Made by a program: the position numbers and the translations under genes. A stretch of DNA of 64,000 nucleotides from assembly GCA_913030605.1 (NCBI GenBank), contig CAJWEZ010000022.1:1-64000 (forward strand), read 5' to 3'. This stretch comes from an uncultured Spirochaeta sp. GTDB taxonomy: Bacteria; Spirochaetota; Spirochaetia; DSM-27196; Alkalispirochaetaceae. Every line of letters starts with the position of its first letter. Position 1 is the first letter of the stretch. Positions 1 through 64,000 of the stretch are shown here, one piece after another. The notes below the pieces were generated by a model, which saw only the letters and a program-made list of their open reading frames with translations, was not told the origin of the DNA and ran no database searches.

Positions 1-1
1 T

Positions 2-369
2 CAGTTTGACTTCACCCATCATTCGATAACTCGTCCCGGCAAAATCCTCGGCGTTCAAATTGGCAATCGGACCACGATCGTCAACACCCAGCGTCACTCC
101 CAGCTGTTCGTCTGCCTCGAGGCGGCGTTCAATTTCCGTGACAACCCGTCCGACGTCATAACCCGGCAGAACGCCTGCATAGACATCCGTGACACGTGAA
201 ATATTTCGGTGGTGCACGACTGCTGGCCCTTCAGTGTGCTTGATTTCAGCAACGCTACCGAGACGTCTCATTGCATGGTCACCTCCCATCACCGGGATGT
301 CACGAATCGTTTGTTCGCTGTTGAGATCCTCTTCGCGATATTGGACGCCAAAGAAATAGTGGTTGCCCT
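2..369 (-). other. Fragment of an RND efflux transporter (AcrB/CusA type), runs off the window
   Basis: Codons about 102-222 resemble the periplasmic porter region of an RND efflux pump: YFFGVQYREEDLNS, then RRLGSVAEIKHTEGPAVVHH and RVTDVYAGVLPGYDVG, which are family-typical. The base composition is visibly more AT-rich (e.g. ATTTCTTTGG, AATATTTCAC) than the surrounding genome. The frame is open to base 2 and continues off the left edge. The join to the roadblock piece falls at a GGCAAC that both parents could share. Confidence 0.6.
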
Positions 370-530
370 TGTTCTTGTCGATGGCGAGGTAGAGGAAGAG
401 GTTCGAGACCTTCTTCAGCGGCCGGATCAGGTGGTACTGGCCGTCGAGGGTGATGAGGATGTCCTCGATGGGCCCCTCGAGGCCGAGGGACTTCATCACG
501 CCCATCTTGGCGTTCACGACCTGCGTGTTG
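370..530 (-). other. Fragment of a roadblock/LC7-like protein, in frame inside the chimera
   Basis: Codons about 45-99 of the frame starting at 667 match the C-terminal half of bacterial roadblock/LC7 (MglB-like) proteins: a GNTQVVNAKMG segment, then IEDILITLDGQYHLIRPL and NLFLYLAIDK. In that family this is the strand-helix-strand end of the domain. There is no start or stop of its own. It joins the homoserine dehydrogenase piece on one side and an RND fragment on the other. Identification is from remembered family motifs; the fragment is probably foreign to this genome. Confidence 0.6.
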
Positions 531-667
531 CCGCTCGCGGCGAGCTCGATGTCGATGCCGCTGCGCTCCGCGATCGTCTGGCGATCCTGAACGAGAACCC
601 GGGCGGTCGCGCCGCCCACCGTACCGCAACCGACCACGGCTGCACGCAGTGAGGTGTATCCACTCAT
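531..667 (-). CDS. hom: Homoserine dehydrogenase, N-terminal piece only (chimeric downstream)
   Basis: From an ATG at 667 the first 44 codons read as the start of a homoserine dehydrogenase: a beta strand followed by the NAD(P)-binding loop VVGCGTVGGATARVL and the family-typical run IAERSGIDIELAA. The enzyme reduces aspartate semialdehyde to homoserine for Thr/Met synthesis. A full-length gene would be over 400 residues, but homology stops near base 531-540, where the same frame continues into an unrelated protein. A strong promoter (675-703) sits just upstream, so this end is the genuine host sequence. The gene is either truncated here or interrupted by a misassembly. Confidence 0.72.
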
Positions 668-674
668 GGCGGGC

Positions 675-703
675 ATGGTATGGACGGGATAGCGCGTTGT
701 CAA
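675..703 (-). promoter_or_regulatory. Promoter of hom
   Basis: Reading leftward, a perfect -35 TTGACA (698-703), 17 bp spacer and -10 TACCAT (675-680). Only 7 bp separate the -10 from the ATG at 667 and there is no Shine-Dalgarno, so the transcript should be leaderless or nearly so. The -35 overlaps the -35 of the rightward gene. Confidence 0.7.
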
Positions 704-726
704 TGTGACGGACTCCCTGCTACGCT
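697..726 (+). promoter_or_regulatory. Promoter of the ParB-like gene
   Basis: TTGTCA (697-702), 18 bp, TACGCT (721-726). The -35 is nearly the same base pairs as the divergent hom -35. A leader of about 20 nt follows, with AGGAG at 743-747 placed 7 nt before GTG 755. Confidence 0.55.
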
Positions 727-754
727 GCCGACATACCTGCTCAGGAGCATACGC

Positions 755-1654
755 GTGGGACGATCTGCCACCACGTCGATGACGCGAACGGGCGCCGAGC
801 TCTCCGCACTCGCCGCCGGCGCCGCCGTCGATGACAGTCTCGAACTCTTTGACCCGCCCCGGGAGGCTTTTCCCGCGATCGCGGCGGTGGTGCGTCCCGC
901 CGTTCTCGCCGGCGATACCGACCTCGTTTGGGGGCACCGGTACCGCCAGCTGTGGGCGGCGGACCCGGACCGCCCGCTGCCTGTTGTGGACATCGGCGCT
1001 GCGACGGACGTCGAGCGGCTGACGGTGGCGCTTTCTGCCGAGAATCGTGCCGGCGCGTACCGCCTCTCGGAGCTCGATCGTATCCTTCGGTTCTGCGAAC
1101 GCGCTGCACCGGAGGAATGGACCCGGATCGCGCCGCTGGTCGCGCCTGACCGCGACGTGCGGCCGCAGGTGGAACGGTTTCGCGCCCTCCCGGCGTCGGT
1201 CGCCGCCGCGGTGGACGACGGAACGCTGGACCTGCGGACCGGAGAGGCGATCCCGGAGCGCCTGGCGGACGCCACCGTATCGGTGCTGCCGCTTCTGACC
1301 GAGCTCTCGTTCAGCACCCGACGGCAGGCGGTCCGGATGGTCGTTGACCTTCTGCGTACCGGTGTTGACGTCCGGGAACTGGAACGCGACCTCACCTCCA
1401 GCGACTCGGCGCAGCTGGCCGCGTACCTGCGCCGGCGTCGCTATCCGACGCTGACGTCGATGGAGGCCCGGCTCGCGGCCGTGCAGCGGCGGTTGACCGG
1501 CACCGGGGTCCGGCTGGACGGCCCGGGCAATTTCGAGGGAGACCGCTACACCGTGACGCTCACCTTCGGATCACGACAGGAGCTGAGCAGACGCCTGGCG
1601 GCGGCGGCGCGGCTCGAGGACGATGTGGATGAACTGCTGGACCTACTATTCTGA
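755..1654 (+). CDS. ParB-like protein, partner of the SPL-family enzyme
   Basis: 299 residues from GTG 755, chosen because AGGAG lies 7 nt upstream. The order of elements follows a ParB/Noc core: LFDPPREAF and a GHRYRQLW segment near residues 50-70 (like the GHRR loop of the nuclease-like domain), ENRAGAYRLSELDRIL (ParB box II-like), then a helix-turn-helix-like stretch LPASVAAAVDDGTLDLRTGEAI. The rest is charged and helical. Its end overlaps the start of the radical SAM gene by 26 bp, so the two are translationally linked. Spirochaete genomes are recalled to carry this pair. A DNA-binding role is inferred; it is unlikely to be the chromosome-partition ParB because no parA is next to it. Confidence 0.6.
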   Translation: MGRSATTSMTRTGAELSALAAGAAVDDSLELFDPPREAFPAIAAVVRPAVLAGDTDLVWGHRYRQLWAADPDRPLPVVDIGAATDVERLTVALSAENRAGAYRLSELDRILRFCERAAPEEWTRIAPLVAPDRDVRPQVERFRALPASVAAAVDDGTLDLRTGEAIPERLADATVSVLPLLTELSFSTRRQAVRMVVDLLRTGVDVRELERDLTSSDSAQLAAYLRRRRYPTLTSMEARLAAVQRRLTGTGVRLDGPGNFEGDRYTVTLTFGSRQELSRRLAAAARLEDDVDELLDLLF

Positions 1655-2744
1655 AACGATAGACCGCATCTACTGGACCGGGGACACCATTCAAGACCCG
1701 GTCCGCCGACGGGTTGAGGACACGCTTGCCCGGCGACGGGAACTGCGATCGATCGTCAGCGCATCTCTGGTCGATCCTGCCGCGCTCCCGGAGGCCCACA
1801 ACACGCCGCGTACGATCCTGGTTCGTCGCGGAACGCCACAGGATTTCGGGCGCTGTCCCGGTACGCACGGGCACCTGTGCTGCAACTACCTGACGTTCAA
1901 CGTCTATGTCGGCTGCACCCTGGGCTGTACCTACTGCATCATGCAGTCGTATCTCCGCAACCGAACGCTGGAGGTTCGGCTTCCGCACCCCGCCGCCGTG
2001 GAGCGAGTTCGTGCGACCGCGGCGCAGTCGCCGAACCGGACTGTCCGCGTCGGTACCGGCGAGGTCGGCGACAGTCTTCTGTACGACCCGCTGTTCGGGC
2101 TGTCCGGCGACCTGATCGCCTCCCTGGAGGATGTCGAGACGATCCGCTTCGAGATGAAGACCAAAACGGACGCGGTGGACCACCTTCCGCCGCGACATGG
2201 CGGCAGCGGGCGAACGATCGTGTCCTTCTCCCTGAATCCGCCGGCGGTGATCGAGGCCGAGGAAGGAGCCGCCGCGACACTCGAACAGCGTCTGGCGGCG
2301 GCGCACCGGGCGGTGGACGCCGGGTACGGCGTGGCGTTCCATTTCGACCCCATGATTCGCACAGAATCCTGGCGCCGGGATTACCTTGATGTTGTAGCCC
2401 GCCTCGCCGCGTTCCGGGAGGCTGTTCCTGCGTGGATCAGTCTGGGAACGCTGCGTTACCCGCCGACGTTGCGGCCGATGATCGAGGCACGTCCGTACGG
2501 AGTTGACGAATTCGTCTCCACGGGGGACGGAAAAATGCGGTATCTTCAGAAGGTGCGATCCGAGATGTATCAGACAATGCGACGTGATATCCAGGCGATT
2601 CTTCCTGACACGCCCGTGTACCTGTGTATGGAAAGCACTGCAGTGTGGCGACGCATACAGCGGGTTGCGCCGGACCGTTCCGGTTCCCTCGGTGCGATCA
2701 TGCGCCCGGTAACGATCGCCACGGCGCCGGGAGGTGCACTGTGA
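1629..2744 (+). CDS. Spore photoproduct lyase family radical SAM protein
   Basis: 371 residues from ATG 1629 (GAGGA 8 nt upstream; ATG 1623 is an in-frame alternative). The radical SAM cluster motif is CTLGCTYC (Cx3CxxC), the spacing used by spore photoproduct lyase rather than the usual Cx3CxxC-phi variants, followed by IMQSYL. Later segments (VRVGTGEVGDSLLYDPLFG, FEMKTKTDAVDHL, VAFHFDPMI, LGTLRYPP) are typical of the SPL-like family. In Bacillus the enzyme reverses the UV spore photoproduct; the role in a non-sporulating spirochaete is unknown, perhaps repair of a related lesion. It overlaps its neighbours at both ends, making a three-gene unit. Confidence 0.75.
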   Translation: MNCWTYYSETIDRIYWTGDTIQDPVRRRVEDTLARRRELRSIVSASLVDPAALPEAHNTPRTILVRRGTPQDFGRCPGTHGHLCCNYLTFNVYVGCTLGCTYCIMQSYLRNRTLEVRLPHPAAVERVRATAAQSPNRTVRVGTGEVGDSLLYDPLFGLSGDLIASLEDVETIRFEMKTKTDAVDHLPPRHGGSGRTIVSFSLNPPAVIEAEEGAAATLEQRLAAAHRAVDAGYGVAFHFDPMIRTESWRRDYLDVVARLAAFREAVPAWISLGTLRYPPTLRPMIEARPYGVDEFVSTGDGKMRYLQKVRSEMYQTMRRDIQAILPDTPVYLCMESTAVWRRIQRVAPDRSGSLGAIMRPVTIATAPGGAL

Positions 2745-3700
2745 AACGCCCGGCACGACTGCCCGCGGTGTGCGCGGTGTGTCTGTGGCTGGCGGCGGTG
2801 GCACTGTCGGCGACGGCACAGACCGCACCCGACGACGGTACCACCGGCAGCGCATCCACCACGGGCGGTGAAGACCTCACCGCGCCCCTGGCCCCGCGAA
2901 TTCCCGCTGGCCGCGAGCCCCTGGATCTCGTGTTCAGCGTGCCCGACAGCGCGCCGCGCCCCGGCAGCGACCTCGAGATCGTGCGCATGGGGCAGGCAGG
3001 ACAGCTGCAGGCACCGGCGGCGCTCGATCTGCCGGAACGGGCGCAGGCGGTCGAACTCACCGCCTGGGACTGGATTCGTCCCTCGGGTCGCGATATCGAA
3101 CTCGCCGCCCGCGATCCGTACCGTATCTGGCTGATGATGCGCGACGGCATGCAGGGAATCCTGGTCTCCGACGGCCAGCTGGAGCTGGTAGCGGGGACGG
3201 TGGAGTGGCGTGACCGGTTCCGGAGTGCACCTGAACGGGTGGTTTCTGCGGGACCGGTGGTGGTTCGCGGTCGGGGAACCGCGCGCATCCGCCGCGACGG
3301 TGGCGAGATCGAGGTGGCGGTCGCCGCCGGCAGGTTCGAGGTCTCCCGCAGTGGCTCGCTGGTCTCCATCCTTGGTGCGGGACAGCACCGTACCGTGGCA
3401 CTTGATCCCGGGGCTGCACCGGACGAGAACTTCGTTGTTGTGACCCGCTCGGCGTTTGCCTCGCTCCGGACCGAGCTGGACGCCACGCTGGATATCCTCC
3501 TGGAGGGGCAGACACCGGACGGAGCATCCCTCGCTCGTCTGTGGGAGGCCACGTCAAACGCCGCACCGCGATACGCCGACGTCGAACGCGAGCGTGCCTC
3601 GTGGGTCAGGGCTCCGGAGTCCCGCATGCGTGATATCGCCACCGCGCTCCGGTTGCTTGCCGCGTTCCGGTTCGTCCCGCCGCCGTCCATGGGGATGTAG
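2741..3700 (+). CDS. Secreted FecR-like domain protein
   Basis: 319 residues from GTG 2741, with GGAGGT 5 nt upstream; the GTGA overlaps the stop of the preceding gene. Residues 1-26 form a signal peptide (KR, then a long Leu/Ala/Val core ending SATAQ). The middle resembles a FecR-type beta domain: DGMQGILVSDGQLELVAGTVEWRD and a segment GRFEVSRSGSLVSILGAGQHRTV. The C-terminus is helical. No transmembrane segment other than the signal. FecR proteins sense or scaffold in the periplasm, but no sigma factor or TonB receptor is adjacent, so the function is open. Confidence 0.5.
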   Translation: MKRPARLPAVCAVCLWLAAVALSATAQTAPDDGTTGSASTTGGEDLTAPLAPRIPAGREPLDLVFSVPDSAPRPGSDLEIVRMGQAGQLQAPAALDLPERAQAVELTAWDWIRPSGRDIELAARDPYRIWLMMRDGMQGILVSDGQLELVAGTVEWRDRFRSAPERVVSAGPVVVRGRGTARIRRDGGEIEVAVAAGRFEVSRSGSLVSILGAGQHRTVALDPGAAPDENFVVVTRSAFASLRTELDATLDILLEGQTPDGASLARLWEATSNAAPRYADVERERASWVRAPESRMRDIATALRLLAAFRFVPPPSMGM

Positions 3701-3712
3701 CGGCGACACCGA

Positions 3713-4297
3713 TCAGAAGATGGTGACGTCCGGTTGCGGGTGCGCCGGTTTGGGGCGCTGGATCCGCGACAGGTACGCGCGCTCCTCGCGCTGGACCGGT
3801 GCCGTCTTCTGCCCGCCGAAGCGTTTCAGCAGCACCCGGGAGCTCGTCACAAAGAAGAGAATCTTGCGCGCGTCGGTTCCGCCGACGTCGCTGCTGGCCA
3901 CGGGAATGCGTTCCGTTTCCAGGAACTCCAGGGCGAAGGTGATGTTGCTGTCCGGGATGTTTCCTGCGGAGGTGCTCAGCACGTGTCCCCCGCCGAACAC
4001 CTTGGCGACGAGCCGATCGCGGCGCGCCCCCGCCTTGAGCATGTCGTTGATCAGCAGCTCCATCGCGTACATCCCGTAGCGTCCGGACTCTTCGGTGTAA
4101 AAGTCGTGGCCGTGGAGCTCGCCGGGAAGCATGAAGTGGTTGAGCCCGCCCAGACCGGTTGATGCGTCGTGAAGTGCCACTGCGATACAGCTGCCCAGGA
4201 CCGTGGAGATGATGATGTCCTCGTCGGTGGCAAGGTACTCGCCGGGGTGGATGATGGCGACCTCGCGGTCGAACCGACGATTGTAGTGACGGTACAT
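3713..4297 (-). CDS. cheD: Chemoreceptor glutamine deamidase CheD
   Basis: 194 residues. CheD hydrolyses glutamine (or methylglutamyl) side chains on chemoreceptors and can bind CheC. The catalytic cysteine lies in STVLGSCIAVALHD and the histidine in GGLNHFMLPG, both as in the family; a further conserved run is YGMYAMELLINDMLKAGA. The N-terminal part (YLATDEDIIISTVLGSC) is also typical. It starts 4 nt after the stop of the MCP-like gene, so the two are almost certainly co-transcribed. The C-terminal 35 residues are longer than in most CheD proteins. Confidence 0.93.
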   Translation of the reverse strand: MYRHYNRRFDREVAIIHPGEYLATDEDIIISTVLGSCIAVALHDASTGLGGLNHFMLPGELHGHDFYTEESGRYGMYAMELLINDMLKAGARRDRLVAKVFGGGHVLSTSAGNIPDSNITFALEFLETERIPVASSDVGGTDARKILFFVTSSRVLLKRFGGQKTAPVQREERAYLSRIQRPKPAHPQPDVTIF

Positions 4298-4301
4298 CGG
4301 T

Positions 4302-6113
4302 TCAGAACAGCGTCACTTCGCCGGCACCAACGCCGGCCTCCACGTCGAATCCCGCGAGCTCGCTGGCGCGCTGTTTGTGCGCGAAGATCGTGAATCGCTG
4401 GATGATCTCCTGGAGTCGGTCGTTTCCGATCGTCCAGTCGTCGAGTCCCTGCTGTGCCAGCTCCGTGCGGTAGCGGTCCTCGATCGCCTCCTGCATCGTG
4501 TGGAGTTGCCCTTTGAGGTTCCGGAGCGCCTGGCTCAGCTCCGAGAGGCGGGCACCATTGGCTTTGCTCTCGTTGAACACGCGGTGGAACCCGTCGGTGA
4601 ACAGCGAGAAGTCCCTGACAACCTGCATGACATCGTCACGGCTGGATTCCAGATCCCGGTACCGCGCCCGGATCGATTCACTGAACTGTTCGACAAACCG
4701 TTGCTGGGCATGGAAGTGTTGCTGGTGTTCACCAATCACGCTGCTGGTGGTCTTGATGAACACCTGCGTCGCCTCCAGCGATTCCTCTACGTCGCGCTCG
4801 ATCTGTTTGGTGAGCGCGTTCATCTCGTTTGAGGTGGTGCCCATGGACCGCAGGACCTCCTGCTTGGCGACCTCGATCCTGCTGGCGATATCGATACTGT
4901 GAAACCGCGTGACCAGGGTGTTAAAACTGCGGAACTGGTCTTCGAGTGCCTCCACGTCGGTGGTGATCGTGGTGGACCGGTCCACCAGGACGCCCTTTTT
5001 CTGAACGTTGCGGTCCAGGTCCGCCAGAAGGTCCTGAAGTAACGCCGTGGCCTGCACGAAGCGTTCATCGAGGCTCTGCGGTTCGTCGGCATTCGCGTCC
5101 GATCCGTCGGCCCGGTGGGCGTGTTGTCCCTCAACAAACGTGCGCCGATCGCGTTCGAGCCGTTCCCGTTTTCCCTCGGCCTGCTCGATCAGCTGCATGA
5201 ACGTCGCTACGCTGTCGTCGATCTGACCCGCAACGTCCTCGATCAACGACACCGCCAGGCCTGGAATCTGGCGGAGAAACGCCAGCTCGTCCAGCAGGTC
5301 GTCGGCGTCCGTCAGCGACTCCTCGGGCTTGATCGCTTCGAGCGCCAGCACGATGTGATCGATCGACTGGCGGATGAGATCCTGGAGCTGGATCGCTTCC
5401 ATCATACCGTTGACCGGGTCGCGAAGGGCACGGGACTCGTCGTGGAGGGTCCGCAGACCATCCACCGTGGCCTGGACCGCCCCGCGGAAGTCGTCAAAAC
5501 TGGAAAAGATCCGGGTTTGAAAGGACTCGATAAGCGCCCCCTGAAACTCGCGGGCGTCGTTCAGGGACTGTTCGAGCTCCTGGAATGCGTGGAGCAGGTC
5601 GTGCCCCCGGGTGGAGATCGACTCCGCCAGCGTGATCGTTCGATTGGCGAGGCGTTTGAGCTCCTCGGTGATATAGCTGAACGCGCGACCGGCGTTACCG
5701 GCCTTGAGGGCCACGGTCATCGCGTTCAGTGACACGAGCTCCATGTCCTCGCTGTCCATCCTGATGCGGTCGATCGACGCGGAGATCGTGTGGAGTTGCT
5801 CGATTCCGGTCTGCAGCTGCGTGAACAGTTCCCGGTCGCTCTCGGACATCGCGTGAAACTGATTTGAGCGAGTTTCCATTTCCTGCCGCGTCTCGTCGAG
5901 GAGCGAGGTGATCTGCAGTCCGTCGCTACAGCGATTGCTTCCGCTGTCCATACATTCGATCGCGGACTCCGATCGGGCGATACTGCGGTTCATTTCGGAC
6001 ACGAGCTTCGGAAGGCTCTCGGCCAGAACAAGAAAGATATCCTCGGTCTGTTGCGCGGTATCCCGAAGAGCCGCGATCAGCTCATCCCGGAGAGAGAGGG
6101 GAATGGAACTCAT
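4302..6113 (-). CDS. Soluble methyl-accepting-chemotaxis-like coiled-coil protein
   Basis: 603 residues from ATG 6113; GTG 6119 is in frame but lies too close to the -10 box. There is no signal peptide or membrane segment. The protein is almost wholly helical coiled coil. Residues 125-160 (MELVSLNAMTVALKAGNAGRAFSYITEELKRLA, split here as a motif) look like the tip of an MCP signalling hairpin, where receptors have NLLALNAAIEAARAGE and FAVVAEEVRKLA. A second, weaker copy lies at residues 405-445 (FHSIDIASRIEVAKQEV...MNALTKQIE). No PAS, GAF or ligand domain is visible. The adjacent CheD suggests it is, or mimics, a deamidation target in chemotaxis. Confidence 0.65.
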   Translation of the reverse strand: MSSIPLSLRDELIAALRDTAQQTEDIFLVLAESLPKLVSEMNRSIARSESAIECMDSGSNRCSDGLQITSLLDETRQEMETRSNQFHAMSESDRELFTQLQTGIEQLHTISASIDRIRMDSEDMELVSLNAMTVALKAGNAGRAFSYITEELKRLANRTITLAESISTRGHDLLHAFQELEQSLNDAREFQGALIESFQTRIFSSFDDFRGAVQATVDGLRTLHDESRALRDPVNGMMEAIQLQDLIRQSIDHIVLALEAIKPEESLTDADDLLDELAFLRQIPGLAVSLIEDVAGQIDDSVATFMQLIEQAEGKRERLERDRRTFVEGQHAHRADGSDANADEPQSLDERFVQATALLQDLLADLDRNVQKKGVLVDRSTTITTDVEALEDQFRSFNTLVTRFHSIDIASRIEVAKQEVLRSMGTTSNEMNALTKQIERDVEESLEATQVFIKTTSSVIGEHQQHFHAQQRFVEQFSESIRARYRDLESSRDDVMQVVRDFSLFTDGFHRVFNESKANGARLSELSQALRNLKGQLHTMQEAIEDRYRTELAQQGLDDWTIGNDRLQEIIQRFTIFAHKQRASELAGFDVEAGVGAGEVTLF

Positions 6114-6121
6114 ATACACCC

Positions 6122-6151
6122 AATATAAGATGCAGCGACCCGGGATCGCAA
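6122..6151 (-). promoter_or_regulatory. Promoter of the MCP-like/cheD operon
   Basis: TTGCGA (6146-6151), 18 bp, TATATT (6122-6127), then 8 bp to ATG 6113 with no Shine-Dalgarno. The position decides for the 6113 start over GTG 6119. Confidence 0.5.
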
Positions 6152-6154
6152 CTC

Positions 6155-6185
6155 AAAAAAAGGCCGTTCCCCGGGGGGAACGGCC
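6155..6185 (-). terminator. Rho-independent terminator after the sugar-ABC ATPase gene
   Basis: Reading leftward, a GC-rich hairpin with arms GGCCGTTCC and GGAACGGCC (6162-6170 and 6177-6185) is followed by seven T residues (6155-6161). It ends transcription of the gene at 6210-7328 just before the promoter of the next leftward operon. Confidence 0.9.
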
Positions 6186-6209
6186 CAATGAACTCCGTCG
6201 AGGGACGAG

Positions 6210-7328
<1,119 letters not shown>

Positions 7329-7363
7329 AAGGCACCTCCTCAGAGATTATGTTATTCCCCGTC

Positions 7364-7392
7364 AGTGTAGGGGCACTTTTCTGAGCTGTCAA
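7364..7392 (-). promoter_or_regulatory. Promoter of ugpC
   Basis: TTGACA (7387-7392), exactly 17 bp, TACACT (7364-7369); one of the strongest promoters in the window. It has a conventional leader of about 30 nt with a GAGGAGG ribosome site before GTG 7328. Confidence 0.75.
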
Positions 7393-7421
7393 ATGCGGAA
7401 TGGCCGGCGGGGCGGCGGAGA

Positions 7422-8627
7422 TCAGTCTCCGCGCTGCCGGTACCAGAGCTCGAGGGCGTCCGTGAGGCGCTCCGGTTCGGTGTTGTTCCGCAGATACGGT
7501 TCCACCACGTCGCGACGCGCCTCGTCCCAGTAGCGCGGAAGCGCTCCCGAAAACTGCAGTGCCGCCGTCCCCGGAATCCGACCGGCGAGTTCCGGGTACA
7601 GCTCCCGCTCCATGGCGCGGTTGGTCGCGGTGAGGGTCGAGAACCCGTCAAGGAAGCCGAAGCTGTCGACGCGGGCTTCGATTTTGGCTCGCATGAAGTC
7701 AACCTGTGCCTGCGTCGTGGTGAGCCAGGAGAGCATGCGCACGGCGGCAGCGCGTCGGGTACTGCTGTCGGGAACGCCTCCGTATACCACGTCCTCGTTG
7801 GCGGTGATCGTTCCGTCGGTACCGGAGAGCCAGCGAAAGTCGTAGCGCCGTTCGTCGAAAAAGCGCCAGGTGAACAACTCGTTGGAGGGCATGTAGACGA
7901 CGCTGACCCGGTTCTTGTCGAGCTGACGAAACCGGTCCTCGTACAGGTAGCGCTCCACGTACACGGATTCGGCGGCGTTTCCCCCGTTGAACTCCTCCTG
8001 CCACGAACGGACTGCGTCCATCGCTGCGCCGAGTCGGGCGGAGTCCCAGGCGGGACTGCCGTCGGAGGCCACGGACGGTACAAAGCCGAGGCTTCGGTGC
8101 AGGGCGTACATCGTTTCGGGGTTCGACAGTGGAGCGAAGTGCACCGGTGGGGTATCGGCGCGATAGAGCGCTCCCAGGTCGGCGAGCGTCGCCGACACCG
8201 CGGAATCCGATACATCGGTACCCGGTCGCATCACCAGAGTCGGCAGGCTAAAGGAGAGGGGCACCCACTGCGGGCCGCTGTTCAGCAGCGCCTCGGAAGG
8301 ACCGCCGTCAATCTCCGACGGCAGATCGAGGGATGCGGCGTAGGACTCGCGGTCCTCCATGAGCGCATTGACCGGCGGGGTGTTGACCCACCGACCGATC
8401 ACGAGGTCCGCCTCGGGTCGTTCCTGAGTCAGCGCCTGGGTGAGGTTCTCGACAAAACGAAAACGGGCATCGGTGTCGTGGAGGAAGTTGTAGCGTTCCA
8501 CGACGAAGGAAACCTCGGGAACGTTGCTCCACACCACGAGCGGTTCTGTCGGTCGGGAACAGGATGTGGCGAGGGCCGCCGCCGCCAGCGCGGCGGCGAC
8601 CACACGGATCAGCAGCCGGGAGCTCAA
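7422..8627 (-). CDS. Extracellular solute-binding lipoprotein
   Basis: 401 residues if it starts at TTG 8627, which overlaps the TGA of the aminotransferase gene (TTGA). This start gives a proper lipoprotein signal: two arginines, an Ala-rich core, and the lipobox LATSC with cysteine near residue 22. The mature part has the shape of an ABC substrate-binding protein: EPLVVWSNVPEVSFVVERYN, DLVIGRWVNTPP, WVPLSFSLPTLVMRPG, a hinge and tryptophan/aromatic segments in the C-terminal lobe. No permease genes are nearby. Co-transcription with an aminotransferase hints at an amino-acid-like or peptide substrate, but this is a guess. Confidence 0.6.
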   Translation of the reverse strand: MSSRLLIRVVAAALAAAALATSCSRPTEPLVVWSNVPEVSFVVERYNFLHDTDARFRFVENLTQALTQERPEADLVIGRWVNTPPVNALMEDRESYAASLDLPSEIDGGPSEALLNSGPQWVPLSFSLPTLVMRPGTDVSDSAVSATLADLGALYRADTPPVHFAPLSNPETMYALHRSLGFVPSVASDGSPAWDSARLGAAMDAVRSWQEEFNGGNAAESVYVERYLYEDRFRQLDKNRVSVVYMPSNELFTWRFFDERRYDFRWLSGTDGTITANEDVVYGGVPDSSTRRAAAVRMLSWLTTTQAQVDFMRAKIEARVDSFGFLDGFSTLTATNRAMERELYPELAGRIPGTAALQFSGALPRYWDEARRDVVEPYLRNNTEPERLTDALELWYRQRGD

Positions 8628-9919
8628 GCGAGTGCTTCCGCCGCCTGAAAGATCTCTTCGTACAGTTCCGGCAACCCCTGGGCGTCGATGCCGGCGAACG
8701 CGACCCGCAGGTACTCGTTCCGCACGGCGATCGTGCCCACGCCGCGATCGAGGAGCGCGAGTCGCAGATCCTCCGCACTCAGGCCACGGCACCGGAAACT
8801 CATAAAGTACCCGGAGTTGCACGGCAGGGGTTCGAGCATCGGTGCGCGTCCGCTGGACCGCTGTTCCGCCAGGATGCGCTGCAGCGTGTGAAACCGGTCC
8901 TCCAGCAGCCGGTAGGCGTCCGCCTTCTGTTCGTCGTAGCGCGAGTCCTCCAGTGCCCGCAGAAGGAGCGACTGCGAGAGTCGGCTGGAGTTACTGACCA
9001 TGGAGCGGATCGCGCCGGTGAGTTTCTGCTCCAACGCGGCGGCGTGGGCGGAGGTCATGCCCCGAAACGCCATGGTGACGAACCCCACACGAAAGCCCCA
9101 GACGTAGTCTTCCTTGGTCGCGCCGTCCACCTTTACCGCCAGCAGGTTCTCGTGGGCATCGGCGAGCTGGCTGAACAGGGACTCGCGGAACGCATGGTCG
9201 TCGTAGAACAGGCCGAAGTACGCGTCGTCGCTGAGCGCTACCACCGGCACCGAGTCCGCGAGGCCAACGAGCGTCTCACGAATGAAGGCCACGTCGGCGG
9301 TCGAGGGCGTAAACCCCGCCGGGTTGTTGGGAAAGTTCAACAGGACGATCAGTTTTCCCGACTCCGCCGCGGACCGGGCGCCTTCGGCGAAGGCCGAACG
9401 GTTGAAGACCCCGTCGTCATCGAAGAAGGCGAACTCGCGAATCTGAACCTGCCGTCGTTCGCCGAACATGAGGCGGTAGTTGCCCCAGAACAGATCCGGC
9501 AGCAGGAGGGTGTCTCCCGGTTCCGCGAGCAGGTCGCCGACCACGGCGAGACCCGCTGTGAGGCCGGGGACCACCGCCGGTCGGGTGGTGGCGACTCCGT
9601 CCAGGGACGGGTTCTTGCGCAGCATCTCGGTCTTCCACCGGTCCCGGAGCGCGGGAATCCCGGCGGTGGGGGCGTAGGCGACCGACTCCTCGGACGGGAG
9701 ACCGTTGGTCAGTTCGCGAATGAGCGGGAGGGTCATGGGGTGACCGTCGGCGTACGCCATGCCCACCGTGGCGTTGAAACGGTGAGCCTTCTCCTTTGCC
9801 TCCGCGGCCTGGGCGACGATTCCCCGGGGAAAGTACATCCGCAGTCCGAGATCGGAGAGAACGCGGGGTACCACGGTTCCTTCGAGAGCTGCGTTGAGCT
9901 CCACGGCAAGACTGTTCAT
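8624..9919 (-). CDS. PLP-dependent aminotransferase, class I/II
   Basis: 431 residues from ATG 9919. Fold-type I aminotransferase: substrate loop GMAYADGHPMTLP, the Gly-rich cofactor segment VPGLTAGLAVVGDL, LIVLLNFPNNPAGFTPS (Asn that contacts PLP), VVALSDDAYFGLFYDD (Asp and Tyr of the cofactor site) and the Schiff-base lysine in VDGATKEDYVWGFRVGF. The C-terminal CNSGYFMSFRC region holds the small domain. It belongs to the aspartate/tyrosine-type branch; the exact amino donor cannot be read. It is the first gene of a two-gene operon with the solute-binding lipoprotein. Confidence 0.85.
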   Translation of the reverse strand: MNSLAVELNAALEGTVVPRVLSDLGLRMYFPRGIVAQAAEAKEKAHRFNATVGMAYADGHPMTLPLIRELTNGLPSEESVAYAPTAGIPALRDRWKTEMLRKNPSLDGVATTRPAVVPGLTAGLAVVGDLLAEPGDTLLLPDLFWGNYRLMFGERRQVQIREFAFFDDDGVFNRSAFAEGARSAAESGKLIVLLNFPNNPAGFTPSTADVAFIRETLVGLADSVPVVALSDDAYFGLFYDDHAFRESLFSQLADAHENLLAVKVDGATKEDYVWGFRVGFVTMAFRGMTSAHAAALEQKLTGAIRSMVSNSSRLSQSLLLRALEDSRYDEQKADAYRLLEDRFHTLQRILAEQRSSGRAPMLEPLPCNSGYFMSFRCRGLSAEDLRLALLDRGVGTIAVRNEYLRVAFAGIDAQGLPELYEEIFQAAEALA

Positions 9920-9925
9920 GTCGCG

Positions 9926-9955
9926 ACTATAAACGGTATCCGAATTGACGGTAAA
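9926..9955 (-). promoter_or_regulatory. Promoter of the aminotransferase operon
   Basis: TTTACC (9950-9955), 18 bp, TATAGT (9926-9931), then 6 bp to ATG 9919 and no Shine-Dalgarno. Its -35 abuts the -35 of the divergent gene. Confidence 0.6.
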
Positions 9956-9974
9956 GGTCGGTATGCCGTAAGGT
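9945..9974 (+). promoter_or_regulatory. Promoter of the DUF5312-type gene
   Basis: TTGACG (9945-9950), 18 bp, TAAGGT (9969-9974), then 6 bp to GTG 9981. It shares base 9950 with the opposing -35 hexamer, so the two promoters are back to back. Confidence 0.55.
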
Positions 9975-9980
9975 TATGAC

Positions 9981-11537
9981 GTGTCCGACGATAAAAGCTC
10001 GCAGGACTCGGGGTTTATGGAGCGCATCCTCGCGGTTCTTTTCGGTATCGGCGATCCCGAACGCGAAAAGCGTCGGATGCTCAAGACGATCGGCAAGGAT
10101 CTTTCCAAAGACCGCTACAAGTTCTATAAGCCGCGGGGTTCCGAAGTCCAGCCCAATCTCGCCCGTCTGCTGTACGAGACGTACAAATCCGTCTCGGCGG
10201 TGCGCAAGCTCGTGCAGCCCAGCGATACCACCGGAACGCTACGCCTTCTGGTGATCGAATCCAGTCTGGATGAACGCCAGGTGGAGATGCGCGAGCAGCT
10301 CGACGAAAAGGTGATTCGCGAGCGGATCCGCGCCGGAGCGGAAATCAAGGCGGTGGGCGAGCAGGTGAAGGACACCATGCTGGATTTCGTCGGCACCTTC
10401 GACGCGGTCAAGGTGAAGCAGATCAATACGGAGTACAACAACCTCCGGGCTTTCATTCAGTTCTGCCATTTCGATTTCTACTTCACCCTGAAGAAGTTCG
10501 ACTCCGCCATCAGCGAGGACTCGTTCACCTACAAGCCCCGTTTCGAGCCAATCGAGGCGGAGTACGTGGTGGACGACATTCGGGATTTCCTCGAGGTTGC
10601 CGAGGCGCTGCCGCAGGACGCGGACTGGGACCGGGTGTTCGACCTGCTCAAGGTCTACCGGTCGGTGGAGGTGGTGGACCGCGATCAGTGGCGCAAGGTG
10701 TCCAAGACGCTCTTTCAGGTTCTCGGGAGCGGGGTCCTGGAAAAGATCGTTCAGCACGCCTCGGAGGACCCGCAGTGGGTTGCAAAACGCAGCGCAGGGT
10801 CCAACCGCATCGTGGAGCCCTACCTCAACGAGATCAAATCCAACGTGGAACAGACGTTGCAGAAGATCCTGCAGGAGCGACGGAACACCAAGATCGAACA
10901 GCTGGTAAAGCAGGTGTTCGGAACCACCGTCGTCGCCCGGACGAAGCACTACACCGCCAAGGCCAACGTGAGTTTCCAGCGCACGGACACCGGAGGGTTT
11001 CTGTACACCGACGCCCTCAACTACCTCAAGGCGTACCTGCTGGACTACTTCAAGAAGGATGTCCGGGAGATCGTGCAGGACCTGCTGATCGTTCGCGGAA
11101 AGTGGACCACCCAGATTCAGGCTCAGCAGATATCCGACGCGTACCATGGCGTGCTGTCGGTGTCGGATCAGATCATCAAGCTCGACGACAATCTGGCGGA
11201 CGAGGGAGAACTCGGCCAGAAGCTCCGCAGGGCGATGGGGCGGGTTGTCGACCGTGACCCCAGCAGTCAGAAGCCGCTCAACGACCTGTTGCAGCAGATC
11301 AACACCGAGGTGCTGCGGCTGGTGAACGAGGCGGCGCAGAATCTGATCATCATCGGGAAAAACCTGAAGAACCTCATCACCGACTTCGACCGCAAGGAAC
11401 ACCAGATGGTGATCAACTGGCGCGAACTGGACGGCGAGATCGAGGACTCCCTCAGGGAGCGCATGAGCACCATGTACCGACAGCTGTACTATCTGGTGCA
11501 GCTCCTGCAGGTGTACGCCGGCAAGAAATCGCAGTAA
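9981..11537 (+). CDS. Conserved spirochaetal protein (DUF5312-like)
   Basis: 518 residues from GTG 9981. Soluble, charged and largely helical; no signal peptide or membrane segment. The start FMERILAVLFGIGDPEREKRRMLKTI and the run KDRYKFYKPRGSEVQP are distinctive, and I recall such proteins only in spirochaetes (DUF5312). The C-terminal third is rich in amphipathic helices (LNDLLQQINTEVLRLVNEAAQNLIIIG, cited as a region) and suggests a structural or scaffolding protein. No catalytic motif is visible. Its promoter is back to back with the aminotransferase promoter. Function unknown. Confidence 0.6.
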   Translation: MSDDKSSQDSGFMERILAVLFGIGDPEREKRRMLKTIGKDLSKDRYKFYKPRGSEVQPNLARLLYETYKSVSAVRKLVQPSDTTGTLRLLVIESSLDERQVEMREQLDEKVIRERIRAGAEIKAVGEQVKDTMLDFVGTFDAVKVKQINTEYNNLRAFIQFCHFDFYFTLKKFDSAISEDSFTYKPRFEPIEAEYVVDDIRDFLEVAEALPQDADWDRVFDLLKVYRSVEVVDRDQWRKVSKTLFQVLGSGVLEKIVQHASEDPQWVAKRSAGSNRIVEPYLNEIKSNVEQTLQKILQERRNTKIEQLVKQVFGTTVVARTKHYTAKANVSFQRTDTGGFLYTDALNYLKAYLLDYFKKDVREIVQDLLIVRGKWTTQIQAQQISDAYHGVLSVSDQIIKLDDNLADEGELGQKLRRAMGRVVDRDPSSQKPLNDLLQQINTEVLRLVNEAAQNLIIIGKNLKNLITDFDRKEHQMVINWRELDGEIEDSLRERMSTMYRQLYYLVQLLQVYAGKKSQ

Positions 11538-11547
11538 CCGCCGGGCG

Positions 11548-12084
11548 TCAGCGCACCGCACCTTCCAGACGCAGCAACTGCTCCTTGATCGCCCGTCCGT
11601 GTCCCGCGTCCAGACTGCGTCGGGCGTAGGAACCCAGCTCGCCGCTGGCGTTAATGATCCGGTGACACGGTATGACGATCACGATCGGATTCGAGCCCGT
11701 GGCGTTGCCAACCGCCTGGGCGGCGTCGCGACGGCCGATCTTCTGCGCAAGGGTGCTGTAACTCATCGTGGCGCCGTAGCCGATCTTGCGCATGCGGTTC
11801 CACACCGCTTTCTGGAAGTTCGTCCCGTCGATGTGCAGGTTTACCGAGAAGTGAATGCGCGTCCCGTCGAAGTACTCGTCGAGCTGGTACTCCAGCTCGC
11901 CGCACGCGTACTTATTGGTTTCCCAGTCCCCCGACGGGAGATCGGGTCGAAAGTCGCTGTAGCTCACGCGGTAGACGGTGCCGCTGCGGTCAACGGCGAG
12001 AAAAAGCGGACCCACGGGGGAATCGTAGCGGTGCGTGTAGAGATACTCCACGAGCGGGGATGGTAGCACCCCGGGGCGGTGCAT
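11548..12084 (-). CDS. ogt: Methylated-DNA--protein-cysteine methyltransferase
   Basis: 178 residues. Suicide repair of O6-alkylguanine by transfer to the active-site cysteine in IVIVIPCHRII; the preceding DNA-binding helix-turn-helix is visible in GYGATMSYSTLAQKIGRRDAAQAVGNATGSNP (quoted in part), including the arginine-finger region, and the N-terminal RNase-H-like domain begins SPVGPLFLAVDRSG. After PCHR the family-typical GxxGGY loop is replaced by ASGELGSYARRSLD, which is slightly divergent. The ATG directly follows the hflX stop codon (TGA ATG), so translation is coupled. Confidence 0.92.
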   Translation of the reverse strand: MHRPGVLPSPLVEYLYTHRYDSPVGPLFLAVDRSGTVYRVSYSDFRPDLPSGDWETNKYACGELEYQLDEYFDGTRIHFSVNLHIDGTNFQKAVWNRMRKIGYGATMSYSTLAQKIGRRDAAQAVGNATGSNPIVIVIPCHRIINASGELGSYARRSLDAGHGRAIKEQLLRLEGAVR

Positions 12085-13212
12085 TCAATCATCCCCGGTG
12101 AGTGCTTCGGCGATCAGCTCTCTCAGGGTGTCGATACCCGTTCCGTCCCTGGCGGACGTGCGCACTTCGGCGAGGATGTCGCTGTTGAGTCCCACCGTGG
12201 CTGCAGGGTCCGGGAGCTCCCCGTCGGGATCCACCGCGTCGATTTTGTTCAGAACCAGGATTGCGGGGATCTCGCCGGCGCCGATCGAATCCAGGACGCT
12301 CCGCGTGGTCTCGAGCGATTCGGCCGCCCGGGGATCGGCGGCGTCCACAACGATCAACAGGAGGTCGGCCTCGGTGACCTCCTCCAGCGTGGAGTGAAAC
12401 GCCTCGATGAGCTCCGGCGGCAGGCGGCGCACGAAGCCAACGGTGTCGCTGAGCAGAACGGTCTCCTCCGGTGAGAGGTAGAGGCGCCGGGTCGTGGGAT
12501 CCAGGGTGGCGAAGAGCTGATCCGCGGCGCGGACGCCGCTGGACGTGAGACGGTTCATGAGGGAGGATTTCCCGGCGTTGGTGTATCCCACCAGCGCCAC
12601 GCGCCGCATGCCGTCGCGGCGGCGGCGGCGCAGCTCCCGCTGTCGGCTGACCCGCACGAGTGCCGCCTTCGCCCGCTGTACCCGTCGGGCGAGCTGGCGC
12701 CGGTCCATCTCGATCTGCTTCTCACCCTCGCCCCGGGCGAGCCTGCTGCCCCCGCCCTGTCGGGAGAGGTGTTGCCACATGCCGGCGAGGTGCGACTGCG
12801 CGTATTCCGCCCGCGCCAGTTCCACCTGGAGTTGTGCCTCCCGGGTCCGGGCACGGGAGGCGAAGATCTCCAGGATCACGGCGTGGCGGTCGTAGACCTC
12901 CAGCCGGCTCCGGCGTCCCCAGTTGCGCAGCTGCATGGGCGAGAGGGCGCGGTCGAACACGACCATGGCGGCGTCGGCGTCGGCAGCCGCGGCGATGATG
13001 CGGTCGGCCTGACCGGTGCCGAGGTACAGCGCCGGTTGCGGTGCCCGAACGCGAACGACCTCGCCACCGACGGGACGCAGTCCGGCGGCGCGGCACAGAC
13101 GCTCCAGTTCCTGGAGTCCCGCCACGGCCTCGTGGCGCGGCTCCAAAGAAAATGAGCCAACCAGATAGCACTGGTTGGCCCGATTGTCATCGATGCTGAT
13201 GGAAGCGGTCAC
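12085..13212 (-). CDS. hflX: GTPase HflX
   Basis: 375 residues from GTG 13212, directly after the TAA of the upstream gene. HflX is a ribosome-associated GTPase that splits stalled or heat-damaged 70S ribosomes. The N-terminal HflX domain has the LGTGQADRI and VVFDRALSPMQLRNW motifs, then an Arg-rich coiled linker (RRVQRAKAALVRVSRQRELRRRRRDG in part). G1 is GYTNAGKSS, G3 DTVGFVRRLP, G4 NKID. It is shorter than E. coli HflX (426) because the C-terminal domain is small. Second gene of the three-gene leftward operon. Confidence 0.93.
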   Translation of the reverse strand: MTASISIDDNRANQCYLVGSFSLEPRHEAVAGLQELERLCRAAGLRPVGGEVVRVRAPQPALYLGTGQADRIIAAAADADAAMVVFDRALSPMQLRNWGRRSRLEVYDRHAVILEIFASRARTREAQLQVELARAEYAQSHLAGMWQHLSRQGGGSRLARGEGEKQIEMDRRQLARRVQRAKAALVRVSRQRELRRRRRDGMRRVALVGYTNAGKSSLMNRLTSSGVRAADQLFATLDPTTRRLYLSPEETVLLSDTVGFVRRLPPELIEAFHSTLEEVTEADLLLIVVDAADPRAAESLETTRSVLDSIGAGEIPAILVLNKIDAVDPDGELPDPAATVGLNSDILAEVRTSARDGTGIDTLRELIAEALTGDD

Positions 13213-14109
13213 TTACTGTTCGATGATCGCCTCGAGCCGCGGCTGGGGCACGTCGACATCGACGTTAAACGACAGTTCAACGATCGAACTGACGTTGCCG
13301 AGGCGGTCGGTGGCGCGGGCGCGGATCGAATGAAAACCGGACTCGGTGAACGAGATCGGGCCCGAGTAGGTGATGAACTCCTGACGGTCGATCGACACTT
13401 CCACGGTATCGATTCCGGCCACCTCGTCGGTGGCGCGTACCACAAACTGGTTGCCGCTGGACGTGTAGCGGTCGCCCTGCACCGTGGTGAGCCGCCGGCG
13501 GGGCACAACGCGCACATCCGGCGCGGTGTCGTCGACGAAGGCCCGCATGGAGAACGTCTGGGAACGGTTGCCGACGTTGTCCACGGCGTAGGCGTACCCG
13601 CGGTGTTCACCCTCTTCGTTGACGTAGGCAACGTCGCTGAAGCGAATGAAATTCTCGTTGTCCAGGCTGACGAAGATACCCTGGAGGCCGGAGGCGGAAT
13701 CGTTGGCGTTCACGATGATCGCGGTGTCACCGCGGAGATACGCGGCGCCGTTCTCGACAAAGGCGTGCCCTTTCGCGGTGGCGGACAGCCCCGGTGCCGT
13801 GTCGTCGATAACGACCGTATAGGCTTCCTCCGCCGAGACGTTCCCGGTCACATCGGTGGCCCGGTAGGTGATGACGTGACGGCCCTCTTCGGTGAGCTGC
13901 ACCGGCCCGTCGTAGACCATCGTCTCACCTCCGTCGACGCTGTACTCGATCTCCGCGAGGTTCGATTCGAGCTCGTCGGCGGTCAGGACGAAGCGGGCGG
14001 CGCTGGGCGCGAAATCCACCTGTCCGTTGTTATAGATCCGCAGTTGCTGCGCGCCGACGGCACCGACCACCACCGTCGCGCAGAGTGCGAAAACCAGAAA
14101 CTTGCGCAT
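13213..14109 (-). CDS. Secreted protein with OmpL47-type Ig-like repeats
   Basis: 298 residues. Signal peptide 1-20 (RKFLVFALCATVVVGAVGAQ). The mature part is a series of about three repeats ending in GxHxITYRATDxxGNV-like motifs: ITYRATDVTGNVS, GYAYAVDNVGNRS, IRARATDRLGNVS, each preceded by an aromatic segment such as EYSVDGGETMVYDGPV. This is the OmpL47/Big-like pattern known from leptospiral surface proteins. It is probably periplasmic or surface-exposed; there is no lipobox. It heads an operon with hflX and ogt, an unexpected partnership. Confidence 0.72.
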   Translation of the reverse strand: MRKFLVFALCATVVVGAVGAQQLRIYNNGQVDFAPSAARFVLTADELESNLAEIEYSVDGGETMVYDGPVQLTEEGRHVITYRATDVTGNVSAEEAYTVVIDDTAPGLSATAKGHAFVENGAAYLRGDTAIIVNANDSASGLQGIFVSLDNENFIRFSDVAYVNEEGEHRGYAYAVDNVGNRSQTFSMRAFVDDTAPDVRVVPRRRLTTVQGDRYTSSGNQFVVRATDEVAGIDTVEVSIDRQEFITYSGPISFTESGFHSIRARATDRLGNVSSIVELSFNVDVDVPQPRLEAIIEQ

Positions 14110-14133
14110 TCGATTTCTCCTTCCGTATTGGCG

Positions 14134-14162
14134 ATTATAGACACCGGACGGCGGAATTGAAA
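14134..14162 (-). promoter_or_regulatory. Promoter of the OmpL47-like/hflX/ogt operon
   Basis: A consensus TATAAT (14134-14139) with a weak -35 TTTCAA (14157-14162) 17 bp upstream. The leader carries GGAAGGAG before ATG 14109, so this is a conventional leadered mRNA. Confidence 0.55.
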
Positions 14163-14174
14163 GGACCGAGCCTC

Positions 14175-14939
14175 TCAGAACACCATCGCCGAGCGACCCC
14201 AGTCGTAGTGGTCGCGACGGATCGTATCGGCATCGGGCATCGGATAGAACACGAGTCCGTCGCCGTTGCCGACGTAAACCCCGTCCCGGATGATCTGGTA
14301 CGAGAACGAGCTCACGGAGCGTTCCACGTTCTTGTTGGGTTTGTCAGCCTTGGTGGTGACGTCGTGAACGCAGGACTTCAGGTGTTCCAGATTGCGGTCG
14401 TAGGCCCCGCCGATGTTCCCCGTCGCCTCCGGGTTCTCGAAGTCGACCACCTTGAGGTCGCTGAAGACGACCGACGGTACCGACACATGGTTGTGCGGGT
14501 CGGTCATAAACCCGGCAAACTGCTTCGGCGTCAGCGCGCTGACCACCAGCGGTGTCAGGGGACACAGCTCCTGGTACACGTAGAACGGGCGCGTATGGTT
14601 GGGAATCCGGTCCGACGGTTCCAGCGGCAGACTGCGGCCGTCCTTGGTGGTCAGGTACATCGTCTTCATCGCCGTCAGCGGCACGTGTTCCAGCACCCGG
14701 TACACCCCCATCCAGACGGAGTGCTTGGGGTCCCCCGACGCGTGGGCGACACAGCGTTGCCTCGCGTATTCCCAGTCGAAATGGTCCCCGAATCCGCCCT
14801 CGAGCTCGATGAACATGATCCGCTCGTAGGAACCGTTCTTGGACCCGATCGCCATGTACTGTCCAAACTGTTCCGGTTCCAGCTGCGACGCGATGAGCGC
14901 CTCGATCGGCGACACCGACAGATAGAAGTGAGTTTGCAT
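14175..14939 (-). CDS. Conserved hypothetical protein
   Basis: 254 residues from ATG 14939 with AGAGG upstream. Soluble and balanced in charge, with unusually many His, Tyr and Asn for this window; no signal peptide. Sequence signposts: FYLSVSPIEALIASQLEP near the N-terminus, GGFGDHFDWEYARQRC, FYVYQELCPLTPLVV and ALTPKQFAGFMTDPHNH. I do not recognise the family. Transcribed alone from a promoter whose -35 box is shared with the divergent small cysteine protein gene. Confidence 0.6.
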   Translation of the reverse strand: MQTHFYLSVSPIEALIASQLEPEQFGQYMAIGSKNGSYERIMFIELEGGFGDHFDWEYARQRCVAHASGDPKHSVWMGVYRVLEHVPLTAMKTMYLTTKDGRSLPLEPSDRIPNHTRPFYVYQELCPLTPLVVSALTPKQFAGFMTDPHNHVSVPSVVFSDLKVVDFENPEATGNIGGAYDRNLEHLKSCVHDVTTKADKPNKNVERSVSSFSYQIIRDGVYVGNGDGLVFYPMPDADTIRRDHYDWGRSAMVF

Positions 14940-14962
14940 TGGCCCGATTACCTCTTGGTTTC

Positions 14963-14992
14963 ATCGTAGGCCATGGTTTGCGGATTTGTAAA
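14963..14992 (-). promoter_or_regulatory. Promoter of the 254-residue gene
   Basis: TTTACA (14987-14992), 18 bp, TACGAT (14963-14968), followed by a short leader with AGAGGTAA. The -35 hexamer overlaps, by five base pairs, the -35 of the rightward gene. Confidence 0.55.
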
Positions 14993-15013
14993 GTTTGGAC
15001 CGCGTGATATATC
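14986..15013 (+). promoter_or_regulatory. Promoter of the small cysteine-rich protein gene
   Basis: TTGTAA (14986-14991), 16 bp, TATATC (15008-15013). The -10 ends 1 bp before ATG 15015 and 10 bp before ATG 15024, which favours the second ATG. Confidence 0.4.
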
Positions 15014-15023
15014 TATGGACACG

Positions 15024-15224
15024 ATGGAGTACGGTCAGCCCCCCGATCACGCGCCCAACTGCCTCCAGTGCCGGCACTTTACCGTGACCTGGAACGCGCG
15101 CTTTCCGCGTGCGTGCACGGTATTCGGCATCAAGACCCGTCGATTGCCGAGCCACGTCGTGTACGAAAACACCGGGCACCACTGCCCGGCGTTCGAACCG
15201 ACGGAGGCGCACCGGCGGGAATAG
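15024..15224 (+). CDS. Small conserved cysteine-containing protein
   Basis: 66 residues from ATG 15024 (ATG 15015 would add MDT). Pattern: NCLQCRHFTVTWNARFPRACTVFGIKTRRLPS followed by TGHHCPAFEP, i.e. CxxC, a lone Cys, and a final Cys. Many bacteria have a similar small protein with a conserved FPRxCxxFGxKxRxxPS core and four cysteines, which suggests a zinc or iron-sulfur site; no function is known to me. Divergent from the 254-residue gene. Confidence 0.65.
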   Translation: MEYGQPPDHAPNCLQCRHFTVTWNARFPRACTVFGIKTRRLPSHVVYENTGHHCPAFEPTEAHRRE

Positions 15225-15236
15225 CCCGCCCCGAGC

Positions 15237-16199
15237 CTATCGGCGGTATACGCTCCAGCTCGTCTCCACCAGGGAGTCGACGTCGCTCTCGCGGGCCGAC
15301 CAGGAGAGGAGCTCGCGGGCGGTGGCGGCGGATGCGACCAGTTTGGCCGGGTCACCGGGACGCCGATCGGTGATCTCGGCGGCGATCGGCTCGCCGGTGA
15401 TGCGCCGCGCGGCTTCCACGATCTCCATCACGCTGAGTCCGGACTCGCTGCCCAGATTCACCACCAGCGACTCGTCACGTTCATCGATCGTCCGCAGCGC
15501 CGCGGTATGCGCCCGGGCGAGGTCGGAGACGTGGATATAGTCGCGAACGCCGGTGCCGTCGGGTGTGTCATAGTCGTTGCCGAACACCAGCAGCTTTTCA
15601 CGCGTCCCGGCGGCGACCTCCATGATCACCGGGAGCAGGTTGGCGGGGTTCTGCTCGAGACCACGTACGCGACCGCGGCGGTCGTAGCCGGCGGCGTTGA
15701 AGTAGCGCAGCGCGGCAAACCGAAGACCGCGGAGGCGGTCGTACCAGTCCATGACCCGTTCGATCTCCAGCTTGGTGAACCCGTAGAAGTTCTCCGGCCG
15801 GGTTGGGTGCTTCTCGTCGATCGGCAGGTATTCCGGTTCGCCGTACACGGCGGCGCTGGAGGAGAACACGATACGTCGGACTCCGGCGGCGGTGGCGGCG
15901 TTGAGGATGTTGATCGTTCCGTTGAGGTTGTTGAGGGCGTACTTCTCCGGCCGGATCATCGATTCGCCGGCGGCCTTGAACGCCGCGAGATGGATGATCG
16001 CGTCGTGGCCCTCCATCGCCGCCGCGAGCTGTTCGGGCCGCATGATGTCGCCGTGGATGAACGCGGCCTCCGGTTGCAGATTGATCCGCAGACCGCTGGA
16101 GAGATTGTCGAAGACCGTCACTGAATACGACTCGTCGAGGAGTTCGCGGACCACATGGCTGCCGATATATCCGGCGCCGCCGATTACGAGGACTTTCAC
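15237..16199 (-). CDS. galE: UDP-glucose 4-epimerase
   Basis: 320 residues from GTG 16199. Interconverts UDP-glucose and UDP-galactose. NAD-binding loop GGAGYIGSH at the N-terminus, the DNLSSG segment, catalytic serine in [13 protein letters not shown], and the YxxxK pair in [11 protein letters not shown]. Substrate-side motifs [27 protein letters not shown] and [10 protein letters not shown] are as in GalE. Full length is slightly shorter than E. coli GalE (338). The start has no Shine-Dalgarno and lies 8 bp from the -10 box. Confidence 0.93.
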
Positions 16200-16207
16200 G
16201 GTGTGTG

Positions 16208-16236
16208 AGCGTAGCCGCTCCCTGCTGCTCGGTCAA
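16208..16236 (-). promoter_or_regulatory. Promoter of galE
   Basis: TTGACC (16231-16236), 17 bp, TACGCT (16208-16213), then 8 bp (CACACACC) to GTG 16199. No ribosome-binding sequence can fit, so the mRNA should be leaderless. Confidence 0.68.
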
Positions 16237-16281
16237 TCCCGGCGGCGTCGGCGGTACACCACGGTTCGTGGCGGTCGGGTA

Positions 16282-16309
16282 TTCAACGGCGTATGCGGTG
16301 TACTATCAT
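16282..16309 (+). promoter_or_regulatory. Possible promoter of the phosphofructokinase gene
   Basis: TATCAT (16304-16309), or overlapping TACTAT (16301-16306), lies 6-9 bp before ATG 16316; the best -35 is a weak TTCAAC (16282-16287) at 16 bp. No Shine-Dalgarno is present. Confidence 0.35.
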
Positions 16310-16315
16310 ATTTTC

Positions 16316-17632
16316 ATGGCCTACGATTTTTCCATCCCGACCCTCGGAACGCCGAAAATCCCCTCGCCGATCCCGTACTCCCACGTCCGTGGCGACGAGA
16401 TCGCGAACTACTGCAACGACCAGGAGCGCGTGCTCTTTGACGTGGACATTCCCACGCCGGAGGCGGCGGCAGAAAAGGACCATGGCCTGCTGGAGAAGGC
16501 GGGGCCCCGCGAGAAGATCTTCTTTACCCCCGGCCACGTTCACGCCGGGATTGTGACCTGCGGCGGTCTGTGTCCCGGCCTCAACGACGTCATCCGCGCC
16601 GTGACGCGCTGCCTGTGGTACCGCTACGGGATTCGGCGCATCACCGGCATCCGCTTCGGCTATCGCGGGCTGTTGCCGGAAACCGCGGGCCCGACGATGG
16701 AACTCGACCCCGACGTGGTCGACGACATTCACAAGATCGGCGGAACCGTGCTGGGGTCCAGCCGCGGTGGTGGTGATCGGACCGAGGACATCGTCGATTC
16801 GATCGAGCGCCTGAACCTGAACATTCTGTTTACGATCGGCGGCGACGGCACGCAGAAGGGGGCGCTGGCGATCGCCCGCGAGATCAAGCGACGCGGGCTG
16901 AAGATCTCGGTGGTGGGCATCCCCAAGACGATCGACAACGATTTCAGCTTCATCGAACGATCCTTCGGCTTTGAGACGGCGGTGTCCGAGGCGACCCGGG
17001 TGGTGGCGGCGGCTCACACCGAGGCCAAATCGGCCGTGAACGGCATCGGCCTGGTGAAGCTCATGGGGCGCGAGAGCGGCTTTATCGCCGCCCACACCGC
17101 GCTGGCGAGCCACGAGTCCAACTTCGTGCTGGTGCCGGAAGTCCCGTTCGACCTGGAGGGGGAGAAGGGGCTCTTCGCACTGCTGGAACAGCGTCTGGAA
17201 CGGCGCCGCCACGCCGTGATCATCGTTGCGGAAGGGGCGGGGCAGGAACTGCTCCCGGAGAGCGAGCAGACCGACGCCAGCGGCAACCGGAAAATGGGTG
17301 ACATCGGCGTGTACCTCAAACAGGCGATCTCCGATCACCTGGAACGTCGCGGTATCCCCTTCAGCCTCAAGTACATCGATCCGAGCTACATCATCCGCAG
17401 TGCCGTCGCGGTTCCCACCGACAGCGTCTACTGCTCGCGCCTGGGAAACGCCGCCGTGCATGCCGCGATGGCGGGCAAGACCGAGACGATCGTGGGGCTG
17501 GTGAACGACCATTTCGTGCATATACCCATGGAGGTCGCCGTATCGCAGCGCAAACGGGTTGACCCCGAGGGCAATCTCTGGCGCGATGTACTGGAGAGCA
17601 CGCACCAGCCGATCAGGATGTGTGACTGCTGA
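16316..17632 (+). CDS. pfk: 6-phosphofructokinase, plant/trypanosome-like (TP0108 type)
   Basis: 438 residues from ATG 16316. Phosphorylates fructose-6-phosphate. The N-terminal extension (about 80 residues) precedes [17 protein letters not shown]. The phosphoryl-donor motif is [12 protein letters not shown]: Gly after GGD is the ATP-type residue. The catalytic segment is [12 protein letters not shown], where the lysine differs from bacterial ATP-PFKs (PGTIDND) as in plant and kinetoplastid ATP-PFKs. Substrate motifs [11 protein letters not shown] and VPEVPFDL are present. ATP use is thus more likely than pyrophosphate, but is not proved. Followed after a short gap by a rhodanese gene. Confidence 0.88.
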
Positions 17633-17645
17633 AGGAGGCGATACT

Positions 17646-17978
17646 ATGCCTCGACCGATTGACGTCGAGACCCTGAAAGCGAAAATCGACCGGGGAGACC
17701 ACTTCCACCTCGTGGAAACGCTGCTCCCGAGGGAGTACGAATCGTGGCACCTTCCCGGGGCGATAAACATTCACTTCAACCGCATCACAAAAGCGGCGCG
17801 GGACAGGTTTTCCGCGGACGATGAAATCGTGGTGTACTGCCACAACCCGGAGTGTCGGGCGAGTACGATCGCCGCCCAGAAGCTCGAAAAGCTCGGATAC
17901 ACGAACGTGTACGAGTTCGCCGGCGGCAAGGACGCCTGGCGCGACGCGGGCTACCCCGTGGAGCAGGGCGAGGGCTGA
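17646..17978 (+). CDS. Rhodanese-like domain protein
   Basis: 110 residues from ATG 17646; AAGGAGG at 17632-17638 overlaps the stop of the PFK gene, so the two are co-transcribed. A single rhodanese domain: HFHLVETLLPREYESWHLPGAINI, then the active-site loop VVYCHNPECRAST with the sulfur-carrying Cys before RAST, then GYTNVYEFAGGKDAWRDAGYPVE. The loop starts YCHNPEC rather than the common YCxxGxRS, giving a six-residue loop of Cys-Arg-Ala-Ser-Thr type. Cytoplasmic; a persulfide carrier is likely. Confidence 0.88.
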   Translation: MPRPIDVETLKAKIDRGDHFHLVETLLPREYESWHLPGAINIHFNRITKAARDRFSADDEIVVYCHNPECRASTIAAQKLEKLGYTNVYEFAGGKDAWRDAGYPVEQGEG

Positions 17979-18734
17979 TTACAGATCGTCGATGTGGAGG
18001 TAGCGTCCCGCCGGCAGGTCGTCGCGGTTCACGAGGGTCGCCAGCCGCGCGGCAACGGCCGCCGGTGACGCGAGTCGGCCGTCGGCGCGCCAGCTACGGT
18101 ACTGATCCCGCTCCGGAAGCCGGTCCGTTCCACGTGTGCGCAACGTTTCCTGCATCCCCGTGTCCACGAGCCCCGGAGAGATCGAGTAGATCGCCACGTC
18201 CCCGAGTCCGCTGCGCACGGCCTCGTCCTGTGCCGACCGGGCAAAGGCGTTGAGCCCCGCTTTGGCGGCGGAATAGACGGAGAGCCCCGGCATCACCCGT
18301 TCCGACGCCCCCGACGACAACAGAACAACACGCAGCGGGCACCCGAAGCCGGCGAACCCGGCAACGAACCGCTGGGTGAGGGTGATGGCCGCGGCGAGAT
18401 TGAGCCGGAGGGCGGCATCGACGGCTGCGGAGTCCAGCGTCCCCACGGGGCCGATCGGGTCCAGGGTGGCGGCGGCGACCCACAGCGCCGCAATCTCCGG
18501 TGGCCGGTCGCCCACCGTCGCGGCAATCGAATCGATGAGTGAGTCGGCACCCGACGGATCGCGCAGGTCGGCGGGAAGCCAGTGCAGCGGGAGGCCCTGA
18601 CTTCGGGCGCGATCCACGAGCCGGTCCGGTGTAGTGCGTGAGATGCCGAAAACGGAGGCTGTCGGGGTGAGGAGCTGTTCGACAAGCGCAGCGCCCACTC
18701 CCCGGGATGCGCCGCTGATGACGTGGTACTGCAT
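17979..18734 (-). CDS. Short-chain dehydrogenase/reductase
   Basis: 251 residues from ATG 18734; the stop codon abuts the end of the rhodanese gene (convergent). Rossmann motif SGASRGVGAALVE, NAD(P) adenine pocket FGISRTTPDRL, the NNAG-equivalent replaced by ALWVAAA, catalytic Ser in VVLLSSGAS and YxxxK in VYSAAKAGLNAF. The C-terminal SPGLVDTGMQ is typical. The overall pattern resembles benzil/sepiapterin reductase-type SDRs (YueD-like), but the substrate cannot be told. Confidence 0.8.
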   Translation of the reverse strand: MQYHVISGASRGVGAALVEQLLTPTASVFGISRTTPDRLVDRARSQGLPLHWLPADLRDPSGADSLIDSIAATVGDRPPEIAALWVAAATLDPIGPVGTLDSAAVDAALRLNLAAAITLTQRFVAGFAGFGCPLRVVLLSSGASERVMPGLSVYSAAKAGLNAFARSAQDEAVRSGLGDVAIYSISPGLVDTGMQETLRTRGTDRLPERDQYRSWRADGRLASPAAVAARLATLVNRDDLPAGRYLHIDDL

Positions 18735-19163
18735 GCCACGCCCACGGTAGCACGGCGGGAGCACCCGGCGGAAGGCGCGCACCAGGCACGGTGGTCGGAA
18801 GGCGCGTGTCCGGCGCGGGCGCCGGGGCATGTTCGGACGGCGCCGTGCGCCGGGGACACAAAAAAAGGCCGGTACTCACTACCGGCCGTTTGAGTTTCCT
18901 GGGTGACAGACACGCGGCTGCGCGTCTCCCTGGAATCAATTATCGTCACCGCAACGCGGCTGCAAACCAAAGGGTTCGAGCGGCTGACCGGCGATCCGTT
19001 TCACCGGTCAGCAGACTCCATCCGGCGGAACATTCTCCATAGTGTCCTCCCTGAAGCGCCGCCCATCGGCGCTCCCGTTACCTATAGTCTCGTGACAGCC
19101 GGCGGAGAAGTCAAACGTTTTTGTGAAGAATTTTCGCCAGCCCCGCGTGGCCCTGTTGCCTGA
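18735..19163 (-). other. Gene-free interval with possible small RNA or long pgi 3' UTR
   Basis: No convincing protein gene in 429 bp. Reading leftward from 19114 there is a possible promoter (TTGACT 19109-19114; GACTAT 19084-19089, spacing 19), then hairpins GCGCCG/CGGCGC, CTGACCGG/CCGGTCAG and GACGCG/CGCGTGTC, then the terminator at 18861-18887. A mini-ORF of 10 codons (MENVPPDGVC) with GGAGG five bases upstream lies inside (about 19042-19010). It may instead be the 3' end of the pgi transcript. No match to 6S, SRP, RNase P or tmRNA was seen. Confidence 0.35.
18861..18887 (-). terminator. Rho-independent terminator
   Basis: Perfect 8-bp stem GGCCGGTA / TACCGGCC (18867-18874, 18880-18887) with a 5-nt loop, followed leftward by seven T residues. 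It terminates leftward transcription from pgi or from the putative small RNA. Confidence 0.88.
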
Positions 19164-20741
19164 TCACGTGACGCCGAGAAGCGCGGCGTACGCGGCGAGC
19201 TGCGGTCCCGGGTTTCCCCCCAGTACTTCTTTGGTCAGGATCTTCCCGAGCTGGACGCCCTCCTGATCGAAGCTGTTGATGTTCCACGCCAGGCCCTGAA
19301 ACATCACCTTGTTCTCGAAGTGCGCGAGCAGCGCGCCGACCGCTTCCGGGGTGAGCCGCCGACCCACGATGAGGGTGGACGGCCGGCCTCCGGCGAAGCG
19401 CTTGTTCGGGTTGTCGTCGTCCTTGCCCACGGCGAAGGCCACGATCTGGGCTGCCAGGTTGGCGTTGAGCTTCGTCTGGCTGGTGGACCCGTCGAACTCC
19501 GTGTCCTGCCCGAGCTGGGAATCGAGGAAGCCGACGAACTGAAGCGGCACGACGTCGGTCCCCTGGTGCAGGAGCTGGTAAAAGCTGTGCTGTCCGTTGG
19601 TGCCGGGTTCGCCGAACACCACCGGACCGGTGGCGTAGTCAACGGGCTCGCCGTCGCGGTTGACGCTCTTCCCGTTGGATTCCATGTCCAGCTGCTGCAG
19701 GTGCGCGGGAAACCGGCTGAGCGCCTGGCTGTAGGGGAGCACCGCCGTGGCGGGCCAGCCGAGAACGGTGCGTTCGTAGAGCCCGATCATGGCGTCCATG
19801 AGCGCCGCGTTTTTTCTGATGTCCGGTTCCATCGCCGCCCGGTCGGCGGCGTGGGCGCCGTCGAGGATGCGCTGGAACACCTCCGGGCCGAAGGCCACCG
19901 ACAGCACCACGCCACCGACGGCGCTGGTGGCGGAATAGCGCCCCCCGATGAAATTGTCGATGAAGAACGCGTCGCGGTAGGCGCCGCTGGTCGCCATGGG
20001 ACTGCTCTGCGAGGTGACCGCCACGGTTTGCTTCAGGAGGTCGATGCCGGGGGCGCGCCGCGCTGCGAGTTCCTGCACGAACTTCTCGTTGGTCAGCGTT
20101 TCCTGGGTGGTGCCGCTCTTGCTGACCAGGACGAAGAGGGTCGACTCGAAGTCGACGTCCGAAAGGACGGCGGCGGCGTCGTCGGGGTCCACGTTGCTCA
20201 CGAATCGCGCCTCGATCTGCGGATCGATCCCTTCGGCACGGGCCCACTGCTCCAGGGCCAGGTACAGCGCCCGCGGCCCCAGGTCGGAGCCGCCGATACC
20301 GATCTGCACGACGGTACGGTAGCGGTTGCCGGAGGGAGCGGTCTCGGCGCCACTGCGGACGGCGGCGGCAAACTCCGCGACTCGACGCTGTTGCTCCACG
20401 TAGAACTCCCGCTGGTTGCGTCCCTCATGGATCACATCGGCGCCGAGTTGCCCGCGCAGCAGGTGGTGCAGCACCAGTCGCTGCTCTCCGGTGTTCATTA
20501 CGGCGCCTTCGGCAAGCATGCGGTACTTGGCGATCAGCTCCTGTTCGCCGGCGAGTTCTCCGAGGCGCTGCATGACCGAGGCGTTGACCGGGGTGGCGGC
20601 GTACGAATAGGTGAGGTCCGCAGCGAGCGGTATACGCATTTCCGTCACGCGCTCCGGCGAGAGTCCGGTGACGTCGAAGGGAGTTGTGTCTTTCAACGCG
20701 GCAAAGGCCGCGGTATCGGTCAGATTCCTGAACGTGGGCAT
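19164..20741 (-). CDS. pgi: Glucose-6-phosphate isomerase
   Basis: 525 residues from ATG 20741 (CGGAGG upstream). Interconverts glucose-6-P and fructose-6-P. Phosphate-binding region QIGIGGSDLGPRALY, the LVSKSGTTQET loop with the active-site serine/threonines, the catalytic Glu in GGRYSATSAVGG-containing segment, PGTNGQHSFYQLLHQGT (His of the second signature) and the lysine near TEFDGSTSQTKLNANL. Typical length of the long PGI family. A wrong in-frame upstream extension exists to 21980; it is antisense to the neighbouring gene and is not used. Confidence 0.95.
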   Translation of the reverse strand: MPTFRNLTDTAAFAALKDTTPFDVTGLSPERVTEMRIPLAADLTYSYAATPVNASVMQRLGELAGEQELIAKYRMLAEGAVMNTGEQRLVLHHLLRGQLGADVIHEGRNQREFYVEQQRRVAEFAAAVRSGAETAPSGNRYRTVVQIGIGGSDLGPRALYLALEQWARAEGIDPQIEARFVSNVDPDDAAAVLSDVDFESTLFVLVSKSGTTQETLTNEKFVQELAARRAPGIDLLKQTVAVTSQSSPMATSGAYRDAFFIDNFIGGRYSATSAVGGVVLSVAFGPEVFQRILDGAHAADRAAMEPDIRKNAALMDAMIGLYERTVLGWPATAVLPYSQALSRFPAHLQQLDMESNGKSVNRDGEPVDYATGPVVFGEPGTNGQHSFYQLLHQGTDVVPLQFVGFLDSQLGQDTEFDGSTSQTKLNANLAAQIVAFAVGKDDDNPNKRFAGGRPSTLIVGRRLTPEAVGALLAHFENKVMFQGLAWNINSFDQEGVQLGKILTKEVLGGNPGPQLAAYAALLGVT

Positions 20742-20801
20742 GAGTACCTCCGGGCCCCAAGCATACCGGGGCTGCCGGTCCGTCGCAACGGGAGCGCGGG
20801 G

Positions 20802-20830
20802 GTGACAGGCGCCGCCACCGGCGCTACTCT
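20802..20830 (+). promoter_or_regulatory. Promoter of the sugar nucleotidyltransferase gene
   Basis: GTGACA (20802-20807), 17 bp, TACTCT (20825-20830), then 7 bp to ATG 20838. A leaderless start is implied. Confidence 0.6.
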
Positions 20831-20837
20831 CGAGGGC

Positions 20838-21746
20838 ATGAAACCGACACTCTTGGTACTCGCCGCCGGCATGGGTAGCCGGTACGGCGGGGTAAAACAG
20901 ATCGACCCGGTGGGCCCGGGGAACGAGGCGATTATCGACTACTCGATCTACGACGCCATTCGCGCCGGGTACGGACGCGTGGTGTTTGTGGTACGCGAAG
21001 AGATCGAAGCGGATGTCCGGGAGTTTTTCGCCGGCAAGTTCGACGGACAGATCGACGTGGACTACGTTCACCAGGACCTCTCCGACGTTCCGGACGGGTT
21101 TTCGGTGCCCGAGGGGCGTGCCAAGCCCTGGGGAACCGCCCACGCCGTCCTCGCCGCCCGCACCGCGATCGACGCACCGTTCGCCGTGATCAACGGTGAC
21201 GACTTCTACGGGCGTGCCGCGCTCCAGACGATCGGCGATCACCTGGCGTCCTTGCCGGTGGACGGAACCGACTACGCCATGGTGGGCTACCGCCTGGATC
21301 GGACGCTGAGCGACAACGGCACCGTTTCGCGCGGGATCGTGAGCCACGACGACGAGGGGTGGCTGCAGTCGATCGAGGAGCACACGAAGCTCATCGCCCG
21401 CGATGGTCGGGTGGCGAGCCTGGACGAGTCCGATCGTGTTCGGGCGTGGTTCACCGGCGACGAGGCCACCAGTATGAACCTGTTCGGGTTTACCCCGCAG
21501 GCGATGGCGCAGTTCCAGGAGCGGTTCGCCGCGTTTTTGACGGAGTTCGGCGACCAGCCGAAGAGCGAGTTCTACATCCCCTACGCGATGAACCTGCTCA
21601 AAGAACGGGGCGAGGCACGGATGACGGTGCTCCGGAGCGATTCGGAGTGGTTCGGGGTGACCTACCGCGAGGATCGTCCCGCGGTGGTGCAGCGGATTCG
21701 TGAACTGGTCGACGCCGGGGAGTATCCCGAGCGGTTGTGGGGTTGA
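20838..21746 (+). CDS. Sugar-nucleotide transferase (NTP_transferase family)
   Basis: 302 residues from ATG 20838. Nucleotidyltransferase signature LLVLAAGMGSRYGGVKQIDPVG at the N-terminus, then the PWGTAHAVLAAR segment that binds the base, and the metal-binding Asp pair in VINGDDFYGRAAL. The C-terminal half carries NLFGFTPQAM and SEFYIPYAMNLL. The family covers GlmU/RmlA-like enzymes; the version with KQIDPVGPGNEAIIDYSIYDA is common next to Pgi or kinase genes. The NTP and sugar are unknown. Divergent from pgi. Confidence 0.85.
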   Translation: MKPTLLVLAAGMGSRYGGVKQIDPVGPGNEAIIDYSIYDAIRAGYGRVVFVVREEIEADVREFFAGKFDGQIDVDYVHQDLSDVPDGFSVPEGRAKPWGTAHAVLAARTAIDAPFAVINGDDFYGRAALQTIGDHLASLPVDGTDYAMVGYRLDRTLSDNGTVSRGIVSHDDEGWLQSIEEHTKLIARDGRVASLDESDRVRAWFTGDEATSMNLFGFTPQAMAQFQERFAAFLTEFGDQPKSEFYIPYAMNLLKERGEARMTVLRSDSEWFGVTYREDRPAVVQRIRELVDAGEYPERLWG

Positions 21747-21819
21747 GACCGGCCCCGGGGTGGGCGTGCAGCGGCGGACCGCTCGGCCCGCCGGTGTCGT
21801 CACGCCCGATGTACGGTCA

Positions 21820-22728
21820 CTACCGCGCCAGGCGCTCCTGCAGCAGCGTGTAGCCGGCGGCGTTTCGCGCTTCGGCGCGGATCGCCCGTTCGGCGCGTTC
21901 CACGCCGGCCTGGTACTCCGGGTTGCCCGGCATCGCGTCGAGGGCCTTGCGGTAGCAGCGGAGCGCCTCGTGCGGCTCACCCGCGTCCTGCCACGCTTCG
22001 CCCATCAGCCCCTGGACCCAGCCTTCCTGTTCCCGTTCAAACGCATTCCGGTAACAGAAGATCGCCTTGTGGACGTGGTGGTGCTCCTGAAAGAGCTGCC
22101 CGAGGCGCAACCACGCCCGGGAGCGGTCGGTGTCGTCCACGGCGCGTTCGATCGCCCGCCGGAGGGCCGCGGCGGCGCGCCACACCTCACCCCGGGCGTC
22201 GAGCTCGTCGGCGCGGTGGAGCCAGCTGGTCGCGCTGAAGCGTGAGGGATCGCGCATGAGCTGCCGCACCTCCGGCGACGGCTCATCCGGGGCGTCGAAG
22301 AGGTCCATCTGCTGGCTGGCGTCGGCGTCGTAGAGCTGATACGCGAAGACCTCGTGCTGCGGCGTTTCCACGATGTGGAACTCCGTGGGCAGGTCGTCGA
22401 CCAGTTCCGCCTCGAAGTACCGGAGCCCGATCCAGGCGGTCCATCGCGCGTCGTCCTCCGATTCGGGCGCCGCGAACGTCTCAAGAAACGCACGGTCGCG
22501 GTACCCGCCCCGGATCCAGCCACGGCGGGCTCCGGGAATCGTGGCGAACAACGGCTTGACCCACCACCAGTAGGGACCGAAATGGCGGTGGTCCCGGCGC
22601 TCGGCGATAATCCGCGGCGCCAGGTCACTGAGGTACTGCGCGATGTCGGCGTCGCGTTGGTCGCGGGTGACGCCGGTGAGCAGTCTGTCTATGTCAGCGG
22701 GAAGGAAGTACACTGCTGCTCCTTTCAT
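21820..22728 (-). CDS. TPR-containing hypothetical protein
   Basis: 302 residues. The first half is unfamiliar (RDHRHFGPYWWWVKPLFATIPG is a striking aromatic run; ESEDDARWTAWIGLRYFEAELVDDLP). The second half has two or three tetratricopeptide repeats: AWLRLGQLFQEHHHVHKAIFCYRNAF and GLMGEAWQDAGEPHEALRCYRKALDAMPGNPEY (shown in part). No signal peptide. Its ATGA overlaps the end of the 120-residue gene upstream, so the two act as a coupled pair; a protein-protein interaction role is inferred. Confidence 0.6.
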   Translation of the reverse strand: MKGAAVYFLPADIDRLLTGVTRDQRDADIAQYLSDLAPRIIAERRDHRHFGPYWWWVKPLFATIPGARRGWIRGGYRDRAFLETFAAPESEDDARWTAWIGLRYFEAELVDDLPTEFHIVETPQHEVFAYQLYDADASQQMDLFDAPDEPSPEVRQLMRDPSRFSATSWLHRADELDARGEVWRAAAALRRAIERAVDDTDRSRAWLRLGQLFQEHHHVHKAIFCYRNAFEREQEGWVQGLMGEAWQDAGEPHEALRCYRKALDAMPGNPEYQAGVERAERAIRAEARNAAGYTLLQERLAR

Positions 22729-23087
22729 GTCCCCCCTTTATCGGCACGGGACAGGGTGGTGATGAGGTCGCGCAGCGAACGCCGCGGGCCGTCCGGGAGA
22801 TCGGCGTCAAACTCCTCCAGTACCGCGCGGAGGCCGCGGAACTCACGGTCCGAAACCATGACGGTACCGTCATCCATCTGACCCGAGAACAGGTCGATCA
22901 GGGCCGCGGAGATCTCCTGGGCCCCATCCATATTGAACTGCTCCACCAGACGAGCGTAGATCCGGGGCCCCAGCTCGGGCAGCGCCACGAAGCGGCCGAA
23001 GGCGGCGCCGCTCTCGGTGGCCAGTGCCTCGAGGTGGGCCGTGGTGCGGGTGCGCAGCTCATCAAGAAATGCCTCGCGAGGTGTCAT
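22725..23087 (-). CDS. Small conserved hypothetical protein
   Basis: 120 residues from ATG 23087. Mostly helical and acidic; no Cys, no membrane segment, no recognised motif. Segments: LPELGPRIYARLVEQFNMDGAQEIS, LIDLFSGQMDDGT. First gene of a two-gene unit with the TPR protein (4-bp ATGA overlap). The start is supported by a promoter 6 bp upstream. Confidence 0.55.
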   Translation of the reverse strand: MTPREAFLDELRTRTTAHLEALATESGAAFGRFVALPELGPRIYARLVEQFNMDGAQEISAALIDLFSGQMDDGTVMVSDREFRGLRAVLEEFDADLPDGPRRSLRDLITTLSRADKGGT

Positions 23088-23093
23088 GGGGCC

Positions 23094-23122
23094 ACCTTAG
23101 CGCCGCGGCGGAGACCGGTCAA
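23094..23122 (-). promoter_or_regulatory. Promoter of the small protein/TPR protein pair
   Basis: TTGACC (23117-23122), 17 bp, TAAGGT (23094-23099), then GGCCCC and ATG 23087. Leaderless arrangement. The -35 overlaps the last codons of the THUMP methyltransferase gene. Confidence 0.62.
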
Positions 23123-24369
23123 TCGGCGCGTGCACCCGTCTCGGGATCGATGTCGGCCCCGGGGGTGGTGCGTACGATGGCGCCGACGTCCCGCCGTTCC
23201 AGTACGAATATCCCGGGGAAGACACCGCCGATTTCGATGAGGTGAACGCCGCGGAGCCACCACTGCGGCCGGTCGGCGATCACGTGGTTGAGCCGGCCGC
23301 GGCGGCGCGAACTGAGCAGCACGAGGCGCCCGCCGGGAGGCAGGACGGCGGCGGCTCCGTCCAGGAGTTCCCGGTAGAACTGGTCGAAATTGAGCCGCCT
23401 CCCGAGGCGTACGCCGAACGGCGGGTTGCATACGATAGCGCCGATGCCGCGGTCAACCCAGGTGTCGGCGAGGGCTGTGGCGTCGGCGCGACGCACCACC
23501 ACGGCCCGGGCGAGCGCGTTTGCCGCCAGATTGGCTCGGGTGCCCGCCACCGCCTCAGGGGCTATGTCGGCGGCGTATACCGGAGCCCACGGAACGTCCG
23601 GATCCCGCACACGCCGCGCCGCCGCCTCTATGGCGATCGTGCCGGACCCGCAGAACGGATCGAGGATCGCGCCGGCGGGGAGTGCCGGATCGTGGGGATG
23701 TGCGCCGGGGTGCTGCGGGTCCGTGGCGGCGGAAAGCCGGAGGCACGCCGCCGCCACGACCGTACTGAGCGTGATTCGGGGACGGTACGCCCACGTAAAC
23801 CGGCGGTCGCGGGTCGGGGAACCCAGCAGGCGGCCGATCGTCAGAAGATCGTCGTCGAGGTCCGCGCGAATGGTGACATCCGGAGCCGACAGGTTGACCC
23901 GGGCGCCGGAGGCGCCGGCCACCACGCCGCCCACGGTGCGTTCGACATCGGGGCTGTTGACCGGATGGTTCCCGACGCGGAGACAGCGTACGGCGAAGGA
24001 CTCCGCCGGCCGTGGCCACGGCAGCGACACCTCGGCGGCGAGGTCCCGGATCATGGCGAGGTAGCGGTCGCCGTCGGTGGTGGCCGCCGCCGGTACAGGA
24101 ACGGTTGCGGCCACCTCCAGTACCTCGTACACGGTGCGCAGCTCGTCGAAGGCGACCGCGGGCAGGGGCTCGGGGCTCGTCACGGCGACCCAGCCGCGCC
24201 TGCCGCGGGGGACCTCCTCCGTACGGGTGTCGGCCCACACGGATCGGCCGGCTGCGGCAGCGTCCGGCACGGAGGCGGCAGTGGTGAGGCCGGCAGCGGT
24301 GAGGCCGGCGATTTCGGCGGCCAGAACGGGTTCGAGGCCCGGGTTGGTGCGCAGATGGTAGCAATTCAT
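23119..24369 (-). CDS. THUMP-domain RNA N2-guanine methyltransferase (RlmL/Trm14 family)
   Basis: 416 residues from ATG 24369. N-terminal ferredoxin-like/THUMP region starts with NCYHLRTNPGLEPVLAAEI and holds CLRVGNHPVNSPDVERTVGG. The Rossmann methyltransferase domain has AILDPFCGSGTIAIEAA (SAM site), VYAADIAPEAVAG and the catalytic IVCNPPFGVRLG (NPPF/Y motif for N-methylation of guanine). No C-terminal RlmK domain is present, so it is a single-function enzyme acting on 23S rRNA or tRNA. It opens a cluster of three RNA methyltransferases (with trmH and rlmD). Confidence 0.85.
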   Translation of the reverse strand: MNCYHLRTNPGLEPVLAAEIAGLTAAGLTTAASVPDAAAAGRSVWADTRTEEVPRGRRGWVAVTSPEPLPAVAFDELRTVYEVLEVAATVPVPAAATTDGDRYLAMIRDLAAEVSLPWPRPAESFAVRCLRVGNHPVNSPDVERTVGGVVAGASGARVNLSAPDVTIRADLDDDLLTIGRLLGSPTRDRRFTWAYRPRITLSTVVAAACLRLSAATDPQHPGAHPHDPALPAGAILDPFCGSGTIAIEAAARRVRDPDVPWAPVYAADIAPEAVAGTRANLAANALARAVVVRRADATALADTWVDRGIGAIVCNPPFGVRLGRRLNFDQFYRELLDGAAAVLPPGGRLVLLSSRRRGRLNHVIADRPQWWLRGVHLIEIGGVFPGIFVLERRDVGAIVRTTPGADIDPETGARAD

Positions 24370-24402
24370 CGGAATCCCTCGCTATCCTACCGGAGACCGG
24401 TC

Positions 24403-25971
24403 ATGCGTGTATCCCTCCTTCCTCCGGTGCTCTCACCGGGGCGTGTTCACGACCTCCTCGTTGCAGGCGAACTCTCGGTTGCGGTCGAGGTGTCCGCGCA
24501 CCCCGCCGAAGGCGATGTCGCGTTCCGTCTGGTGGGGCGCCTCGACGGGCGCGGCGTGGTCGCGCGTCCCGCGGCGGGCCTGGCGCGCCTGGTGGCGGAG
24601 ATCGCACGCGCGGAACGGGTGGAGGCGACGCGAATCCCCGACGGTGAGGCGTTCGCGGTGCCGCTTTCGGAGACCGCCGTGGCGTGGCTTACCGATCGCA
24701 GGCTCCTGTGGACACTGCTGGCGGGCGCCTGGGGACACCCCGCGGGGAGCGAACCGGCGCCGCCGCGGCGCGTGGACAGTACCGAGCTCCTGGTCGATTC
24801 CGGCCGCGACGGAGTGTGGACGATCCATTTTGGCGAGCCGGGATCGAACGGTGCGCTCTCGTGCCTGGTGGTGGAGACAGAACCGACGGGGGACACGATC
24901 GGACGGGCGGTGGCCGCGGGGATTCAGCGGCTGAGAGAGACGCTGCGCCGCGCGGGATGGCCTCAGGTGTCGGCGCAGGTTCGGCGGCGGGACGCATCGG
25001 ACGTATCCGGTGGCGCCGCCCTCATGCGGATCGATGGCCCCGCCGCCCGGGTCTACTGGCCGGTGCGGTCCTTTCGGGGACTGCTGCAGGTTCTCGCCGG
25101 CGGGACCGGCGAAGGCTCTTCGGACGGGAGCGCCGGGACCGGCGCCGGCACGTGGAACCATCTCCAGGCGACCGCTCTGCTGCGCGTGCTGGACGCGGAG
25201 ATTACCCACGGAGGTCTTCTGCGCCTGATGCGGCTGGCCCCGCGCACCGCCGTCGAGCGTCGCGCCCGGCATGCTATTCGGACGATCGCCGAGCTCATTC
25301 GCGAGGACGGCGTGGCGAAACGCAGCCTCGTTGATCTGGCGTACCGTTCCGGCCAACTCTACCGCGACCTGTCCCTCGTTGCACTGTGGTGCGGTCCGGC
25401 GGAGCAGGCGTCGCTGCGAATGGGATTCGGCACGCGACGGTGGGAGCAGATCGTGGCTCACGCGGAGCGGCGTCATCCCGGCGCCGGTGCACGGCCCCCG
25501 TGGGACCAGGTTGCCGGTGCCGCGGACCGGGTGGTGGCGGAACTGGCACGGCGGACGAAGCAGCCCGGTCAGCGGCCGCCGGTGGCAACAGCGGAGATCG
25601 TTCGGCGGTACTATCTGGAGCCGCGGGGGGATCGCCTGTACCGCGTGTGGCGCGCCCAGATCGCCGACGGCGCCCTGGCGGCGCTCCTGGAGGATGTGTT
25701 CCTGTCACAGCTCAAGCGGGATCTTCCGCGTCTTCCGCGAACGGCGCTGGTCCACGCCGCCGTGGGTGAGGCATCCACGATGCAGCAGCGCATCGCGGCG
25801 GTTTTCTCCCGTCGGGGCCGGCAGATGTTCCTCGAGGATGTCCGGGTGGTGGAAGCGGCGATCGACGCGGATCGCTTTCGCGAGTGGGACCGGCTCCTGG
25901 CGGCACGGCGGCTGGTGTGGAGTCGCTACAACCGGCGGTCCCGTGCCCGATCCAGGATGAGTCCCGCGTGA
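24403..25971 (+). CDS. Unknown 522-residue protein with a FliG-like C-terminal segment
   Basis: 522 residues from ATG 24403. No signal peptide; Arg/Ala-rich and helical. The N-terminal 200 residues show no known domain. The last 130 residues run ALAALLEDVFLSQLKRDLPRL, LVHAAVGEASTMQQRIAAVFS and RRGRQMFLEDVRVVEAAID, whose spacing recalls the C-terminal domain of the flagellar switch protein FliG (ALKGAS...NMSxRAAEMLxED). FliG homology is my inference from pattern only. It overlaps trmH convergently by 46 bp. Otherwise unrecognised. Confidence 0.55.
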   Translation: MRVSLLPPVLSPGRVHDLLVAGELSVAVEVSAHPAEGDVAFRLVGRLDGRGVVARPAAGLARLVAEIARAERVEATRIPDGEAFAVPLSETAVAWLTDRRLLWTLLAGAWGHPAGSEPAPPRRVDSTELLVDSGRDGVWTIHFGEPGSNGALSCLVVETEPTGDTIGRAVAAGIQRLRETLRRAGWPQVSAQVRRRDASDVSGGAALMRIDGPAARVYWPVRSFRGLLQVLAGGTGEGSSDGSAGTGAGTWNHLQATALLRVLDAEITHGGLLRLMRLAPRTAVERRARHAIRTIAELIREDGVAKRSLVDLAYRSGQLYRDLSLVALWCGPAEQASLRMGFGTRRWEQIVAHAERRHPGAGARPPWDQVAGAADRVVAELARRTKQPGQRPPVATAEIVRRYYLEPRGDRLYRVWRAQIADGALAALLEDVFLSQLKRDLPRLPRTALVHAAVGEASTMQQRIAAVFSRRGRQMFLEDVRVVEAAIDADRFREWDRLLAARRLVWSRYNRRSRARSRMSPA

Positions 25972-26687
25972 CGGACGCTCCGTCGCAGCCACCGCGCGAG
26001 AATCACGCGGCGGTCGGTCGCGGTCAGCTGCCACGGCAATGACGAGGCGCGCAGTCGCGCGGACAGGGTGCGCATCGATACCGCCGCAGAGACGGAAATG
26101 TTCAGGCTCTCAACGAAGCCGTGCATCGGAATGCGCATGTATTGGTCCGCGAGGCCCAGGGCGGTGTCGCTGAGTCCCTCTTTTTCGCTTCCGAACATCA
26201 GCGCCACGGGACCCCGCGTCAGATCCAGTTCGTCGAGGGTCACGTCGTTGCGGTGCGGGGTCGTGGCCACCACGCGGTACCCGAGACTGTGCAGCGTTGC
26301 CACGGCGGTCCGGGTGCGAGGTGCCGGGTCCGCAGGTTTCGCGTTGTCCTCTTCCGGTATCGCCGGGCGCGTGTAGCGGTACATGCTCAGCCACTGGGCG
26401 GTTCCGAGTTCCACCCCCGGGTTCACCTGATACCGGTTCCGGTTCTCAATGATGTGCACGTCCTGGACGCCGAAGGCGTCGCAGGACCGCAGAACCGCGC
26501 TCGCGTTGTGCGGTTGATAGATATCCTCGACCGCCGCAACGATGTAGCGGCTGCGCTGGTCCAGTACCTGCTGCATGCGCCCCCAGCGCGCGTCGGTAAC
26601 GTGTTCGCGAAGCACGGCGATCGTGCGATCGAGGTCGTGGGCGTCGGTGGCGACCTCATACGGATCGAGACGGGGTCTGTCGGTCAT
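25926..26687 (-). CDS. trmH: tRNA/rRNA 2'-O-methyltransferase, SpoU/TrmH family
   Basis: 253 residues. SpoU (SPOUT) fold: motif 1 VAAVEDIYQPHNASAVLRSCDAFGVQDVHIIE, motif 2 LMFGSEKEGLS and motif 3 IPMHGFVESLNISVSAA (trefoil knot). The long C-terminal basic tail (LRRSVRHAGLILDRARDRRL) is as in TrmH of the type that methylates G18 of tRNA. An acidic, Ala/Pro-rich insert (about 100-120) separates the knots. The 3' end overlaps the convergent unknown gene. Confidence 0.85.
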   Translation of the reverse strand: MTDRPRLDPYEVATDAHDLDRTIAVLREHVTDARWGRMQQVLDQRSRYIVAAVEDIYQPHNASAVLRSCDAFGVQDVHIIENRNRYQVNPGVELGTAQWLSMYRYTRPAIPEEDNAKPADPAPRTRTAVATLHSLGYRVVATTPHRNDVTLDELDLTRGPVALMFGSEKEGLSDTALGLADQYMRIPMHGFVESLNISVSAAVSMRTLSARLRASSLPWQLTATDRRVILARWLRRSVRHAGLILDRARDRRL

Positions 26688-26717
26688 CGCATCAGGCTAC
26701 CAGAATCTGCCACCGGC

Positions 26718-26747
26718 TTGTAGATCCCCCGGAGAATGCGGTACAAG
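26718..26747 (+). promoter_or_regulatory. Promoter of rlmD
   Basis: TTGTAG (26718-26723), 18 bp, TACAAG (26742-26747), then 8 bp to ATG 26756. Leaderless-type spacing; the -10 lacks the final T. Confidence 0.45.
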
Positions 26748-26755
26748 GCCAGACG

Positions 26756-28180
26756 ATGAAGAAAGAACTCCATGCGGTGGCGATCGAGCGCCTCGACAGT
26801 CGCGGACGGGGCCACGGCTCCGCCCTGGCCGGTGACGATACCCCGCGCCCGGTGATCGTCACCGGAGCCTACCCCGGTGACACTGTGGACGTTCGGGTGC
26901 GGCGACGCAAGGCGGGTGCGTTCCTCGGTGAGATCGAGGCGTTTCACGACGCCGGCGTACCGCGGCAGGATCCGTTCTGCCGTCACTTCGCCGACTGTGG
27001 CGGGTGTACGATTCAGGACATCTCCTACGAGGCGCAGTGTGACCTCAAGCACGCCATGGTGCAGGCGGCGTTTGCCGAGGCGGGCTTCTCCGGCCAGGCG
27101 CCGCTGACGCTTCCCGCGATCCCGGCGGTCCTCCCGGCGCCGCGGGGCACACGTTACCGCAACAAGCTGGAGTTCTCCTTCGGCGCGCAGCGCTGGCTTT
27201 CGGAGACGGAGATCGCGGAGGCAGACGCGATCGGCGACCGTCGCGGTCTGGGGTTTCACGTCTCCGGACGCTTTGATCGCGTCCTCGACCTGCAGGAATG
27301 CCACCTCCAGCCGGAGCCGTCGGAGTCGGTGCGTCGCTTCATGCGGGACCTTGCGGAGCGTCGCGGCTACAGCTTCTACGATGCCCGGGAGCACCACGGA
27401 CTGCTGCGTCTGCTCATCGTCCGTACCTCGCTGCTGGAGCAGACGATGGTAATCGTGATGTTCGGTGAGGACCAACCGGAGGCGATCCGCGAGGTGATGA
27501 CGGCGCTGGCGGCGGAGTTCCCGGATATTTCGTCGCTCTGTTTTGTCGTGAACACCAGTCGCAACGACAGTCTGTTTCCGCACGATGTCCAGGTGTGGCG
27601 CGGCGACCCGTGGATCACGGAGGCCTCGGGTCCCAACCGCCTGCGCATCCGCCCCAAGGCGTTCTACCAGACCAATCCGGAACAGGCCGTACGATTGTAC
27701 GCCGCCGCCGTGGATCTGGTGGGGCTTTCCCCGGACGACCGCGTGTTCGACCTGTATTCCGGTATTGGGAGTATCGCGCTCTTCGTGGCGCGGTCGGTGG
27801 CCTCGGTGGTGGGAATCGAATCGGTTCCCGACGCGGTGACGGCGGCGCGGGAGAACGCCACGCTCAACGGCGTGTCCAACGTGACCTTCGAAGAAGGCGA
27901 GGTGGAGACGGTTCTCCCTGCGGTTGCCGAACGGCACGGGGCGCCGGACGTCGTGATTCTCGACCCGCCTCGAGCGGGACTGCACCCTGCGGCGCGACGG
28001 GCGGTGCGGGACCTCGACGCGCAGCGGATCCTGTACATCAGCTGCAACCCACGCACCCAGGCCAGCGACATCGCCGAACTGTCGGACCGCTACGAGGTAA
28101 CGGCGATGCAGCCGGTGGACATGTTTCCGCAGACGCGCCACGTAGAGAACATCGCGGTTCTGCGCCGTCGCGCGCGTTGA
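26756..28180 (+). CDS. rlmD: 23S rRNA (uracil-1939-C5)-methyltransferase-type enzyme
   Basis: 474 residues from ATG 26756. RumA/TrmA family: an N-terminal TRAM domain (about 5-60; AIERLDSRGRGHGSAL), a [4Fe-4S] site in FCRHFADCGGCTIQDI plus a later Cys (YEAQC), and the methyltransferase core with VFDLYSGIGSIALFVA, VVILDPPRAGLH and the catalytic cysteine in LYISCNPRTQASD. Thus it forms a covalent adduct with uracil C6. RlmD and RlmCD cannot be separated by eye; the cluster makes position 1939 likely. Confidence 0.9.
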   Translation: MKKELHAVAIERLDSRGRGHGSALAGDDTPRPVIVTGAYPGDTVDVRVRRRKAGAFLGEIEAFHDAGVPRQDPFCRHFADCGGCTIQDISYEAQCDLKHAMVQAAFAEAGFSGQAPLTLPAIPAVLPAPRGTRYRNKLEFSFGAQRWLSETEIAEADAIGDRRGLGFHVSGRFDRVLDLQECHLQPEPSESVRRFMRDLAERRGYSFYDAREHHGLLRLLIVRTSLLEQTMVIVMFGEDQPEAIREVMTALAAEFPDISSLCFVVNTSRNDSLFPHDVQVWRGDPWITEASGPNRLRIRPKAFYQTNPEQAVRLYAAAVDLVGLSPDDRVFDLYSGIGSIALFVARSVASVVGIESVPDAVTAARENATLNGVSNVTFEEGEVETVLPAVAERHGAPDVVILDPPRAGLHPAARRAVRDLDAQRILYISCNPRTQASDIAELSDRYEVTAMQPVDMFPQTRHVENIAVLRRRAR

Positions 28181-28205
28181 CATGGATTCCCGCGGTCCGT
28201 ATCGT
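28177..28205 (+). promoter_or_regulatory. Promoter of the patatin gene
   Basis: TTGACA (28177-28182), 17 bp, TATCGT (28200-28205), then 8 bp to ATG 28214. The -35 hexamer contains the rlmD stop codon. A GGAG lies between -10 and ATG but would be at or before the transcription start. Confidence 0.68.
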
Positions 28206-28213
28206 GGAGCCAT

Positions 28214-29197
28214 ATGAACACAACGCAACGGTGGGCGGCGCGACGGGGCCCGGTTGGTCTGGCCCTTGGCGGCGGCGGGGCTCGTGGTATCGCCCACGCA
28301 GGCGTTCTGGAGGCGCTTGACCGCTATCCCGCGCTTCGGCCCCGGATCTTCGCAGGGACATCAGCCGGTTCGGTGATGGCGGTGCTCGCCGCCGCCGGAC
28401 TCCCGGCGTCCGAAATCCGCTCCTTCTCGGTAGAACTCGACTGGTTCAAACACGTGATCCGTGTTTCCGATCTCATGGATATTCGCAACGCGAGCCGCGC
28501 GGGGCTGTTTCCCAACACGCGTCTGGCGGAGGTGGTGGAAGAACGCATCGACGGAGCCGGATTCGACGACCTGCCCCACGACGTGGCCGTCACCGCCACG
28601 GACCTCGAATATCGCCGCCGGGTGATCATGACCTCTCGGCGGGTCGCCGACCGGATCGATCACGATGAACTCGAACGGTTCCTGCCGCCGGCGCGGGGGG
28701 AGCTCCCGGGGGCCGACACCGTGGTGCTTTCCGATGTGCCGGTGGGGCTGGCGATCCGCGCCAGCTGCGCGGTGCCGGGGTTTTTCCGGCCCGTCCCGGT
28801 GGACGGCATGAATCTGGTTGACGGCGGGCTGGTGGACCAGACGCCGGTGGACATCGTCCGCGCCATGGGGGCGCGCTTTTCCATCGGTGTGAGTCTGGCG
28901 CTCTCGTTCATGCCCCAGAAACTCGCGAGCGCCCGGCAGGCGCTGAGCGGCACGGTGGGCATGCTGGGGATCCAGCAGCTGCGCAAGGCGCTCGAGCTCG
29001 CCGACATCGGGTTTCAGGTTTCCGGGATCGACACCCGGAGTCCGGTAAAACCGCACCAGATCGATCTGATAGAGGTTGGCCGCACCGACATGGAACGGCA
29101 GATCGCGCGCCTGTTCGGTCCCCGGCGCGCGCGACGCATGCGTGCCGTCGGCGACGCGCACTTGACGCGGCACTCACATTCGTTACCTTCTGCATAA
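28214..29197 (+). CDS. Patatin-like phospholipase (RssA family)
   Basis: 327 residues. Serine-aspartate hydrolase: oxyanion loop LALGGGGARGIAHAGVLEAL, nucleophile in FAGTSAGSVMAVL (GxSxG), catalytic Asp in NLVDGGLVDQTPVDI. Cytoplasmic, no signal peptide, no cyclic-nucleotide domain. RssA-type proteins are lysophospholipase or lipase-like; the substrate is unknown. Followed by msrA, whose promoter lies in the end of this gene. Confidence 0.88.
   Translation: MNTTQRWAARRGPVGLALGGGGARGIAHAGVLEALDRYPALRPRIFAGTSAGSVMAVLAAAGLPASEIRSFSVELDWFKHVIRVSDLMDIRNASRAGLFPNTRLAEVVEERIDGAGFDDLPHDVAVTATDLEYRRRVIMTSRRVADRIDHDELERFLPPARGELPGADTVVLSDVPVGLAIRASCAVPGFFRPVPVDGMNLVDGGLVDQTPVDIVRAMGARFSIGVSLALSFMPQKLASARQALSGTVGMLGIQQLRKALELADIGFQVSGIDTRSPVKPHQIDLIEVGRTDMERQIARLFGPRRARRMRAVGDAHLTRHSHSLPSA
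29162..29189 (+). promoter_or_regulatory. Promoter of msrA
   Basis: TTGACG (29162-29167), 16 bp, TACCTT (29184-29189), then a 20-nt leader containing CGGAGG before ATG 29210. It lies within the 3' end of the patatin gene. Confidence 0.5.
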
Positions 29198-29209
29198 CGG
29201 AGGCCCACA

Positions 29210-29734
29210 ATGGCGACACAATCGATCATCCTCGGAGGAGGGTGTTTCTGGTGCATAGAGGCGGCGTATCGCCGACTGAACGGCGTCGTGAACGCCGAAT
29301 CGGGCTACGCCGGCGGACACGTGGAACATCCGTCGTACAAACAGGTGTGCACCGGCACCACCGGCCACGCCGAGGTGGTCCGGGTTACCTATGATACCGA
29401 CGTGATCTCACTGGAGGACGTGCTTGAGTTCTTCTGGCGCGCCCACGACCCGACCACGCTCAACCGGCAGGGCGCCGATGTCGGTCCGCAGTATCGCTCG
29501 ATCGTCCTCTGCAGCGACGAAAGGCAGCGCGCATCCGTTGAGAAGAGTATGGCGGCGGCGCAGGAGCGTTTCTCCGATCCGATCGTCACGGAGATCGTAC
29601 CGGCCGGGGCGTTCTACCCGGCGGAGGATTACCACCGCGACTACTACGAACAGAACTCGCGGCAGGGGTACTGCCGCCTGGTGATTCAGCCCAAACTCGA
29701 AAAGCTGGGGTTTGACAGTGCGCCCCTCGGATGA
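29210..29734 (+). CDS. msrA: Peptide-methionine (S)-S-oxide reductase
   Basis: 174 residues. Repairs methionine-S-sulfoxide. Active-site cysteine in GGGCFWCIEAAYRRL; the GYAGG and VRVTYDTDVISLEDVLEFFWRAHDPTT segments are standard. The C-terminus ends YEQNSRQGYCRLVIQPKLEKL, with one resolving cysteine. No MsrB fusion. It overlaps the following dGTPase gene by 17 bp. Confidence 0.96.
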   Translation: MATQSIILGGGCFWCIEAAYRRLNGVVNAESGYAGGHVEHPSYKQVCTGTTGHAEVVRVTYDTDVISLEDVLEFFWRAHDPTTLNRQGADVGPQYRSIVLCSDERQRASVEKSMAAAQERFSDPIVTEIVPAGAFYPAEDYHRDYYEQNSRQGYCRLVIQPKLEKLGFDSAPLG

Positions 29735-30965
29735 GTTCTCCCTCGAGGGAGAGGCGCCGGCGAGCGGCGCCGACGGTGAGGCGGCCACCTCGGGGGCTCA
29801 GTTCGGGCAGACGCTCTTTTTTCAGAACGAGCTGTCCGCCGAGGAACTCCGGCGACGTCCCGTGCCGCGACCGGAGGACGAGCGCGACCTGCGCGGACAC
29901 TTCTTCCGCGACACCACCGCGATCGTACACAGCTATCCGTTCCGGCGGATGAAACACAAGACGCAGGTGTTCTTCGCGCCGCAGAACGACCATATCTGCA
30001 CTCGTATCGAACACGTCATGCACGTCTCCACGATCGCCGCCACGATCTGCCGTGCGCTCAATCTGAACCCCGACCTGGCGTGGGCGATCGGCATGGGACA
30101 CGACCTCGGCCACACGCCGTTCGGCCATCTGGGTGAGAAGATCCTGTCGCGCCTCCGCGGAGTCGATGGATTTCGCCACGAGATCTACAGCCTTCGGGTG
30201 GTGGACAAGCTTGCCAACCACGGCAAGGGACTCAACCTGACCTACGCGGTTCGCGACGGTATCATCAACCACTGCGGTGAGAAGTTCGAGCAGGAATTGA
30301 GCCCGGACCACGAGGTCAAGGATCTGTCGGCGATTACCCGCCGCGACCGTCTGCCCAGCACATGGGAAGGTGTGGCGGTGCGCATGTCTGACAAGATCGC
30401 GTACCTGGGCCGGGATCTCGAGGATGCCATGCAACTGGGACTCGTCCGGCAGGAGGAAATCCCCGAGGCCGGTCGGCGGCTGCTGGGGATCAACAACTCC
30501 GAGATCATCGACAGTCTTGTGAATGACCTGATCGCCCACTCCCTGCGAACCGGGGTGATCGGCTTTTCCGATGACGTATACCACGCGTTTCTCGACGTCA
30601 AGAACTTCAACTACGAGCGGATCTACACCAGCCCGCCACTCCAGACCTACCATCAGTACTTTGAGCGCATACTGGAGACGCTGTACCACTACCTGGTCGA
30701 CATGTTCGATCGGTCAGGAACGGACCAGCGCGCCTACGACGCCGAAGGGAACACCCTGGCGGCGCGTTTCGGCGACTACGTCGCCAAGATGCAGGCGTTC
30801 TACGAATCCGAGGACGGTCGGCCGGAGGACGTGGTCTTCGACTACATCGCCGGCATGACCGACGACTTTGCCATCGAGAGCGTACGCGAGATCATGGTGC
30901 CCAAACAGTTCAGCGTGCAGTTCGACCGGCTGGAGCTGGGGCTCGGTGGTGCCCCGGGGGCCTGA
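29718..30965 (+). CDS. dgt: Deoxyguanosinetriphosphate triphosphohydrolase-like protein
   Basis: 415 residues from GTG 29718 (TTG 29712 possible); both lie inside the end of msrA, so translation is coupled. HD-domain hydrolase: SYPFRRMKHKTQVF near residue 70, RIEHVMHVSTIAATI (first His), MGHDLGHTPFGHLGEK (HD pair) and the Asp near KIAYLGRDLEDAM. This is the dGTPase subfamily 2 arrangement, which removes triphosphate from dNTPs. Full length, cytoplasmic. Confidence 0.88.
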   Translation: MRPSDEFSLEGEAPASGADGEAATSGAQFGQTLFFQNELSAEELRRRPVPRPEDERDLRGHFFRDTTAIVHSYPFRRMKHKTQVFFAPQNDHICTRIEHVMHVSTIAATICRALNLNPDLAWAIGMGHDLGHTPFGHLGEKILSRLRGVDGFRHEIYSLRVVDKLANHGKGLNLTYAVRDGIINHCGEKFEQELSPDHEVKDLSAITRRDRLPSTWEGVAVRMSDKIAYLGRDLEDAMQLGLVRQEEIPEAGRRLLGINNSEIIDSLVNDLIAHSLRTGVIGFSDDVYHAFLDVKNFNYERIYTSPPLQTYHQYFERILETLYHYLVDMFDRSGTDQRAYDAEGNTLAARFGDYVAKMQAFYESEDGRPEDVVFDYIAGMTDDFAIESVREIMVPKQFSVQFDRLELGLGGAPGA

Positions 30966-30999
30966 ATCCCGGGGGGCGTGAATGCCCGGGGGCGTGAGC
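30951..30999. repeat. Three imperfect 16-17 bp tandem repeats
   Basis: Units start at 30951, 30968 and 30984 with the core CCCGGGGGSCGTGAA-like sequence. They span the end of the dGTPase gene, including its stop codon, and the short gap before the next convergent gene. Confidence 0.5.
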
Positions 31000-31015
31000 G
31001 CGCGGTGGCGGACGC

Positions 31016-31522
31016 CTACAGGAGTTCGCTGCGGATCGGAATGCCGGACTTGACGGCGACGCTCTTGATCGCCGCCACCTGGTCGTTCCAGGCATCCAGC
31101 TCGACCACGACCTGATAGTGCTGCAGCGGCCACGTCATCTTGGACACCGCCCGCAGGACCGCAGGGCCCCGGCGACGCAACCGGTCGGGGTGATGGAGCC
31201 GGAACGCGATCATCGGGCGTTCCAGAAGCGCGTAGATGCGCAGCTCCTCGATTTCGTCGAACTCGATCAGGCCGAACGGCTGGGCAGGATCGTCGATCGA
31301 GAATCCACCCTCCTGGATATTCATCACGACCACCCGCCGCGCAGCACGGCGCCAGGCGTAGAAGAACAGCGCGGAGAATCCGATGAGTCCAACGATGCCG
31401 ACGGAACTCATTCCCACGCCGCGTTCGATATCCAGAAAGGACACAACGATCGCCGCCACCGCCAAAAGCGCGAGGGTTCTGTATCCCCGGGAGTGACCGT
31501 AGATCGGCGTATGGTGACTCAT
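31016..31522 (-). CDS. Membrane protein with two N-terminal helices (PH-like)
   Basis: 168 residues from ATG 31522. Two transmembrane helices: RTLALLAVAAIVVSFLDI (about residues 13-30) and SSVGIVGLIGFSALFFYAW (about 37-56), then a soluble 110-residue tail. The tail, VVMNIQEGGFSIDD through EIEELRIYALLERPMIAFRLHHPD, looks like a bacterial PH-like (PHb2/YdbT-type) fold. Function unknown. Divergent from mltG with overlapping promoters, which suggests an envelope role. Confidence 0.55.
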   Translation of the reverse strand: MSHHTPIYGHSRGYRTLALLAVAAIVVSFLDIERGVGMSSVGIVGLIGFSALFFYAWRRAARRVVVMNIQEGGFSIDDPAQPFGLIEFDEIEELRIYALLERPMIAFRLHHPDRLRRRGPAVLRAVSKMTWPLQHYQVVVELDAWNDQVAAIKSVAVKSGIPIRSELL

Positions 31523-31531
31523 CGTTTCCAC

Positions 31532-31561
31532 AAGATACCGCCGCCGTGGCACTTGTCGCAA
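31532..31561 (-). promoter_or_regulatory. Promoter of the two-helix membrane protein gene
   Basis: TTGCGA (31556-31561), 18 bp, TATCTT (31532-31537), then 9 bp to ATG 31522. The -35 overlaps the mltG -35 by three base pairs. Confidence 0.5.
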
Positions 31562-31581
31562 CGCCCGGTGATGCGTACTCT
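31553..31581 (+). promoter_or_regulatory. Promoter of mltG
   Basis: TTGTCG (31553-31558), 17 bp, TACTCT (31576-31581), then 9 bp (CCTCGCAGC) to ATG 31591 without a Shine-Dalgarno. Confidence 0.55.
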
Positions 31582-31590
31582 CCTCGCAGC

Positions 31591-32610
31591 ATGAAACGTT
31601 TTCTGGTCTGGTCCGCCGTCGCCGTGGCGGTCATCGTCCTCGCCGGCGGTGCTGCGGCGTGGTACGGCTGGACGACGCTCAACACCCCCGCCGGAACGGG
31701 GGACGAAACGGTGGTGGTGGAGATCCGGCCCGGCGACTCACTCCGAACGGTCAGCCGCACCCTGGAGGGGCAGGGACTGGTCGGCAACGCCCGGTTGCTG
31801 GAAATCTACGCCCGCGGCGCCGGCTACGCGGCCCGTCTGCAGGCGGGCCGGTACGCGCTTGACCGCACGATGACCCCGGTGGGGATGCTGGACATGATCG
31901 TCTCCGGAGACGCCGTCTTCGACGAGCTCACCGTGACGATCCCGGAGGGCTGGAGCCTGCACGAGATCGAGACCTACTTCGAGGACCAGGGGCTGTTTAC
32001 CCGGGAGCGATTCCAGCAGGCGGCGGTGATGCAGCAGATCTACCGCGATCATCCGTTTCTGGCACCGCTGGAGGACGATACGATCCTGGATGGCTACCTG
32101 TTTCCCGATACCTATCGCGTATTTCCCGACAGCACACCGGAGACGCTGGTCGATCGCATGTTGGAGAACTTTCAGCGCCGGGTTCCGCAGGAACTGCTGG
32201 ACGACATCGCCTCCCAGGGCCGAACGCTCCACGAGGTGCTGACACTGGCGTCGATCGTGCAGCAGGAATCGGCGAACGACGATGAGATGCCGCAGGTTGC
32301 GGGCGTGTTCTGGAATCGCCTGCAGATCGGAATGCGCCTGGAGTCCGATGCAACGGTGAACTACGTCCTGGGGACCAGTAAGCTTCAGCCGACGTTCGCC
32401 GATACCGAGGTGCAGCACCCGTACAACACCTACGAGAACACAGGCCTCCCGCCGGGACCGATCGGCAACCCGGGACTCCCGGCGATCCGGGCCGCCGCCA
32501 ACCCGGCGCAGCACGACTACCTGTTCTTCCTCCACAAGCCGTCGCGCGAGATCGTCCTGTCCCGGACGTTCAGCGAACACCTGGCGAACAAGGCGCGCTA
32601 CCTGGACTGA
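31591..32610 (+). CDS. mltG: Endolytic murein transglycosylase MltG (YceG-like)
   Basis: 339 residues from ATG 31591. One N-terminal membrane anchor (RFLVWSAVAVAVIVLAGGAAAW). A LysM-like module (VVEIRPGDSLRTVSRTLEGQGLV) precedes the catalytic domain: VTIPEGWSLHEIETYFED, LDGYLFPDTYRVFP, the catalytic glutamate in LASIVQQESANDDEM, VAGVFWNRLQIGMRLESDATVNY and YNTYENTGLPPGPIGNPG. It cleaves nascent glycan strands and helps end peptidoglycan synthesis. Full length. Confidence 0.95.
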   Translation: MKRFLVWSAVAVAVIVLAGGAAAWYGWTTLNTPAGTGDETVVVEIRPGDSLRTVSRTLEGQGLVGNARLLEIYARGAGYAARLQAGRYALDRTMTPVGMLDMIVSGDAVFDELTVTIPEGWSLHEIETYFEDQGLFTRERFQQAAVMQQIYRDHPFLAPLEDDTILDGYLFPDTYRVFPDSTPETLVDRMLENFQRRVPQELLDDIASQGRTLHEVLTLASIVQQESANDDEMPQVAGVFWNRLQIGMRLESDATVNYVLGTSKLQPTFADTEVQHPYNTYENTGLPPGPIGNPGLPAIRAAANPAQHDYLFFLHKPSREIVLSRTFSEHLANKARYLD

Positions 32611-32620
32611 TCTGCGGCGG

Positions 32621-32658
32621 GCGTCGGTCGGCGGCCGGGGCGTCAGTCGGCGGCCGTG
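32621..32658. repeat. Two 19-bp direct repeats
   Basis: Units 32621-32639 and 32640-32658 (GCGTCGGTCGGCGGCCGGG with two differences). The second includes the stop codon and last residues of the GTPase gene on the minus strand. Confidence 0.5.
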
Positions 32659-33812
32659 GCGCCCTCCGTTGCGTCGCTGAACTGCGGCGAGATCGGGTCC
32701 CGCATGTCCCGCCACCCCTGGGGGCCGCGGTCGAGTTCCGTTCCGCTGAGGAGGCATGCCCGCAGGTTCCGGAGTTCGCGCTCCACGGCGTCGGGAACGC
32801 CGATCACCACCAGCGACTGCCGGCGATCGCCCCAGGCTCCTGCCTGCAACGCTTCCTGCACCTCCGGCGCGTCGGGGCGGTCCGCTTCGGGGATCGCGGC
32901 GTACCACGTGCCCTCCATCCCCACTTCGCGCTGCTCTGCCGCGGCGTCCACCACGAACACATGCTCCATGTCCGTGGCGAGCCACGCGAAGCCCTTCACG
33001 CGCACAATTCCGGGCCACTCGGCGTCGAGCCATTGGTGCAGGCGTTCGGGGTGAAAGGGGCGCGTTTCGGTCAGGTGGCGTGCCACCACCGGCTGGAATC
33101 GGGCCGCGGCGTCGGCGCGGGTGTCGGTGTCCGCGCCGGACGGCCGGCCGACAGGCGCGCCCTCTGCGCCGTCGGAGGCCGGACGGGCGGTCCGCCGTCC
33201 GGTGGCGATGATCTCTTCCACCGGCAGGCGACCGAACTCCGTCGTGCCCACCGCGGCGGCAGGGTTGGCGCGCCGCACCGCCGCCAGGGCGCGCCGGCGG
33301 GCCCAGAACCCGGTACGGTCGATCTTGTTCAGCACCACGAGATCGGCGTGGCGCATCTGGTCTTCCAGGAGGGGTCGGAGCTGCGGGTCCTTCCAGTAAC
33401 GCCCGAGGCTGGTACCATCGACGATCGCCACGACGGTGTCGAGGTGCGCGATGCCGGACAGGGCCGTACTGGACCGCAGCGCCTGCACCAGTCGGCCAAC
33501 CGGCGAACTCCCGGAGGTCTCGACGACGATCGCTTCCGGTGCCGGGTTTGTCGTGGCCAGTTCCGCCACCTGCGTGACGACCGCCTCGAGCTTGCCGGCG
33601 CCGGCGCGACCGCCGGAGACCGAGCGAAGGAGCGGAGTATCGGACACGGTGATATGCTCGCCACCGTGGAGATATGCGGAGTCAATGCTGGAGTGCGCGA
33701 GTTCGTTCACAACGACGCCTACGCGACGGTCCTGCGTGCTGTCCAGGAGATGTGCGATCAATGATGTCTTGCCGGCACCGAGAAAGCCGGTCACTACCGT
33801 AATGGGAACCAT
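32643..33812 (-). CDS. COG0523 (CobW/P47K) GTPase without the CxCC motif
   Basis: 389 residues from ATG 33812. Metallochaperone-type GTPase: Walker A TGFLGAGKTSLI, VVVNELAHSSID, Walker B-like IVVETSGSSP, and VVLNKIDRTG for guanine. In COG0523 proteins a GCxCC metal site follows the VNE motif; here the equivalent run is SVSGGRAGAGKLEAV (residues 64-78) with no cysteine at all. The C-terminal CobW_C domain starts RPFHPERLHQWLDAEWPGIVRVKGFAWLA. An Arg/Ala/Gly-rich insert (about 190-230) lies between. The enzyme probably hydrolyses GTP, but metal binding must differ from the family. No zinc-uptake genes are adjacent. Confidence 0.82.
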   Translation of the reverse strand: MVPITVVTGFLGAGKTSLIAHLLDSTQDRRVGVVVNELAHSSIDSAYLHGGEHITVSDTPLLRSVSGGRAGAGKLEAVVTQVAELATTNPAPEAIVVETSGSSPVGRLVQALRSSTALSGIAHLDTVVAIVDGTSLGRYWKDPQLRPLLEDQMRHADLVVLNKIDRTGFWARRRALAAVRRANPAAAVGTTEFGRLPVEEIIATGRRTARPASDGAEGAPVGRPSGADTDTRADAAARFQPVVARHLTETRPFHPERLHQWLDAEWPGIVRVKGFAWLATDMEHVFVVDAAAEQREVGMEGTWYAAIPEADRPDAPEVQEALQAGAWGDRRQSLVVIGVPDAVERELRNLRACLLSGTELDRGPQGWRDMRDPISPQFSDATEGATAAD

Positions 33813-33836
33813 GCGCTGAAACGTAGCAGAAAAGAC

Positions 33837-33865
33837 TTGACAGGCATAGCGGGAGCGCCAAGGGT
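33837..33865 (+). promoter_or_regulatory. Possible promoter of the GAF-domain gene
   Basis: Perfect TTGACA (33837-33842), 17 bp, poor -10 AAGGGT (33860-33865), then 7 bp to ATG 33873. The spacing matches the leaderless set; the -10 keeps only the A and the last T of TAnnnT. Confidence 0.4.
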
Positions 33866-33872
33866 ATGGGGC

Positions 33873-36251
33873 ATGGGTGACACCTTTCCGTTCCGCCGGT
33901 CGTTCTCGCTGGCGTTTCTTCTTGAGCATATGCGGCGGCGTGCCGACACCGTCCCGGCGGACGTGGCCGCGCGACTGGAGGAGGCGGCGAGTCGCATTGA
34001 AGCGGTCCCCGGCCTCGCGGAGCCGCGCATCCCGCTGCAGCGCGCCCGGGACAACGCGGCTGCGATCGAAGGTGCTCTGGCCCTGGTGTCTGCCGTGGGG
34101 AGCGATGAACCACTGGCGGTCGTTGAGCCGTTCTCCTTCGATACCGCTCTGGCCTCACCGCAGTTCGATGCGCTTTCCGGGTCCTATTTCACCGAGGAGA
34201 ACGCCGACGAACGGGAAGCCGACGTGGACCGGGAGGCGATCTACGCCTTCGGGTTGATCCTGGCTCACGTCTACCGGTTGCCGGTGGAGCCGGTGTTTGA
34301 CAAGGCGATCCGGGTGGTCGACCCGGAAAGCGGCCTGCCGAGGTACTTCCAGCTGAACGTGGACGAGCGCTTTGTGTCCATCGACGCAGACGACCCGCCG
34401 CCGCTGTCCGATTCGATCCGGGAGGAGCTCCTGGATAACCTGACCGACAGGGAGGTGCTGGCCGCCCACATCGACGCGCGTCGCTTCGAGTTTCGCGGGT
34501 TCCTGATCTTCCGCGCTATCGAAACCACCGACCAGACGCTGGAGAACATGATCAAGAACGAGGTGCTCCGGCCGCGGGCGATTACGGACCGCACGCGGTT
34601 CGGGGTGGTGCAGGAGCACGTGCGGGCCCTGCTGCGGCGACCGGAAGTCGAACTCCAGGTCGCGGCGGTGCACCGTGGTGATGTCCTGTTGCACCACGCC
34701 ACCGGCGACGCAAGCAGTGACTGCATCGTCCACGACGCGCTGCGGCAGGCGATCGACACCTTCGCGGACTCGGTGTTCCTGCAGGTGTTTGAACGCGGCA
34801 GGCCGGTGGTGATCCGCGATCTGCCGAAGACGATGGAACACAGGGGGGCCCGGAAACGGCGTGCCTCCGACGGTCCGACGAGGGCGGCGTACGAGGAGCA
34901 CCTCCTTTCCCGGGGAGTGCGATCGCTGATCGCAGCGCCGCTCGTCCGAAACGATGAGCCGATCGGCGTCCTGAGTCTCACCGCCCACACCGAGGGTGCC
35001 CTGACGCCGTACCATCTCCAGACGCTGCAGCCCGTTCTGCCGCTGTTTGCGGAGAGCATGCAGCGGGCGATCGACGATTTCGAGAATCGCGTGCAGCGGG
35101 TGATCCGTGAGGAGTGTACGGCGATCCATCCCGCGGTCGTCTGGCGCTTTGAGCGGGAGGCAACCGCCTATCTTGAACGGCAGTACGCCGATCCCACCAC
35201 CGCAATGGGACCGATCGGGTTCGATCGGGTGTACCCGCTGTACGCCGCCACCGACATCCGGGGCTCCAGCGTGCTGCGCAATCAGGCGATCCAGGCGGAC
35301 CTCCTGGTGCAGCTTCGGGACGCGACGGCGGTGCTCTCGGCGGTGAAGGAGCGGCGAGGCTGGCCGATCGTCGACGAACTGTTGTTCCGTACCGGCGAGT
35401 TTCAGCGGCTCCTCGCCGAGGGGCTCGGTTCGGGCGAGGAAGTCTCGGTCCTGAGCTTCCTGCGAAACGAGGTGGAACGGCACTTTGACCACTTTGTGGA
35501 GGCGGTGCCGGAGGCGGCCGCGGCGGTGGCGACCTATCGGGGACGGATCCATTCCCAGGCAGGGGCGGTGTACGACCGACGCGCGGCGTTCGACGAGAGT
35601 GTCCGGCAACTCAACCACACGATATCCCGCCTCCTGGACCGGGAACAGGTTCAAGCGCAGGAGATGTTTCCCCACTACTTCGACAAGCAGACGACCGACG
35701 GCGTGGATTTCAGCATGTACGTCGGTGCCTCACTGGTGGAAACCCGCAGCTGGGACACCCTGCACCTCAAGAACCTGCGCCTGTGGCAACTCCTGGTGCT
35801 GGTACGCATCGGTCAGGCGTGCATGACGATCCGGTCGCAGCTACCGGTTCCGCTGGAGACGACGCACCTGGTTGTCGTTCAGAACATGCCGCTGGATATC
35901 GCGTTCCGCTACGACGAGAAACGCTTTCACGTTGAGGGGGCGTACAACATCCGCTACGAGATCATGAAGAAGCGGATCGACAAGGCCACGGTGGAACCGG
36001 ACGGCTCGCGGCTCACGCAGGTCGACACGCTCTCCGTGGTGTTCAGCCAGAAAGAGGAGGAGCAGGAGTACCGTCGCTACCTGCACTTCATGGCGGCGCA
36101 GGGGCTCACCGAGGGCGAACCCGAGGAGATCCGCATCGGGGAACTCCAGGGGGTCTCCGGCCTGCGGGCGCTGCGGGTCTCGCTTGCCGCGCCCTCCGAC
36201 GATCAGGCGGACGTGCGAACCCTGTTGCAGGAGGCACAGCGCATCGGGTAG
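33873..36251 (+). CDS. Large GAF-domain protein with a DIRGSS module
   Basis: 792 residues from ATG 33873. Soluble. The first 250 residues are unassigned. A GAF-like domain spans about 290-420 (SVFLQVFERGRPVVIRDLP, GVRSLIAAPLVRNDEPIGVLSLTA). It is followed by a module with GFDRVYPLYAATDIRGSSVLRNQAIQADLLVQL, a hallmark I recall from GAF proteins of Bacteroidota and others (PLYGxxDIRGSSxxRNxAI), resembling a degenerate cyclase loop with metal-binding Asp. The C-terminus (residues 620-792) has FPHYFDKQTTDGVDFSMYVGASL. No kinase, GGDEF or HD domain. A sensory or signalling role is inferred. Confidence 0.6.
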   Translation: MGDTFPFRRSFSLAFLLEHMRRRADTVPADVAARLEEAASRIEAVPGLAEPRIPLQRARDNAAAIEGALALVSAVGSDEPLAVVEPFSFDTALASPQFDALSGSYFTEENADEREADVDREAIYAFGLILAHVYRLPVEPVFDKAIRVVDPESGLPRYFQLNVDERFVSIDADDPPPLSDSIREELLDNLTDREVLAAHIDARRFEFRGFLIFRAIETTDQTLENMIKNEVLRPRAITDRTRFGVVQEHVRALLRRPEVELQVAAVHRGDVLLHHATGDASSDCIVHDALRQAIDTFADSVFLQVFERGRPVVIRDLPKTMEHRGARKRRASDGPTRAAYEEHLLSRGVRSLIAAPLVRNDEPIGVLSLTAHTEGALTPYHLQTLQPVLPLFAESMQRAIDDFENRVQRVIREECTAIHPAVVWRFEREATAYLERQYADPTTAMGPIGFDRVYPLYAATDIRGSSVLRNQAIQADLLVQLRDATAVLSAVKERRGWPIVDELLFRTGEFQRLLAEGLGSGEEVSVLSFLRNEVERHFDHFVEAVPEAAAAVATYRGRIHSQAGAVYDRRAAFDESVRQLNHTISRLLDREQVQAQEMFPHYFDKQTTDGVDFSMYVGASLVETRSWDTLHLKNLRLWQLLVLVRIGQACMTIRSQLPVPLETTHLVVVQNMPLDIAFRYDEKRFHVEGAYNIRYEIMKKRIDKATVEPDGSRLTQVDTLSVVFSQKEEEQEYRRYLHFMAAQGLTEGEPEEIRIGELQGVSGLRALRVSLAAPSDDQADVRTLLQEAQRIG

Positions 36252-36362
36252 CTCCCGATGCGGTTCGCGCCGCGGCGGACGGTGCGGCCGGCGGATGGCG
36301 CAGCCGGCGACGCGCCGGGGCTACCAAAATGGCCGGAGTGGGTCTACACTGACGCCACTACC

Positions 36363-37322
36363 ATGAACGCACATACCTCACCGATTCTGATTCTCGGCGC
36401 CGGGGCCCTTGGTGCCATGTACGCACAGCGCTTTCACGAGTCCGGTCTGCCGGTGGCGTTTCTCGCCGAGGGCGAGCGCGCGAAACGGCTGCGGACCGAA
36501 GGCGTTGCGGTCAACGGGACGCGGCTTTCGATTCCCGTTGTCGAACCCGACGGCGTCGCTCCCGGGCCGGCTGAATCGCCGGCCGTCGTCATCGTCGCCC
36601 TCAAGGATCAGCACGTGCCGGCGGCGCTTCCGTCGCTGGCGGCCGCCATCGGCGCCGACACCACCGTCTTTTCGGTAATGAACGGCATCGACAGCGAACG
36701 GCAGATCGCCGAGGGGATCGGCGACCCCGTTGACGGGGGCCGGGTGCTCCACTGCATGGTCGCCGGCATGGACGCCGTGCGCGAGGGCAACGCCGTGGAG
36801 TACACGCGCCTGGGAACGGTGTTCATCGGCGAGCGACGCAACGACCCCGGCGCCCCGACCCCGCGGGTGGCGGCGGTTCAGCGGCTGCTGGACGCCGCGG
36901 GCGTGGCGTGGAACACGCCCGAGGACATGGAGCGGGCGATCTGGAACAAGTTCATGCTCAACGTGGGGATCAACCAGTGGTCCGCGGTCCTCGGGGCGCC
37001 GTACCGGGTGTTTCATCGGCAGGACCACGCGCGCAACCTGATGCGCACCACCATGCACGAGGTGCTCGCGGTGGCCCGGGCGCGGGAGGTGGCGCTGTCG
37101 GACGAGGACCTCGAACACTGGTTCTCCGTGGTCGACACCCTCGGTCCCGACGGAAAAACCTCCATGCTGCAGGACGTGGAAGCCGGTCGCAAGACGGAGG
37201 TCGAAATGTTTGCCGGTCGGATGGTTGAGATGGGCCGGGAGGCGGGAATCCCGACGCCGCTGAACCAGGCCCTCCTGGACGCGATCCGCGCCGTGGAGGA
37301 AGAGGGGTTGCGGCGCCGGTAG
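36363..37322 (+). CDS. panE: 2-dehydropantoate 2-reductase
   Basis: 319 residues from ATG 36363. Ketopantoate reductase of pantothenate/CoA synthesis. Rossmann loop ILGAGALGAMYAQRF, VIVALKDQHV, VFSVMNGIDSERQIAE (NG motif), the catalytic Lys region DMERAIWNKFMLNVGINQWSA (K and N) and the C-terminal TSMLQDVEAGRKTEVEMFAGRMVEMG with the substrate Ser/Asp/Glu. Full length. No panB or panC nearby; related ketoacid reductases of the same family cannot be excluded. Confidence 0.88.
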   Translation: MNAHTSPILILGAGALGAMYAQRFHESGLPVAFLAEGERAKRLRTEGVAVNGTRLSIPVVEPDGVAPGPAESPAVVIVALKDQHVPAALPSLAAAIGADTTVFSVMNGIDSERQIAEGIGDPVDGGRVLHCMVAGMDAVREGNAVEYTRLGTVFIGERRNDPGAPTPRVAAVQRLLDAAGVAWNTPEDMERAIWNKFMLNVGINQWSAVLGAPYRVFHRQDHARNLMRTTMHEVLAVARAREVALSDEDLEHWFSVVDTLGPDGKTSMLQDVEAGRKTEVEMFAGRMVEMGREAGIPTPLNQALLDAIRAVEEEGLRRR

Positions 37323-37425
37323 GTCACCGGCGGACGAGCGGACTGAAGACGGGGGCGCGGATGGCGACCCCGCGAAGCGGCGGACCCGCGCGGTGCGGGC
37401 CGCACTACCGCCTCGCGCCGTCCGT

Positions 37426-38781
37426 CTACCTTTTGGCGTGCGCCTCCCGCAGCGCCGCGGCACTGTGGCGCGCGGCGTGCCAGAGCATGAGTCCCACCAC
37501 CACCGTTGCGCCGATCGCCCAGGGATTGCCCTGGAAGAGGTGAAACAGCCAGAAGCGCACGTGGTTGCCTCCGTCGGTGAAGGCCGTGATCTGGCGCGTC
37601 GTCTCGAACTCGACGCCGGCGCTTGCCGACAGCTCCGTATAGAGCGGGGCGAGGACGCTGGCGATCCAGAGGTAGCTGGCGACGATCGGAACGCCGGTCA
37701 GGACCCCGCGAATGACGTTTCCGCGATGGGCAAGGGTGATCACCGCCATCACCGAGATGAGGTTCGGCAGGTCACCCAGCGGCAGAACCCGGTTGCCGGG
37801 GACGATGAACGCCAGAATCAGCGCCACCGGCATGAGCAGCAGACCGGTGGCGATCACCGACTTGTGGCCCATGACGACACCGGTGTCCATGGCGAAGTAG
37901 AGCTCGTGGTTCTCGCCGAATCGCCGCGCGAGGCGTTCCTTGAGGTGTTCCCCCAGCGGCCCGAAGCCTTCGCCGATGAGCCCCGCCGCCTTCGGCAGCA
38001 GGAACATGACCGCGGCGATGTGCACCGCCAGTTCCAGCGTGTCGCGGACGGAGTACCCGGCGGCAATCGCCAGGCCGAGGCCAACGAGCAGTCCCAGGAC
38101 CATCGGCTCCCCGATTAGGCCAATCGATTTCCCCTCCTTCTCCGGGTTGAACTCCCAGTTCCGAACGCCGGGAATCCGGTCCCACACCCAGTCCATGACG
38201 GTGGCGAAGGGCAGCATACCCGTCACCGATACCGGTGAGACCGCCACGCTCCGCAGCCCCATCTCGCGCTCCACGTAGGCTCCGGAAAAGTCCGCCGTCT
38301 TGAACGTGTACGCCGCGATCACCAGCGTTGACGCCATGCCGAGCCACAGCGACCCGGTCACCGCCTGCAGCAGGGCACCGATAAGGGCGAAGTGCCACAC
38401 GTTCCACAGGTCGATGTACACCGTCCGCGTCCAGCGCAGGCTGACCATGATCACGTTCAGCAGCACCACGAACGGAATCGACAGTGGTCCGATCAGGCTC
38501 CCCCAGGTGATCGCCGCCAGCGGTGGCCAGCCCACGTCCAGGACCGGAAAGTCCAGTCCCCGGACCTCGCTGATCGCCTCCACCGCGGGGGAGATGTTGG
38601 ACACAAAGAAATCGAACGCGATGAACACACCGGCGAATCCCACGCCGAGTCGCAAGCCCACGAGAAACGCATCCCGGAGCTTCATGCCGACGATCAGCGC
38701 CATGACGAAGATGATGATCGGCAGCATGACGTACGCCGGGAACGAGAAAAACGAATCGATGAGTCGTGAAAAGGTTTGCAT
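37426..38781 (-). CDS. PTS galactitol-type EIIC component, orphan
   Basis: 451 residues, about ten hydrophobic segments. Matches the EIIC-GAT family (GatC/SgcC): FPAYVMLPIIIFVMALIVGMKL at the start, VLDVGWPPLAAITWGSLIGPLSIP, RTVYIDLWNVWHFALIGAL, and the ELYFAMDTGVVMGHKSVIATGLLLMPVALILAFIVPGN signature near residue 310-345 (given in part). A complete system needs GatA (EIIA) and GatB (EIIB); neither is within 25 kb on either side, nor are galactitol catabolic genes. The EIIC may therefore be energised by components elsewhere or work as a non-PTS carrier. Confidence 0.8.
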   Translation of the reverse strand: MQTFSRLIDSFFSFPAYVMLPIIIFVMALIVGMKLRDAFLVGLRLGVGFAGVFIAFDFFVSNISPAVEAISEVRGLDFPVLDVGWPPLAAITWGSLIGPLSIPFVVLLNVIMVSLRWTRTVYIDLWNVWHFALIGALLQAVTGSLWLGMASTLVIAAYTFKTADFSGAYVEREMGLRSVAVSPVSVTGMLPFATVMDWVWDRIPGVRNWEFNPEKEGKSIGLIGEPMVLGLLVGLGLAIAAGYSVRDTLELAVHIAAVMFLLPKAAGLIGEGFGPLGEHLKERLARRFGENHELYFAMDTGVVMGHKSVIATGLLLMPVALILAFIVPGNRVLPLGDLPNLISVMAVITLAHRGNVIRGVLTGVPIVASYLWIASVLAPLYTELSASAGVEFETTRQITAFTDGGNHVRFWLFHLFQGNPWAIGATVVVGLMLWHAARHSAAALREAHAKR

Positions 38782-38931
38782 TGCCCGTATGATCGCGGGA
38801 GAGGGGGGGGAAATGTCTACCGTCGACCGGTCCGGACCGGTCCGGAGCGATCACACGCCATCACCGTACCGGAACGCCGGTGCGGGGTGTATACTCCCGC
38901 TCTCACATATTCTGCATCACGGAGGAATACA

Positions 38932-39270
38932 ATGGACGAAAAACTCGTCGTGGTCTGGTCGAGCGGGGACCGGGAGGTCGCCCTGAAGATGGTCTTCATG
39001 TACACGCGCAACGCGCGCAAGCGCGGGTGGTTTGACGACGTCACGTTCGTGATCTGGGGCCCATCGGCGCAGCTGCTCGCCGCCGACGCCGAGATTCAGG
39101 CCGGTGTCGCCGAAATGAAGAACGAGGGCGTGCGCCTCGAGGCGTGTCGCGCCTGCGCCGATGGGTACGGCGTCTCGGCGGACCTGGAGAGCCTGGGCGT
39201 GGACGTGCGCTACATGGGCGAACCGCTCACCGGGTACCTCAAGGAGGGGCGCAGGGTCCTGACCTTCTGA
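38932..39270 (+). CDS. DsrE/DsrF-like small protein
   Basis: 112 residues from ATG 38932, with GGAGG 7 nt upstream and a near-consensus TATACT at about 38890. DsrE fold: KLVVVWSSGDREVALKMVFMYTRNA at the start, FVIWGPSAQLLAADAEIQAGVAEMKNEGV, then the cysteine pair EACRACADGYGVS and LGVDVRYMGEPLTGYLKEGRRVLTF. In the family a similar cysteine accepts sulfur; here CxxC could carry sulfane sulfur. Cytoplasmic. Not in a dsr or tus operon. Confidence 0.8.
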   Translation: MDEKLVVVWSSGDREVALKMVFMYTRNARKRGWFDDVTFVIWGPSAQLLAADAEIQAGVAEMKNEGVRLEACRACADGYGVSADLESLGVDVRYMGEPLTGYLKEGRRVLTF

Positions 39271-39285
39271 GGCCGCCGACGGCGG

Positions 39286-39804
39286 CTACCATTCCACGAT
39301 GAGGCGCACAACAAGCGGACGAGCCGTTGACCGGCCGACGCGCCGAACGTGGTACCCACTGCCGTCGTGGCGCTCTTCATACTCCGCGAACCCGTACCTG
39401 TAGCCGAGTGTGAACGTCGTTACGCGTTGGAACGGTGGAATGCGAACGCCGATATCGGCGGCCGCGCTCGGCAGGACGAGGAGTCCTGCGTCGGGATCGA
39501 AGAAGTCGGCTTCCACCGTCAGTCCAGCCTCGAACAGATGGACGGACGGCAGCGTGAACGCCTGTCGGACCGACACCGCCGCGCCGACGGGAAACTCGTC
39601 GGAACGGAGGTGTCGCGTGACGAGAATACCGGTCTGTGTCCGTGTACAGCGGCTGCCGTAGTCGAGCAGGACACCGCCGCCGGCATCTCGCGGGCCGATC
39701 TGTACAAACGGCGACAGCTCGAGTGCAGCGATCGGTGGTACCGGACCTGCGAGAATCGCGCACACGACTATCAGTATCGATCGCCGCATCGTCACGTGGA
39801 TCAT
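39286..39804 (-). CDS. Exported beta-rich protein, third gene of the TetR-linked operon
   Basis: 172 residues (or 167 from the internal MRRS start). Signal peptide ends at AALEL (MRRSILIVVCAILAGPVPPIAA). The mature region alternates hydrophobic and polar residues in short strands (VVRLIVEW at the very end, GYRYGFAEYEER) and ends with a Trp, as in small outer-membrane beta-barrels. Its ATGA overlaps the preceding gene. Function unknown. Confidence 0.55.
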   Translation of the reverse strand: MIHVTMRRSILIVVCAILAGPVPPIAALELSPFVQIGPRDAGGGVLLDYGSRCTRTQTGILVTRHLRSDEFPVGAAVSVRQAFTLPSVHLFEAGLTVEADFFDPDAGLLVLPSAAADIGVRIPPFQRVTTFTLGYRYGFAEYEERHDGSGYHVRRVGRSTARPLVVRLIVEW

Positions 39805-40523
39805 TCGTTACCTCCCACCTGCACTGTGGCGTGGTTGATGATACGCAACGCCGAGTCGATGCCGGCGAGATCGTCGTAGACGGTTCCGACGCCGATATCC
39901 CCCGGTTCGCTGTGACCGGTCAACTGCATCGTACGGGAGGCCCCGGGAACCGTCGTGTCGACGCCTGCGCAATAGATCAGCGCGGGCTGACCGCTCCCTC
40001 CGGGCCCTCCGGAGTAGCCGGACGTGCCAGGCCCGGCCCCGTCGGGATACGCTGCCGTGTAGTCCACGGAGTGGTTGATTTCGAGCCACACGTACACCTC
40101 CGCGGGGGGCGAATCCCATGAGACCACGTACGCGCTGTCGTCGACCGGCGTTGCTCCGGTGACACCGTCCGGGGCCGGTGACGAGGATGTCGGCTGGCCT
40201 CCCCGCGCCAGGGACCACACCGGGAGCGCCTCCGGCCGTCCGTCGTCGGCGCGGATCCACGATGCGTTTCCCATTTTCGCCGTCACGAACACCGTACCGA
40301 CAAAGTCCAGCGGGTCCGCCGAAGCTGTCATCCACACCGCGAACGTGGGTGGGTTCGGACGCGAAATCGGCCCCAAGATTGGGTAGTCATGAAGCCACTC
40401 ATCGCCCACCGAAATTTCGATGAGCATTTCGCCGCTCCCCACCGGGACCGGATCCAGGGTGCACCCGGCGCAGATGCACACGATGAGCGCAACCCCGATG
40501 GTGGGCCCGACGACACGGTTCAT
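39801..40523 (-). CDS. Exported lipoprotein, paralogue B of the TetR-linked operon
   Basis: 240 residues from ATG 40523. Lipoprotein signal with lipobox VCICAGC (Cys near residue 20). The mature part shares a pattern with the upstream gene: HDYPILGPISRPNPPTFAVWM, VGTVFVTAKMGNASWIRADDGRPEALPVWSLARGGQ, then VYVWLEINHSVDYTAAYPDG and GQPALIYCAGVD. Both copies thus have the order FPILG..NPP..W, TVFVT..SW, RPEALPVW, NHS.D, SGQP.L.YA. I do not recognise the family. It starts in a 4-bp ATGA overlap with the first gene. Confidence 0.62.
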   Translation of the reverse strand: MNRVVGPTIGVALIVCICAGCTLDPVPVGSGEMLIEISVGDEWLHDYPILGPISRPNPPTFAVWMTASADPLDFVGTVFVTAKMGNASWIRADDGRPEALPVWSLARGGQPTSSSPAPDGVTGATPVDDSAYVVSWDSPPAEVYVWLEINHSVDYTAAYPDGAGPGTSGYSGGPGGSGQPALIYCAGVDTTVPGASRTMQLTGHSEPGDIGVGTVYDDLAGIDSALRIINHATVQVGGNE

Positions 40524-41308
40524 CTGTCGCCCGCCGCGGCGCGCCGCACAGACACCGTCGCGCGATCCACGATGGAGCGTGCGGTGTCTACCGACAGGAG
40601 TTCCGATCGGATGTCGCCGTCGCTGCCGGAGGGCGACCCGTGTCCCACGAGCCGCAATTTGATCGTATCGGTTTCCGAAAGATCCACCGTGGCTGCATAC
40701 ACCAGCGACGGTTGTCCGCTGCCCCATTCGCCGCCGTTGTAGTGCGGATCGTTTGTGTCGAGGTCGGGGCGGTACACGGCGTTGAAATCGAGGGAGTGGT
40801 TCACCTCGAGGAACACGACGACCTGCCGGTCGGTTCCGGTATCGAACGTGGCGTTGAGATCGAACTCCTCCGTCGGCGTGGCGAGGGTTACCGCATCCGG
40901 CATCGGGAGGTCTCTCGTCGGAAGCGGGTTCCCGTCCTCGGCAAACTGTCCACGCCGATGGGTCCAGACCGGAAGCGCCTCGGGTCGACGAATCTCGTCC
41001 GCCGGAACGTCTCCGGGGGCACGACGCCACGACTGGGTCGCGACTCTCTCGGTGACGAACAACGTGGCGAGGTAATCTCCCGAAGGCGACTCAACCCAGG
41101 CGGCCATCTGGGGCGGGTTGTTTTTGTGGATGAAACCCAGAATCGGGAAACGGTGCAGGTGTTCGGCCCCCGGTGTGACCCGTAGATCGAAGACCGCAGC
41201 CGACGCTCCGTAGGAACGGGTATCACTCACAGGCGTCTCTCCGGCGCCGCTGCCGTAGGCTGCTCCGATTGTCGTGACGATCAGTCCCATCACACATGCC
41301 CATCTCAT
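40520..41308 (-). CDS. Exported protein, paralogue A of the TetR-linked operon
   Basis: 262 residues from ATG 41308 (AAAGGAG upstream). Signal peptide 1-19 without a lipobox (MGLIVTTIGAAYGSGAG). Mature pattern: HRFPILGFIHKNNPPQMAAWVES, YLATLFVTERVATQSWRR, RRPEALPVWTHRRGQF, VVFLEVNHSLDFNAVY, GSGQPSLVYAATVDL. It is the paralogue of the following lipoprotein gene; the two were made by an old duplication. Weak overall resemblance to DUF2271-type periplasmic proteins is only a suggestion. First gene of the three-gene operon, divergent from tetR. Confidence 0.62.
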   Translation of the reverse strand: MRWACVMGLIVTTIGAAYGSGAGETPVSDTRSYGASAAVFDLRVTPGAEHLHRFPILGFIHKNNPPQMAAWVESPSGDYLATLFVTERVATQSWRRAPGDVPADEIRRPEALPVWTHRRGQFAEDGNPLPTRDLPMPDAVTLATPTEEFDLNATFDTGTDRQVVVFLEVNHSLDFNAVYRPDLDTNDPHYNGGEWGSGQPSLVYAATVDLSETDTIKLRLVGHGSPSGSDGDIRSELLSVDTARSIVDRATVSVRRAAAGDR

Positions 41309-41310
41309 GG

Positions 41311-41338
41311 TATACTCCTTTTGTAACCACCTGGTTAC
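41311..41338. promoter_or_regulatory. Palindromic operator between the exported-protein operon and tetR
   Basis: Perfect inverted repeat GTAACC-ACCT-GGTTAC (41323-41338). Just left of it is TATACT (41311-41316), a rightward -10 whose start point would fall on the palindrome. On the leftward side the palindrome directly precedes the AAAGGAG of the exported-protein operon. The layout is typical of a TetR-family repressor controlling itself and the divergent genes. Confidence 0.75.
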
Positions 41339-41438
41339 TTATGTCGGTGCTTCGAACAGTGAAACACCCGCCACATCACAATGCGTTACCGTGAGGCGGG
41401 CACCTGTTTCGCGGGCGCATGACCGGGGAGGCGTACCG

Positions 41439-42065
41439 ATGACGGAGTCCAACAAAAAACGGTCGCGGACCCGCAACCGCGCGCGCACGCGAGGAAAGCT
41501 GATCGATGCCGCGATCGCGCTCATTGAGGAACGCGGAATGCAGGCTGTCGGCGTGAATGCGATTGCCGCGCGGGCCGGTGTCAGCAAGGTTCTGATCTAC
41601 CGGTATTTCTCAGACATACACGGGCTGTTTCGGGCGGTGGCCGAGCGCCTGGCCGAACGGGGGACCGCGCCGGTGGATGTCCCTGCGGGGCTGGGTGACG
41701 GAGAGCCGTTTCGCCGGTTCGTCCGCGATGTTCTTGTGAACACGCACACGGCGCTGGATGAGGATGCAGTGACCAAACGAATCATGGTGCAGGAGCTGGG
41801 GGAGGATAACGAACTGACCCGAGCGATCGCCGCGGCCCGGGAAGCGCGCGGGCTGCGAATTACCGCGGCGATCCGTGAGGCGGTGAGCGCCGAGGTAGAC
41901 TTCGAGGCCCTCGTCGCGGTGGTTTCGTCTTCGATCTTCTTTCTGACGTTGAAATCCGATCGCGTTCGGATGTTCAACGGGATCGACCTTCACTCGGAGG
42001 AAGGATGGAACCGGATTTGCGATACGCTCGCCGGTCTCGTCGATGCCTTCCTGGGTTCGAGCTGA
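41439..42065 (+). CDS. TetR/AcrR-family transcriptional regulator
   Basis: 208 residues from ATG 41439 (GGGGAGG upstream). N-terminal DNA-binding domain: RGKLIDAAIALIEERGMQAVGVNAIAARAGVSKVLIYRYFSDIHGLFRAV, the standard helix-turn-helix with YRYF. The C-terminal domain is helical with a hydrophobic face (EALVAVVSSSIFFLTLKSDRVRMFNGID). It divergently faces the three exported-protein genes and is 100 bp from the palindrome. The effector is unknown. Confidence 0.9.
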   Translation: MTESNKKRSRTRNRARTRGKLIDAAIALIEERGMQAVGVNAIAARAGVSKVLIYRYFSDIHGLFRAVAERLAERGTAPVDVPAGLGDGEPFRRFVRDVLVNTHTALDEDAVTKRIMVQELGEDNELTRAIAAAREARGLRITAAIREAVSAEVDFEALVAVVSSSIFFLTLKSDRVRMFNGIDLHSEEGWNRICDTLAGLVDAFLGSS

Positions 42066-42141
42066 CACCGACGTGCGTGCGCCCGCGTGGGAGTCCTCCG
42101 TTCCTCCTACGCGGCACGGTGTGTTCCGACCGGTTGCGCGC

Positions 42142-42170
42142 TTGCGGGATTCCGCAGCCCGGGCGATGAT
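42142..42170 (+). promoter_or_regulatory. Promoter of the 86-residue gene/MIP18-like gene
   Basis: TTGCGG (42142-42147), 17 bp, GATGAT (42165-42170), then ACTGGT and ATG 42177. Leaderless-type spacing. Confidence 0.5.
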
Positions 42171-42176
42171 ACTGGT

Positions 42177-42437
42177 ATGGACGCCCGACTTCCCACGGCT
42201 CTCCGCGAGAAATACCGTCTGGTTCATGTACCGGGACAGCGTCGATGCCGGGACTGGCTCCGCGCCACCGGAACGCGCATCGATGAGGGCCTGCCGGCGG
42301 AGCAGGCGGGGCTCGCTGCGGCGCAGGCGGTGTTCCCCTACGAGGCGGCCCGCACCGCACGCCCCGACTCGCCGCCGGTCACCGAGCTACTCTCACTGGG
42401 CGGTGACGAGACCGCGGCGGGAGGGACCCCGTCATGA
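42177..42437 (+). CDS. Small hypothetical protein
   Basis: 86 residues from ATG 42177, chosen because the promoter ends 6 bp before it; longer in-frame extensions reach 42087. Arg/Ala-rich, no signal peptide. VHVPGQRRCRDWLRATGTRIDEGLPAEQAG is the most structured part. No motif recognised. Overlaps the next gene (ATGA). Confidence 0.45.
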   Translation: MDARLPTALREKYRLVHVPGQRRCRDWLRATGTRIDEGLPAEQAGLAAAQAVFPYEAARTARPDSPPVTELLSLGGDETAAGGTPS

Positions 42438-42715
42438 ACGGCCCTGACCCCACCGTACAGCGGCGCATTGACCGGATTCTCTCCCGGGTTCGCGATCCCG
42501 AAAGCGGACTCGCAATCGCCGATCTGGGTCTCGTACGGCGGGTGCGGGTCGCCGATGCCCATAGTGTCATCTATCTGGATGTGCCCTTCGATGCCCACGC
42601 CCCGGGCTGCCTCACCTGTGCGGGAATTGCGATGACGATCATCATGGGTATCCGGCGCGATCTCTCCGCCGCGTTCGAGGAAGAGTTTCCGGGTTACCGC
42701 GTCGAGTTCATCTGA
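42434..42715 (+). CDS. MIP18/DUF59-like iron-sulfur assembly protein
   Basis: 93 residues. MIP18-family fold: VRDPESGLAIADLGLVRRVRV matches the conserved (V)xDPExxxxIxxLGLV start of SufT/PaaD-like proteins, then YLDVPFDAHAPGCLTCAGIAMTIIMGIR with a CxxC in place of the usual single Cys, and FPGYRVEFI. These act in iron-sulfur cluster maturation. Coupled to the 86-residue gene by an ATGA overlap. Confidence 0.8.
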   Translation: MNGPDPTVQRRIDRILSRVRDPESGLAIADLGLVRRVRVADAHSVIYLDVPFDAHAPGCLTCAGIAMTIIMGIRRDLSAAFEEEFPGYRVEFI

Positions 42716-42765
42716 CCTGCCGGGTTCGAGCGGATCGCAGTATCTTCGATGCGGAGGTACTCCTC

Positions 42766-43227
42766 ATGGCCAGTGATCCGAAAACGGTCCCCACGGACAT
42801 CGACCCCAGACACCTGCTGGAGGCGGTGTCTGACGAGCGGCGCAGATCCGACGCGCTGCGGTTGCTGGACATCGTGGGCGAGGTGACCGGTGCGAAGCCG
42901 GAGGTGTGGGGTGATTCGATCATCGGATTCGGTCGATACGCGTACCGCTACGCGAGCGGCCGCAGCGGTGAGTGGATGCGCGTCGGGTTCGCCGCCCGGG
43001 CCCGCAGCCTCTCGGTGTACCTGATGGATGGCTGCCTGGGCTACGGCGACGACCCGGAAGTCTCGGCGCTCCTCGAGCGCCTTGGTCCTCACAAGACCGG
43101 CAAAGCGTGTCTGTATATCACACGCCTGGATCGGGTTGACGAAGCAGTGTTGCGGGAGCTGATCGGGCGCTCGTGGCGGGCTCCGGCGATCGGCGAGGAG
43201 CCGGCGCGCGATCGCGGAGACGGCTGA
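42766..43227 (+). CDS. DUF1801-domain protein
   Basis: 153 residues from ATG 42766, with GCGGAGG upstream. DUF1801/YdhG-like fold: RRSDALRLLDIVGEVTGAKPEVWGDSIIGFGRYAYRY (start of the domain), EWMRVGFAARARSLSVYLMDG, LGPHKTGKACLYITRLDRVDEAVLRELI. Members are small cytoplasmic proteins of unknown role. Single gene followed by purB. Confidence 0.82.
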   Translation: MASDPKTVPTDIDPRHLLEAVSDERRRSDALRLLDIVGEVTGAKPEVWGDSIIGFGRYAYRYASGRSGEWMRVGFAARARSLSVYLMDGCLGYGDDPEVSALLERLGPHKTGKACLYITRLDRVDEAVLRELIGRSWRAPAIGEEPARDRGDG

Positions 43228-43281
43228 GCCGGCGCCAGGGCGCGTCGGTGTGCTCGCCGGTGAACGTCCGCGCGCCCGCCC

Positions 43282-43311
43282 TTTACAAAGCCCCCACGCC
43301 TTCTGCATGAT
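43282..43311 (+). promoter_or_regulatory. Promoter of purB-purL
   Basis: TTTACA (43282-43287), 18 bp, CATGAT (43306-43311), then GCCGC and ATG 43317. No Shine-Dalgarno, very short or no leader. No riboswitch-like sequence is present here, unlike the purC operon. Confidence 0.5.
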
Positions 43312-43316
43312 GCCGC

Positions 43317-44753
43317 ATGCAGCCCCACGACATCTTTCGAAACCTGTCGCCTCTCGATCACCGGTACTGGCTCGCCAATCGCGAACTGTTCGACCGTCTC
43401 GCCGACGTGCTGAGCGAGGAAGCCGCCGTCGGCCAGTGTGTTCGCGTCGAGTCGATCCTGCTCGTCCATCTGATCCGCCATCTGACTCCTGAAGGCCCCG
43501 ACCGGGACGCGTGGATCGCCGCCGCCGAAGCGCTCCCGGAACGTGTTACGGCGGCGGAGGTGTACGAGGAGGAGGAAACCACCCGTCACAACATCCGTGC
43601 GATCGTCAATGTGATCCAGCGGCATCTTCCGGAGGAGATCCGGCACCTGGTCCACCTCGGGGCCACCTCGGTGGATATCCTCGACACGGCGGCGGCACTC
43701 CGCTATCGGGCTGCGGTGCGCACCGTCGTCCTGCCGGTTCTCATGCAGGTGGAGGAGCTGCTCATCCACCTGGCGGACACCACCGCCGACACGGTGTCGA
43801 TCGGGCGAACCCACGGGCAGCACGCGGTGCCGATCACGATGGGGTGGACCTTTGCCGAATACGTCTCGAGGCTGGGGCAATCGATCGTCGAGATCGAGGC
43901 GCGCAGCCGCGGCCTCCACGGCAAGCTCGCCGGGGCGGTGGGGGCGTACAACGCCACCAGCGTGCTGCACCCGGACCCCGAGCGCCTCGAACGGGAGGTG
44001 CTCGCCGATCTGGATCTGGAACCGGGGGAACACGCCACCCAGATCGTCAGTCCGGAGCCGCTGCTGCGACTTCTGCTGGAGATGAACACCGCCTTCGGCG
44101 TTCTGGCGAACCTGGCGGACGACCTGCGCCACCTGCAACGCAGCGAGATCGCCGAACTTGCGGAGTACTTTGCCGCCGGTCAGGTGGGCAGCTCCACCAT
44201 GCCCCACAAGCGCAACCCCTGGAACGCCGAACACGTGAAAAGCCTCTGGAAGACGTTTGCCCCCCGGAGCATGACGTGGTTCATGGACCAGATCTCGGAA
44301 CACCAGCGCGACCTGTCCAACTCGGCATCCGGGCGCTTTGTGGTGGAGTTTGTCGCCGGTCTGGTGGCGGCGGCGGAACGGATGAGGAGCATCCTGGAGC
44401 GTCTCCACGTGGACGAGGACGGCATCGTCCGCAACCTCTCCGCGGGAGTCCGCCGGGTGCTCGCGGAGCCGCTGTACATCCTCCTCGCCGCGGGCGGGGT
44501 GAGCGACGCCCACGAGCAGTTGCGGCAGCTGACCCTGGCGGCGGACGAGTCGGGAACGGGGATTCTCGACGCCGCCCGCGCGCGACCGGAGCTGTGGGAG
44601 GTGGTCACCCGCACGTACCGCGAGCTCACCGGCGATGATCCCGACGTGTTTTTTGCCGATCCCGCCCACTACATCGGTCGCGCCGCCGAGCGAACCCGGG
44701 CGATCTGCGATGCCCACCGACGGTCGCTGGTCGCGTTGCGGGAGGTGCTGTGA
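43317..44753 (+). CDS. purB: Adenylosuccinate lyase
   Basis: 478 residues. Splits SAICAR and adenylosuccinate, releasing fumarate. Superfamily signature GSSTMPHKRNPWNAEHV near residue 295-310 (flexible loop with the catalytic Ser). Other conserved parts: TRHNIRAIVNVIQRHLPEE, HLGATSVDILDTA, IGRTHGQHAVPITMGW (catalytic His), YNATSVL. Typical of the longer PurB type. The stop overlaps the start of purL (GTGATG), so the two are coupled. Confidence 0.95.
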   Translation: MQPHDIFRNLSPLDHRYWLANRELFDRLADVLSEEAAVGQCVRVESILLVHLIRHLTPEGPDRDAWIAAAEALPERVTAAEVYEEEETTRHNIRAIVNVIQRHLPEEIRHLVHLGATSVDILDTAAALRYRAAVRTVVLPVLMQVEELLIHLADTTADTVSIGRTHGQHAVPITMGWTFAEYVSRLGQSIVEIEARSRGLHGKLAGAVGAYNATSVLHPDPERLEREVLADLDLEPGEHATQIVSPEPLLRLLLEMNTAFGVLANLADDLRHLQRSEIAELAEYFAAGQVGSSTMPHKRNPWNAEHVKSLWKTFAPRSMTWFMDQISEHQRDLSNSASGRFVVEFVAGLVAAAERMRSILERLHVDEDGIVRNLSAGVRRVLAEPLYILLAAGGVSDAHEQLRQLTLAADESGTGILDAARARPELWEVVTRTYRELTGDDPDVFFADPAHYIGRAAERTRAICDAHRRSLVALREVL

Positions 44754-47700
44754 TGCCGGCTCTCGAGGCCGACCGGACCAGCGATGCCGCTCGGCGGGTG
44801 CTCTTTGTTGCGCCCCGGGAGTCGTTCGACGTGGTCTCACCGCGACTGACGGCCGAGTTTCGCGAGGAGGGGCTGCTCCACAGCGACGAACGGGTCTCCG
44901 TGCTGCGGCGCTACGCGGTCACGTTCGGTGGGTCCGAGCCGGGGCCGGAGCAGTGGGACCGCGCCGTGGCGGCGGTGTTTGCCGACCCCGCCGACGAACG
45001 GATCGTGACGCATCCGGAGGATGTACTCTCGCCCGACGGGGGCCAGGATGGAGCCCCCCGGTCGATCGTGTCCCTCGCCGTGCGCTACCACCGGGAACAG
45101 TTTGACCAGCGCGCCGACGCCGCGGAACAGGCGCTGCGGCTGGTTGGTATCGACGGAGCGCGGGTGACGGTGGCGGAGGTCTACGTTGCCCGGCTTCGAC
45201 CCGGCGATAAGGACGTGATCGCCGAACGACGCCGCGAGTTGATCGCCCGCGTTGTGAATCCCGTGGATTCCGAACTGGTGGAGGACGACGATGCCGCCGG
45301 TTCTGCGGGCGAACGCGCCGCCGGCGATGTCGCTGCCGCCGCTCCAGCCGCTGATGTCCCGCCGGCGGAGACCGCCGAGGGGTCTCTCGAGGGTACGGCC
45401 CTCAACGCGGCGGACCGCACCTTTGTGGCGGAGTTTTTCGCCTCCCAGGACCGCGCGCCAACCGCCACGGAACTCGCGGTCATCGATACCTACTGGTCCG
45501 ACCACTGCCGACACACCACCTTCCGGACCCGTCTGGACTCGGTGACCGTCGCCACGCAGGCAGGCGACGCCGACGCGCGGTCCGACACCACGCACACCGA
45601 CGACGCGGACGCCGCGGCCATCCGGCGGGCGGTGGAGGAGAGCTGGTCGTGGTACCTCGCCGAACGCGAGCGTCGCGGGGAGACCGATCGCCCCGTCACC
45701 CTCATGGATCTCGCCACGGCGATGATGCGCTGGCGCCGCAGCGACGGCACGATTCCGGAGGTCGAGTTCTCCGCGGAGATCAACGCGTGCACGGTTCGTA
45801 TCTCGGCCACGACCCCCGGTCTGGCGGAACCGATGGCGGAGGCGGCGCCGTGGCTCGTGCTGTTCAAGAACGAGACGCACAACCATCCCACGGAAATCGA
45901 GCCGTACGGCGGGGCCGCCACCTGTCTCGGCGGTGCGATCCGCGACCCGCTCTCCGGGCGGGCGCTGGTGTACCAGGCGATGCGCGTGTCCGGCGCCGCA
46001 GACCCACGCCGCGAACCGGGAACCCCCACGCTTCCGGGCAAGCTCCCGCAGCGGCGCATCACAACAGGCGCGGCGCGCGGGTACTCCAGCTACGGCAACC
46101 AGATCGGCGTGGCAACCGGGCTCGTGGATGAGGTCTACCACCCCGGATACCGCGCCAAGCGGCTCGAAATGGGGGCCGTGGTGGGCGCCGTTCCCGCCGG
46201 GCAGGTGCGACGGGAGGAACCGGTCGCCGGTGACGTCGTGCTTCTCATCGGCGGGCGCACGGGCCGTGACGGCATCGGCGGCGCGACCGGTTCCAGCCGC
46301 AGTCACAGCCGCTCCTCCCTGGAACGCGCCGGCGCCGAGGTCCAGAAGGGGAATCCACCCGTGGAGCGAGCGCTGCAGCGCCTGTTCAGTCGCCGGGAGT
46401 TCGCCGCCCTCGTGAAGCGCAGCAACGACTTTGGCGCCGGAGGCGTTGCCGTGGCGGTCGGGGAGATCGCCGATGGCGTAGAGATCGATCTGGATGCGGT
46501 GCCGTTGAAGTACGCTGGACTCTCACCGACGGAGATCGCAATCTCGGAAAGTCAGGAGCGTATGGCGGTCGTGGTCGCCGCCGCCGATCGTGAGGCAACG
46601 ATCGCCCTGGCGGCGCAGGAAAACCTCGAGGCGACGGCGATCGCACGCGTTACCGCCGAGGATCGGTTGGTCATGGTCACCGGCGGACAGCGCGTGGTGG
46701 ACCTGCCGCGGGCGTTCGTAGACAGCGCCGGCGTCCGTGGAACCACCGACGTCGAGCTGGCAACGGTGCGTTCCGACCGGGTGGGCACGGCGACCGGCTC
46801 CGTGGTGGCGCCGGCGGGGGCGACCGTCGGTGATCTCGCCGGCTCCGCGGGCGGACAGACCGCCGCGCCCGGCGTTCTGGAGCGGCTCCGGCGGCAACTC
46901 GGTGACCTGCGCTTCGCCTCCCGCCTGTCGCTGAGCGAGTGGTTCGACAGCTCCATTGGAGCGGGAACGCTGCTCGCCCACGCCGGTGGACGGCTGCAGC
47001 GCAGCCCCGTTCCCGCCATGGCGGCGCGCCTCCCGCACCGCTTTGCCGGCGCCGGCGATACGCCGCCGGAGGTGGCCACGGTCATGGCCTACGGCTTCGA
47101 CCCGGACACTGCAACCGCGTCACCGTGGCGTGGCGCCTACCTGGCGGTGGTTGAGAGCGTTGCGCGGCTGGCGGCGGCCGGTGTGGCCCCCGGGGCGATC
47201 TGGCTCTCCCTGCAGGAGTACTTCCCTCGTCCGGGGACCGATCCCGGCCGCTGGGGGCTTCCGGCGGCGGCGCTCCTCGGTGCCCTGGCGGCGCAACGCG
47301 ACCTGGGCGTCACGGCGATCGGTGGCAAGGACAGCATGTCGGGCTCCTTCGAGGAGATCGACGTGCCTCCCACCCTGATTTCCGTGGCGTTGGGGGTGTG
47401 CCCCGCGGACGGCGTGGTGCCACCCCACCTCACAGCGCCGGAGGCGTCGGTGTACCTGGTGCCGGTGCCGATGCGCCCGGAGGGAGTTCCCGACGCCGTG
47501 GCGGTGACGGCGGCGCATCGCTGGCTGCACGACGGTGTCGCCTCCGGGGTGATCACCGCCGCGGCCCCGGTCCGGGGCGCCGGCTGGCTGGCGACGGTCG
47601 CCCAGATGTGCTTCGGCGAGAACCTGGGGTTTGAGGCGGATCCGCTCCACGTGGAGCGAGCGCCCGATCCGTTCACGGCGGGGTACGGTACGATCGTGTT

Positions 47701-48853
47701 CGCCACCGACGGGTCCCTTCCCGATGTCACGGATGACGGTCCCGGAGCGGGAGGCGCATCAAATGGGAGTGGTGGGGTTCCGCGGCCTCCAGTGGTCCGG
47801 ATCGGCGTGACCACCGCCGACGGAGTGATTCGGTGGGGGCGGGAACACGGTCGTACCGCCGATCTCTTTCGTGTCTGGTCCGCGCCGCTGGAGGAGGTGT
47901 TTCCGTCGCAACCGGCCCGGCGAAGTGGCGCTGCGTCGGCGGTGGAACGGGAGCGTTCTTCCAGCACCACCACCCCCGCCAGCACCACCACCCCCGCCAG
48001 CGCCACCGCTGCCGGCGCCGTGGTCCGGCCACGCCGACCGTCACGATCGGTGGCGGTCCCGCGGGTGGTGCTGCCGGTGTTCCCGGGCACCAACTGCGAG
48101 GACGACTCCACCGCCGTGTGGCGCCAGGCGGGAGCCGAGGTCCGGGAGGTGCTCATCCGCACCGGTTCCCGCGAGGTGCTGGAGGATTCGCTTGCAACGC
48201 TGGCGCGGGAACTCCGGGACGGTCAGATTCTCATGCTTCCGGGGGGATTCTCCGCCGGTGACGAACCCGCCGGGAGCGGCAAGTACATCGCCGCGGCGTT
48301 GCGCGCCCCCGTCGTGCGGGAGACGGTGGAACGCCACTTCGTGGACGGAGACCGGTTGATCCTGGGAATCTGCAACGGGTTTCAGGCGCTGGTACGCACC
48401 GGGCTCGTACCCTACGGTCGCTACGTGGACCGGGTCCCCGGGGCGCCGTCGCTGGCGCCGAATACGATCGGCCGCCACGTGTCGCGCACCGTACTCACCA
48501 GGATCGATGCCGATCGTGGGCCGTGGATGGCGCAGGCGACGGTCGGGGAGATCGTCTCGGTGCCGGTATCCCACGGCGAGGGGCGGTTCACGGCGGACGC
48601 GTCACTGGTCGCGGACCTCTCACGGGCCGGGCAGGTGGCGGCGCGCTACGTGGACTGGCAGGGGCGCCCACGGCAGGACCACCCGTGGAACCCCAACGGC
48701 TCGGACGACGCGATCGAAGCGCTTCTCTCACCGGACGGGCGATTCCTGGGGAAGATGGGGCACACCGAACGGGAGCGGCCGGGGCTGGCCCGTCATCTGC
48801 CGTCGGTGGGTTCCTGGGATCTGTGGCGCGCCGGGGTTGCCTGGTTCGCCTGA
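44750..48853 (+). CDS. purL: Phosphoribosylformylglycinamidine synthase, PurS-PurL-PurQ fusion
   Basis: 1367 residues from GTG 44750 (ATG 44753 possible). Makes FGAM from FGAR and glutamine. The N-terminal ~190 residues are PurS-like, of the clostridial type (RRVLFVAPRESFDVV, YHREQFDQRADAAEQAL). The synthetase core has TYWSDHCRHTTFRT, FKNETHNHPTEIEPYGGAATCLGGAIRDP, NDFGAGGVAVAVGEIADG and a second repeat with GGKDSMSGSF. A low-complexity STTTPA linker (two 18-bp units at 47963-47998) leads to the glutaminase: FPGTNCEDDS, LPGGFSAGDEPAG, LGICNGFQALV (nucleophile Cys) and SVPVSHGEGRF (His/Glu). All activities are on one chain, so no purS or purQ is needed. Confidence 0.95.
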   Translation: MMPALEADRTSDAARRVLFVAPRESFDVVSPRLTAEFREEGLLHSDERVSVLRRYAVTFGGSEPGPEQWDRAVAAVFADPADERIVTHPEDVLSPDGGQDGAPRSIVSLAVRYHREQFDQRADAAEQALRLVGIDGARVTVAEVYVARLRPGDKDVIAERRRELIARVVNPVDSELVEDDDAAGSAGERAAGDVAAAAPAADVPPAETAEGSLEGTALNAADRTFVAEFFASQDRAPTATELAVIDTYWSDHCRHTTFRTRLDSVTVATQAGDADARSDTTHTDDADAAAIRRAVEESWSWYLAERERRGETDRPVTLMDLATAMMRWRRSDGTIPEVEFSAEINACTVRISATTPGLAEPMAEAAPWLVLFKNETHNHPTEIEPYGGAATCLGGAIRDPLSGRALVYQAMRVSGAADPRREPGTPTLPGKLPQRRITTGAARGYSSYGNQIGVATGLVDEVYHPGYRAKRLEMGAVVGAVPAGQVRREEPVAGDVVLLIGGRTGRDGIGGATGSSRSHSRSSLERAGAEVQKGNPPVERALQRLFSRREFAALVKRSNDFGAGGVAVAVGEIADGVEIDLDAVPLKYAGLSPTEIAISESQERMAVVVAAADREATIALAAQENLEATAIARVTAEDRLVMVTGGQRVVDLPRAFVDSAGVRGTTDVELATVRSDRVGTATGSVVAPAGATVGDLAGSAGGQTAAPGVLERLRRQLGDLRFASRLSLSEWFDSSIGAGTLLAHAGGRLQRSPVPAMAARLPHRFAGAGDTPPEVATVMAYGFDPDTATASPWRGAYLAVVESVARLAAAGVAPGAIWLSLQEYFPRPGTDPGRWGLPAAALLGALAAQRDLGVTAIGGKDSMSGSFEEIDVPPTLISVALGVCPADGVVPPHLTAPEASVYLVPVPMRPEGVPDAVAVTAAHRWLHDGVASGVITAAAPVRGAGWLATVAQMCFGENLGFEADPLHVERAPDPFTAGYGTIVFATDGSLPDVTDDGPGAGGASNGSGGVPRPPVVRIGVTTADGVIRWGREHGRTADLFRVWSAPLEEVFPSQPARRSGAASAVERERSSSTTTPASTTTPASATAAGAVVRPRRPSRSVAVPRVVLPVFPGTNCEDDSTAVWRQAGAEVREVLIRTGSREVLEDSLATLARELRDGQILMLPGGFSAGDEPAGSGKYIAAALRAPVVRETVERHFVDGDRLILGICNGFQALVRTGLVPYGRYVDRVPGAPSLAPNTIGRHVSRTVLTRIDADRGPWMAQATVGEIVSVPVSHGEGRFTADASLVADLSRAGQVAARYVDWQGRPRQDHPWNPNGSDDAIEALLSPDGRFLGKMGHTERERPGLARHLPSVGSWDLWRAGVAWFA

Positions 48854-48909
48854 CCGCGGCGCAGACTCCACCGCGCGCCGCGCGCCGCGGGCCCGACCCG
48901 GCCGGCGTC

Positions 48910-50040
48910 CTACACGCCCATGCAGGTTCCCAGCCGCTGGGCGCTGATAATCGACGGGTGGTCCGCCGGCACGATCTTCTTCTTGCCGGCGACATCTTTC
49001 AGCGGCACCGGTTCCGAGCGGTCGCCCTTCACGGCGATCATGTTGTTGTAGTTGCCCTCCGCCAGGGCGTCGGCGGCGGCGGTCCCCAGGATCGACGAGA
49101 TAAAGCGATCCCGGGGCGAGGGACTGCCGCCGCGCTGCACGTGTCCCAGGGAGGTGACACGCGCCTCGGTTCCCGTGAGCTGCTGCAACTGTCGGGCGAT
49201 CTGGCTGGCTTTGGGTTCCTGCACCAGATGGTAGGGCTGTCCGTCGGCGTCCCGTTCCACCACCACTTCCGCTCCCTTATCCTTTTTCTTCTTTCCGTCG
49301 GCGGCGGCTTTGGCCTCCGCCTTTGAGATCGCACCCTCCGCAACGGCGATGATGGAGAACCGTTTGCCGCTCATCCGGCGCTTTTCGAGATGCGCCGCCA
49401 CCGCCTTCAGGTCGTAGGGAATCTCGGGGATCATGATCACGTCGGCGCCGCCGGCGATCCCCGCGCCCAGGGCGAGCCAGCCCGCGTTGTGGCCCATGAT
49501 TTCGCACACAATGATCCGGTGGTGGCTCGTGGCGGTCGTGTGAAGGCGGTCGATCGCGTCGGTGGCGATGTTCATGGCGGTGTCGAATCCGAAGGTGATG
49601 TCCGTCTCGGCCACGTCGTTGTCGATCGTCTTTGGCAGTGTCAGCACATCGATGCCGCCCTCCTTGTGGAGGTGGTAGGCGTTCTTTTGCGTGCCCCCAC
49701 CGCCGAGGCACACGAGACAGTCGATGTGGTGTTTGCGGATGTTCTCCACGGCGGCGTCGGTCATATCCATCTTCTTGCCACCCACCGGCATCTTGTGGGG
49801 TTTGTCCCGCGCCGTACCCAGGATGGTGCCACCCTGCGTGAGGATCCCGCTGACGGCGCGATCATCCAGGGCGATCGTCCGGTTCTGGACCAGGCCGCGA
49901 AACCCGTCCAGGAACCCCACGACCTTGATGCCGTAGGAGCCGATCGCCGCCTTCACGACGCCGCGAATCGCCGCGTTGAGTCCGGGGCAGTCGCCGCCGC
50001 TGGTCAGAATCCCGATACACTTCGTCTTGGAAGCCGCCAT
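48910..50040 (-). CDS. pfkA: 6-phosphofructokinase family protein with an altered donor motif
   Basis: 376 residues from ATG 50040 (GAGGAGG upstream). PfkA fold: GILTSGGDCPGLNAAIRGVV, LPKTIDNDVAETDITFGFDTA, IMGHNAGWLALGAGIAGGAD, IPEIPYDL, LGHVQRGGSPSPRDR. The Mg/donor motif reads VCLGGGGTQKNAY (residues 110-122): the usual GGDG/GGDD aspartate is Gly115, while PKTIDND has the lysine seen in pyrophosphate-type enzymes. A Lys-rich insertion (KKKKDKG, about residues 237-245) lies in the C-terminal half. Substrate (ATP or PPi) is unclear. Convergent with purL. Confidence 0.85.
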   Translation of the reverse strand: MAASKTKCIGILTSGGDCPGLNAAIRGVVKAAIGSYGIKVVGFLDGFRGLVQNRTIALDDRAVSGILTQGGTILGTARDKPHKMPVGGKKMDMTDAAVENIRKHHIDCLVCLGGGGTQKNAYHLHKEGGIDVLTLPKTIDNDVAETDITFGFDTAMNIATDAIDRLHTTATSHHRIIVCEIMGHNAGWLALGAGIAGGADVIMIPEIPYDLKAVAAHLEKRRMSGKRFSIIAVAEGAISKAEAKAAADGKKKKDKGAEVVVERDADGQPYHLVQEPKASQIARQLQQLTGTEARVTSLGHVQRGGSPSPRDRFISSILGTAAADALAEGNYNNMIAVKGDRSEPVPLKDVAGKKKIVPADHPSIISAQRLGTCMGV

Positions 50041-50077
50041 GAGTTCCTCCTCTGCAGCTTCCAGTATAGGGGGAGTT

Positions 50078-51415
50078 CTACGATCGGTGCGAATTCCCGT
50101 CCCGGCGGGGCAGACCGAAGGCGCGGTCCAGGTCCGCGATCTCGTCGTCGCCGATCGCCACGACCGGCCCGAGGTCCCGTGCTGAGAGGATCGATTCCGC
50201 GGTGTACTCCGCAACCTCGAGGCGGTCGAACGCCTGCAGAAGACTCCCTCCGGTCACGAAGAGCGCCTCGTTCTGCACGATGAGATTGGGCGTCGCGGGG
50301 TGGATCGCCCTTACGACGGTGTCGTAGTCGGCGTAGGAGACGCCGTAGGGCAGTTGTCGGATGTCGCGGAGGAGAATATAGCTCTCCGGTATCACACGTG
50401 AGTCGAAGGGATGGTGGGTTACCGCAAACGCCATCATCGCCGGGGGATGCGCCACGATGATCGCGTTGAGCTCCGGATGGGCGGCGTAGATCGCCTCGTG
50501 AAGCCGTGCCGACCGGCTCGCCGGGCGCCCCGCTTCCGCGCGGCCGCCCCGGATCAGCACCATGTCGGCCGGTTCCAGAAGCTTCCGGTCGTAGCCATAG
50601 GGTGTAATCAGAAACGAGTCTCCGTCGAGGCGCGCGGAGACCGTTCCCTCCGTGCTGGTCATCAGCAGCTGGTCGTAGGATCGGTGAACGATGTCCGCGA
50701 TCTCCCGTCGCAGCTCCTTTTCCGGGGTTGTGTGTTCTTCCAGGGAAAACGTCTCGATCACAGGGGTTTTGCGGTGCACCTCCGCGATCTCGTTGTCGTT
50801 GAGCAGGCGCACGTCCCCCAGGCGGGCGGCGCGGACCTCGAGGCGGGCGCAGAAGTCGAGCGTTTCGAAGCGCATGAACGCCTCGAAGATGTCACTGCCC
50901 ACGGTCACCGTCCCGTGGTTCTCCAGCAGGACCACGTTGTCGCCCTCGCCGAACTGCCGTGCGATGTTGCGGCCCAGTTCCTCGCTCCCGGGGAGCGCGT
51001 AGGGGACGACGGGGCATTCGCCGCAGATGAGGTAGGCGTTGGGTACCACGCGGGTCTGCACCGGCTTGCGCACCGCCGAGAAGCTAACCAGCGTGGGCGG
51101 GTGGGCGTGAACGATCGCGCGAACGTCGGGACGTGCCTCGTAGATAGCGCGGTGGAACGGGTACTCCGACGACGGTTTGTGACGGCCGCTGATCGTCCCG
51201 TCGGGAAACACCTGAACGATGTCGTCGCGCCGGAGTGCGCCTTTGTCGACGCCGCCGGGGGTGATCCACATCGTTCCGTCTTCATCCAGGAGGCTCAAAT
51301 TGCCGCCGGAGGTGGTCGTCATGCCGTAGCGGTAGACGCGGTCCATCATTTCGACCAGGAGGTCCCGCGGATGGGCGATGCGGTGTTTGATTCCCGTGCG
51401 ATGGTCGGTGTTCAT
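50078..51415 (-). CDS. Tandem class II aldolase/adducin-domain protein
   Basis: 445 residues from ATG 51415. Two fused class II aldolase domains. The first (about 12-215) has SGGNLSL, catalytic Glu84 in PSSEYPFH, zinc His in IVHAHPPTLV (103, 105) and LLENHGTV (167). The second (about 230-440) aligns with it (ARLHEAIYAAHPELNAIIVAHPP, IVQNEALFVTGG) but has Ser for the Glu, Val for His103 and Glu for His167, so its zinc site is lost. Sugar-phosphate or similar aldolase/epimerase activity is inferred for the first half; the second is probably structural. Transcribed alone. Confidence 0.82.
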   Translation of the reverse strand: MNTDHRTGIKHRIAHPRDLLVEMMDRVYRYGMTTTSGGNLSLLDEDGTMWITPGGVDKGALRRDDIVQVFPDGTISGRHKPSSEYPFHRAIYEARPDVRAIVHAHPPTLVSFSAVRKPVQTRVVPNAYLICGECPVVPYALPGSEELGRNIARQFGEGDNVVLLENHGTVTVGSDIFEAFMRFETLDFCARLEVRAARLGDVRLLNDNEIAEVHRKTPVIETFSLEEHTTPEKELRREIADIVHRSYDQLLMTSTEGTVSARLDGDSFLITPYGYDRKLLEPADMVLIRGGRAEAGRPASRSARLHEAIYAAHPELNAIIVAHPPAMMAFAVTHHPFDSRVIPESYILLRDIRQLPYGVSYADYDTVVRAIHPATPNLIVQNEALFVTGGSLLQAFDRLEVAEYTAESILSARDLGPVVAIGDDEIADLDRAFGLPRRDGNSHRS

Positions 51416-51421
51416 GCCTTC

Positions 51422-51450
51422 AGTCTCCGGTGCCGTGGCGGCATGGTCAA
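51422..51450 (-). promoter_or_regulatory. Promoter of the tandem aldolase gene
   Basis: TTGACC (51445-51450), 17 bp, GAGACT (51422-51427), then GAAGGC and ATG 51415. Leaderless spacing with a poor -10. Confidence 0.5.
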
Positions 51451-51492
51451 GTGGGCGCTGTGATGCTGACAGACGTGTCGTGACGATCGAGA

Positions 51493-51521
51493 TTGACCGG
51501 CGCGGCGGGAGCGGGTACCGT
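51493..51521 (+). promoter_or_regulatory. Promoter of the CDF transporter gene
   Basis: TTGACC (51493-51498), 17 bp, TACCGT (51516-51521), then GGGTTC and GTG 51528. This fixes the start at 51528, rather than further upstream in the same frame. Confidence 0.65.
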
Positions 51522-51527
51522 GGGTTC

Positions 51528-52502
51528 GTGGAGCATGACAGCACCCGGCTTGCGGCCCGGGGACGAACGATCGTCGTCGCCTCGTGGATCGGGATCGTCG
51601 GGAACGGCGTCCTGGCGATATTGAAAACGGTGGCGGGTTTCGTTTCCGGGAGCGCGGCGGTTCTCAGCGACGGGATCGACTCAGGGCTCGATGTTCTCAC
51701 AAGCGGCATCACGCTGGTCGCCGCCCGCATCACCTCCAAGCCGCCGGACATCAACCATCCCTACGGGCACAGCCGGGCGGAAACGATCGCCACCAAGTCA
51801 CTGTCGTTCGTGATTTTTTTTGCCGGCTCCCAGCTGGCATTCACCACGTTGGGGCAGCTCCTGCGGGGGGAGACGCGTGCGCTGCCCGGAAATGTTGCGC
51901 TCTGGGTGACCGGCGTTTCCATAGTGGGAAAGATCGGCCTCGCGCTCCACAAGCACATGGTGGGGCGCTCGGTGAACAGTCCCATGCTGGTGGCTGATGC
52001 GAAGAACATGCGCGCCGACATCGGGATCTCGATGGGCGTGCTTGTGGGCCTGGTTCTGACGGTGCAGCTGGACACGCCGGTACTGGACTCGGTGGTGGCG
52101 CTGCTCATCAGCGTGTGGATCATGTTCGTGGCGTTTCGCATCTTCCTGCAGACCAATACCGAACTGATGGAGGGCTACCACGACGAAGAGGCGTACCGTC
52201 AGATCTTTGACGCCATCGATTGCGTGGCCGGCGCTGAGCACCCCCACCGGACGCGCATTCGCTCCGTGGGAGCGATGCAGATCGTGGATCTGGATATCGA
52301 GGTAGACGGCGAACTGACGGTCCGGGAAGCTCACGAGATCGCCCAGCGTGCCGAACGGGCGATCAAAGCGGCGGTGGAAAACGTCTACGATGTCCTGGTG
52401 CACGTCGAGCCGATCGGCAACGTGGAGGGCAGCGAACGCTACGGGGTGTCCCGCAGGGCGCTTGACGATGCCCGCACCTCCGGCGACGGTTGCACGGACT
52501 GA
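51528..52502 (+). CDS. Cation diffusion facilitator transporter
   Basis: 324 residues from GTG 51528. CDF fold with six membrane helices and a cytoplasmic C-terminal domain. Helix 1 VVASWIGIVGNGVLAILKTVAGFVSG, helix 2 SAAVLSDGIDSGLDVLTSGITLVA with Asp pair DGIDSGLD, NHPYGHSRAETIA, helix 5 with VADAKNMRADIGISMGV. Zn-type CDFs have HxxxD in both helices 2 and 5; here the quartet reads D-D/N-D, which fits Mn or Fe transporters better. C-terminal RIRSVGAMQIVDLDIEVDGELTVREAHEIAQRAERAIK is standard. Gram-negative inner membrane; efflux. Confidence 0.88.
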   Translation: MEHDSTRLAARGRTIVVASWIGIVGNGVLAILKTVAGFVSGSAAVLSDGIDSGLDVLTSGITLVAARITSKPPDINHPYGHSRAETIATKSLSFVIFFAGSQLAFTTLGQLLRGETRALPGNVALWVTGVSIVGKIGLALHKHMVGRSVNSPMLVADAKNMRADIGISMGVLVGLVLTVQLDTPVLDSVVALLISVWIMFVAFRIFLQTNTELMEGYHDEEAYRQIFDAIDCVAGAEHPHRTRIRSVGAMQIVDLDIEVDGELTVREAHEIAQRAERAIKAAVENVYDVLVHVEPIGNVEGSERYGVSRRALDDARTSGDGCTD

Positions 52503-52537
52503 TTGACACGGCAGCCACCCCCGGGGAGGATGCCGCC

Positions 52538-53251
52538 ATGAAGCACTCCCGAATATCTGTCGTGGCCGTTCTGGCTGCATGTCTCGCGTTGGCGGCGGTA
52601 CCGGTCTGGTCCCGCGGCGTACCCGAGGAACCGCTGCGAACGATTTCCGTTCAGGGCATGGGGTCCGTGACGGCGGAGTCCGACACGGTGATCGTGGATG
52701 TGGGTGTCGCCGTCGTCGCCGACTCGGCGATCGAGGCGTCCCAGGCGGGGCGTGAACAGATGGCGCGTATCTACCGCGCCCTCGCCGACGCCGGCATCCC
52801 GGAGGGAGCGATCGAGACGACAAACGTCTCGCTGTACAGCGAGCCGACACCCGCAGGGCCCGATTCCCGGGAAACGCGTCAGCGCTACCGGGCCCGCAAC
52901 GCCGTGCGCGTCACCAGCGACCGTATCGATGACGTCGGCTCCCTGGTCGATACGCTCGTGGGCAGCGGCGCAAACCAGCTCATGGGCGTGCGGTTCAGCG
53001 TTTCGGATCCGCAGCCGTACCAGGATGCCGCGTGGCGGGTGGCGGTTGCCGACGCGCGGCGGCAGGCAGAGCTGGTTGCCGCGGAGCTGGACCTCGGCGT
53101 TGGCGAGGTGGTGCGAGCCTCCACCGGCTCCCCGGCGGGAGGGGCCCCGGTCGCCTACGCCGCCATGGGCCGCGGCGGCGAGAGCACGCCGGTGTCGCCG
53201 GGCAGCATCGAGTTCCGCCAGAGCGTCACCGTGGAGTTCGCATTGGAGTAG
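52538..53251 (+). CDS. SIMPL-domain (DUF541) exported protein
   Basis: 237 residues from ATG 52538 (GGGGAGG upstream). Signal peptide 1-24 (SVVAVLAACLALAAVPVWSRG). SIMPL/DUF541 pattern: RTISVQGMGSVTAESDTVIVDVGV, then TNVSLYSEPTPAGPDSRETRQRYRARNAVRVT and GSLVDTLVGSGANQLMGVRFSVSDPQPYQDAAWRVAVADARRQAELVAAELDLGVGEV (in parts), which is the family core. Periplasmic; in other bacteria it is linked to oxidative stress, but its role is not established. No lipobox. Confidence 0.85.
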   Translation: MKHSRISVVAVLAACLALAAVPVWSRGVPEEPLRTISVQGMGSVTAESDTVIVDVGVAVVADSAIEASQAGREQMARIYRALADAGIPEGAIETTNVSLYSEPTPAGPDSRETRQRYRARNAVRVTSDRIDDVGSLVDTLVGSGANQLMGVRFSVSDPQPYQDAAWRVAVADARRQAELVAAELDLGVGEVVRASTGSPAGGAPVAYAAMGRGGESTPVSPGSIEFRQSVTVEFALE

Positions 53252-53313
53252 TGCCCGCAGGTGGCCGGTGGCGTTCTACAGCGGGGCGCGCGTCCTGCAC
53301 GGGAGTCGCCCCG

Positions 53314-53342
53314 TTGACCGGCACCGGCGCCGGCGCTACACT
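53314..53342 (+). promoter_or_regulatory. Promoter of the ABC-F transcription unit
   Basis: TTGACC (53314-53319), exactly 17 bp, TACACT (53337-53342). Transcription should start near 53349, about 195 nt before the ABC-F start codon. Confidence 0.68.
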
Positions 53343-53371
53343 ACCGGTCAGAAGCAAGGAGTCCATTCGAC

Positions 53372-53392
53372 GTGAAAATGCAGGGCGAATAA
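53372..53392 (+). CDS. Six-codon leader peptide
   Basis: GTG AAA ATG CAG GGC GAA TAA (MKMQGE) with AAGGAG at 53356-53361, 10 nt upstream. It is the first ribosome-entry site on the ABC-F transcript. Leader peptides of this kind let antibiotic-stalled ribosomes control ABC-F genes (known for msr, vmlR and others). Function here is inferred from the layout only. Confidence 0.5.
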   Translation: MKMQGE

Positions 53393-53419
53393 GAGCGAAA
53401 CCCCGTTTCCGGTTCCCGC

Positions 53420-53459
53420 GTACCCAGCGGGTACCCCGGCTCGTTGAGTCGGTACCGAC
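53420..53459 (+). promoter_or_regulatory. Alternative GGTACC-based hairpins in the ABC-F leader
   Basis: Arms GTACCC/GGGTAC (53420-53425 and 53429-53434, 3-nt loop), GGTACC twice (53430-53435 and 53451-53456), and self-complementary GTCGGTACCGAC (53448-53459). Several mutually exclusive stems are possible, as expected for an attenuator. Confidence 0.5.
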
Positions 53460-53512
53460 AAACGGCCGGCCATCTTGTTCGTGTCCCGCTGCAATCACGG
53501 CGTTGTGGGCCG

Positions 53513-53539
53513 GGCCATTCCGGACTCTGTCGGAGGGCC
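53513..53539 (+). promoter_or_regulatory. Hairpin that sequesters the ABC-F Shine-Dalgarno
   Basis: Outer arms GGCC (53513-53516) and GGCC (53536-53539), inner arms TCCG (53519-53522) and CGGA (53531-53534). The ribosome site GGAGG (53532-53536), 7 nt before GTG 53544, is inside the 3' arm, so folding should block translation. Confidence 0.55.
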
Positions 53540-53543
53540 TCTC

Positions 53544-55073
53544 GTGCTTCATCTTTCCCATCTTTCGTATTCCTATCCCGGCGCATCGCTGCCGGTATTC
53601 TCATCGGTAGCCGCAGTCCTCGATCGAGGGTGGACAGGCGTCGTCGGCGCAAACGGCGCGGGCAAAAGCACGCTTCTCAAGGTGTGCACCGGCCTGCTCG
53701 AACCCACACAGGGGACTGTCTCGCCGTCGGGGCACGCGCTGTACTGCGACCAGCGCACCGAGGAGCCGCCCACCGACTGGGAGGACTTTCTCAACGCGTG
53801 GGATGAGCGCTCCATCGCGCTGATGGATCGCCTGGGCATCGAGTACACCTGGCAATACCGGTGGTCAAGCCTGAGCTTCGGCGAACGGAAGCGGGCCCAG
53901 CTGGCGACGGCGCTGTGGGTGGCCCCTGAGGTTCTGGCGGTGGACGAACCGACCAACCATCTCGACGGTGACGCCCGGCGGATGATCGTTGCAGCCCTTG
54001 CGGACTGGGACGGCGTCGGACTCCTGGTCAGTCACGATCGCGCGGTTCTCGACGGACTCTGCCGCCGGACACTGTTCCTGGCGGAGGGGACCGCCGTGCT
54101 GCGGCCGGGCGGCGTCTCCGCGGGGCTCGCGGAGGAGGCGCGGGAGCGCACCGCGGCACTCCGGGAGCGGGAGGAGACACGGCGCGAGGTTCGGCGCCTC
54201 CGGCGGGAGGCGCAGCGACGCGACGCGATATCCGAGCGTTCCCGCGGGCGGCTCTCGAAAAAGCGCGTGGGTCGCGCTGACGCCGACACGCGGGCGCGGA
54301 TCGACCTGGCGAGACTCACCGGCAAGGATCGGCGCGCGGGGACGGCGGCCCGGGAGATGCGGGCACGGGCCGATGCCGCTGAAGAGACGCGGCGGTCGAT
54401 ATCGGTGGCGCCGGCGACCTTCTCCCCACCCCCGGGGGCGCTGGGTATCCCGGCAACGGTGGCAGCCGGTGACACGGTGTGCCGACTTCCGGCGGGTGAG
54501 ATCGTGGTGGGCCAGGACCCGCCGTTCCGGGTGCGACACCCGGAGCTATCGGTGGCCCCCGGCGAACGGGTCGGCCTCGCCGGGCCCAACGGTGCCGGCA
54601 AGTCGACCGTCCTGCGGCACCTGTCTGCGGCGGCTCACCATGTCCCGGTTCAGGTCCTGGCGCAGGAACTCGAGACCGGCGAGGTGCGCGCGATTCGCAG
54701 CGCGCTGGATAGCCTGTCCCGCGACGAGCGGGGGCGCGTGGTGTCGCTGGTGGCGCAGCTCGGAAGCGACCCTGAGCGCGTCCTCGATACCGGGTTTCCC
54801 AGTCCGGGGGAGGCGCGGAAGATCCTGATCGCACTGGCGGTGGTGCGGCCACCGGCGCTCATGGTGCTGGACGAACCGACCAACCATCTGGATCTGCCGT
54901 CGGTGATGGCGCTGGAGGCGACGTTGCAGGTGTTTCCCGGGAGTCTCATCGTGGTGAGCCACGACGAACGGTTTCTTGCCGGTGTCTCCGATACCCACTG
55001 GCGCCTCGATCGTGAGGGGAACACGGCGACGCTGACGGTGCAATCGTCCCCGCCGCGGGATGATTCTCGTTGA
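53544..55073 (+). CDS. ABC-F type ATPase (ribosome-associated/antibiotic-resistance family)
   Basis: 509 residues from GTG 53544 (GGAGG 7 nt upstream). Two ABC domains and no membrane helices. Domain 1: Walker A VGANGAGKSTLLKVC (about residue 37), signature SLSFGERKRAQLA, Walker B VLAVDEPTNHLDGD. An Arg-rich linker (AAREMRARADAAEETRRSI) follows. Domain 2: Walker A AGPNGAGKSTVLRHL, signature FPSPGEARKILIALA, MVLDEPTNHLDLP. The linker is the P-site tRNA interaction segment of ABC-F proteins. Whether it protects from antibiotics or is a housekeeping EttA-like factor cannot be told; the attenuator-like leader favours resistance. Confidence 0.88.
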   Translation: MLHLSHLSYSYPGASLPVFSSVAAVLDRGWTGVVGANGAGKSTLLKVCTGLLEPTQGTVSPSGHALYCDQRTEEPPTDWEDFLNAWDERSIALMDRLGIEYTWQYRWSSLSFGERKRAQLATALWVAPEVLAVDEPTNHLDGDARRMIVAALADWDGVGLLVSHDRAVLDGLCRRTLFLAEGTAVLRPGGVSAGLAEEARERTAALREREETRREVRRLRREAQRRDAISERSRGRLSKKRVGRADADTRARIDLARLTGKDRRAGTAAREMRARADAAEETRRSISVAPATFSPPPGALGIPATVAAGDTVCRLPAGEIVVGQDPPFRVRHPELSVAPGERVGLAGPNGAGKSTVLRHLSAAAHHVPVQVLAQELETGEVRAIRSALDSLSRDERGRVVSLVAQLGSDPERVLDTGFPSPGEARKILIALAVVRPPALMVLDEPTNHLDLPSVMALEATLQVFPGSLIVVSHDERFLAGVSDTHWRLDREGNTATLTVQSSPPRDDSR

Positions 55074-55098
55074 ACTGTGGCTGCGGTCGGGGTATTCT
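55070..55098 (+). promoter_or_regulatory. Promoter of the diguanylate cyclase gene
   Basis: TTGAAC (55070-55075), 17 bp, TATTCT (55093-55098), followed by 26 nt before GTG 55125. The -35 overlaps the ABC-F stop codon. Confidence 0.55.
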
Positions 55099-55124
55099 GG
55101 GGAGACCGCGCTGGTGTTCGCCCC

Positions 55125-57086
55125 GTGAAACAACTGATCAACCGTGTGTCGCTGTCACTGCCGCTTTTCCTCACGATCCTCCTGCCGATCGTGGGGACCG
55201 TGGTGTTGTCGGTCCTGGTGGTGGACGCGTTCGACCGTGCCAGGGGCGTCGCGATTACGGTGCAGGAGCAGGACCTCGACCAGCTCGTGCAGCTCACGGG
55301 GCGCGCGATCGACGAGCTGTGGATCGAGCCGCGCAGCGAGATGATCGAGCGGCTCTCCCGGGCGGACGTTCTGCGACGACGGCTGCAGGGAGCGGCATCG
55401 TTCGACGAGCTCGTTCGTGAATGGCGGGCGGCGCGCCCGGCCCTCGGTGACTACTTCTACATCTACTACGGACTTCAGGACGGCCGGATCGAACTGTATC
55501 CCGATGATCCGCTGCCGCCGGGCTACGATCATCGGACCCGTCCCTGGTATCGCCGCGGTATGGCCTCGGAGGGGGGCGCCGTGTGGACCGCGCCGTACCG
55601 CGAGATTATCACCGGTCAGGTGATCGTGAGCACGGTGGTGCCGCTCTTCGCCGACGGCGCCGAACCGGGAGATCGTCCGATCGGAGTCTTTGCCGCCGAT
55701 GTGACCTTCGAGGATCTGACCGCCATTCTGCACGCGGTGGACCTGCCCGGCGGCGGCGCGGTGTTCCTGCTCGACGCCCTCGGCAATCCGTTTGTGGGGA
55801 CCGACGCGACGTGGGTCAACGCGCGTCGGCTGCCCAGCGCGGGAACGCGGCTGTTCGTGAATACCGGCGAGCCGTTGTCCAACGGCTGGCGCGTCGCGGT
55901 TGTGGTGCCGCGCTCGTCCCTGGCGGCGACGTTCGACCGGCTCCGCCGTCCGATCCTGGGGTGGGCGGTCGCCGTGGTGGCGGTAGTTGCAGTGGTGCTG
56001 GCGCTGCTCGTCATGCGCACGGCGACGCGGGCGCACCGCCTGGCGCGGTACTTTCAGCTCGTGGAGGACGAATCGGTTGCCCCTCGCACGCTCTTCCGGA
56101 CCCGGGACGAGTTCTCCTTTCTCAACGAACGCTTCAACCGCGCGGTGGATGCCGCCCGGTCCGCGCGCAGGGAGACGGTGGCGCGGGAGGAGACGTTCCG
56201 ATTCCTGGTGGAGGATGTGCCGGTGGGTTACTTCCGGTGTCGCACCGACGGGCAGCTGCTGGACGTCAACCGTCACTGCGCGGAGATGCTCGGCTATTCC
56301 CACGACGCGGTGCCGCAAGAGGTATCCTCGATCACGGACCTGTACCACGACAGCGCCCGACGGCGGGAGATATTCCGCGACCTCATGGCGGACGGGGAGG
56401 TGCACAACCGCAAGGTGCGGTTCGAGTCGCGGGACGGGCAGCCGGTGTGGCTCTCCATGACGGCGTGCCTCGACCGTGGCGCCAGCACGGCCTCCTCCGA
56501 GATTCGCGGGTTTCTCATCGACGTCACCGCCGACGTGATGGAACGCAACGAACTCCATACGCTGGCGCAGTACGACGCCCTCACCGGCGCAGCGAACCGG
56601 CGCGCCTTTGACGAGGCGATCGCGCGTACCGTCGACGCGGCGGTGGACGCCGGTGGCGCGGTGGGACTGGTGCTCTTCGACATCGACGAGTTCAAGAGGA
56701 TCAACGACACCTGGGGCCACGACGTCGGCGACCGGACGCTGAGTGCCGTGGTGATCTCCGCCGGCGGCATTCTCCGGAGTCAGGACACGCTGGCGAGGCT
56801 GGGGGGCGATGAGTTTGCGGTGTTGCTCCCGGGTGCCGACGAGGACGCTGCGTACGGACTGGCGATCCGTATTCGCGAAGCGGTTCGCAACGCCGCGTTC
56901 CCCTCGGACCTGCCGACGGCACCGACGTTGAGCATCGGCGTTAGTGCCGCCACCGGAGCGGTGATCGAGCCCGGAGATCTGATGAAACGCGCCGACGTGG
57001 CGCTGTACCGGGCGAAACACTCGGGCAGAGACGAGATCGTCCGCGCTTCGCGTTCCGACGATACCTCCGACGAGCGCTGCAGCTAG
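55125..57086 (+). CDS. Membrane-bound sensor diguanylate cyclase (Cache-PAS-GGDEF)
   Basis: 653 residues from GTG 55125. Makes cyclic di-GMP. N-terminal membrane helix (LPLFLTILLPIVGTVVLSVLVVDAF), a periplasmic dCache domain (ELYPDDPLPPGYDHRTRPWYRRG, VFAADVTFEDL), a second membrane helix (WAVAVVAVVAVVLALLVMRT, about 290-312), a PAS domain (FLVEDVPVGYFRCRTDGQLLDVNRH) and a GGDEF domain with DALTGAANRRAFDEA, DIDEFKRINDTWGHDVGD and LGGDEFAVLLPG. No EAL domain; an RxxD I-site five residues before GGDEF is replaced by SQDTLAR, so product inhibition may be weak. Confidence 0.9.
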   Translation: MKQLINRVSLSLPLFLTILLPIVGTVVLSVLVVDAFDRARGVAITVQEQDLDQLVQLTGRAIDELWIEPRSEMIERLSRADVLRRRLQGAASFDELVREWRAARPALGDYFYIYYGLQDGRIELYPDDPLPPGYDHRTRPWYRRGMASEGGAVWTAPYREIITGQVIVSTVVPLFADGAEPGDRPIGVFAADVTFEDLTAILHAVDLPGGGAVFLLDALGNPFVGTDATWVNARRLPSAGTRLFVNTGEPLSNGWRVAVVVPRSSLAATFDRLRRPILGWAVAVVAVVAVVLALLVMRTATRAHRLARYFQLVEDESVAPRTLFRTRDEFSFLNERFNRAVDAARSARRETVAREETFRFLVEDVPVGYFRCRTDGQLLDVNRHCAEMLGYSHDAVPQEVSSITDLYHDSARRREIFRDLMADGEVHNRKVRFESRDGQPVWLSMTACLDRGASTASSEIRGFLIDVTADVMERNELHTLAQYDALTGAANRRAFDEAIARTVDAAVDAGGAVGLVLFDIDEFKRINDTWGHDVGDRTLSAVVISAGGILRSQDTLARLGGDEFAVLLPGADEDAAYGLAIRIREAVRNAAFPSDLPTAPTLSIGVSAATGAVIEPGDLMKRADVALYRAKHSGRDEIVRASRSDDTSDERCS

Positions 57087-57138
57087 CCGCGGCGACGCGC
57101 CCCGGTGGGTTGGTCGCCGGCTCCGGATCGCCGGTCTG

Positions 57139-58728
57139 TCAGCGGCGGGCACGCCCGCCGGTTGAGACGCTGACCCCGATCGCGCCACCGACGGCAACGC
57201 CGGAATCCACGCCTGCGTCGACTCCTGCAAGCGAGGTGACGGCCGTTTCGGGCTGGTCGATCCGAAAGAGGAGGTCGCCGGCCTCCCCGGGAGCGCCGCC
57301 CGCGAGGACGTTGATATCGGCGTACAGCGTTCCCACGACGCTCAGGCGGCGAACGTGCACCCTCGATGTCACCCCGATGCCGACGATCGCCTCGAGGAGC
57401 CCGGCGTCGTGTCTACCGTCGGCGTACTGCAGTGTCGAGACCCAGTCTTCTCCGATGTAGAGCGATTGCAGCCACGCGTCGAACCCGAGGCGAGCGGTCG
57501 GCACCAGATCGATCCGTACCGGTCCCCGTTCCCGTTCCCACACGCGGTAGCCGGCGGCGAACCGAATCGCGGTGCGGCTTTCGACGATCGCGCGGACCTC
57601 GCCGCCCGCCGAAAGCAGCCCCAGGACATCGTCGATGCTGTCGGACTCATAGTCCTCACGGGTCCAGTTGATCGCGCCGGCCTCAAACCCGAGAAACAGA
57701 CCGCCGGCGAGATCGACACCGAGATTCAGGAACGTGGGTATTCCCGGTACGGGTGCAGCGTAGACCCGTTCGTTGGCGGGCATGTACAGACCGTGCGTGG
57801 CCACGCCGTAGGAGACGATCGGTCGGCGAGCGATCCCCGTTCGGGTGTTCCGTGACCACGGTCGCGGGTTGGGCGGGACCGTCTCCGGTTTGGGCGTCGA
57901 CTCCACCGCCGCCGGTTCCTCCTCCGGCGCGATCTCCGCGAGCTCTGCGACCTCCGCTCCCGTGTCTCCCCCGGGCTCCGGCGCCGCCGGCGGCTCCGGA
58001 AACGTGAAAGCCAGCGCCGTTCGGGCTCCCTCCATGACCGTGACGGTCTCCGAGAGCAGCACGTCTCCCGCCGACGGACCGTTGGTGGCGATGACCGTCA
58101 CCGTCCGGTCGCCGATCAGGACGTTCGATACCGACGTGGCGTTCACGGCCACCTGCGTGCCATCGACCAGGACCCGATACGAGCCGTCGGTCCACCCGTC
58201 GTTCCTCAACTGGAGCGAGCCGAAGGCGATCCGCTGACCGCTGAAGGCGGACAGGAAGCTGACGGCGAGCTCGTCGGCGACGGTGAAAGTATCGAAGAGG
58301 GACGTGGCGGTACGGGTCTCGTCCACCGTGACGGCTCCGGCGCCGCGGTTCCACACGGCCGCCTCGATCACGATGGCGTCATCGTCGCCCTGTTTCACCG
58401 ACCCAAAGACGATGTAGTCCATCGTCTCAGCCTCCGCAAACGCCTCCAGGGCATTCGGGTCTCCGTCGATCACGTCAGGAGGAATCCGTTCCGACGGGAT
58501 CGACCGGACGTCGAAGTCTCCGAGGATGCGCAACGAGGTGTCGATTGTCTGGGCCACCGAGGCGCCCACCGGATCCAGGGCCGGATTGCCGGTTTCGTTG
58601 GCGGCGGGGACCACCAGGACCCAGGGAGCGAGGTCCTGCTGCGCCTGGATCACCGGTCCCGTGCATACCGCCAGGACGATGGCGATCGCGTGCGTCAGTC
58701 GCGCCGACGGGAGCTGTCGCGTGTCCAT
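57139..58728 (-). CDS. Exported TolB-N-like/outer-membrane-type protein
   Basis: 529 residues from ATG 58728. Signal peptide 1-31 (LTHAIAIVLAVCTGPVIQAQ). The N-terminal part resembles the periplasmic GNA1162/TolB-N type: VLVVPAANETGNPALDPVGASVAQTIDTSLR, then a SVKQG segment. PEGA-like middle: GSYRVLVDGTQVAVNATSVSNVLIGDRTVTV. A Glu/Pro-rich linker (about residues 270-310) precedes a beta-barrel-like half that alternates strands (GLFLGFEAGAINW, RFAAGYRVWER, RLGFDAWLQSLYIGEDW). The last residues are Arg, not the usual aromatic. Related spirochaete proteins are known to me only loosely. Confidence 0.55.
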   Translation of the reverse strand: MDTRQLPSARLTHAIAIVLAVCTGPVIQAQQDLAPWVLVVPAANETGNPALDPVGASVAQTIDTSLRILGDFDVRSIPSERIPPDVIDGDPNALEAFAEAETMDYIVFGSVKQGDDDAIVIEAAVWNRGAGAVTVDETRTATSLFDTFTVADELAVSFLSAFSGQRIAFGSLQLRNDGWTDGSYRVLVDGTQVAVNATSVSNVLIGDRTVTVIATNGPSAGDVLLSETVTVMEGARTALAFTFPEPPAAPEPGGDTGAEVAELAEIAPEEEPAAVESTPKPETVPPNPRPWSRNTRTGIARRPIVSYGVATHGLYMPANERVYAAPVPGIPTFLNLGVDLAGGLFLGFEAGAINWTREDYESDSIDDVLGLLSAGGEVRAIVESRTAIRFAAGYRVWERERGPVRIDLVPTARLGFDAWLQSLYIGEDWVSTLQYADGRHDAGLLEAIVGIGVTSRVHVRRLSVVGTLYADINVLAGGAPGEAGDLLFRIDQPETAVTSLAGVDAGVDSGVAVGGAIGVSVSTGGRARR

Positions 58729-58735
58729 ACCAGCT

Positions 58736-58763
58736 ATAGTAGCTTGATGAGCGAATAAGTCAA
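58736..58763 (-). promoter_or_regulatory. Promoter of the TolB-N-like gene
   Basis: TTGACT (58758-58763), 16 bp, TACTAT (58736-58741), then AGCTGGT and ATG 58728. Leaderless-type spacing. Confidence 0.6.
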
Positions 58764-58787
58764 CAATTTTGTGGCCGGAGTCAGGGA

Positions 58788-60059
58788 TCAGGCGCGACGT
58801 GCCGCACGGATCACCGTTCCCGCGGCGAGGGAGTGCGCCACCTCCGGTGACGGCACGATCGCACCGTGATCGGCGTTCGTGACGCGGTCGGTGGGTGCGC
58901 CGTCCGGCGTCAGGAGTGTGAACGAACGATCCGTCACCCGCGTCGGAGACGCCGGGTTTTGCGGCAGGTACTCGATCGTTGTTCCGGCGTGAATCGTGTT
59001 TTTCACCGTCAGACGCCACGCGTCCGGCCCCAGGTGAGGAGCGCGGTCGTCGACCACCGCCATTAGCCGATGGTCCCCCGGAGTGTCCCCCTCCGCCGGT
59101 TCGTGGACCGTACCGTCTCCGAACAGAAACCCGGCGGTGTACTCACGGTGGGCGATGCGGAACAGCTCCTGGCGGTGGGCGTCCAGGTCACCGACCGGCG
59201 TTCCGGATGCGACGTCCGCGCCGGCGCAGGCATCGATCGCGGCGCGATAGCTGCGGGTGACTGCGGCGACGTAGAGCGAACTCTTCATGCGTCCCTCGAT
59301 CTTCACGGCGTCCACGCCGGCCTCCATCAGTTCCGGGATGTGGTCGAACAGGTTCAGGTCCCGCGACGACAGGATCGTGGTGAAGCGTCCGTCGGATTCC
59401 ACCGGGATGAACCGGCCCGGTCGCTGTCGTTCCTCCAGGCGGTACTGTTCCACCCGGTATTTCCAGCGGCAGGACTGGGCGCAGTCCCCGCGGTTGGCGG
59501 AGCGACCGGCGAGTTCGTCGGAGAGAAAACAGCGCCCGGAGTAGGCCATGCACATGGCGCCGTGGACGAAGACTTCGACCTCCAGCCCCGGAACCGCGTC
59601 CTTGATCGCGCGAACCTCATCCAGGGAGAGTTCCCTGGATGGCACGATTCGACTGAACCCGAGGCGGTGGTACACGCGGGCGGCGGCGGCGTTGGTGCAG
59701 TTGGCCTGCGTCGACAGGTGTAGTTCCACTCCCGGCATGGCGCGGTTGACGGCATCGATCAGTCCGATATCGGCGAGGATCACCGCGTCGATCGGCAGCA
59801 CCGCCAGACGGGAGAGCACATCCGGCACCCGCCGGAGATCGTCCTGGTGGGCGAACAGGTTGAGGGCGGCGTACAGCTTTCTGCCCCCTGCCTTGAGGCG
59901 GCGGAGGTCGGCGGCGAGCGCCTCCGGGTCTTCCCCGGGGATCGCGTCTGCGTGAGTCCGAAGGCTGAAGCCGTGGACGCCGATGTATGCGGCGTCGGCG
60001 CCGTAGCGGTACGCGGTCGCGAGCTTCTCGAGCGACCCCGCCGGGGAGAGCAGTTCCAT
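58788..60059 (-). CDS. U32-family peptidase / prephenate-type protein
   Basis: 423 residues from ATG 60059. The U32 signature region runs VEVFVHGAMCMAYSGRCFLSD, SANRGDCAQSCRWKYRV and the N-terminal MELLSPAGSLEKLATAYRYGADAAYIGV. Cysteines in MCMAYSGRC and GDCAQSC fit a [4Fe-4S] site known for U32 proteins such as RlhA and TrhP, which hydroxylate tRNA or rRNA; protease activity is doubtful. Full length for the short U32 form. Its own promoter; divergent from purC. Confidence 0.85.
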   Translation of the reverse strand: MELLSPAGSLEKLATAYRYGADAAYIGVHGFSLRTHADAIPGEDPEALAADLRRLKAGGRKLYAALNLFAHQDDLRRVPDVLSRLAVLPIDAVILADIGLIDAVNRAMPGVELHLSTQANCTNAAAARVYHRLGFSRIVPSRELSLDEVRAIKDAVPGLEVEVFVHGAMCMAYSGRCFLSDELAGRSANRGDCAQSCRWKYRVEQYRLEERQRPGRFIPVESDGRFTTILSSRDLNLFDHIPELMEAGVDAVKIEGRMKSSLYVAAVTRSYRAAIDACAGADVASGTPVGDLDAHRQELFRIAHREYTAGFLFGDGTVHEPAEGDTPGDHRLMAVVDDRAPHLGPDAWRLTVKNTIHAGTTIEYLPQNPASPTRVTDRSFTLLTPDGAPTDRVTNADHGAIVPSPEVAHSLAAGTVIRAARRA

Positions 60060-60071
60060 AGCGTGGCGCGT

Positions 60072-60100
60072 AGCGTATCGAGGTACCGTGGACGGTGCAA
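60072..60100 (-). promoter_or_regulatory. Promoter of the U32 gene
   Basis: TTGCAC (60095-60100), 17 bp, TACGCT (60072-60077), with 12 bp to ATG 60059 and no Shine-Dalgarno. Confidence 0.5.
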
Positions 60101-60127
60101 GCGCGTCGCAATCCCGTGCTCCGCGGC

Positions 60128-60156
60128 TTGTCCCGTGGTGACCGAGTGTGTACACT
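60128..60156 (+). promoter_or_regulatory. Promoter of the purC operon
   Basis: TTGTCC (60128-60133), 17 bp, TACACT (60151-60156). The transcript should begin near 60163, at the 5' side of the riboswitch P1 stem. Confidence 0.65.
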
Positions 60157-60163
60157 GCGGGTA

Positions 60164-60226
60164 CCGTATAATCCCGATAATCGGTTCGGGAGTTTCTACC
60201 AGGGCGCCGGAACGCTCTGACTACGG
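60164..60226 (+). promoter_or_regulatory. Purine riboswitch (guanine class)
   Basis: Three-way-junction aptamer: P1 CCGTA/TACGG (60164-60168, 60222-60226), J1/2 TATAATCC-like, P2 CCCGA/TTCGGG, J2/3 AGTTTCTACC, P3 CAGGGC/GCTCTG, J3/1 GACTA. Position 74 is C, which specifies guanine or hypoxanthine; adenine sensors have U. It lies at the 5' end of the purCFMN transcript and should switch it off when guanine is plentiful. Confidence 0.88.
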
Positions 60227-60280
60227 GCAGAAATTCCCTCCTCGTCGCGTACCACCCCGTTCGGTGGTGTTTCTGCTTTG
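60227..60280 (+). terminator. Riboswitch expression platform with intrinsic terminator
   Basis: Stem ACCACC/GGTGGT (60251-60256, 60263-60268) enclosed by GCAGAAA/TTTCTGC (60227-60233, 60270-60276), followed by TTTG. The GCAGAAA strand follows directly on the P1 3' arm, so ligand-bound P1 and the terminator can form together. The U tract is short. Confidence 0.6.
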
Positions 60281-60321
60281 TAGCCGATGTGTTCCCGCCC
60301 CCCGGCCCCACAGGAGGAGCC

Positions 60322-61038
60322 ATGGAACAGGGACGCCTGCTCTACGAGGGCAAAGCCAAGCGAGTCTTCGCGACCACCGACCCCGATCTCGTCATCTTCG
60401 AGTACAAGGACGACGCCACCGCCTTCAACGGAACCAAACACAGCCAGTTTGCCGGCAAGGGCGAACTCAACAACCGCCTCAGCGGTCGGCTGCTGGAGGC
60501 GGTCGCCGCCGCCGGTGTACCGACACATTTTGTCCGGCTCCTCTCGGCGACGCAGCAGCTCTGCCGGCGCGTGGTGATCGTGCCGCTGGAGGTGGTGATA
60601 CGCAACCGTGTCGCCGGCAGCATGGCGCGCCGGCTCGGCATCGAGGAGGGCACCACGCTCAGACACCCGGTGTTCGAGCTGTGCTACAAAAACGACGAAC
60701 TGGGCGACCCCCTTGTGGCGCCCTCCCACGCCGCCGCAACCGGCATGGCCACGTGGTCGGAGATTCGCTGGATGGAACGGTCCGCCGCCACCGTCAACCG
60801 TATCCTGTCCGAGCACATGGCAGCCGTGGGTATCGAACTCATCGATTTCAAGCTGGAGTACGGGCGCCGGGACGACGGGAGCCTCCTGCTGGCGGACGAG
60901 ATCAGTCCAGACACCTGCCGCCTGTGGGACCGGACCACCGGGGAGCGCCTGGACAAGGATCGCTTCCGGCGGGACCTGGCCCCGCTCCTGGACGGCTACC
61001 GCGAGATCCTCCGGCGCCTCGAGGAAGCGACCACGTGA
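60322..61038 (+). CDS. purC: Phosphoribosylaminoimidazole-succinocarboxamide synthase
   Basis: 238 residues from ATG 60322 (AGGAGGAG upstream). Joins CAIR and aspartate using ATP. Family motifs: LLYEGKAKRVFATTDPDLVIFEYKDDATAFNG, the RNRVAGSMARRLGIEEG segment, LIDFKLEYGRRDDGSLLLADEISPDTCRLWD (signature 2) and the C-terminal KDRFRRDL. First gene of purCFMN under the purine riboswitch; its stop overlaps purF (GTGA). Confidence 0.96.
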   Translation: MEQGRLLYEGKAKRVFATTDPDLVIFEYKDDATAFNGTKHSQFAGKGELNNRLSGRLLEAVAAAGVPTHFVRLLSATQQLCRRVVIVPLEVVIRNRVAGSMARRLGIEEGTTLRHPVFELCYKNDELGDPLVAPSHAAATGMATWSEIRWMERSAATVNRILSEHMAAVGIELIDFKLEYGRRDDGSLLLADEISPDTCRLWDRTTGERLDKDRFRRDLAPLLDGYREILRRLEEATT

Positions 61039-62534
61039 GGCGGGGGCACAGAGATGACCTGCGACTGCAGGTGACCGATATCCACGACCCCGACGATCGG
61101 CTTCACGAGGAGTGCGGTGTCTTCGGGATGTTCGTTCCCGACCGCGACGACCCGATCACCGAGTCGATCGGTCGCGTGGTGTACTACGGACTCTATTCCC
61201 AGCAGCACCGGGGTCAGGAGAGCGCCGGGATCGTGGTCGCCGGCGACGACGGGCTGGAACAGCACCGCGGCATGGGCCTCGTGGCGGAGGTGTTCTCCGA
61301 CCGCCTGCTCGACGGTCTTTCGGGGCGGGCGGCGATCGGCCATGTGCGCTATTCAACCGCCGGTTCCTCCACGATCGCCAACGCCCAGCCGCTGATGGCG
61401 CAGTCCAAGCTCGGCACGATCGCGATCGGTCACAACGGGAACCTGGTGAACGCCCCGGTGATCCGGGACCTGCTGGAGGACGCCGGCGTCATGTTTCAGA
61501 CCTCCAGTGACTCCGAGGTGATCCTGAACCTGGTGGCGCGGAGCGCCCGCCACGGTCTGCGACGGGCGATCCAGGACGCGATGCGGGCGATCCAGGGGGC
61601 GTTCTCGCTGGTGCTGCTCACGGAGGACAGTCTGATCGCGGTCCGCGATCCCAAGGGGATCCGGCCGCTGGTTCTGGGAAAACTGGGCGAGTCAACGATC
61701 GTGGCCAGCGAGTCCTGCGCCCTGGACGCTGTGGGAGCGGACCTCGTCCGGGACGTGGAGCCCGGGGAGATCGTAATCGTGAGCGGCGAGGGCATCGAAT
61801 CGCTGCAGCTCAACGAGCGTACGCAGAGCCAGGTCTGCTCCTTTGAGTTTGTCTACTTCTCCCGCCCCGACAGTGAGGTGGATCAGGTAAGCGTCTACGC
61901 CTCCCGCATGGAGGCGGGCCGCATCCTGTGGCGGGAGGCGCCGGTGGAGGCCGACGTGGTGAGCGGCGTACCCGACTCCGGCGTGGTCGCGGCCCACGGC
62001 TACGCGGAGGCCTCCGGAATCCCCTTCGGGATGACGCTGATCAAAAACAAGTACGTGGGGCGGTCGTTCATCGCGCCGACGCAGGAGCTGCGGGAGCGGG
62101 CGGTGAGCGTGAAGCTGAACGCTCTGCGGCGAAACGTGGCGGGGAAGCGCATCGTCCTCATCGACGACTCGATCGTCCGCGGCACCACGATGCGTCGCCT
62201 GGTGACGATGCTGCGGCGCGCCGGTGCCGCCGAAGTCCACATTCGCATCGCCTCTCCCCCGGTGCAGCACGCCTGCTACTTCGGCATGGACTACCCCAGC
62301 CGCAACGAACTCGCCGGCCGCCGCGGCGTTGAGGCGGTGCGGGAGATGATCGGCGCGGACTCGCTGGCGTACCTGTCACTGCCGGGCCTCCATGCGTCTC
62401 TCGGCGACACGGGTCAGTACTGCGTCGGCTGCCTCACCGGGGTGTATCCGGTGGCGGCGCCGGTGGGGCTGGAAAAGGACGAACTGCCGCCGGCGATCGC
62501 CGAACGCGACGCCGCAGCCGGGAGGCGGGGATGA
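61035..62534 (+). CDS. purF: Amidophosphoribosyltransferase
   Basis: 499 residues from GTG 61035; GTG 61071 is an in-frame alternative. First step of purine synthesis: PRPP plus glutamine to phosphoribosylamine. The nucleophile is the Cys in LHEECGVFGM (residue 27), so a propeptide of about 26 (or 14) residues must be removed, as in B. subtilis PurF. Ntn glutaminase motifs: GLYSQQHRGQESAG, VRYSTAGSS, HNGNLVN. PRPP site VLIDDSIVRGTTMRR. Cysteines in HACYFGMDYPS and QYCVGCLTG fit the [4Fe-4S] type. A longer upstream frame is only an artefact over purC. Confidence 0.95.
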   Translation: MRRGHRDDLRLQVTDIHDPDDRLHEECGVFGMFVPDRDDPITESIGRVVYYGLYSQQHRGQESAGIVVAGDDGLEQHRGMGLVAEVFSDRLLDGLSGRAAIGHVRYSTAGSSTIANAQPLMAQSKLGTIAIGHNGNLVNAPVIRDLLEDAGVMFQTSSDSEVILNLVARSARHGLRRAIQDAMRAIQGAFSLVLLTEDSLIAVRDPKGIRPLVLGKLGESTIVASESCALDAVGADLVRDVEPGEIVIVSGEGIESLQLNERTQSQVCSFEFVYFSRPDSEVDQVSVYASRMEAGRILWREAPVEADVVSGVPDSGVVAAHGYAEASGIPFGMTLIKNKYVGRSFIAPTQELRERAVSVKLNALRRNVAGKRIVLIDDSIVRGTTMRRLVTMLRRAGAAEVHIRIASPPVQHACYFGMDYPSRNELAGRRGVEAVREMIGADSLAYLSLPGLHASLGDTGQYCVGCLTGVYPVAAPVGLEKDELPPAIAERDAAAGRRG

Positions 62535-63664
62535 GCGGCGACCCGAACGACCGTGGCTCCGGCGCGATCGACTACCGCGCCGCGGGGGTGGACGTGGCGG
62601 CGGGGCAGCAGGTTGTGCGCGACATCGGCGCCACCGTGGCGGCAACCCACGGGCCGGAGGTCCTCGGGGACCTGGGAGCGTTTGCCGGGCTCTACGCCCT
62701 CGGTTCGTACCGCGACCCGGTGCTGGTCTCCGGTACCGACGGCGTCGGCACCAAGGTGGAGCTGGCTCGCGCCGCCGGGCTCTGGGACACGATCGGCATC
62801 GACCTGGTCGGTATGTGCGTGAACGACGTGGTGTGCCACGGCGCGCGCCCGCTGTTCTTCCTTGACTACATCGCTGTGGACCGTCTGGACGCGGTTGAGG
62901 TACCGGCGGTGGTATCCGGCGTTGCCGAAGGGTGCCGCCGCGCCCGCTGCGCGCTGATCGGTGGGGAAACCGCCGAGATGCCGGGCGTCTATCGCCCCGG
63001 GCGTTTCGACCTCGCCGGTTTCTGCGTGGGTGTGGTGGAGCGCGAGGCGCTGGTGGACGGATCGGCCCTCGAGCCCGGCATGGCGGTGGTGGGGCTGGCG
63101 TCCAGCGGGTTTCACTCCAACGGATACTCCCTGTTGCGACGCCTGTTTCCGGAGATCGAATCGGCGGATGGCACGGTCGGCGGAGGCGCGGCGTCGGACG
63201 GTTCGATGACGGCGACGGCGGCGGCGCGACTGCGGGACGAGTTGCTGACTCCCACGCGCATCTATGCAGCCGTGGTGGCGGACCTGATGCAGAGCTGCCG
63301 GGTGGCGGGGCTGGCGCACGTGACCGGTGGCGGGTGGTGGGAAAACCTGCCCCGCCTCCTGGGTACCGTCCGGGACCGACATACCCTGCGGGTGGACGCC
63401 GCCGCCCTGGCGCCGCCGGCGGTCTTCGACGTCCTCGCGGGCACCGCGGTGACGCCGGCGGAGGCGTACCGCACGTTCAATATGGGGTTGGGCATGGCGT
63501 GCGCAATGCCGTCGGAGGACGTGAACGGGGCGATGGAGGTTGCCGCCTCCCACGGCATCGACGCCGCCGTGATCGGAACGGTGGCACCGCGGGATGGAGA
63601 TCGCGAGATTGTCGTCTCCGGCGTTCCCGACTCGTGGCAGACGTGGCGGGCGCAGTTCGCATGA
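62531..63664 (+). CDS. purM: Phosphoribosylformylglycinamidine cyclo-ligase
   Basis: 377 residues; ATGA overlap with purF. AIR synthetase. Motifs: IDYRAAGVDVAAGQQVV, LVSGTDGVGTKVELA, VGMCVNDVVCHGARPLFFLDY, ALIGGETAEMPGVY, DLAGFCVGVVER, LASSGFHSNGYSLLRRL, and AHVTGGGWWENLPRLL. Slightly longer than E. coli PurM because of a Gly/Ala/Ser-rich insert (about residues 215-230). Confidence 0.96.
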   Translation: MSGDPNDRGSGAIDYRAAGVDVAAGQQVVRDIGATVAATHGPEVLGDLGAFAGLYALGSYRDPVLVSGTDGVGTKVELARAAGLWDTIGIDLVGMCVNDVVCHGARPLFFLDYIAVDRLDAVEVPAVVSGVAEGCRRARCALIGGETAEMPGVYRPGRFDLAGFCVGVVEREALVDGSALEPGMAVVGLASSGFHSNGYSLLRRLFPEIESADGTVGGGAASDGSMTATAAARLRDELLTPTRIYAAVVADLMQSCRVAGLAHVTGGGWWENLPRLLGTVRDRHTLRVDAAALAPPAVFDVLAGTAVTPAEAYRTFNMGLGMACAMPSEDVNGAMEVAASHGIDAAVIGTVAPRDGDREIVVSGVPDSWQTWRAQFA

Positions 63665-64000
63665 CGGTCCCCGCGCTGGCGGTCTTCGCGTCCGGTTCCG
63701 GCACGACGTTGCAGGCGATCCTGGACGCCGTCGCCGACGGCATCCTTCCACTCCGGGTGAACGTGGTGGTCGTTGACCGCCCCGGGACCGGCGCGGAAGA
63801 TCGCGCTGCCACCGCCGGGGTCCCCGTCCGCCTGGTGGATCGCAGCGGTCACGACCGACGCTCGCTCTCGGCGGCGATCGACGCGGTGCTGCCGGCGGAC
63901 ACCGCCGCGGTGATGCTCGCCGGCTTTCTCTCGATCGTGGCGGAACCGCTCCTTACGCGCTTCTCCGGCCGCATGCTCAATCTGCACCCGGCGCTGCTGC
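63661..64000 (+). CDS. purN: Phosphoribosylglycinamide formyltransferase, partial
   Basis: Starts in an ATGA overlap with purM and runs off the window; 113 codons are present of about 190-210. GART of the folate-dependent PurN type: LAVFASGSGTTLQAIL (PRPP/GAR phosphate loop), VVVDRPGTGAEDRAA, VPVRLVDRSGHDRRSL, VMLAGFLSIVAEPLL and RMLNLHPALL, which is the start of the HPS/L-phosphate motif with catalytic His expected just after the edge. Confidence 0.92.
   Translation, partial: MTVPALAVFASGSGTTLQAILDAVADGILPLRVNVVVVDRPGTGAEDRAATAGVPVRLVDRSGHDRRSLSAAIDAVLPADTAAVMLAGFLSIVAEPLLTRFSGRMLNLHPALL

Follow-up and report, generated by a model that had tools for sequence, protein, structure and literature searches.

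A probable ribosome-mediated translational attenuator ahead of an antibiotic-resistance-like ABC-F gene in a spirochaete

The locus described here lies in a window of 64,000 nucleotides (the whole stretch of DNA that we analysed) from an uncultured Spirochaeta sp. In particular, a gene for an ABC-F ATPase of 509 amino acids occupies positions 53544 to 55073 on the + strand, and its GTG start at 53544 is backed by the alignment of homologues. The gap between this gene and its upstream neighbour, a SIMPL-domain gene (52490/52535-53251), extends from 53252 to 53543 and contains a sigma-70-like promoter on the + strand (TTGACC-17-TACACT, 53314-53342) that is the sole promoter-like site in 3.3 kb, where shuffled sequences contain 0.3 on average. 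On the same strand the promoter is followed by a Shine-Dalgarno (SD) sequence, AAGGAG (53356-53361, read directly and scored), and by a leader ORF (uORF) of six codons, GTG AAA ATG CAG GGC GAA TAA (53372-53392), whose product would be MKMQGE. GC-rich stem-loops with GGTACC elements come next (53411-53470, + strand), and the leader ends in a hairpin (53512-53540, + strand, -15.6 kcal/mol) that carries within its 3' arm the GGAGG SD of the ABC-F gene (53532-53536, + strand). Promoter, leader ORF with its AAGGAG, and hairpin burying the GGAGG had all been proposed in an original prediction made from the letters alone; all are present, at coordinates that were right within a few bases. (Note that the stem-loops include GTCGGTACCGAC at 53448-53459, a perfect 12-nt palindrome that may be an operator or a mere stem.)

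Two other features of the window can be mentioned here. A gene for a Cache-PAS-GGDEF diguanylate cyclase (55077-57086, + strand) begins a few tens of nucleotides past the ABC-F stop codon, and it is possible that this gene is co-transcribed with the attenuated ABC-F gene. Further downstream there is an ordinary purine riboswitch (RF00167, 57.4 bits, 60144-60243, + strand) that precedes purC-like (60289-61038) and purF-like (within 59847-62534) ORFs.

That the host is a spirochaete is borne out by FlaA (PF04620), a spirochaete filament-sheath family, which this genome has, as do 55 of 61 searched genomes and none of 14 controls. The ABC-F gene is present in 13 of the 61 searched genomes and is absent from all six that belong to the same genus. 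Its product lacks the Arm; both of its ABC domains are complete and keep their Walker B glutamates intact, and the long linker that joins them, of the ARD type (helices 191-236 and 247-285), has a tip that is conserved (SK..-DxD-K-AR-SGKD). ARE1 and ARE2 proteins have lost the Arm (PMC6723617), and the window protein shares with them the combination of two intact ABC domains, a long linker and a reduced Arm. The best PDB fold matches of its AlphaFold model (mean pLDDT 89.4) are VmlR2 and VgaL, with VgaA-LC, VmlR, LsaA and PoxtA also in the top ten; VmlR is the nearest full-length solved sequence, at ~24% identity. The NCBIfam model of ribosomal-protection-like ABC-F proteins, NF000355, matches 22 of 22 aligned homologues (best E-value 5.6e-94). 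The window protein itself scores 260.6 bits against a cut-off of 380 and thus ranks as a relative of that family and not as one of its certified members. In sequence and predicted fold the protein most resembles resistance ABC-Fs, and it would probably protect ribosomes.

To place the leader against its own genome, we used as background 400 kb of that genome together with the window. A uORF of no more than six codons with an SD of at least 6 nt precedes four of 217 SD-led gene starts, that of the ABC-F gene included (~2%). An SD as buried in the local fold as that of the ABC-F gene occurs in 5-7% of SD-led genes of the same genome, and burial is less unusual by a 235-nt measure (about 19-22% of genes). 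The frequency with which GC-rich leaders bury an SD, overall 13-22% of this genome's genes by broader measures, lends some weight to an alternative explanation, namely that the leader ORF and the SD hairpin coincide by chance and that the ABC-F gene is either constitutive or under a repressor that acts, for example, via GTCGGTACCGAC. The rarity of such a uORF in this genome speaks against it, and further evidence on the point is given below.

Compared with shuffled sequence, the whole leader is predicted to fold more stably (z = -3.2), and in the predicted fold, which would correspond to the sequestered, uninduced state, the SD of the ABC-F gene is ~95% paired (probability of being unpaired, 0.05). 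The minimum free energy structure places the leader ORF (segment 1, 53372-53396, + strand) in a long-range helix with 53473-53499 (segment 2, + strand), and the SD-sequestering hairpin supplies segments 3 and 4. The duplex between segments 1 and 2 is strong (-28.7 kcal/mol) yet, in so GC-rich a sequence, is only suggestive and not significant alone (z = -1.3, p = 0.11 against shuffles). The remainder of the fold uses GGT.CCCGC/GCGGG.ACC (about 53411-53435) and CCGGC.../...GCCGG. Competing GGTACC hairpins had also been proposed; the elements exist, but the predicted fold of the window leader contains no clean pair of rival GGTACC stems. No intrinsic terminator was found on the + strand of the leader, which argues that control would be translational, and an Rfam search with the leader returned no known RNA at either the gathering or a permissive threshold.

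An ErmC-like switch, in which segment 2 would pair with segment 3, was not found in the window leader itself. When a ribosome was simulated on the uORF by masking it, the SD stayed closed in equilibrium folding (0.05 to 0.08). The strongest candidate in the window for an anti-sequestering pairing, between 53407-53443 and 53506-53525 (-23.5 kcal/mol), is not claimed because the upstream partner is locked in other stems. Since masking leaves the SD closed and the alternative partner is stem-bound, refolding of the window leader is something that we infer from its relatives. Both the non-significant duplex and the lack of a predicted SD release speak for the chance explanation.

We therefore turn to the relatives, which were drawn from the phylum, from one large genus (g35) and from one family (f16). 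Spirochaete homologues outside this genome share 32-49% protein identity with the window ABC-F, and ultrashort SD-led uORFs stand ahead of nearly all of them, in many spirochaete families. ATG-started uORFs of three codons or fewer with an SD were found at 54 of 81 loci, when 9.0 were expected (maximum 16) from dinucleotide shuffles. By comparison, such uORFs occur in two of 75 stretches further upstream and at eight of 78 loci that belong to other ABC-F families. (This last control set came from a contig scan with the family alignment, which recovered mostly other ABC-F families; the same scan also gave the Sorangium locus discussed below and a positive control, the published VmlR uORF, MIN followed by a stop codon, which our uORF finder recovered in Bacillus tequilensis.) Within the order, leader DNA could not be aligned directly; what is conserved across the phylum is the type of uORF. 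The uORFs of genus g35 are MRL-stop, MIL-stop or AUG-stop, those of f16 genera including g24 and g76 are MKN-stop (with TGA and TAA stops, and AAC and AAT codons), and those of g49/g54 are of the MSSI.. type; other lineages have MKNAD, MRM, MRE, MKS, MRR, MKIR, MMRM and others, each closed by a stop codon. No such uORF was found at four homologues (L004, L014, L015 and L019).

Promoters matching at least 9 of 12 positions lie just ahead of the uORF at 15 of 31 homologous loci, compared with two of 90 control windows, so leaders probably begin at the uORF. Terminator-like sites were found in four of 81 leaders and are convincing in L003, whose leader combines an MMRM-stop uORF with an intrinsic terminator right ahead of the gene, an arrangement which suggests that this lineage uses transcription attenuation. 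Two further loci, L005 and L012, are compact: their uORFs (MRM-stop and MRE-stop, respectively) end 27-28 nt ahead of the gene, and directly after the uORF comes a short inverted repeat that surrounds the SD, clearly so in L005 (TACGAA...TTCGTA).

In genus g35 the leaders resolve into four segments: 1 (ACTGTAANNCTGATTTCC, overlapping the uORF), 2 (GGAAGTCAGTTGCAGT), 3 (CTGYAACTGGCTTC) and 4 (GGAGGCC, the SD). Over 15 distinct sequences, 1:2 is 100% paired, 3:4 93% and the alternative 2:3 92%, the last against 20-47% in slid-register controls. The 2:3 pairing contains compensatory exchanges (AU in six and GC in six sequences at one pair, and AU to GC at another) and moderately exceeds a shuffle control (11/500), an excess no larger than is to be expected when few columns vary. 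When the uORF is masked in these leaders, 2:3 forms and the SD is partly freed, its predicted access climbing from near 0 to values of up to 0.34 at several loci. By covariation and predicted folding, the alternation of 1:2 and 3:4 with 2:3 in g35 is the logic of ErmC-type attenuation. At six g35 loci (L035, L055, L057, L058, L059 and L062) an AUG-stop uORF (ATGTAA) with an SD occupies the position of the MRL-stop or MIL-stop uORF of sister loci, and the pairing segments are mostly kept.

The window gene clusters with L002 and L016/L017 in a tree of the proteins. The leaders of these sister sequences likewise start with a TTGACC promoter and, using TTG and GTG starts, encode MKIR-stop (L002) and MRIVQGKRRQ... 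(L016/L017); judged by sequence, MKMQGE fits the M-[K/R]-[M/I] series that their uORFs form. Outside the spirochaetes, the closest homologue that we found is that of Sorangium cellulosum (L086, 37% identity); its leader (locus positions about 1853-1985) carries a GTG-started uORF encoding MKISS-stop. The last codons of this uORF, its stop codon and the next bases (AGCTCCTGAATC) match the SD region of the gene (GATTCAGGAGCT) with exact complementarity over 12 nt, and when the uORF is masked the predicted access to the SD goes up from 0.0002 to 0.43. On this modelling, the Sorangium leader is a one-step attenuator.

These comparisons bear on the chance explanation raised above. The uORF class is kept in relatives far above chance, the first residues of the window uORF resemble those of the sister uORFs, and the promoter ends right ahead of the uORF, as it does in relatives; we thus regard coincidence in a GC-rich leader as unlikely. 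The original prediction had named conservation of the leader ORF and stems in relatives as its check. This comparison could have overturned attenuation, but uORFs with their own SD were found in many families and covarying stems in one genus. Attenuation through the leader ORF is therefore strongly supported, by the uORFs of relatives, the covarying switch of g35 and the resistance-like protein, whereas the SD-releasing step of the proposed stalling design is not predicted for the window leader. Taken as a whole, the leader at 53314-53543 is, in our judgement, probably a ribosome-mediated translational attenuator of the ABC-F gene.

Attenuators of this type are already known. The published uORFs of resistance ABC-F genes include MR[I/M] (CplR), MIN (VmlR), MK[L/Q] (VmlR2) and MAGN (LsaA); stalling on them is described as probably caused by nucleoside and pleuromutilin-lincosamide-streptogramin A drugs and as depending little on context (PMC10201436). 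The leader of CplR from Clostridioides difficile (uORF MRI; PMC10201436) resembles the window system in its tripeptide-class uORF opening M-R/K, its length of about 200 nt, the sequestration of the SD and the resistance (or resistance-like) ABC-F downstream. It differs in having an intrinsic terminator at the start of the gene; moreover, the window uORF has six codons and a GTG start, the host belongs to another phylum and protein identity is low. VmlR and VmlR2 (PMC10201436) share the uORF type with the window, and VmlR2 is the nearest solved fold, but vmlR is also under transcription attenuation and its product is only about 24% identical to the window protein. The Are5sc and TiaA leaders of Streptomyces (194-232 nt) likewise carry an ultrashort uORF, MLV, at which lincosamide, streptogramin and pleuromutilin drugs, and not erythromycin, cause stalling at the start codon (PMC12421871); unlike in the window, a terminator/antiterminator is predicted there, and the protein belongs to the ARE5 subfamily.

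The four-segment logic of ErmC and ErmD, clear in g35 and not found in the window, goes with leader peptides that are longer and stall by their sequence, and with a methyltransferase as the target gene. An alternative is that the window uORF senses macrolides or ketolides through the sequence of its peptide, as do those of ErmDL (MRLR) or MsrD (MYLIFM). MRL-stop of one genus is indeed the start of MRLR, a short macrolide-stalling sequence (PMC8298421), and many uORFs have K or R at codon 2. However, the third residue varies freely (L, N, M, S, E, R, I), MIL-stop and AUG-stop versions occur at the same position, the +X+ motif is missing from most uORFs, MKMQGE included, and the published ABC-F tripeptide uORFs answer lincosamide, streptogramin A and pleuromutilin drugs, not erythromycin (PMC12421871). 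Given peptides so variable, and reduced in some loci to AUG-stop, we rank macrolide-type stalling lower and consider it quite improbable. The original prediction had named erm and resistance ABC-F genes together as models. Of these, CplR and VmlR, with peptide-unspecific stalling near the start codon, appear apt, and the spirochaete uORFs fit that mode better than the erm-type mode.

Least probable of all, and in our estimate very unlikely, is that the attenuator responds to translation stress in general, such as a shortage of charged tRNA or poor initiation, and that the ABC-F is a housekeeping translation factor, since, even though no resistance phenotype is known for this ABC-F family and the sequence falls under the curated resistance cut-off, the sporadic distribution of the gene is typical of accessory resistance genes and not of housekeeping ones, the protein lacks the Arm, and its fold is closest to VmlR2, VgaL and VgaA-LC.

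We thus favour attenuation by drug-stalled ribosomes, and the ABC-F gene is probably turned on in this way. In the absence of drug, ribosomes would translate the tiny uORF and depart, the leader would fold, and the hairpin at 53512-53540 would mask the GGAGG, so that little ABC-F would be made. A drug acting at the peptidyl-transferase centre, of the pleuromutilin, lincosamide or streptogramin-A type, would trap a ribosome while it reads the first uORF codons. With the leader ORF thereby unable to pair downstream, the RNA would refold and the SD would be exposed; the ABC-F would then be produced and would remove the drug from ribosomes. Note that in genus g35 the AUG-stop uORF, which has no elongation codon, sits in the same switch as its longer counterparts. 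We tentatively entertain the idea, as a possibility somewhat short of an even chance, that drug-sensing attenuators whose sensor ORFs are as small as can be form a family found throughout the spirochaete phylum, and that the AUG-stop switch would accordingly respond to a ribosome stopped at initiation or on the start codon, without a nascent peptide taking part. The AUG-stop uORFs may represent a variant not described before.

Resistance ABC-F genes are known in spirochaetes, and in the papers that we searched we found no report of such attenuators there, so that the type, familiar elsewhere, is apparently unreported in this phylum. ARE1 and ARE3 members have been recorded in spirochaetes (PMC6723617), and tva(A) of Brachyspira hyodysenteriae, likened to the window gene here from its description (PMC6018095), is also a spirochaete ABC-F gene and lowers pleuromutilin susceptibility; that description, as far as we draw on it, mentions neither a leader nor induction. 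Our findings would extend inducible control of ribosome-protecting ABC-F proteins to spirochaetes. They predict that a large, previously uncurated spirochaete ABC-F family may be an inducible defence against peptidyl-transferase inhibitors. Moreover, the series from MRL-stop through MIL-stop to AUG-stop at one homologous position offers a natural experiment that could tell whether a nascent peptide is required by sensors of this kind.
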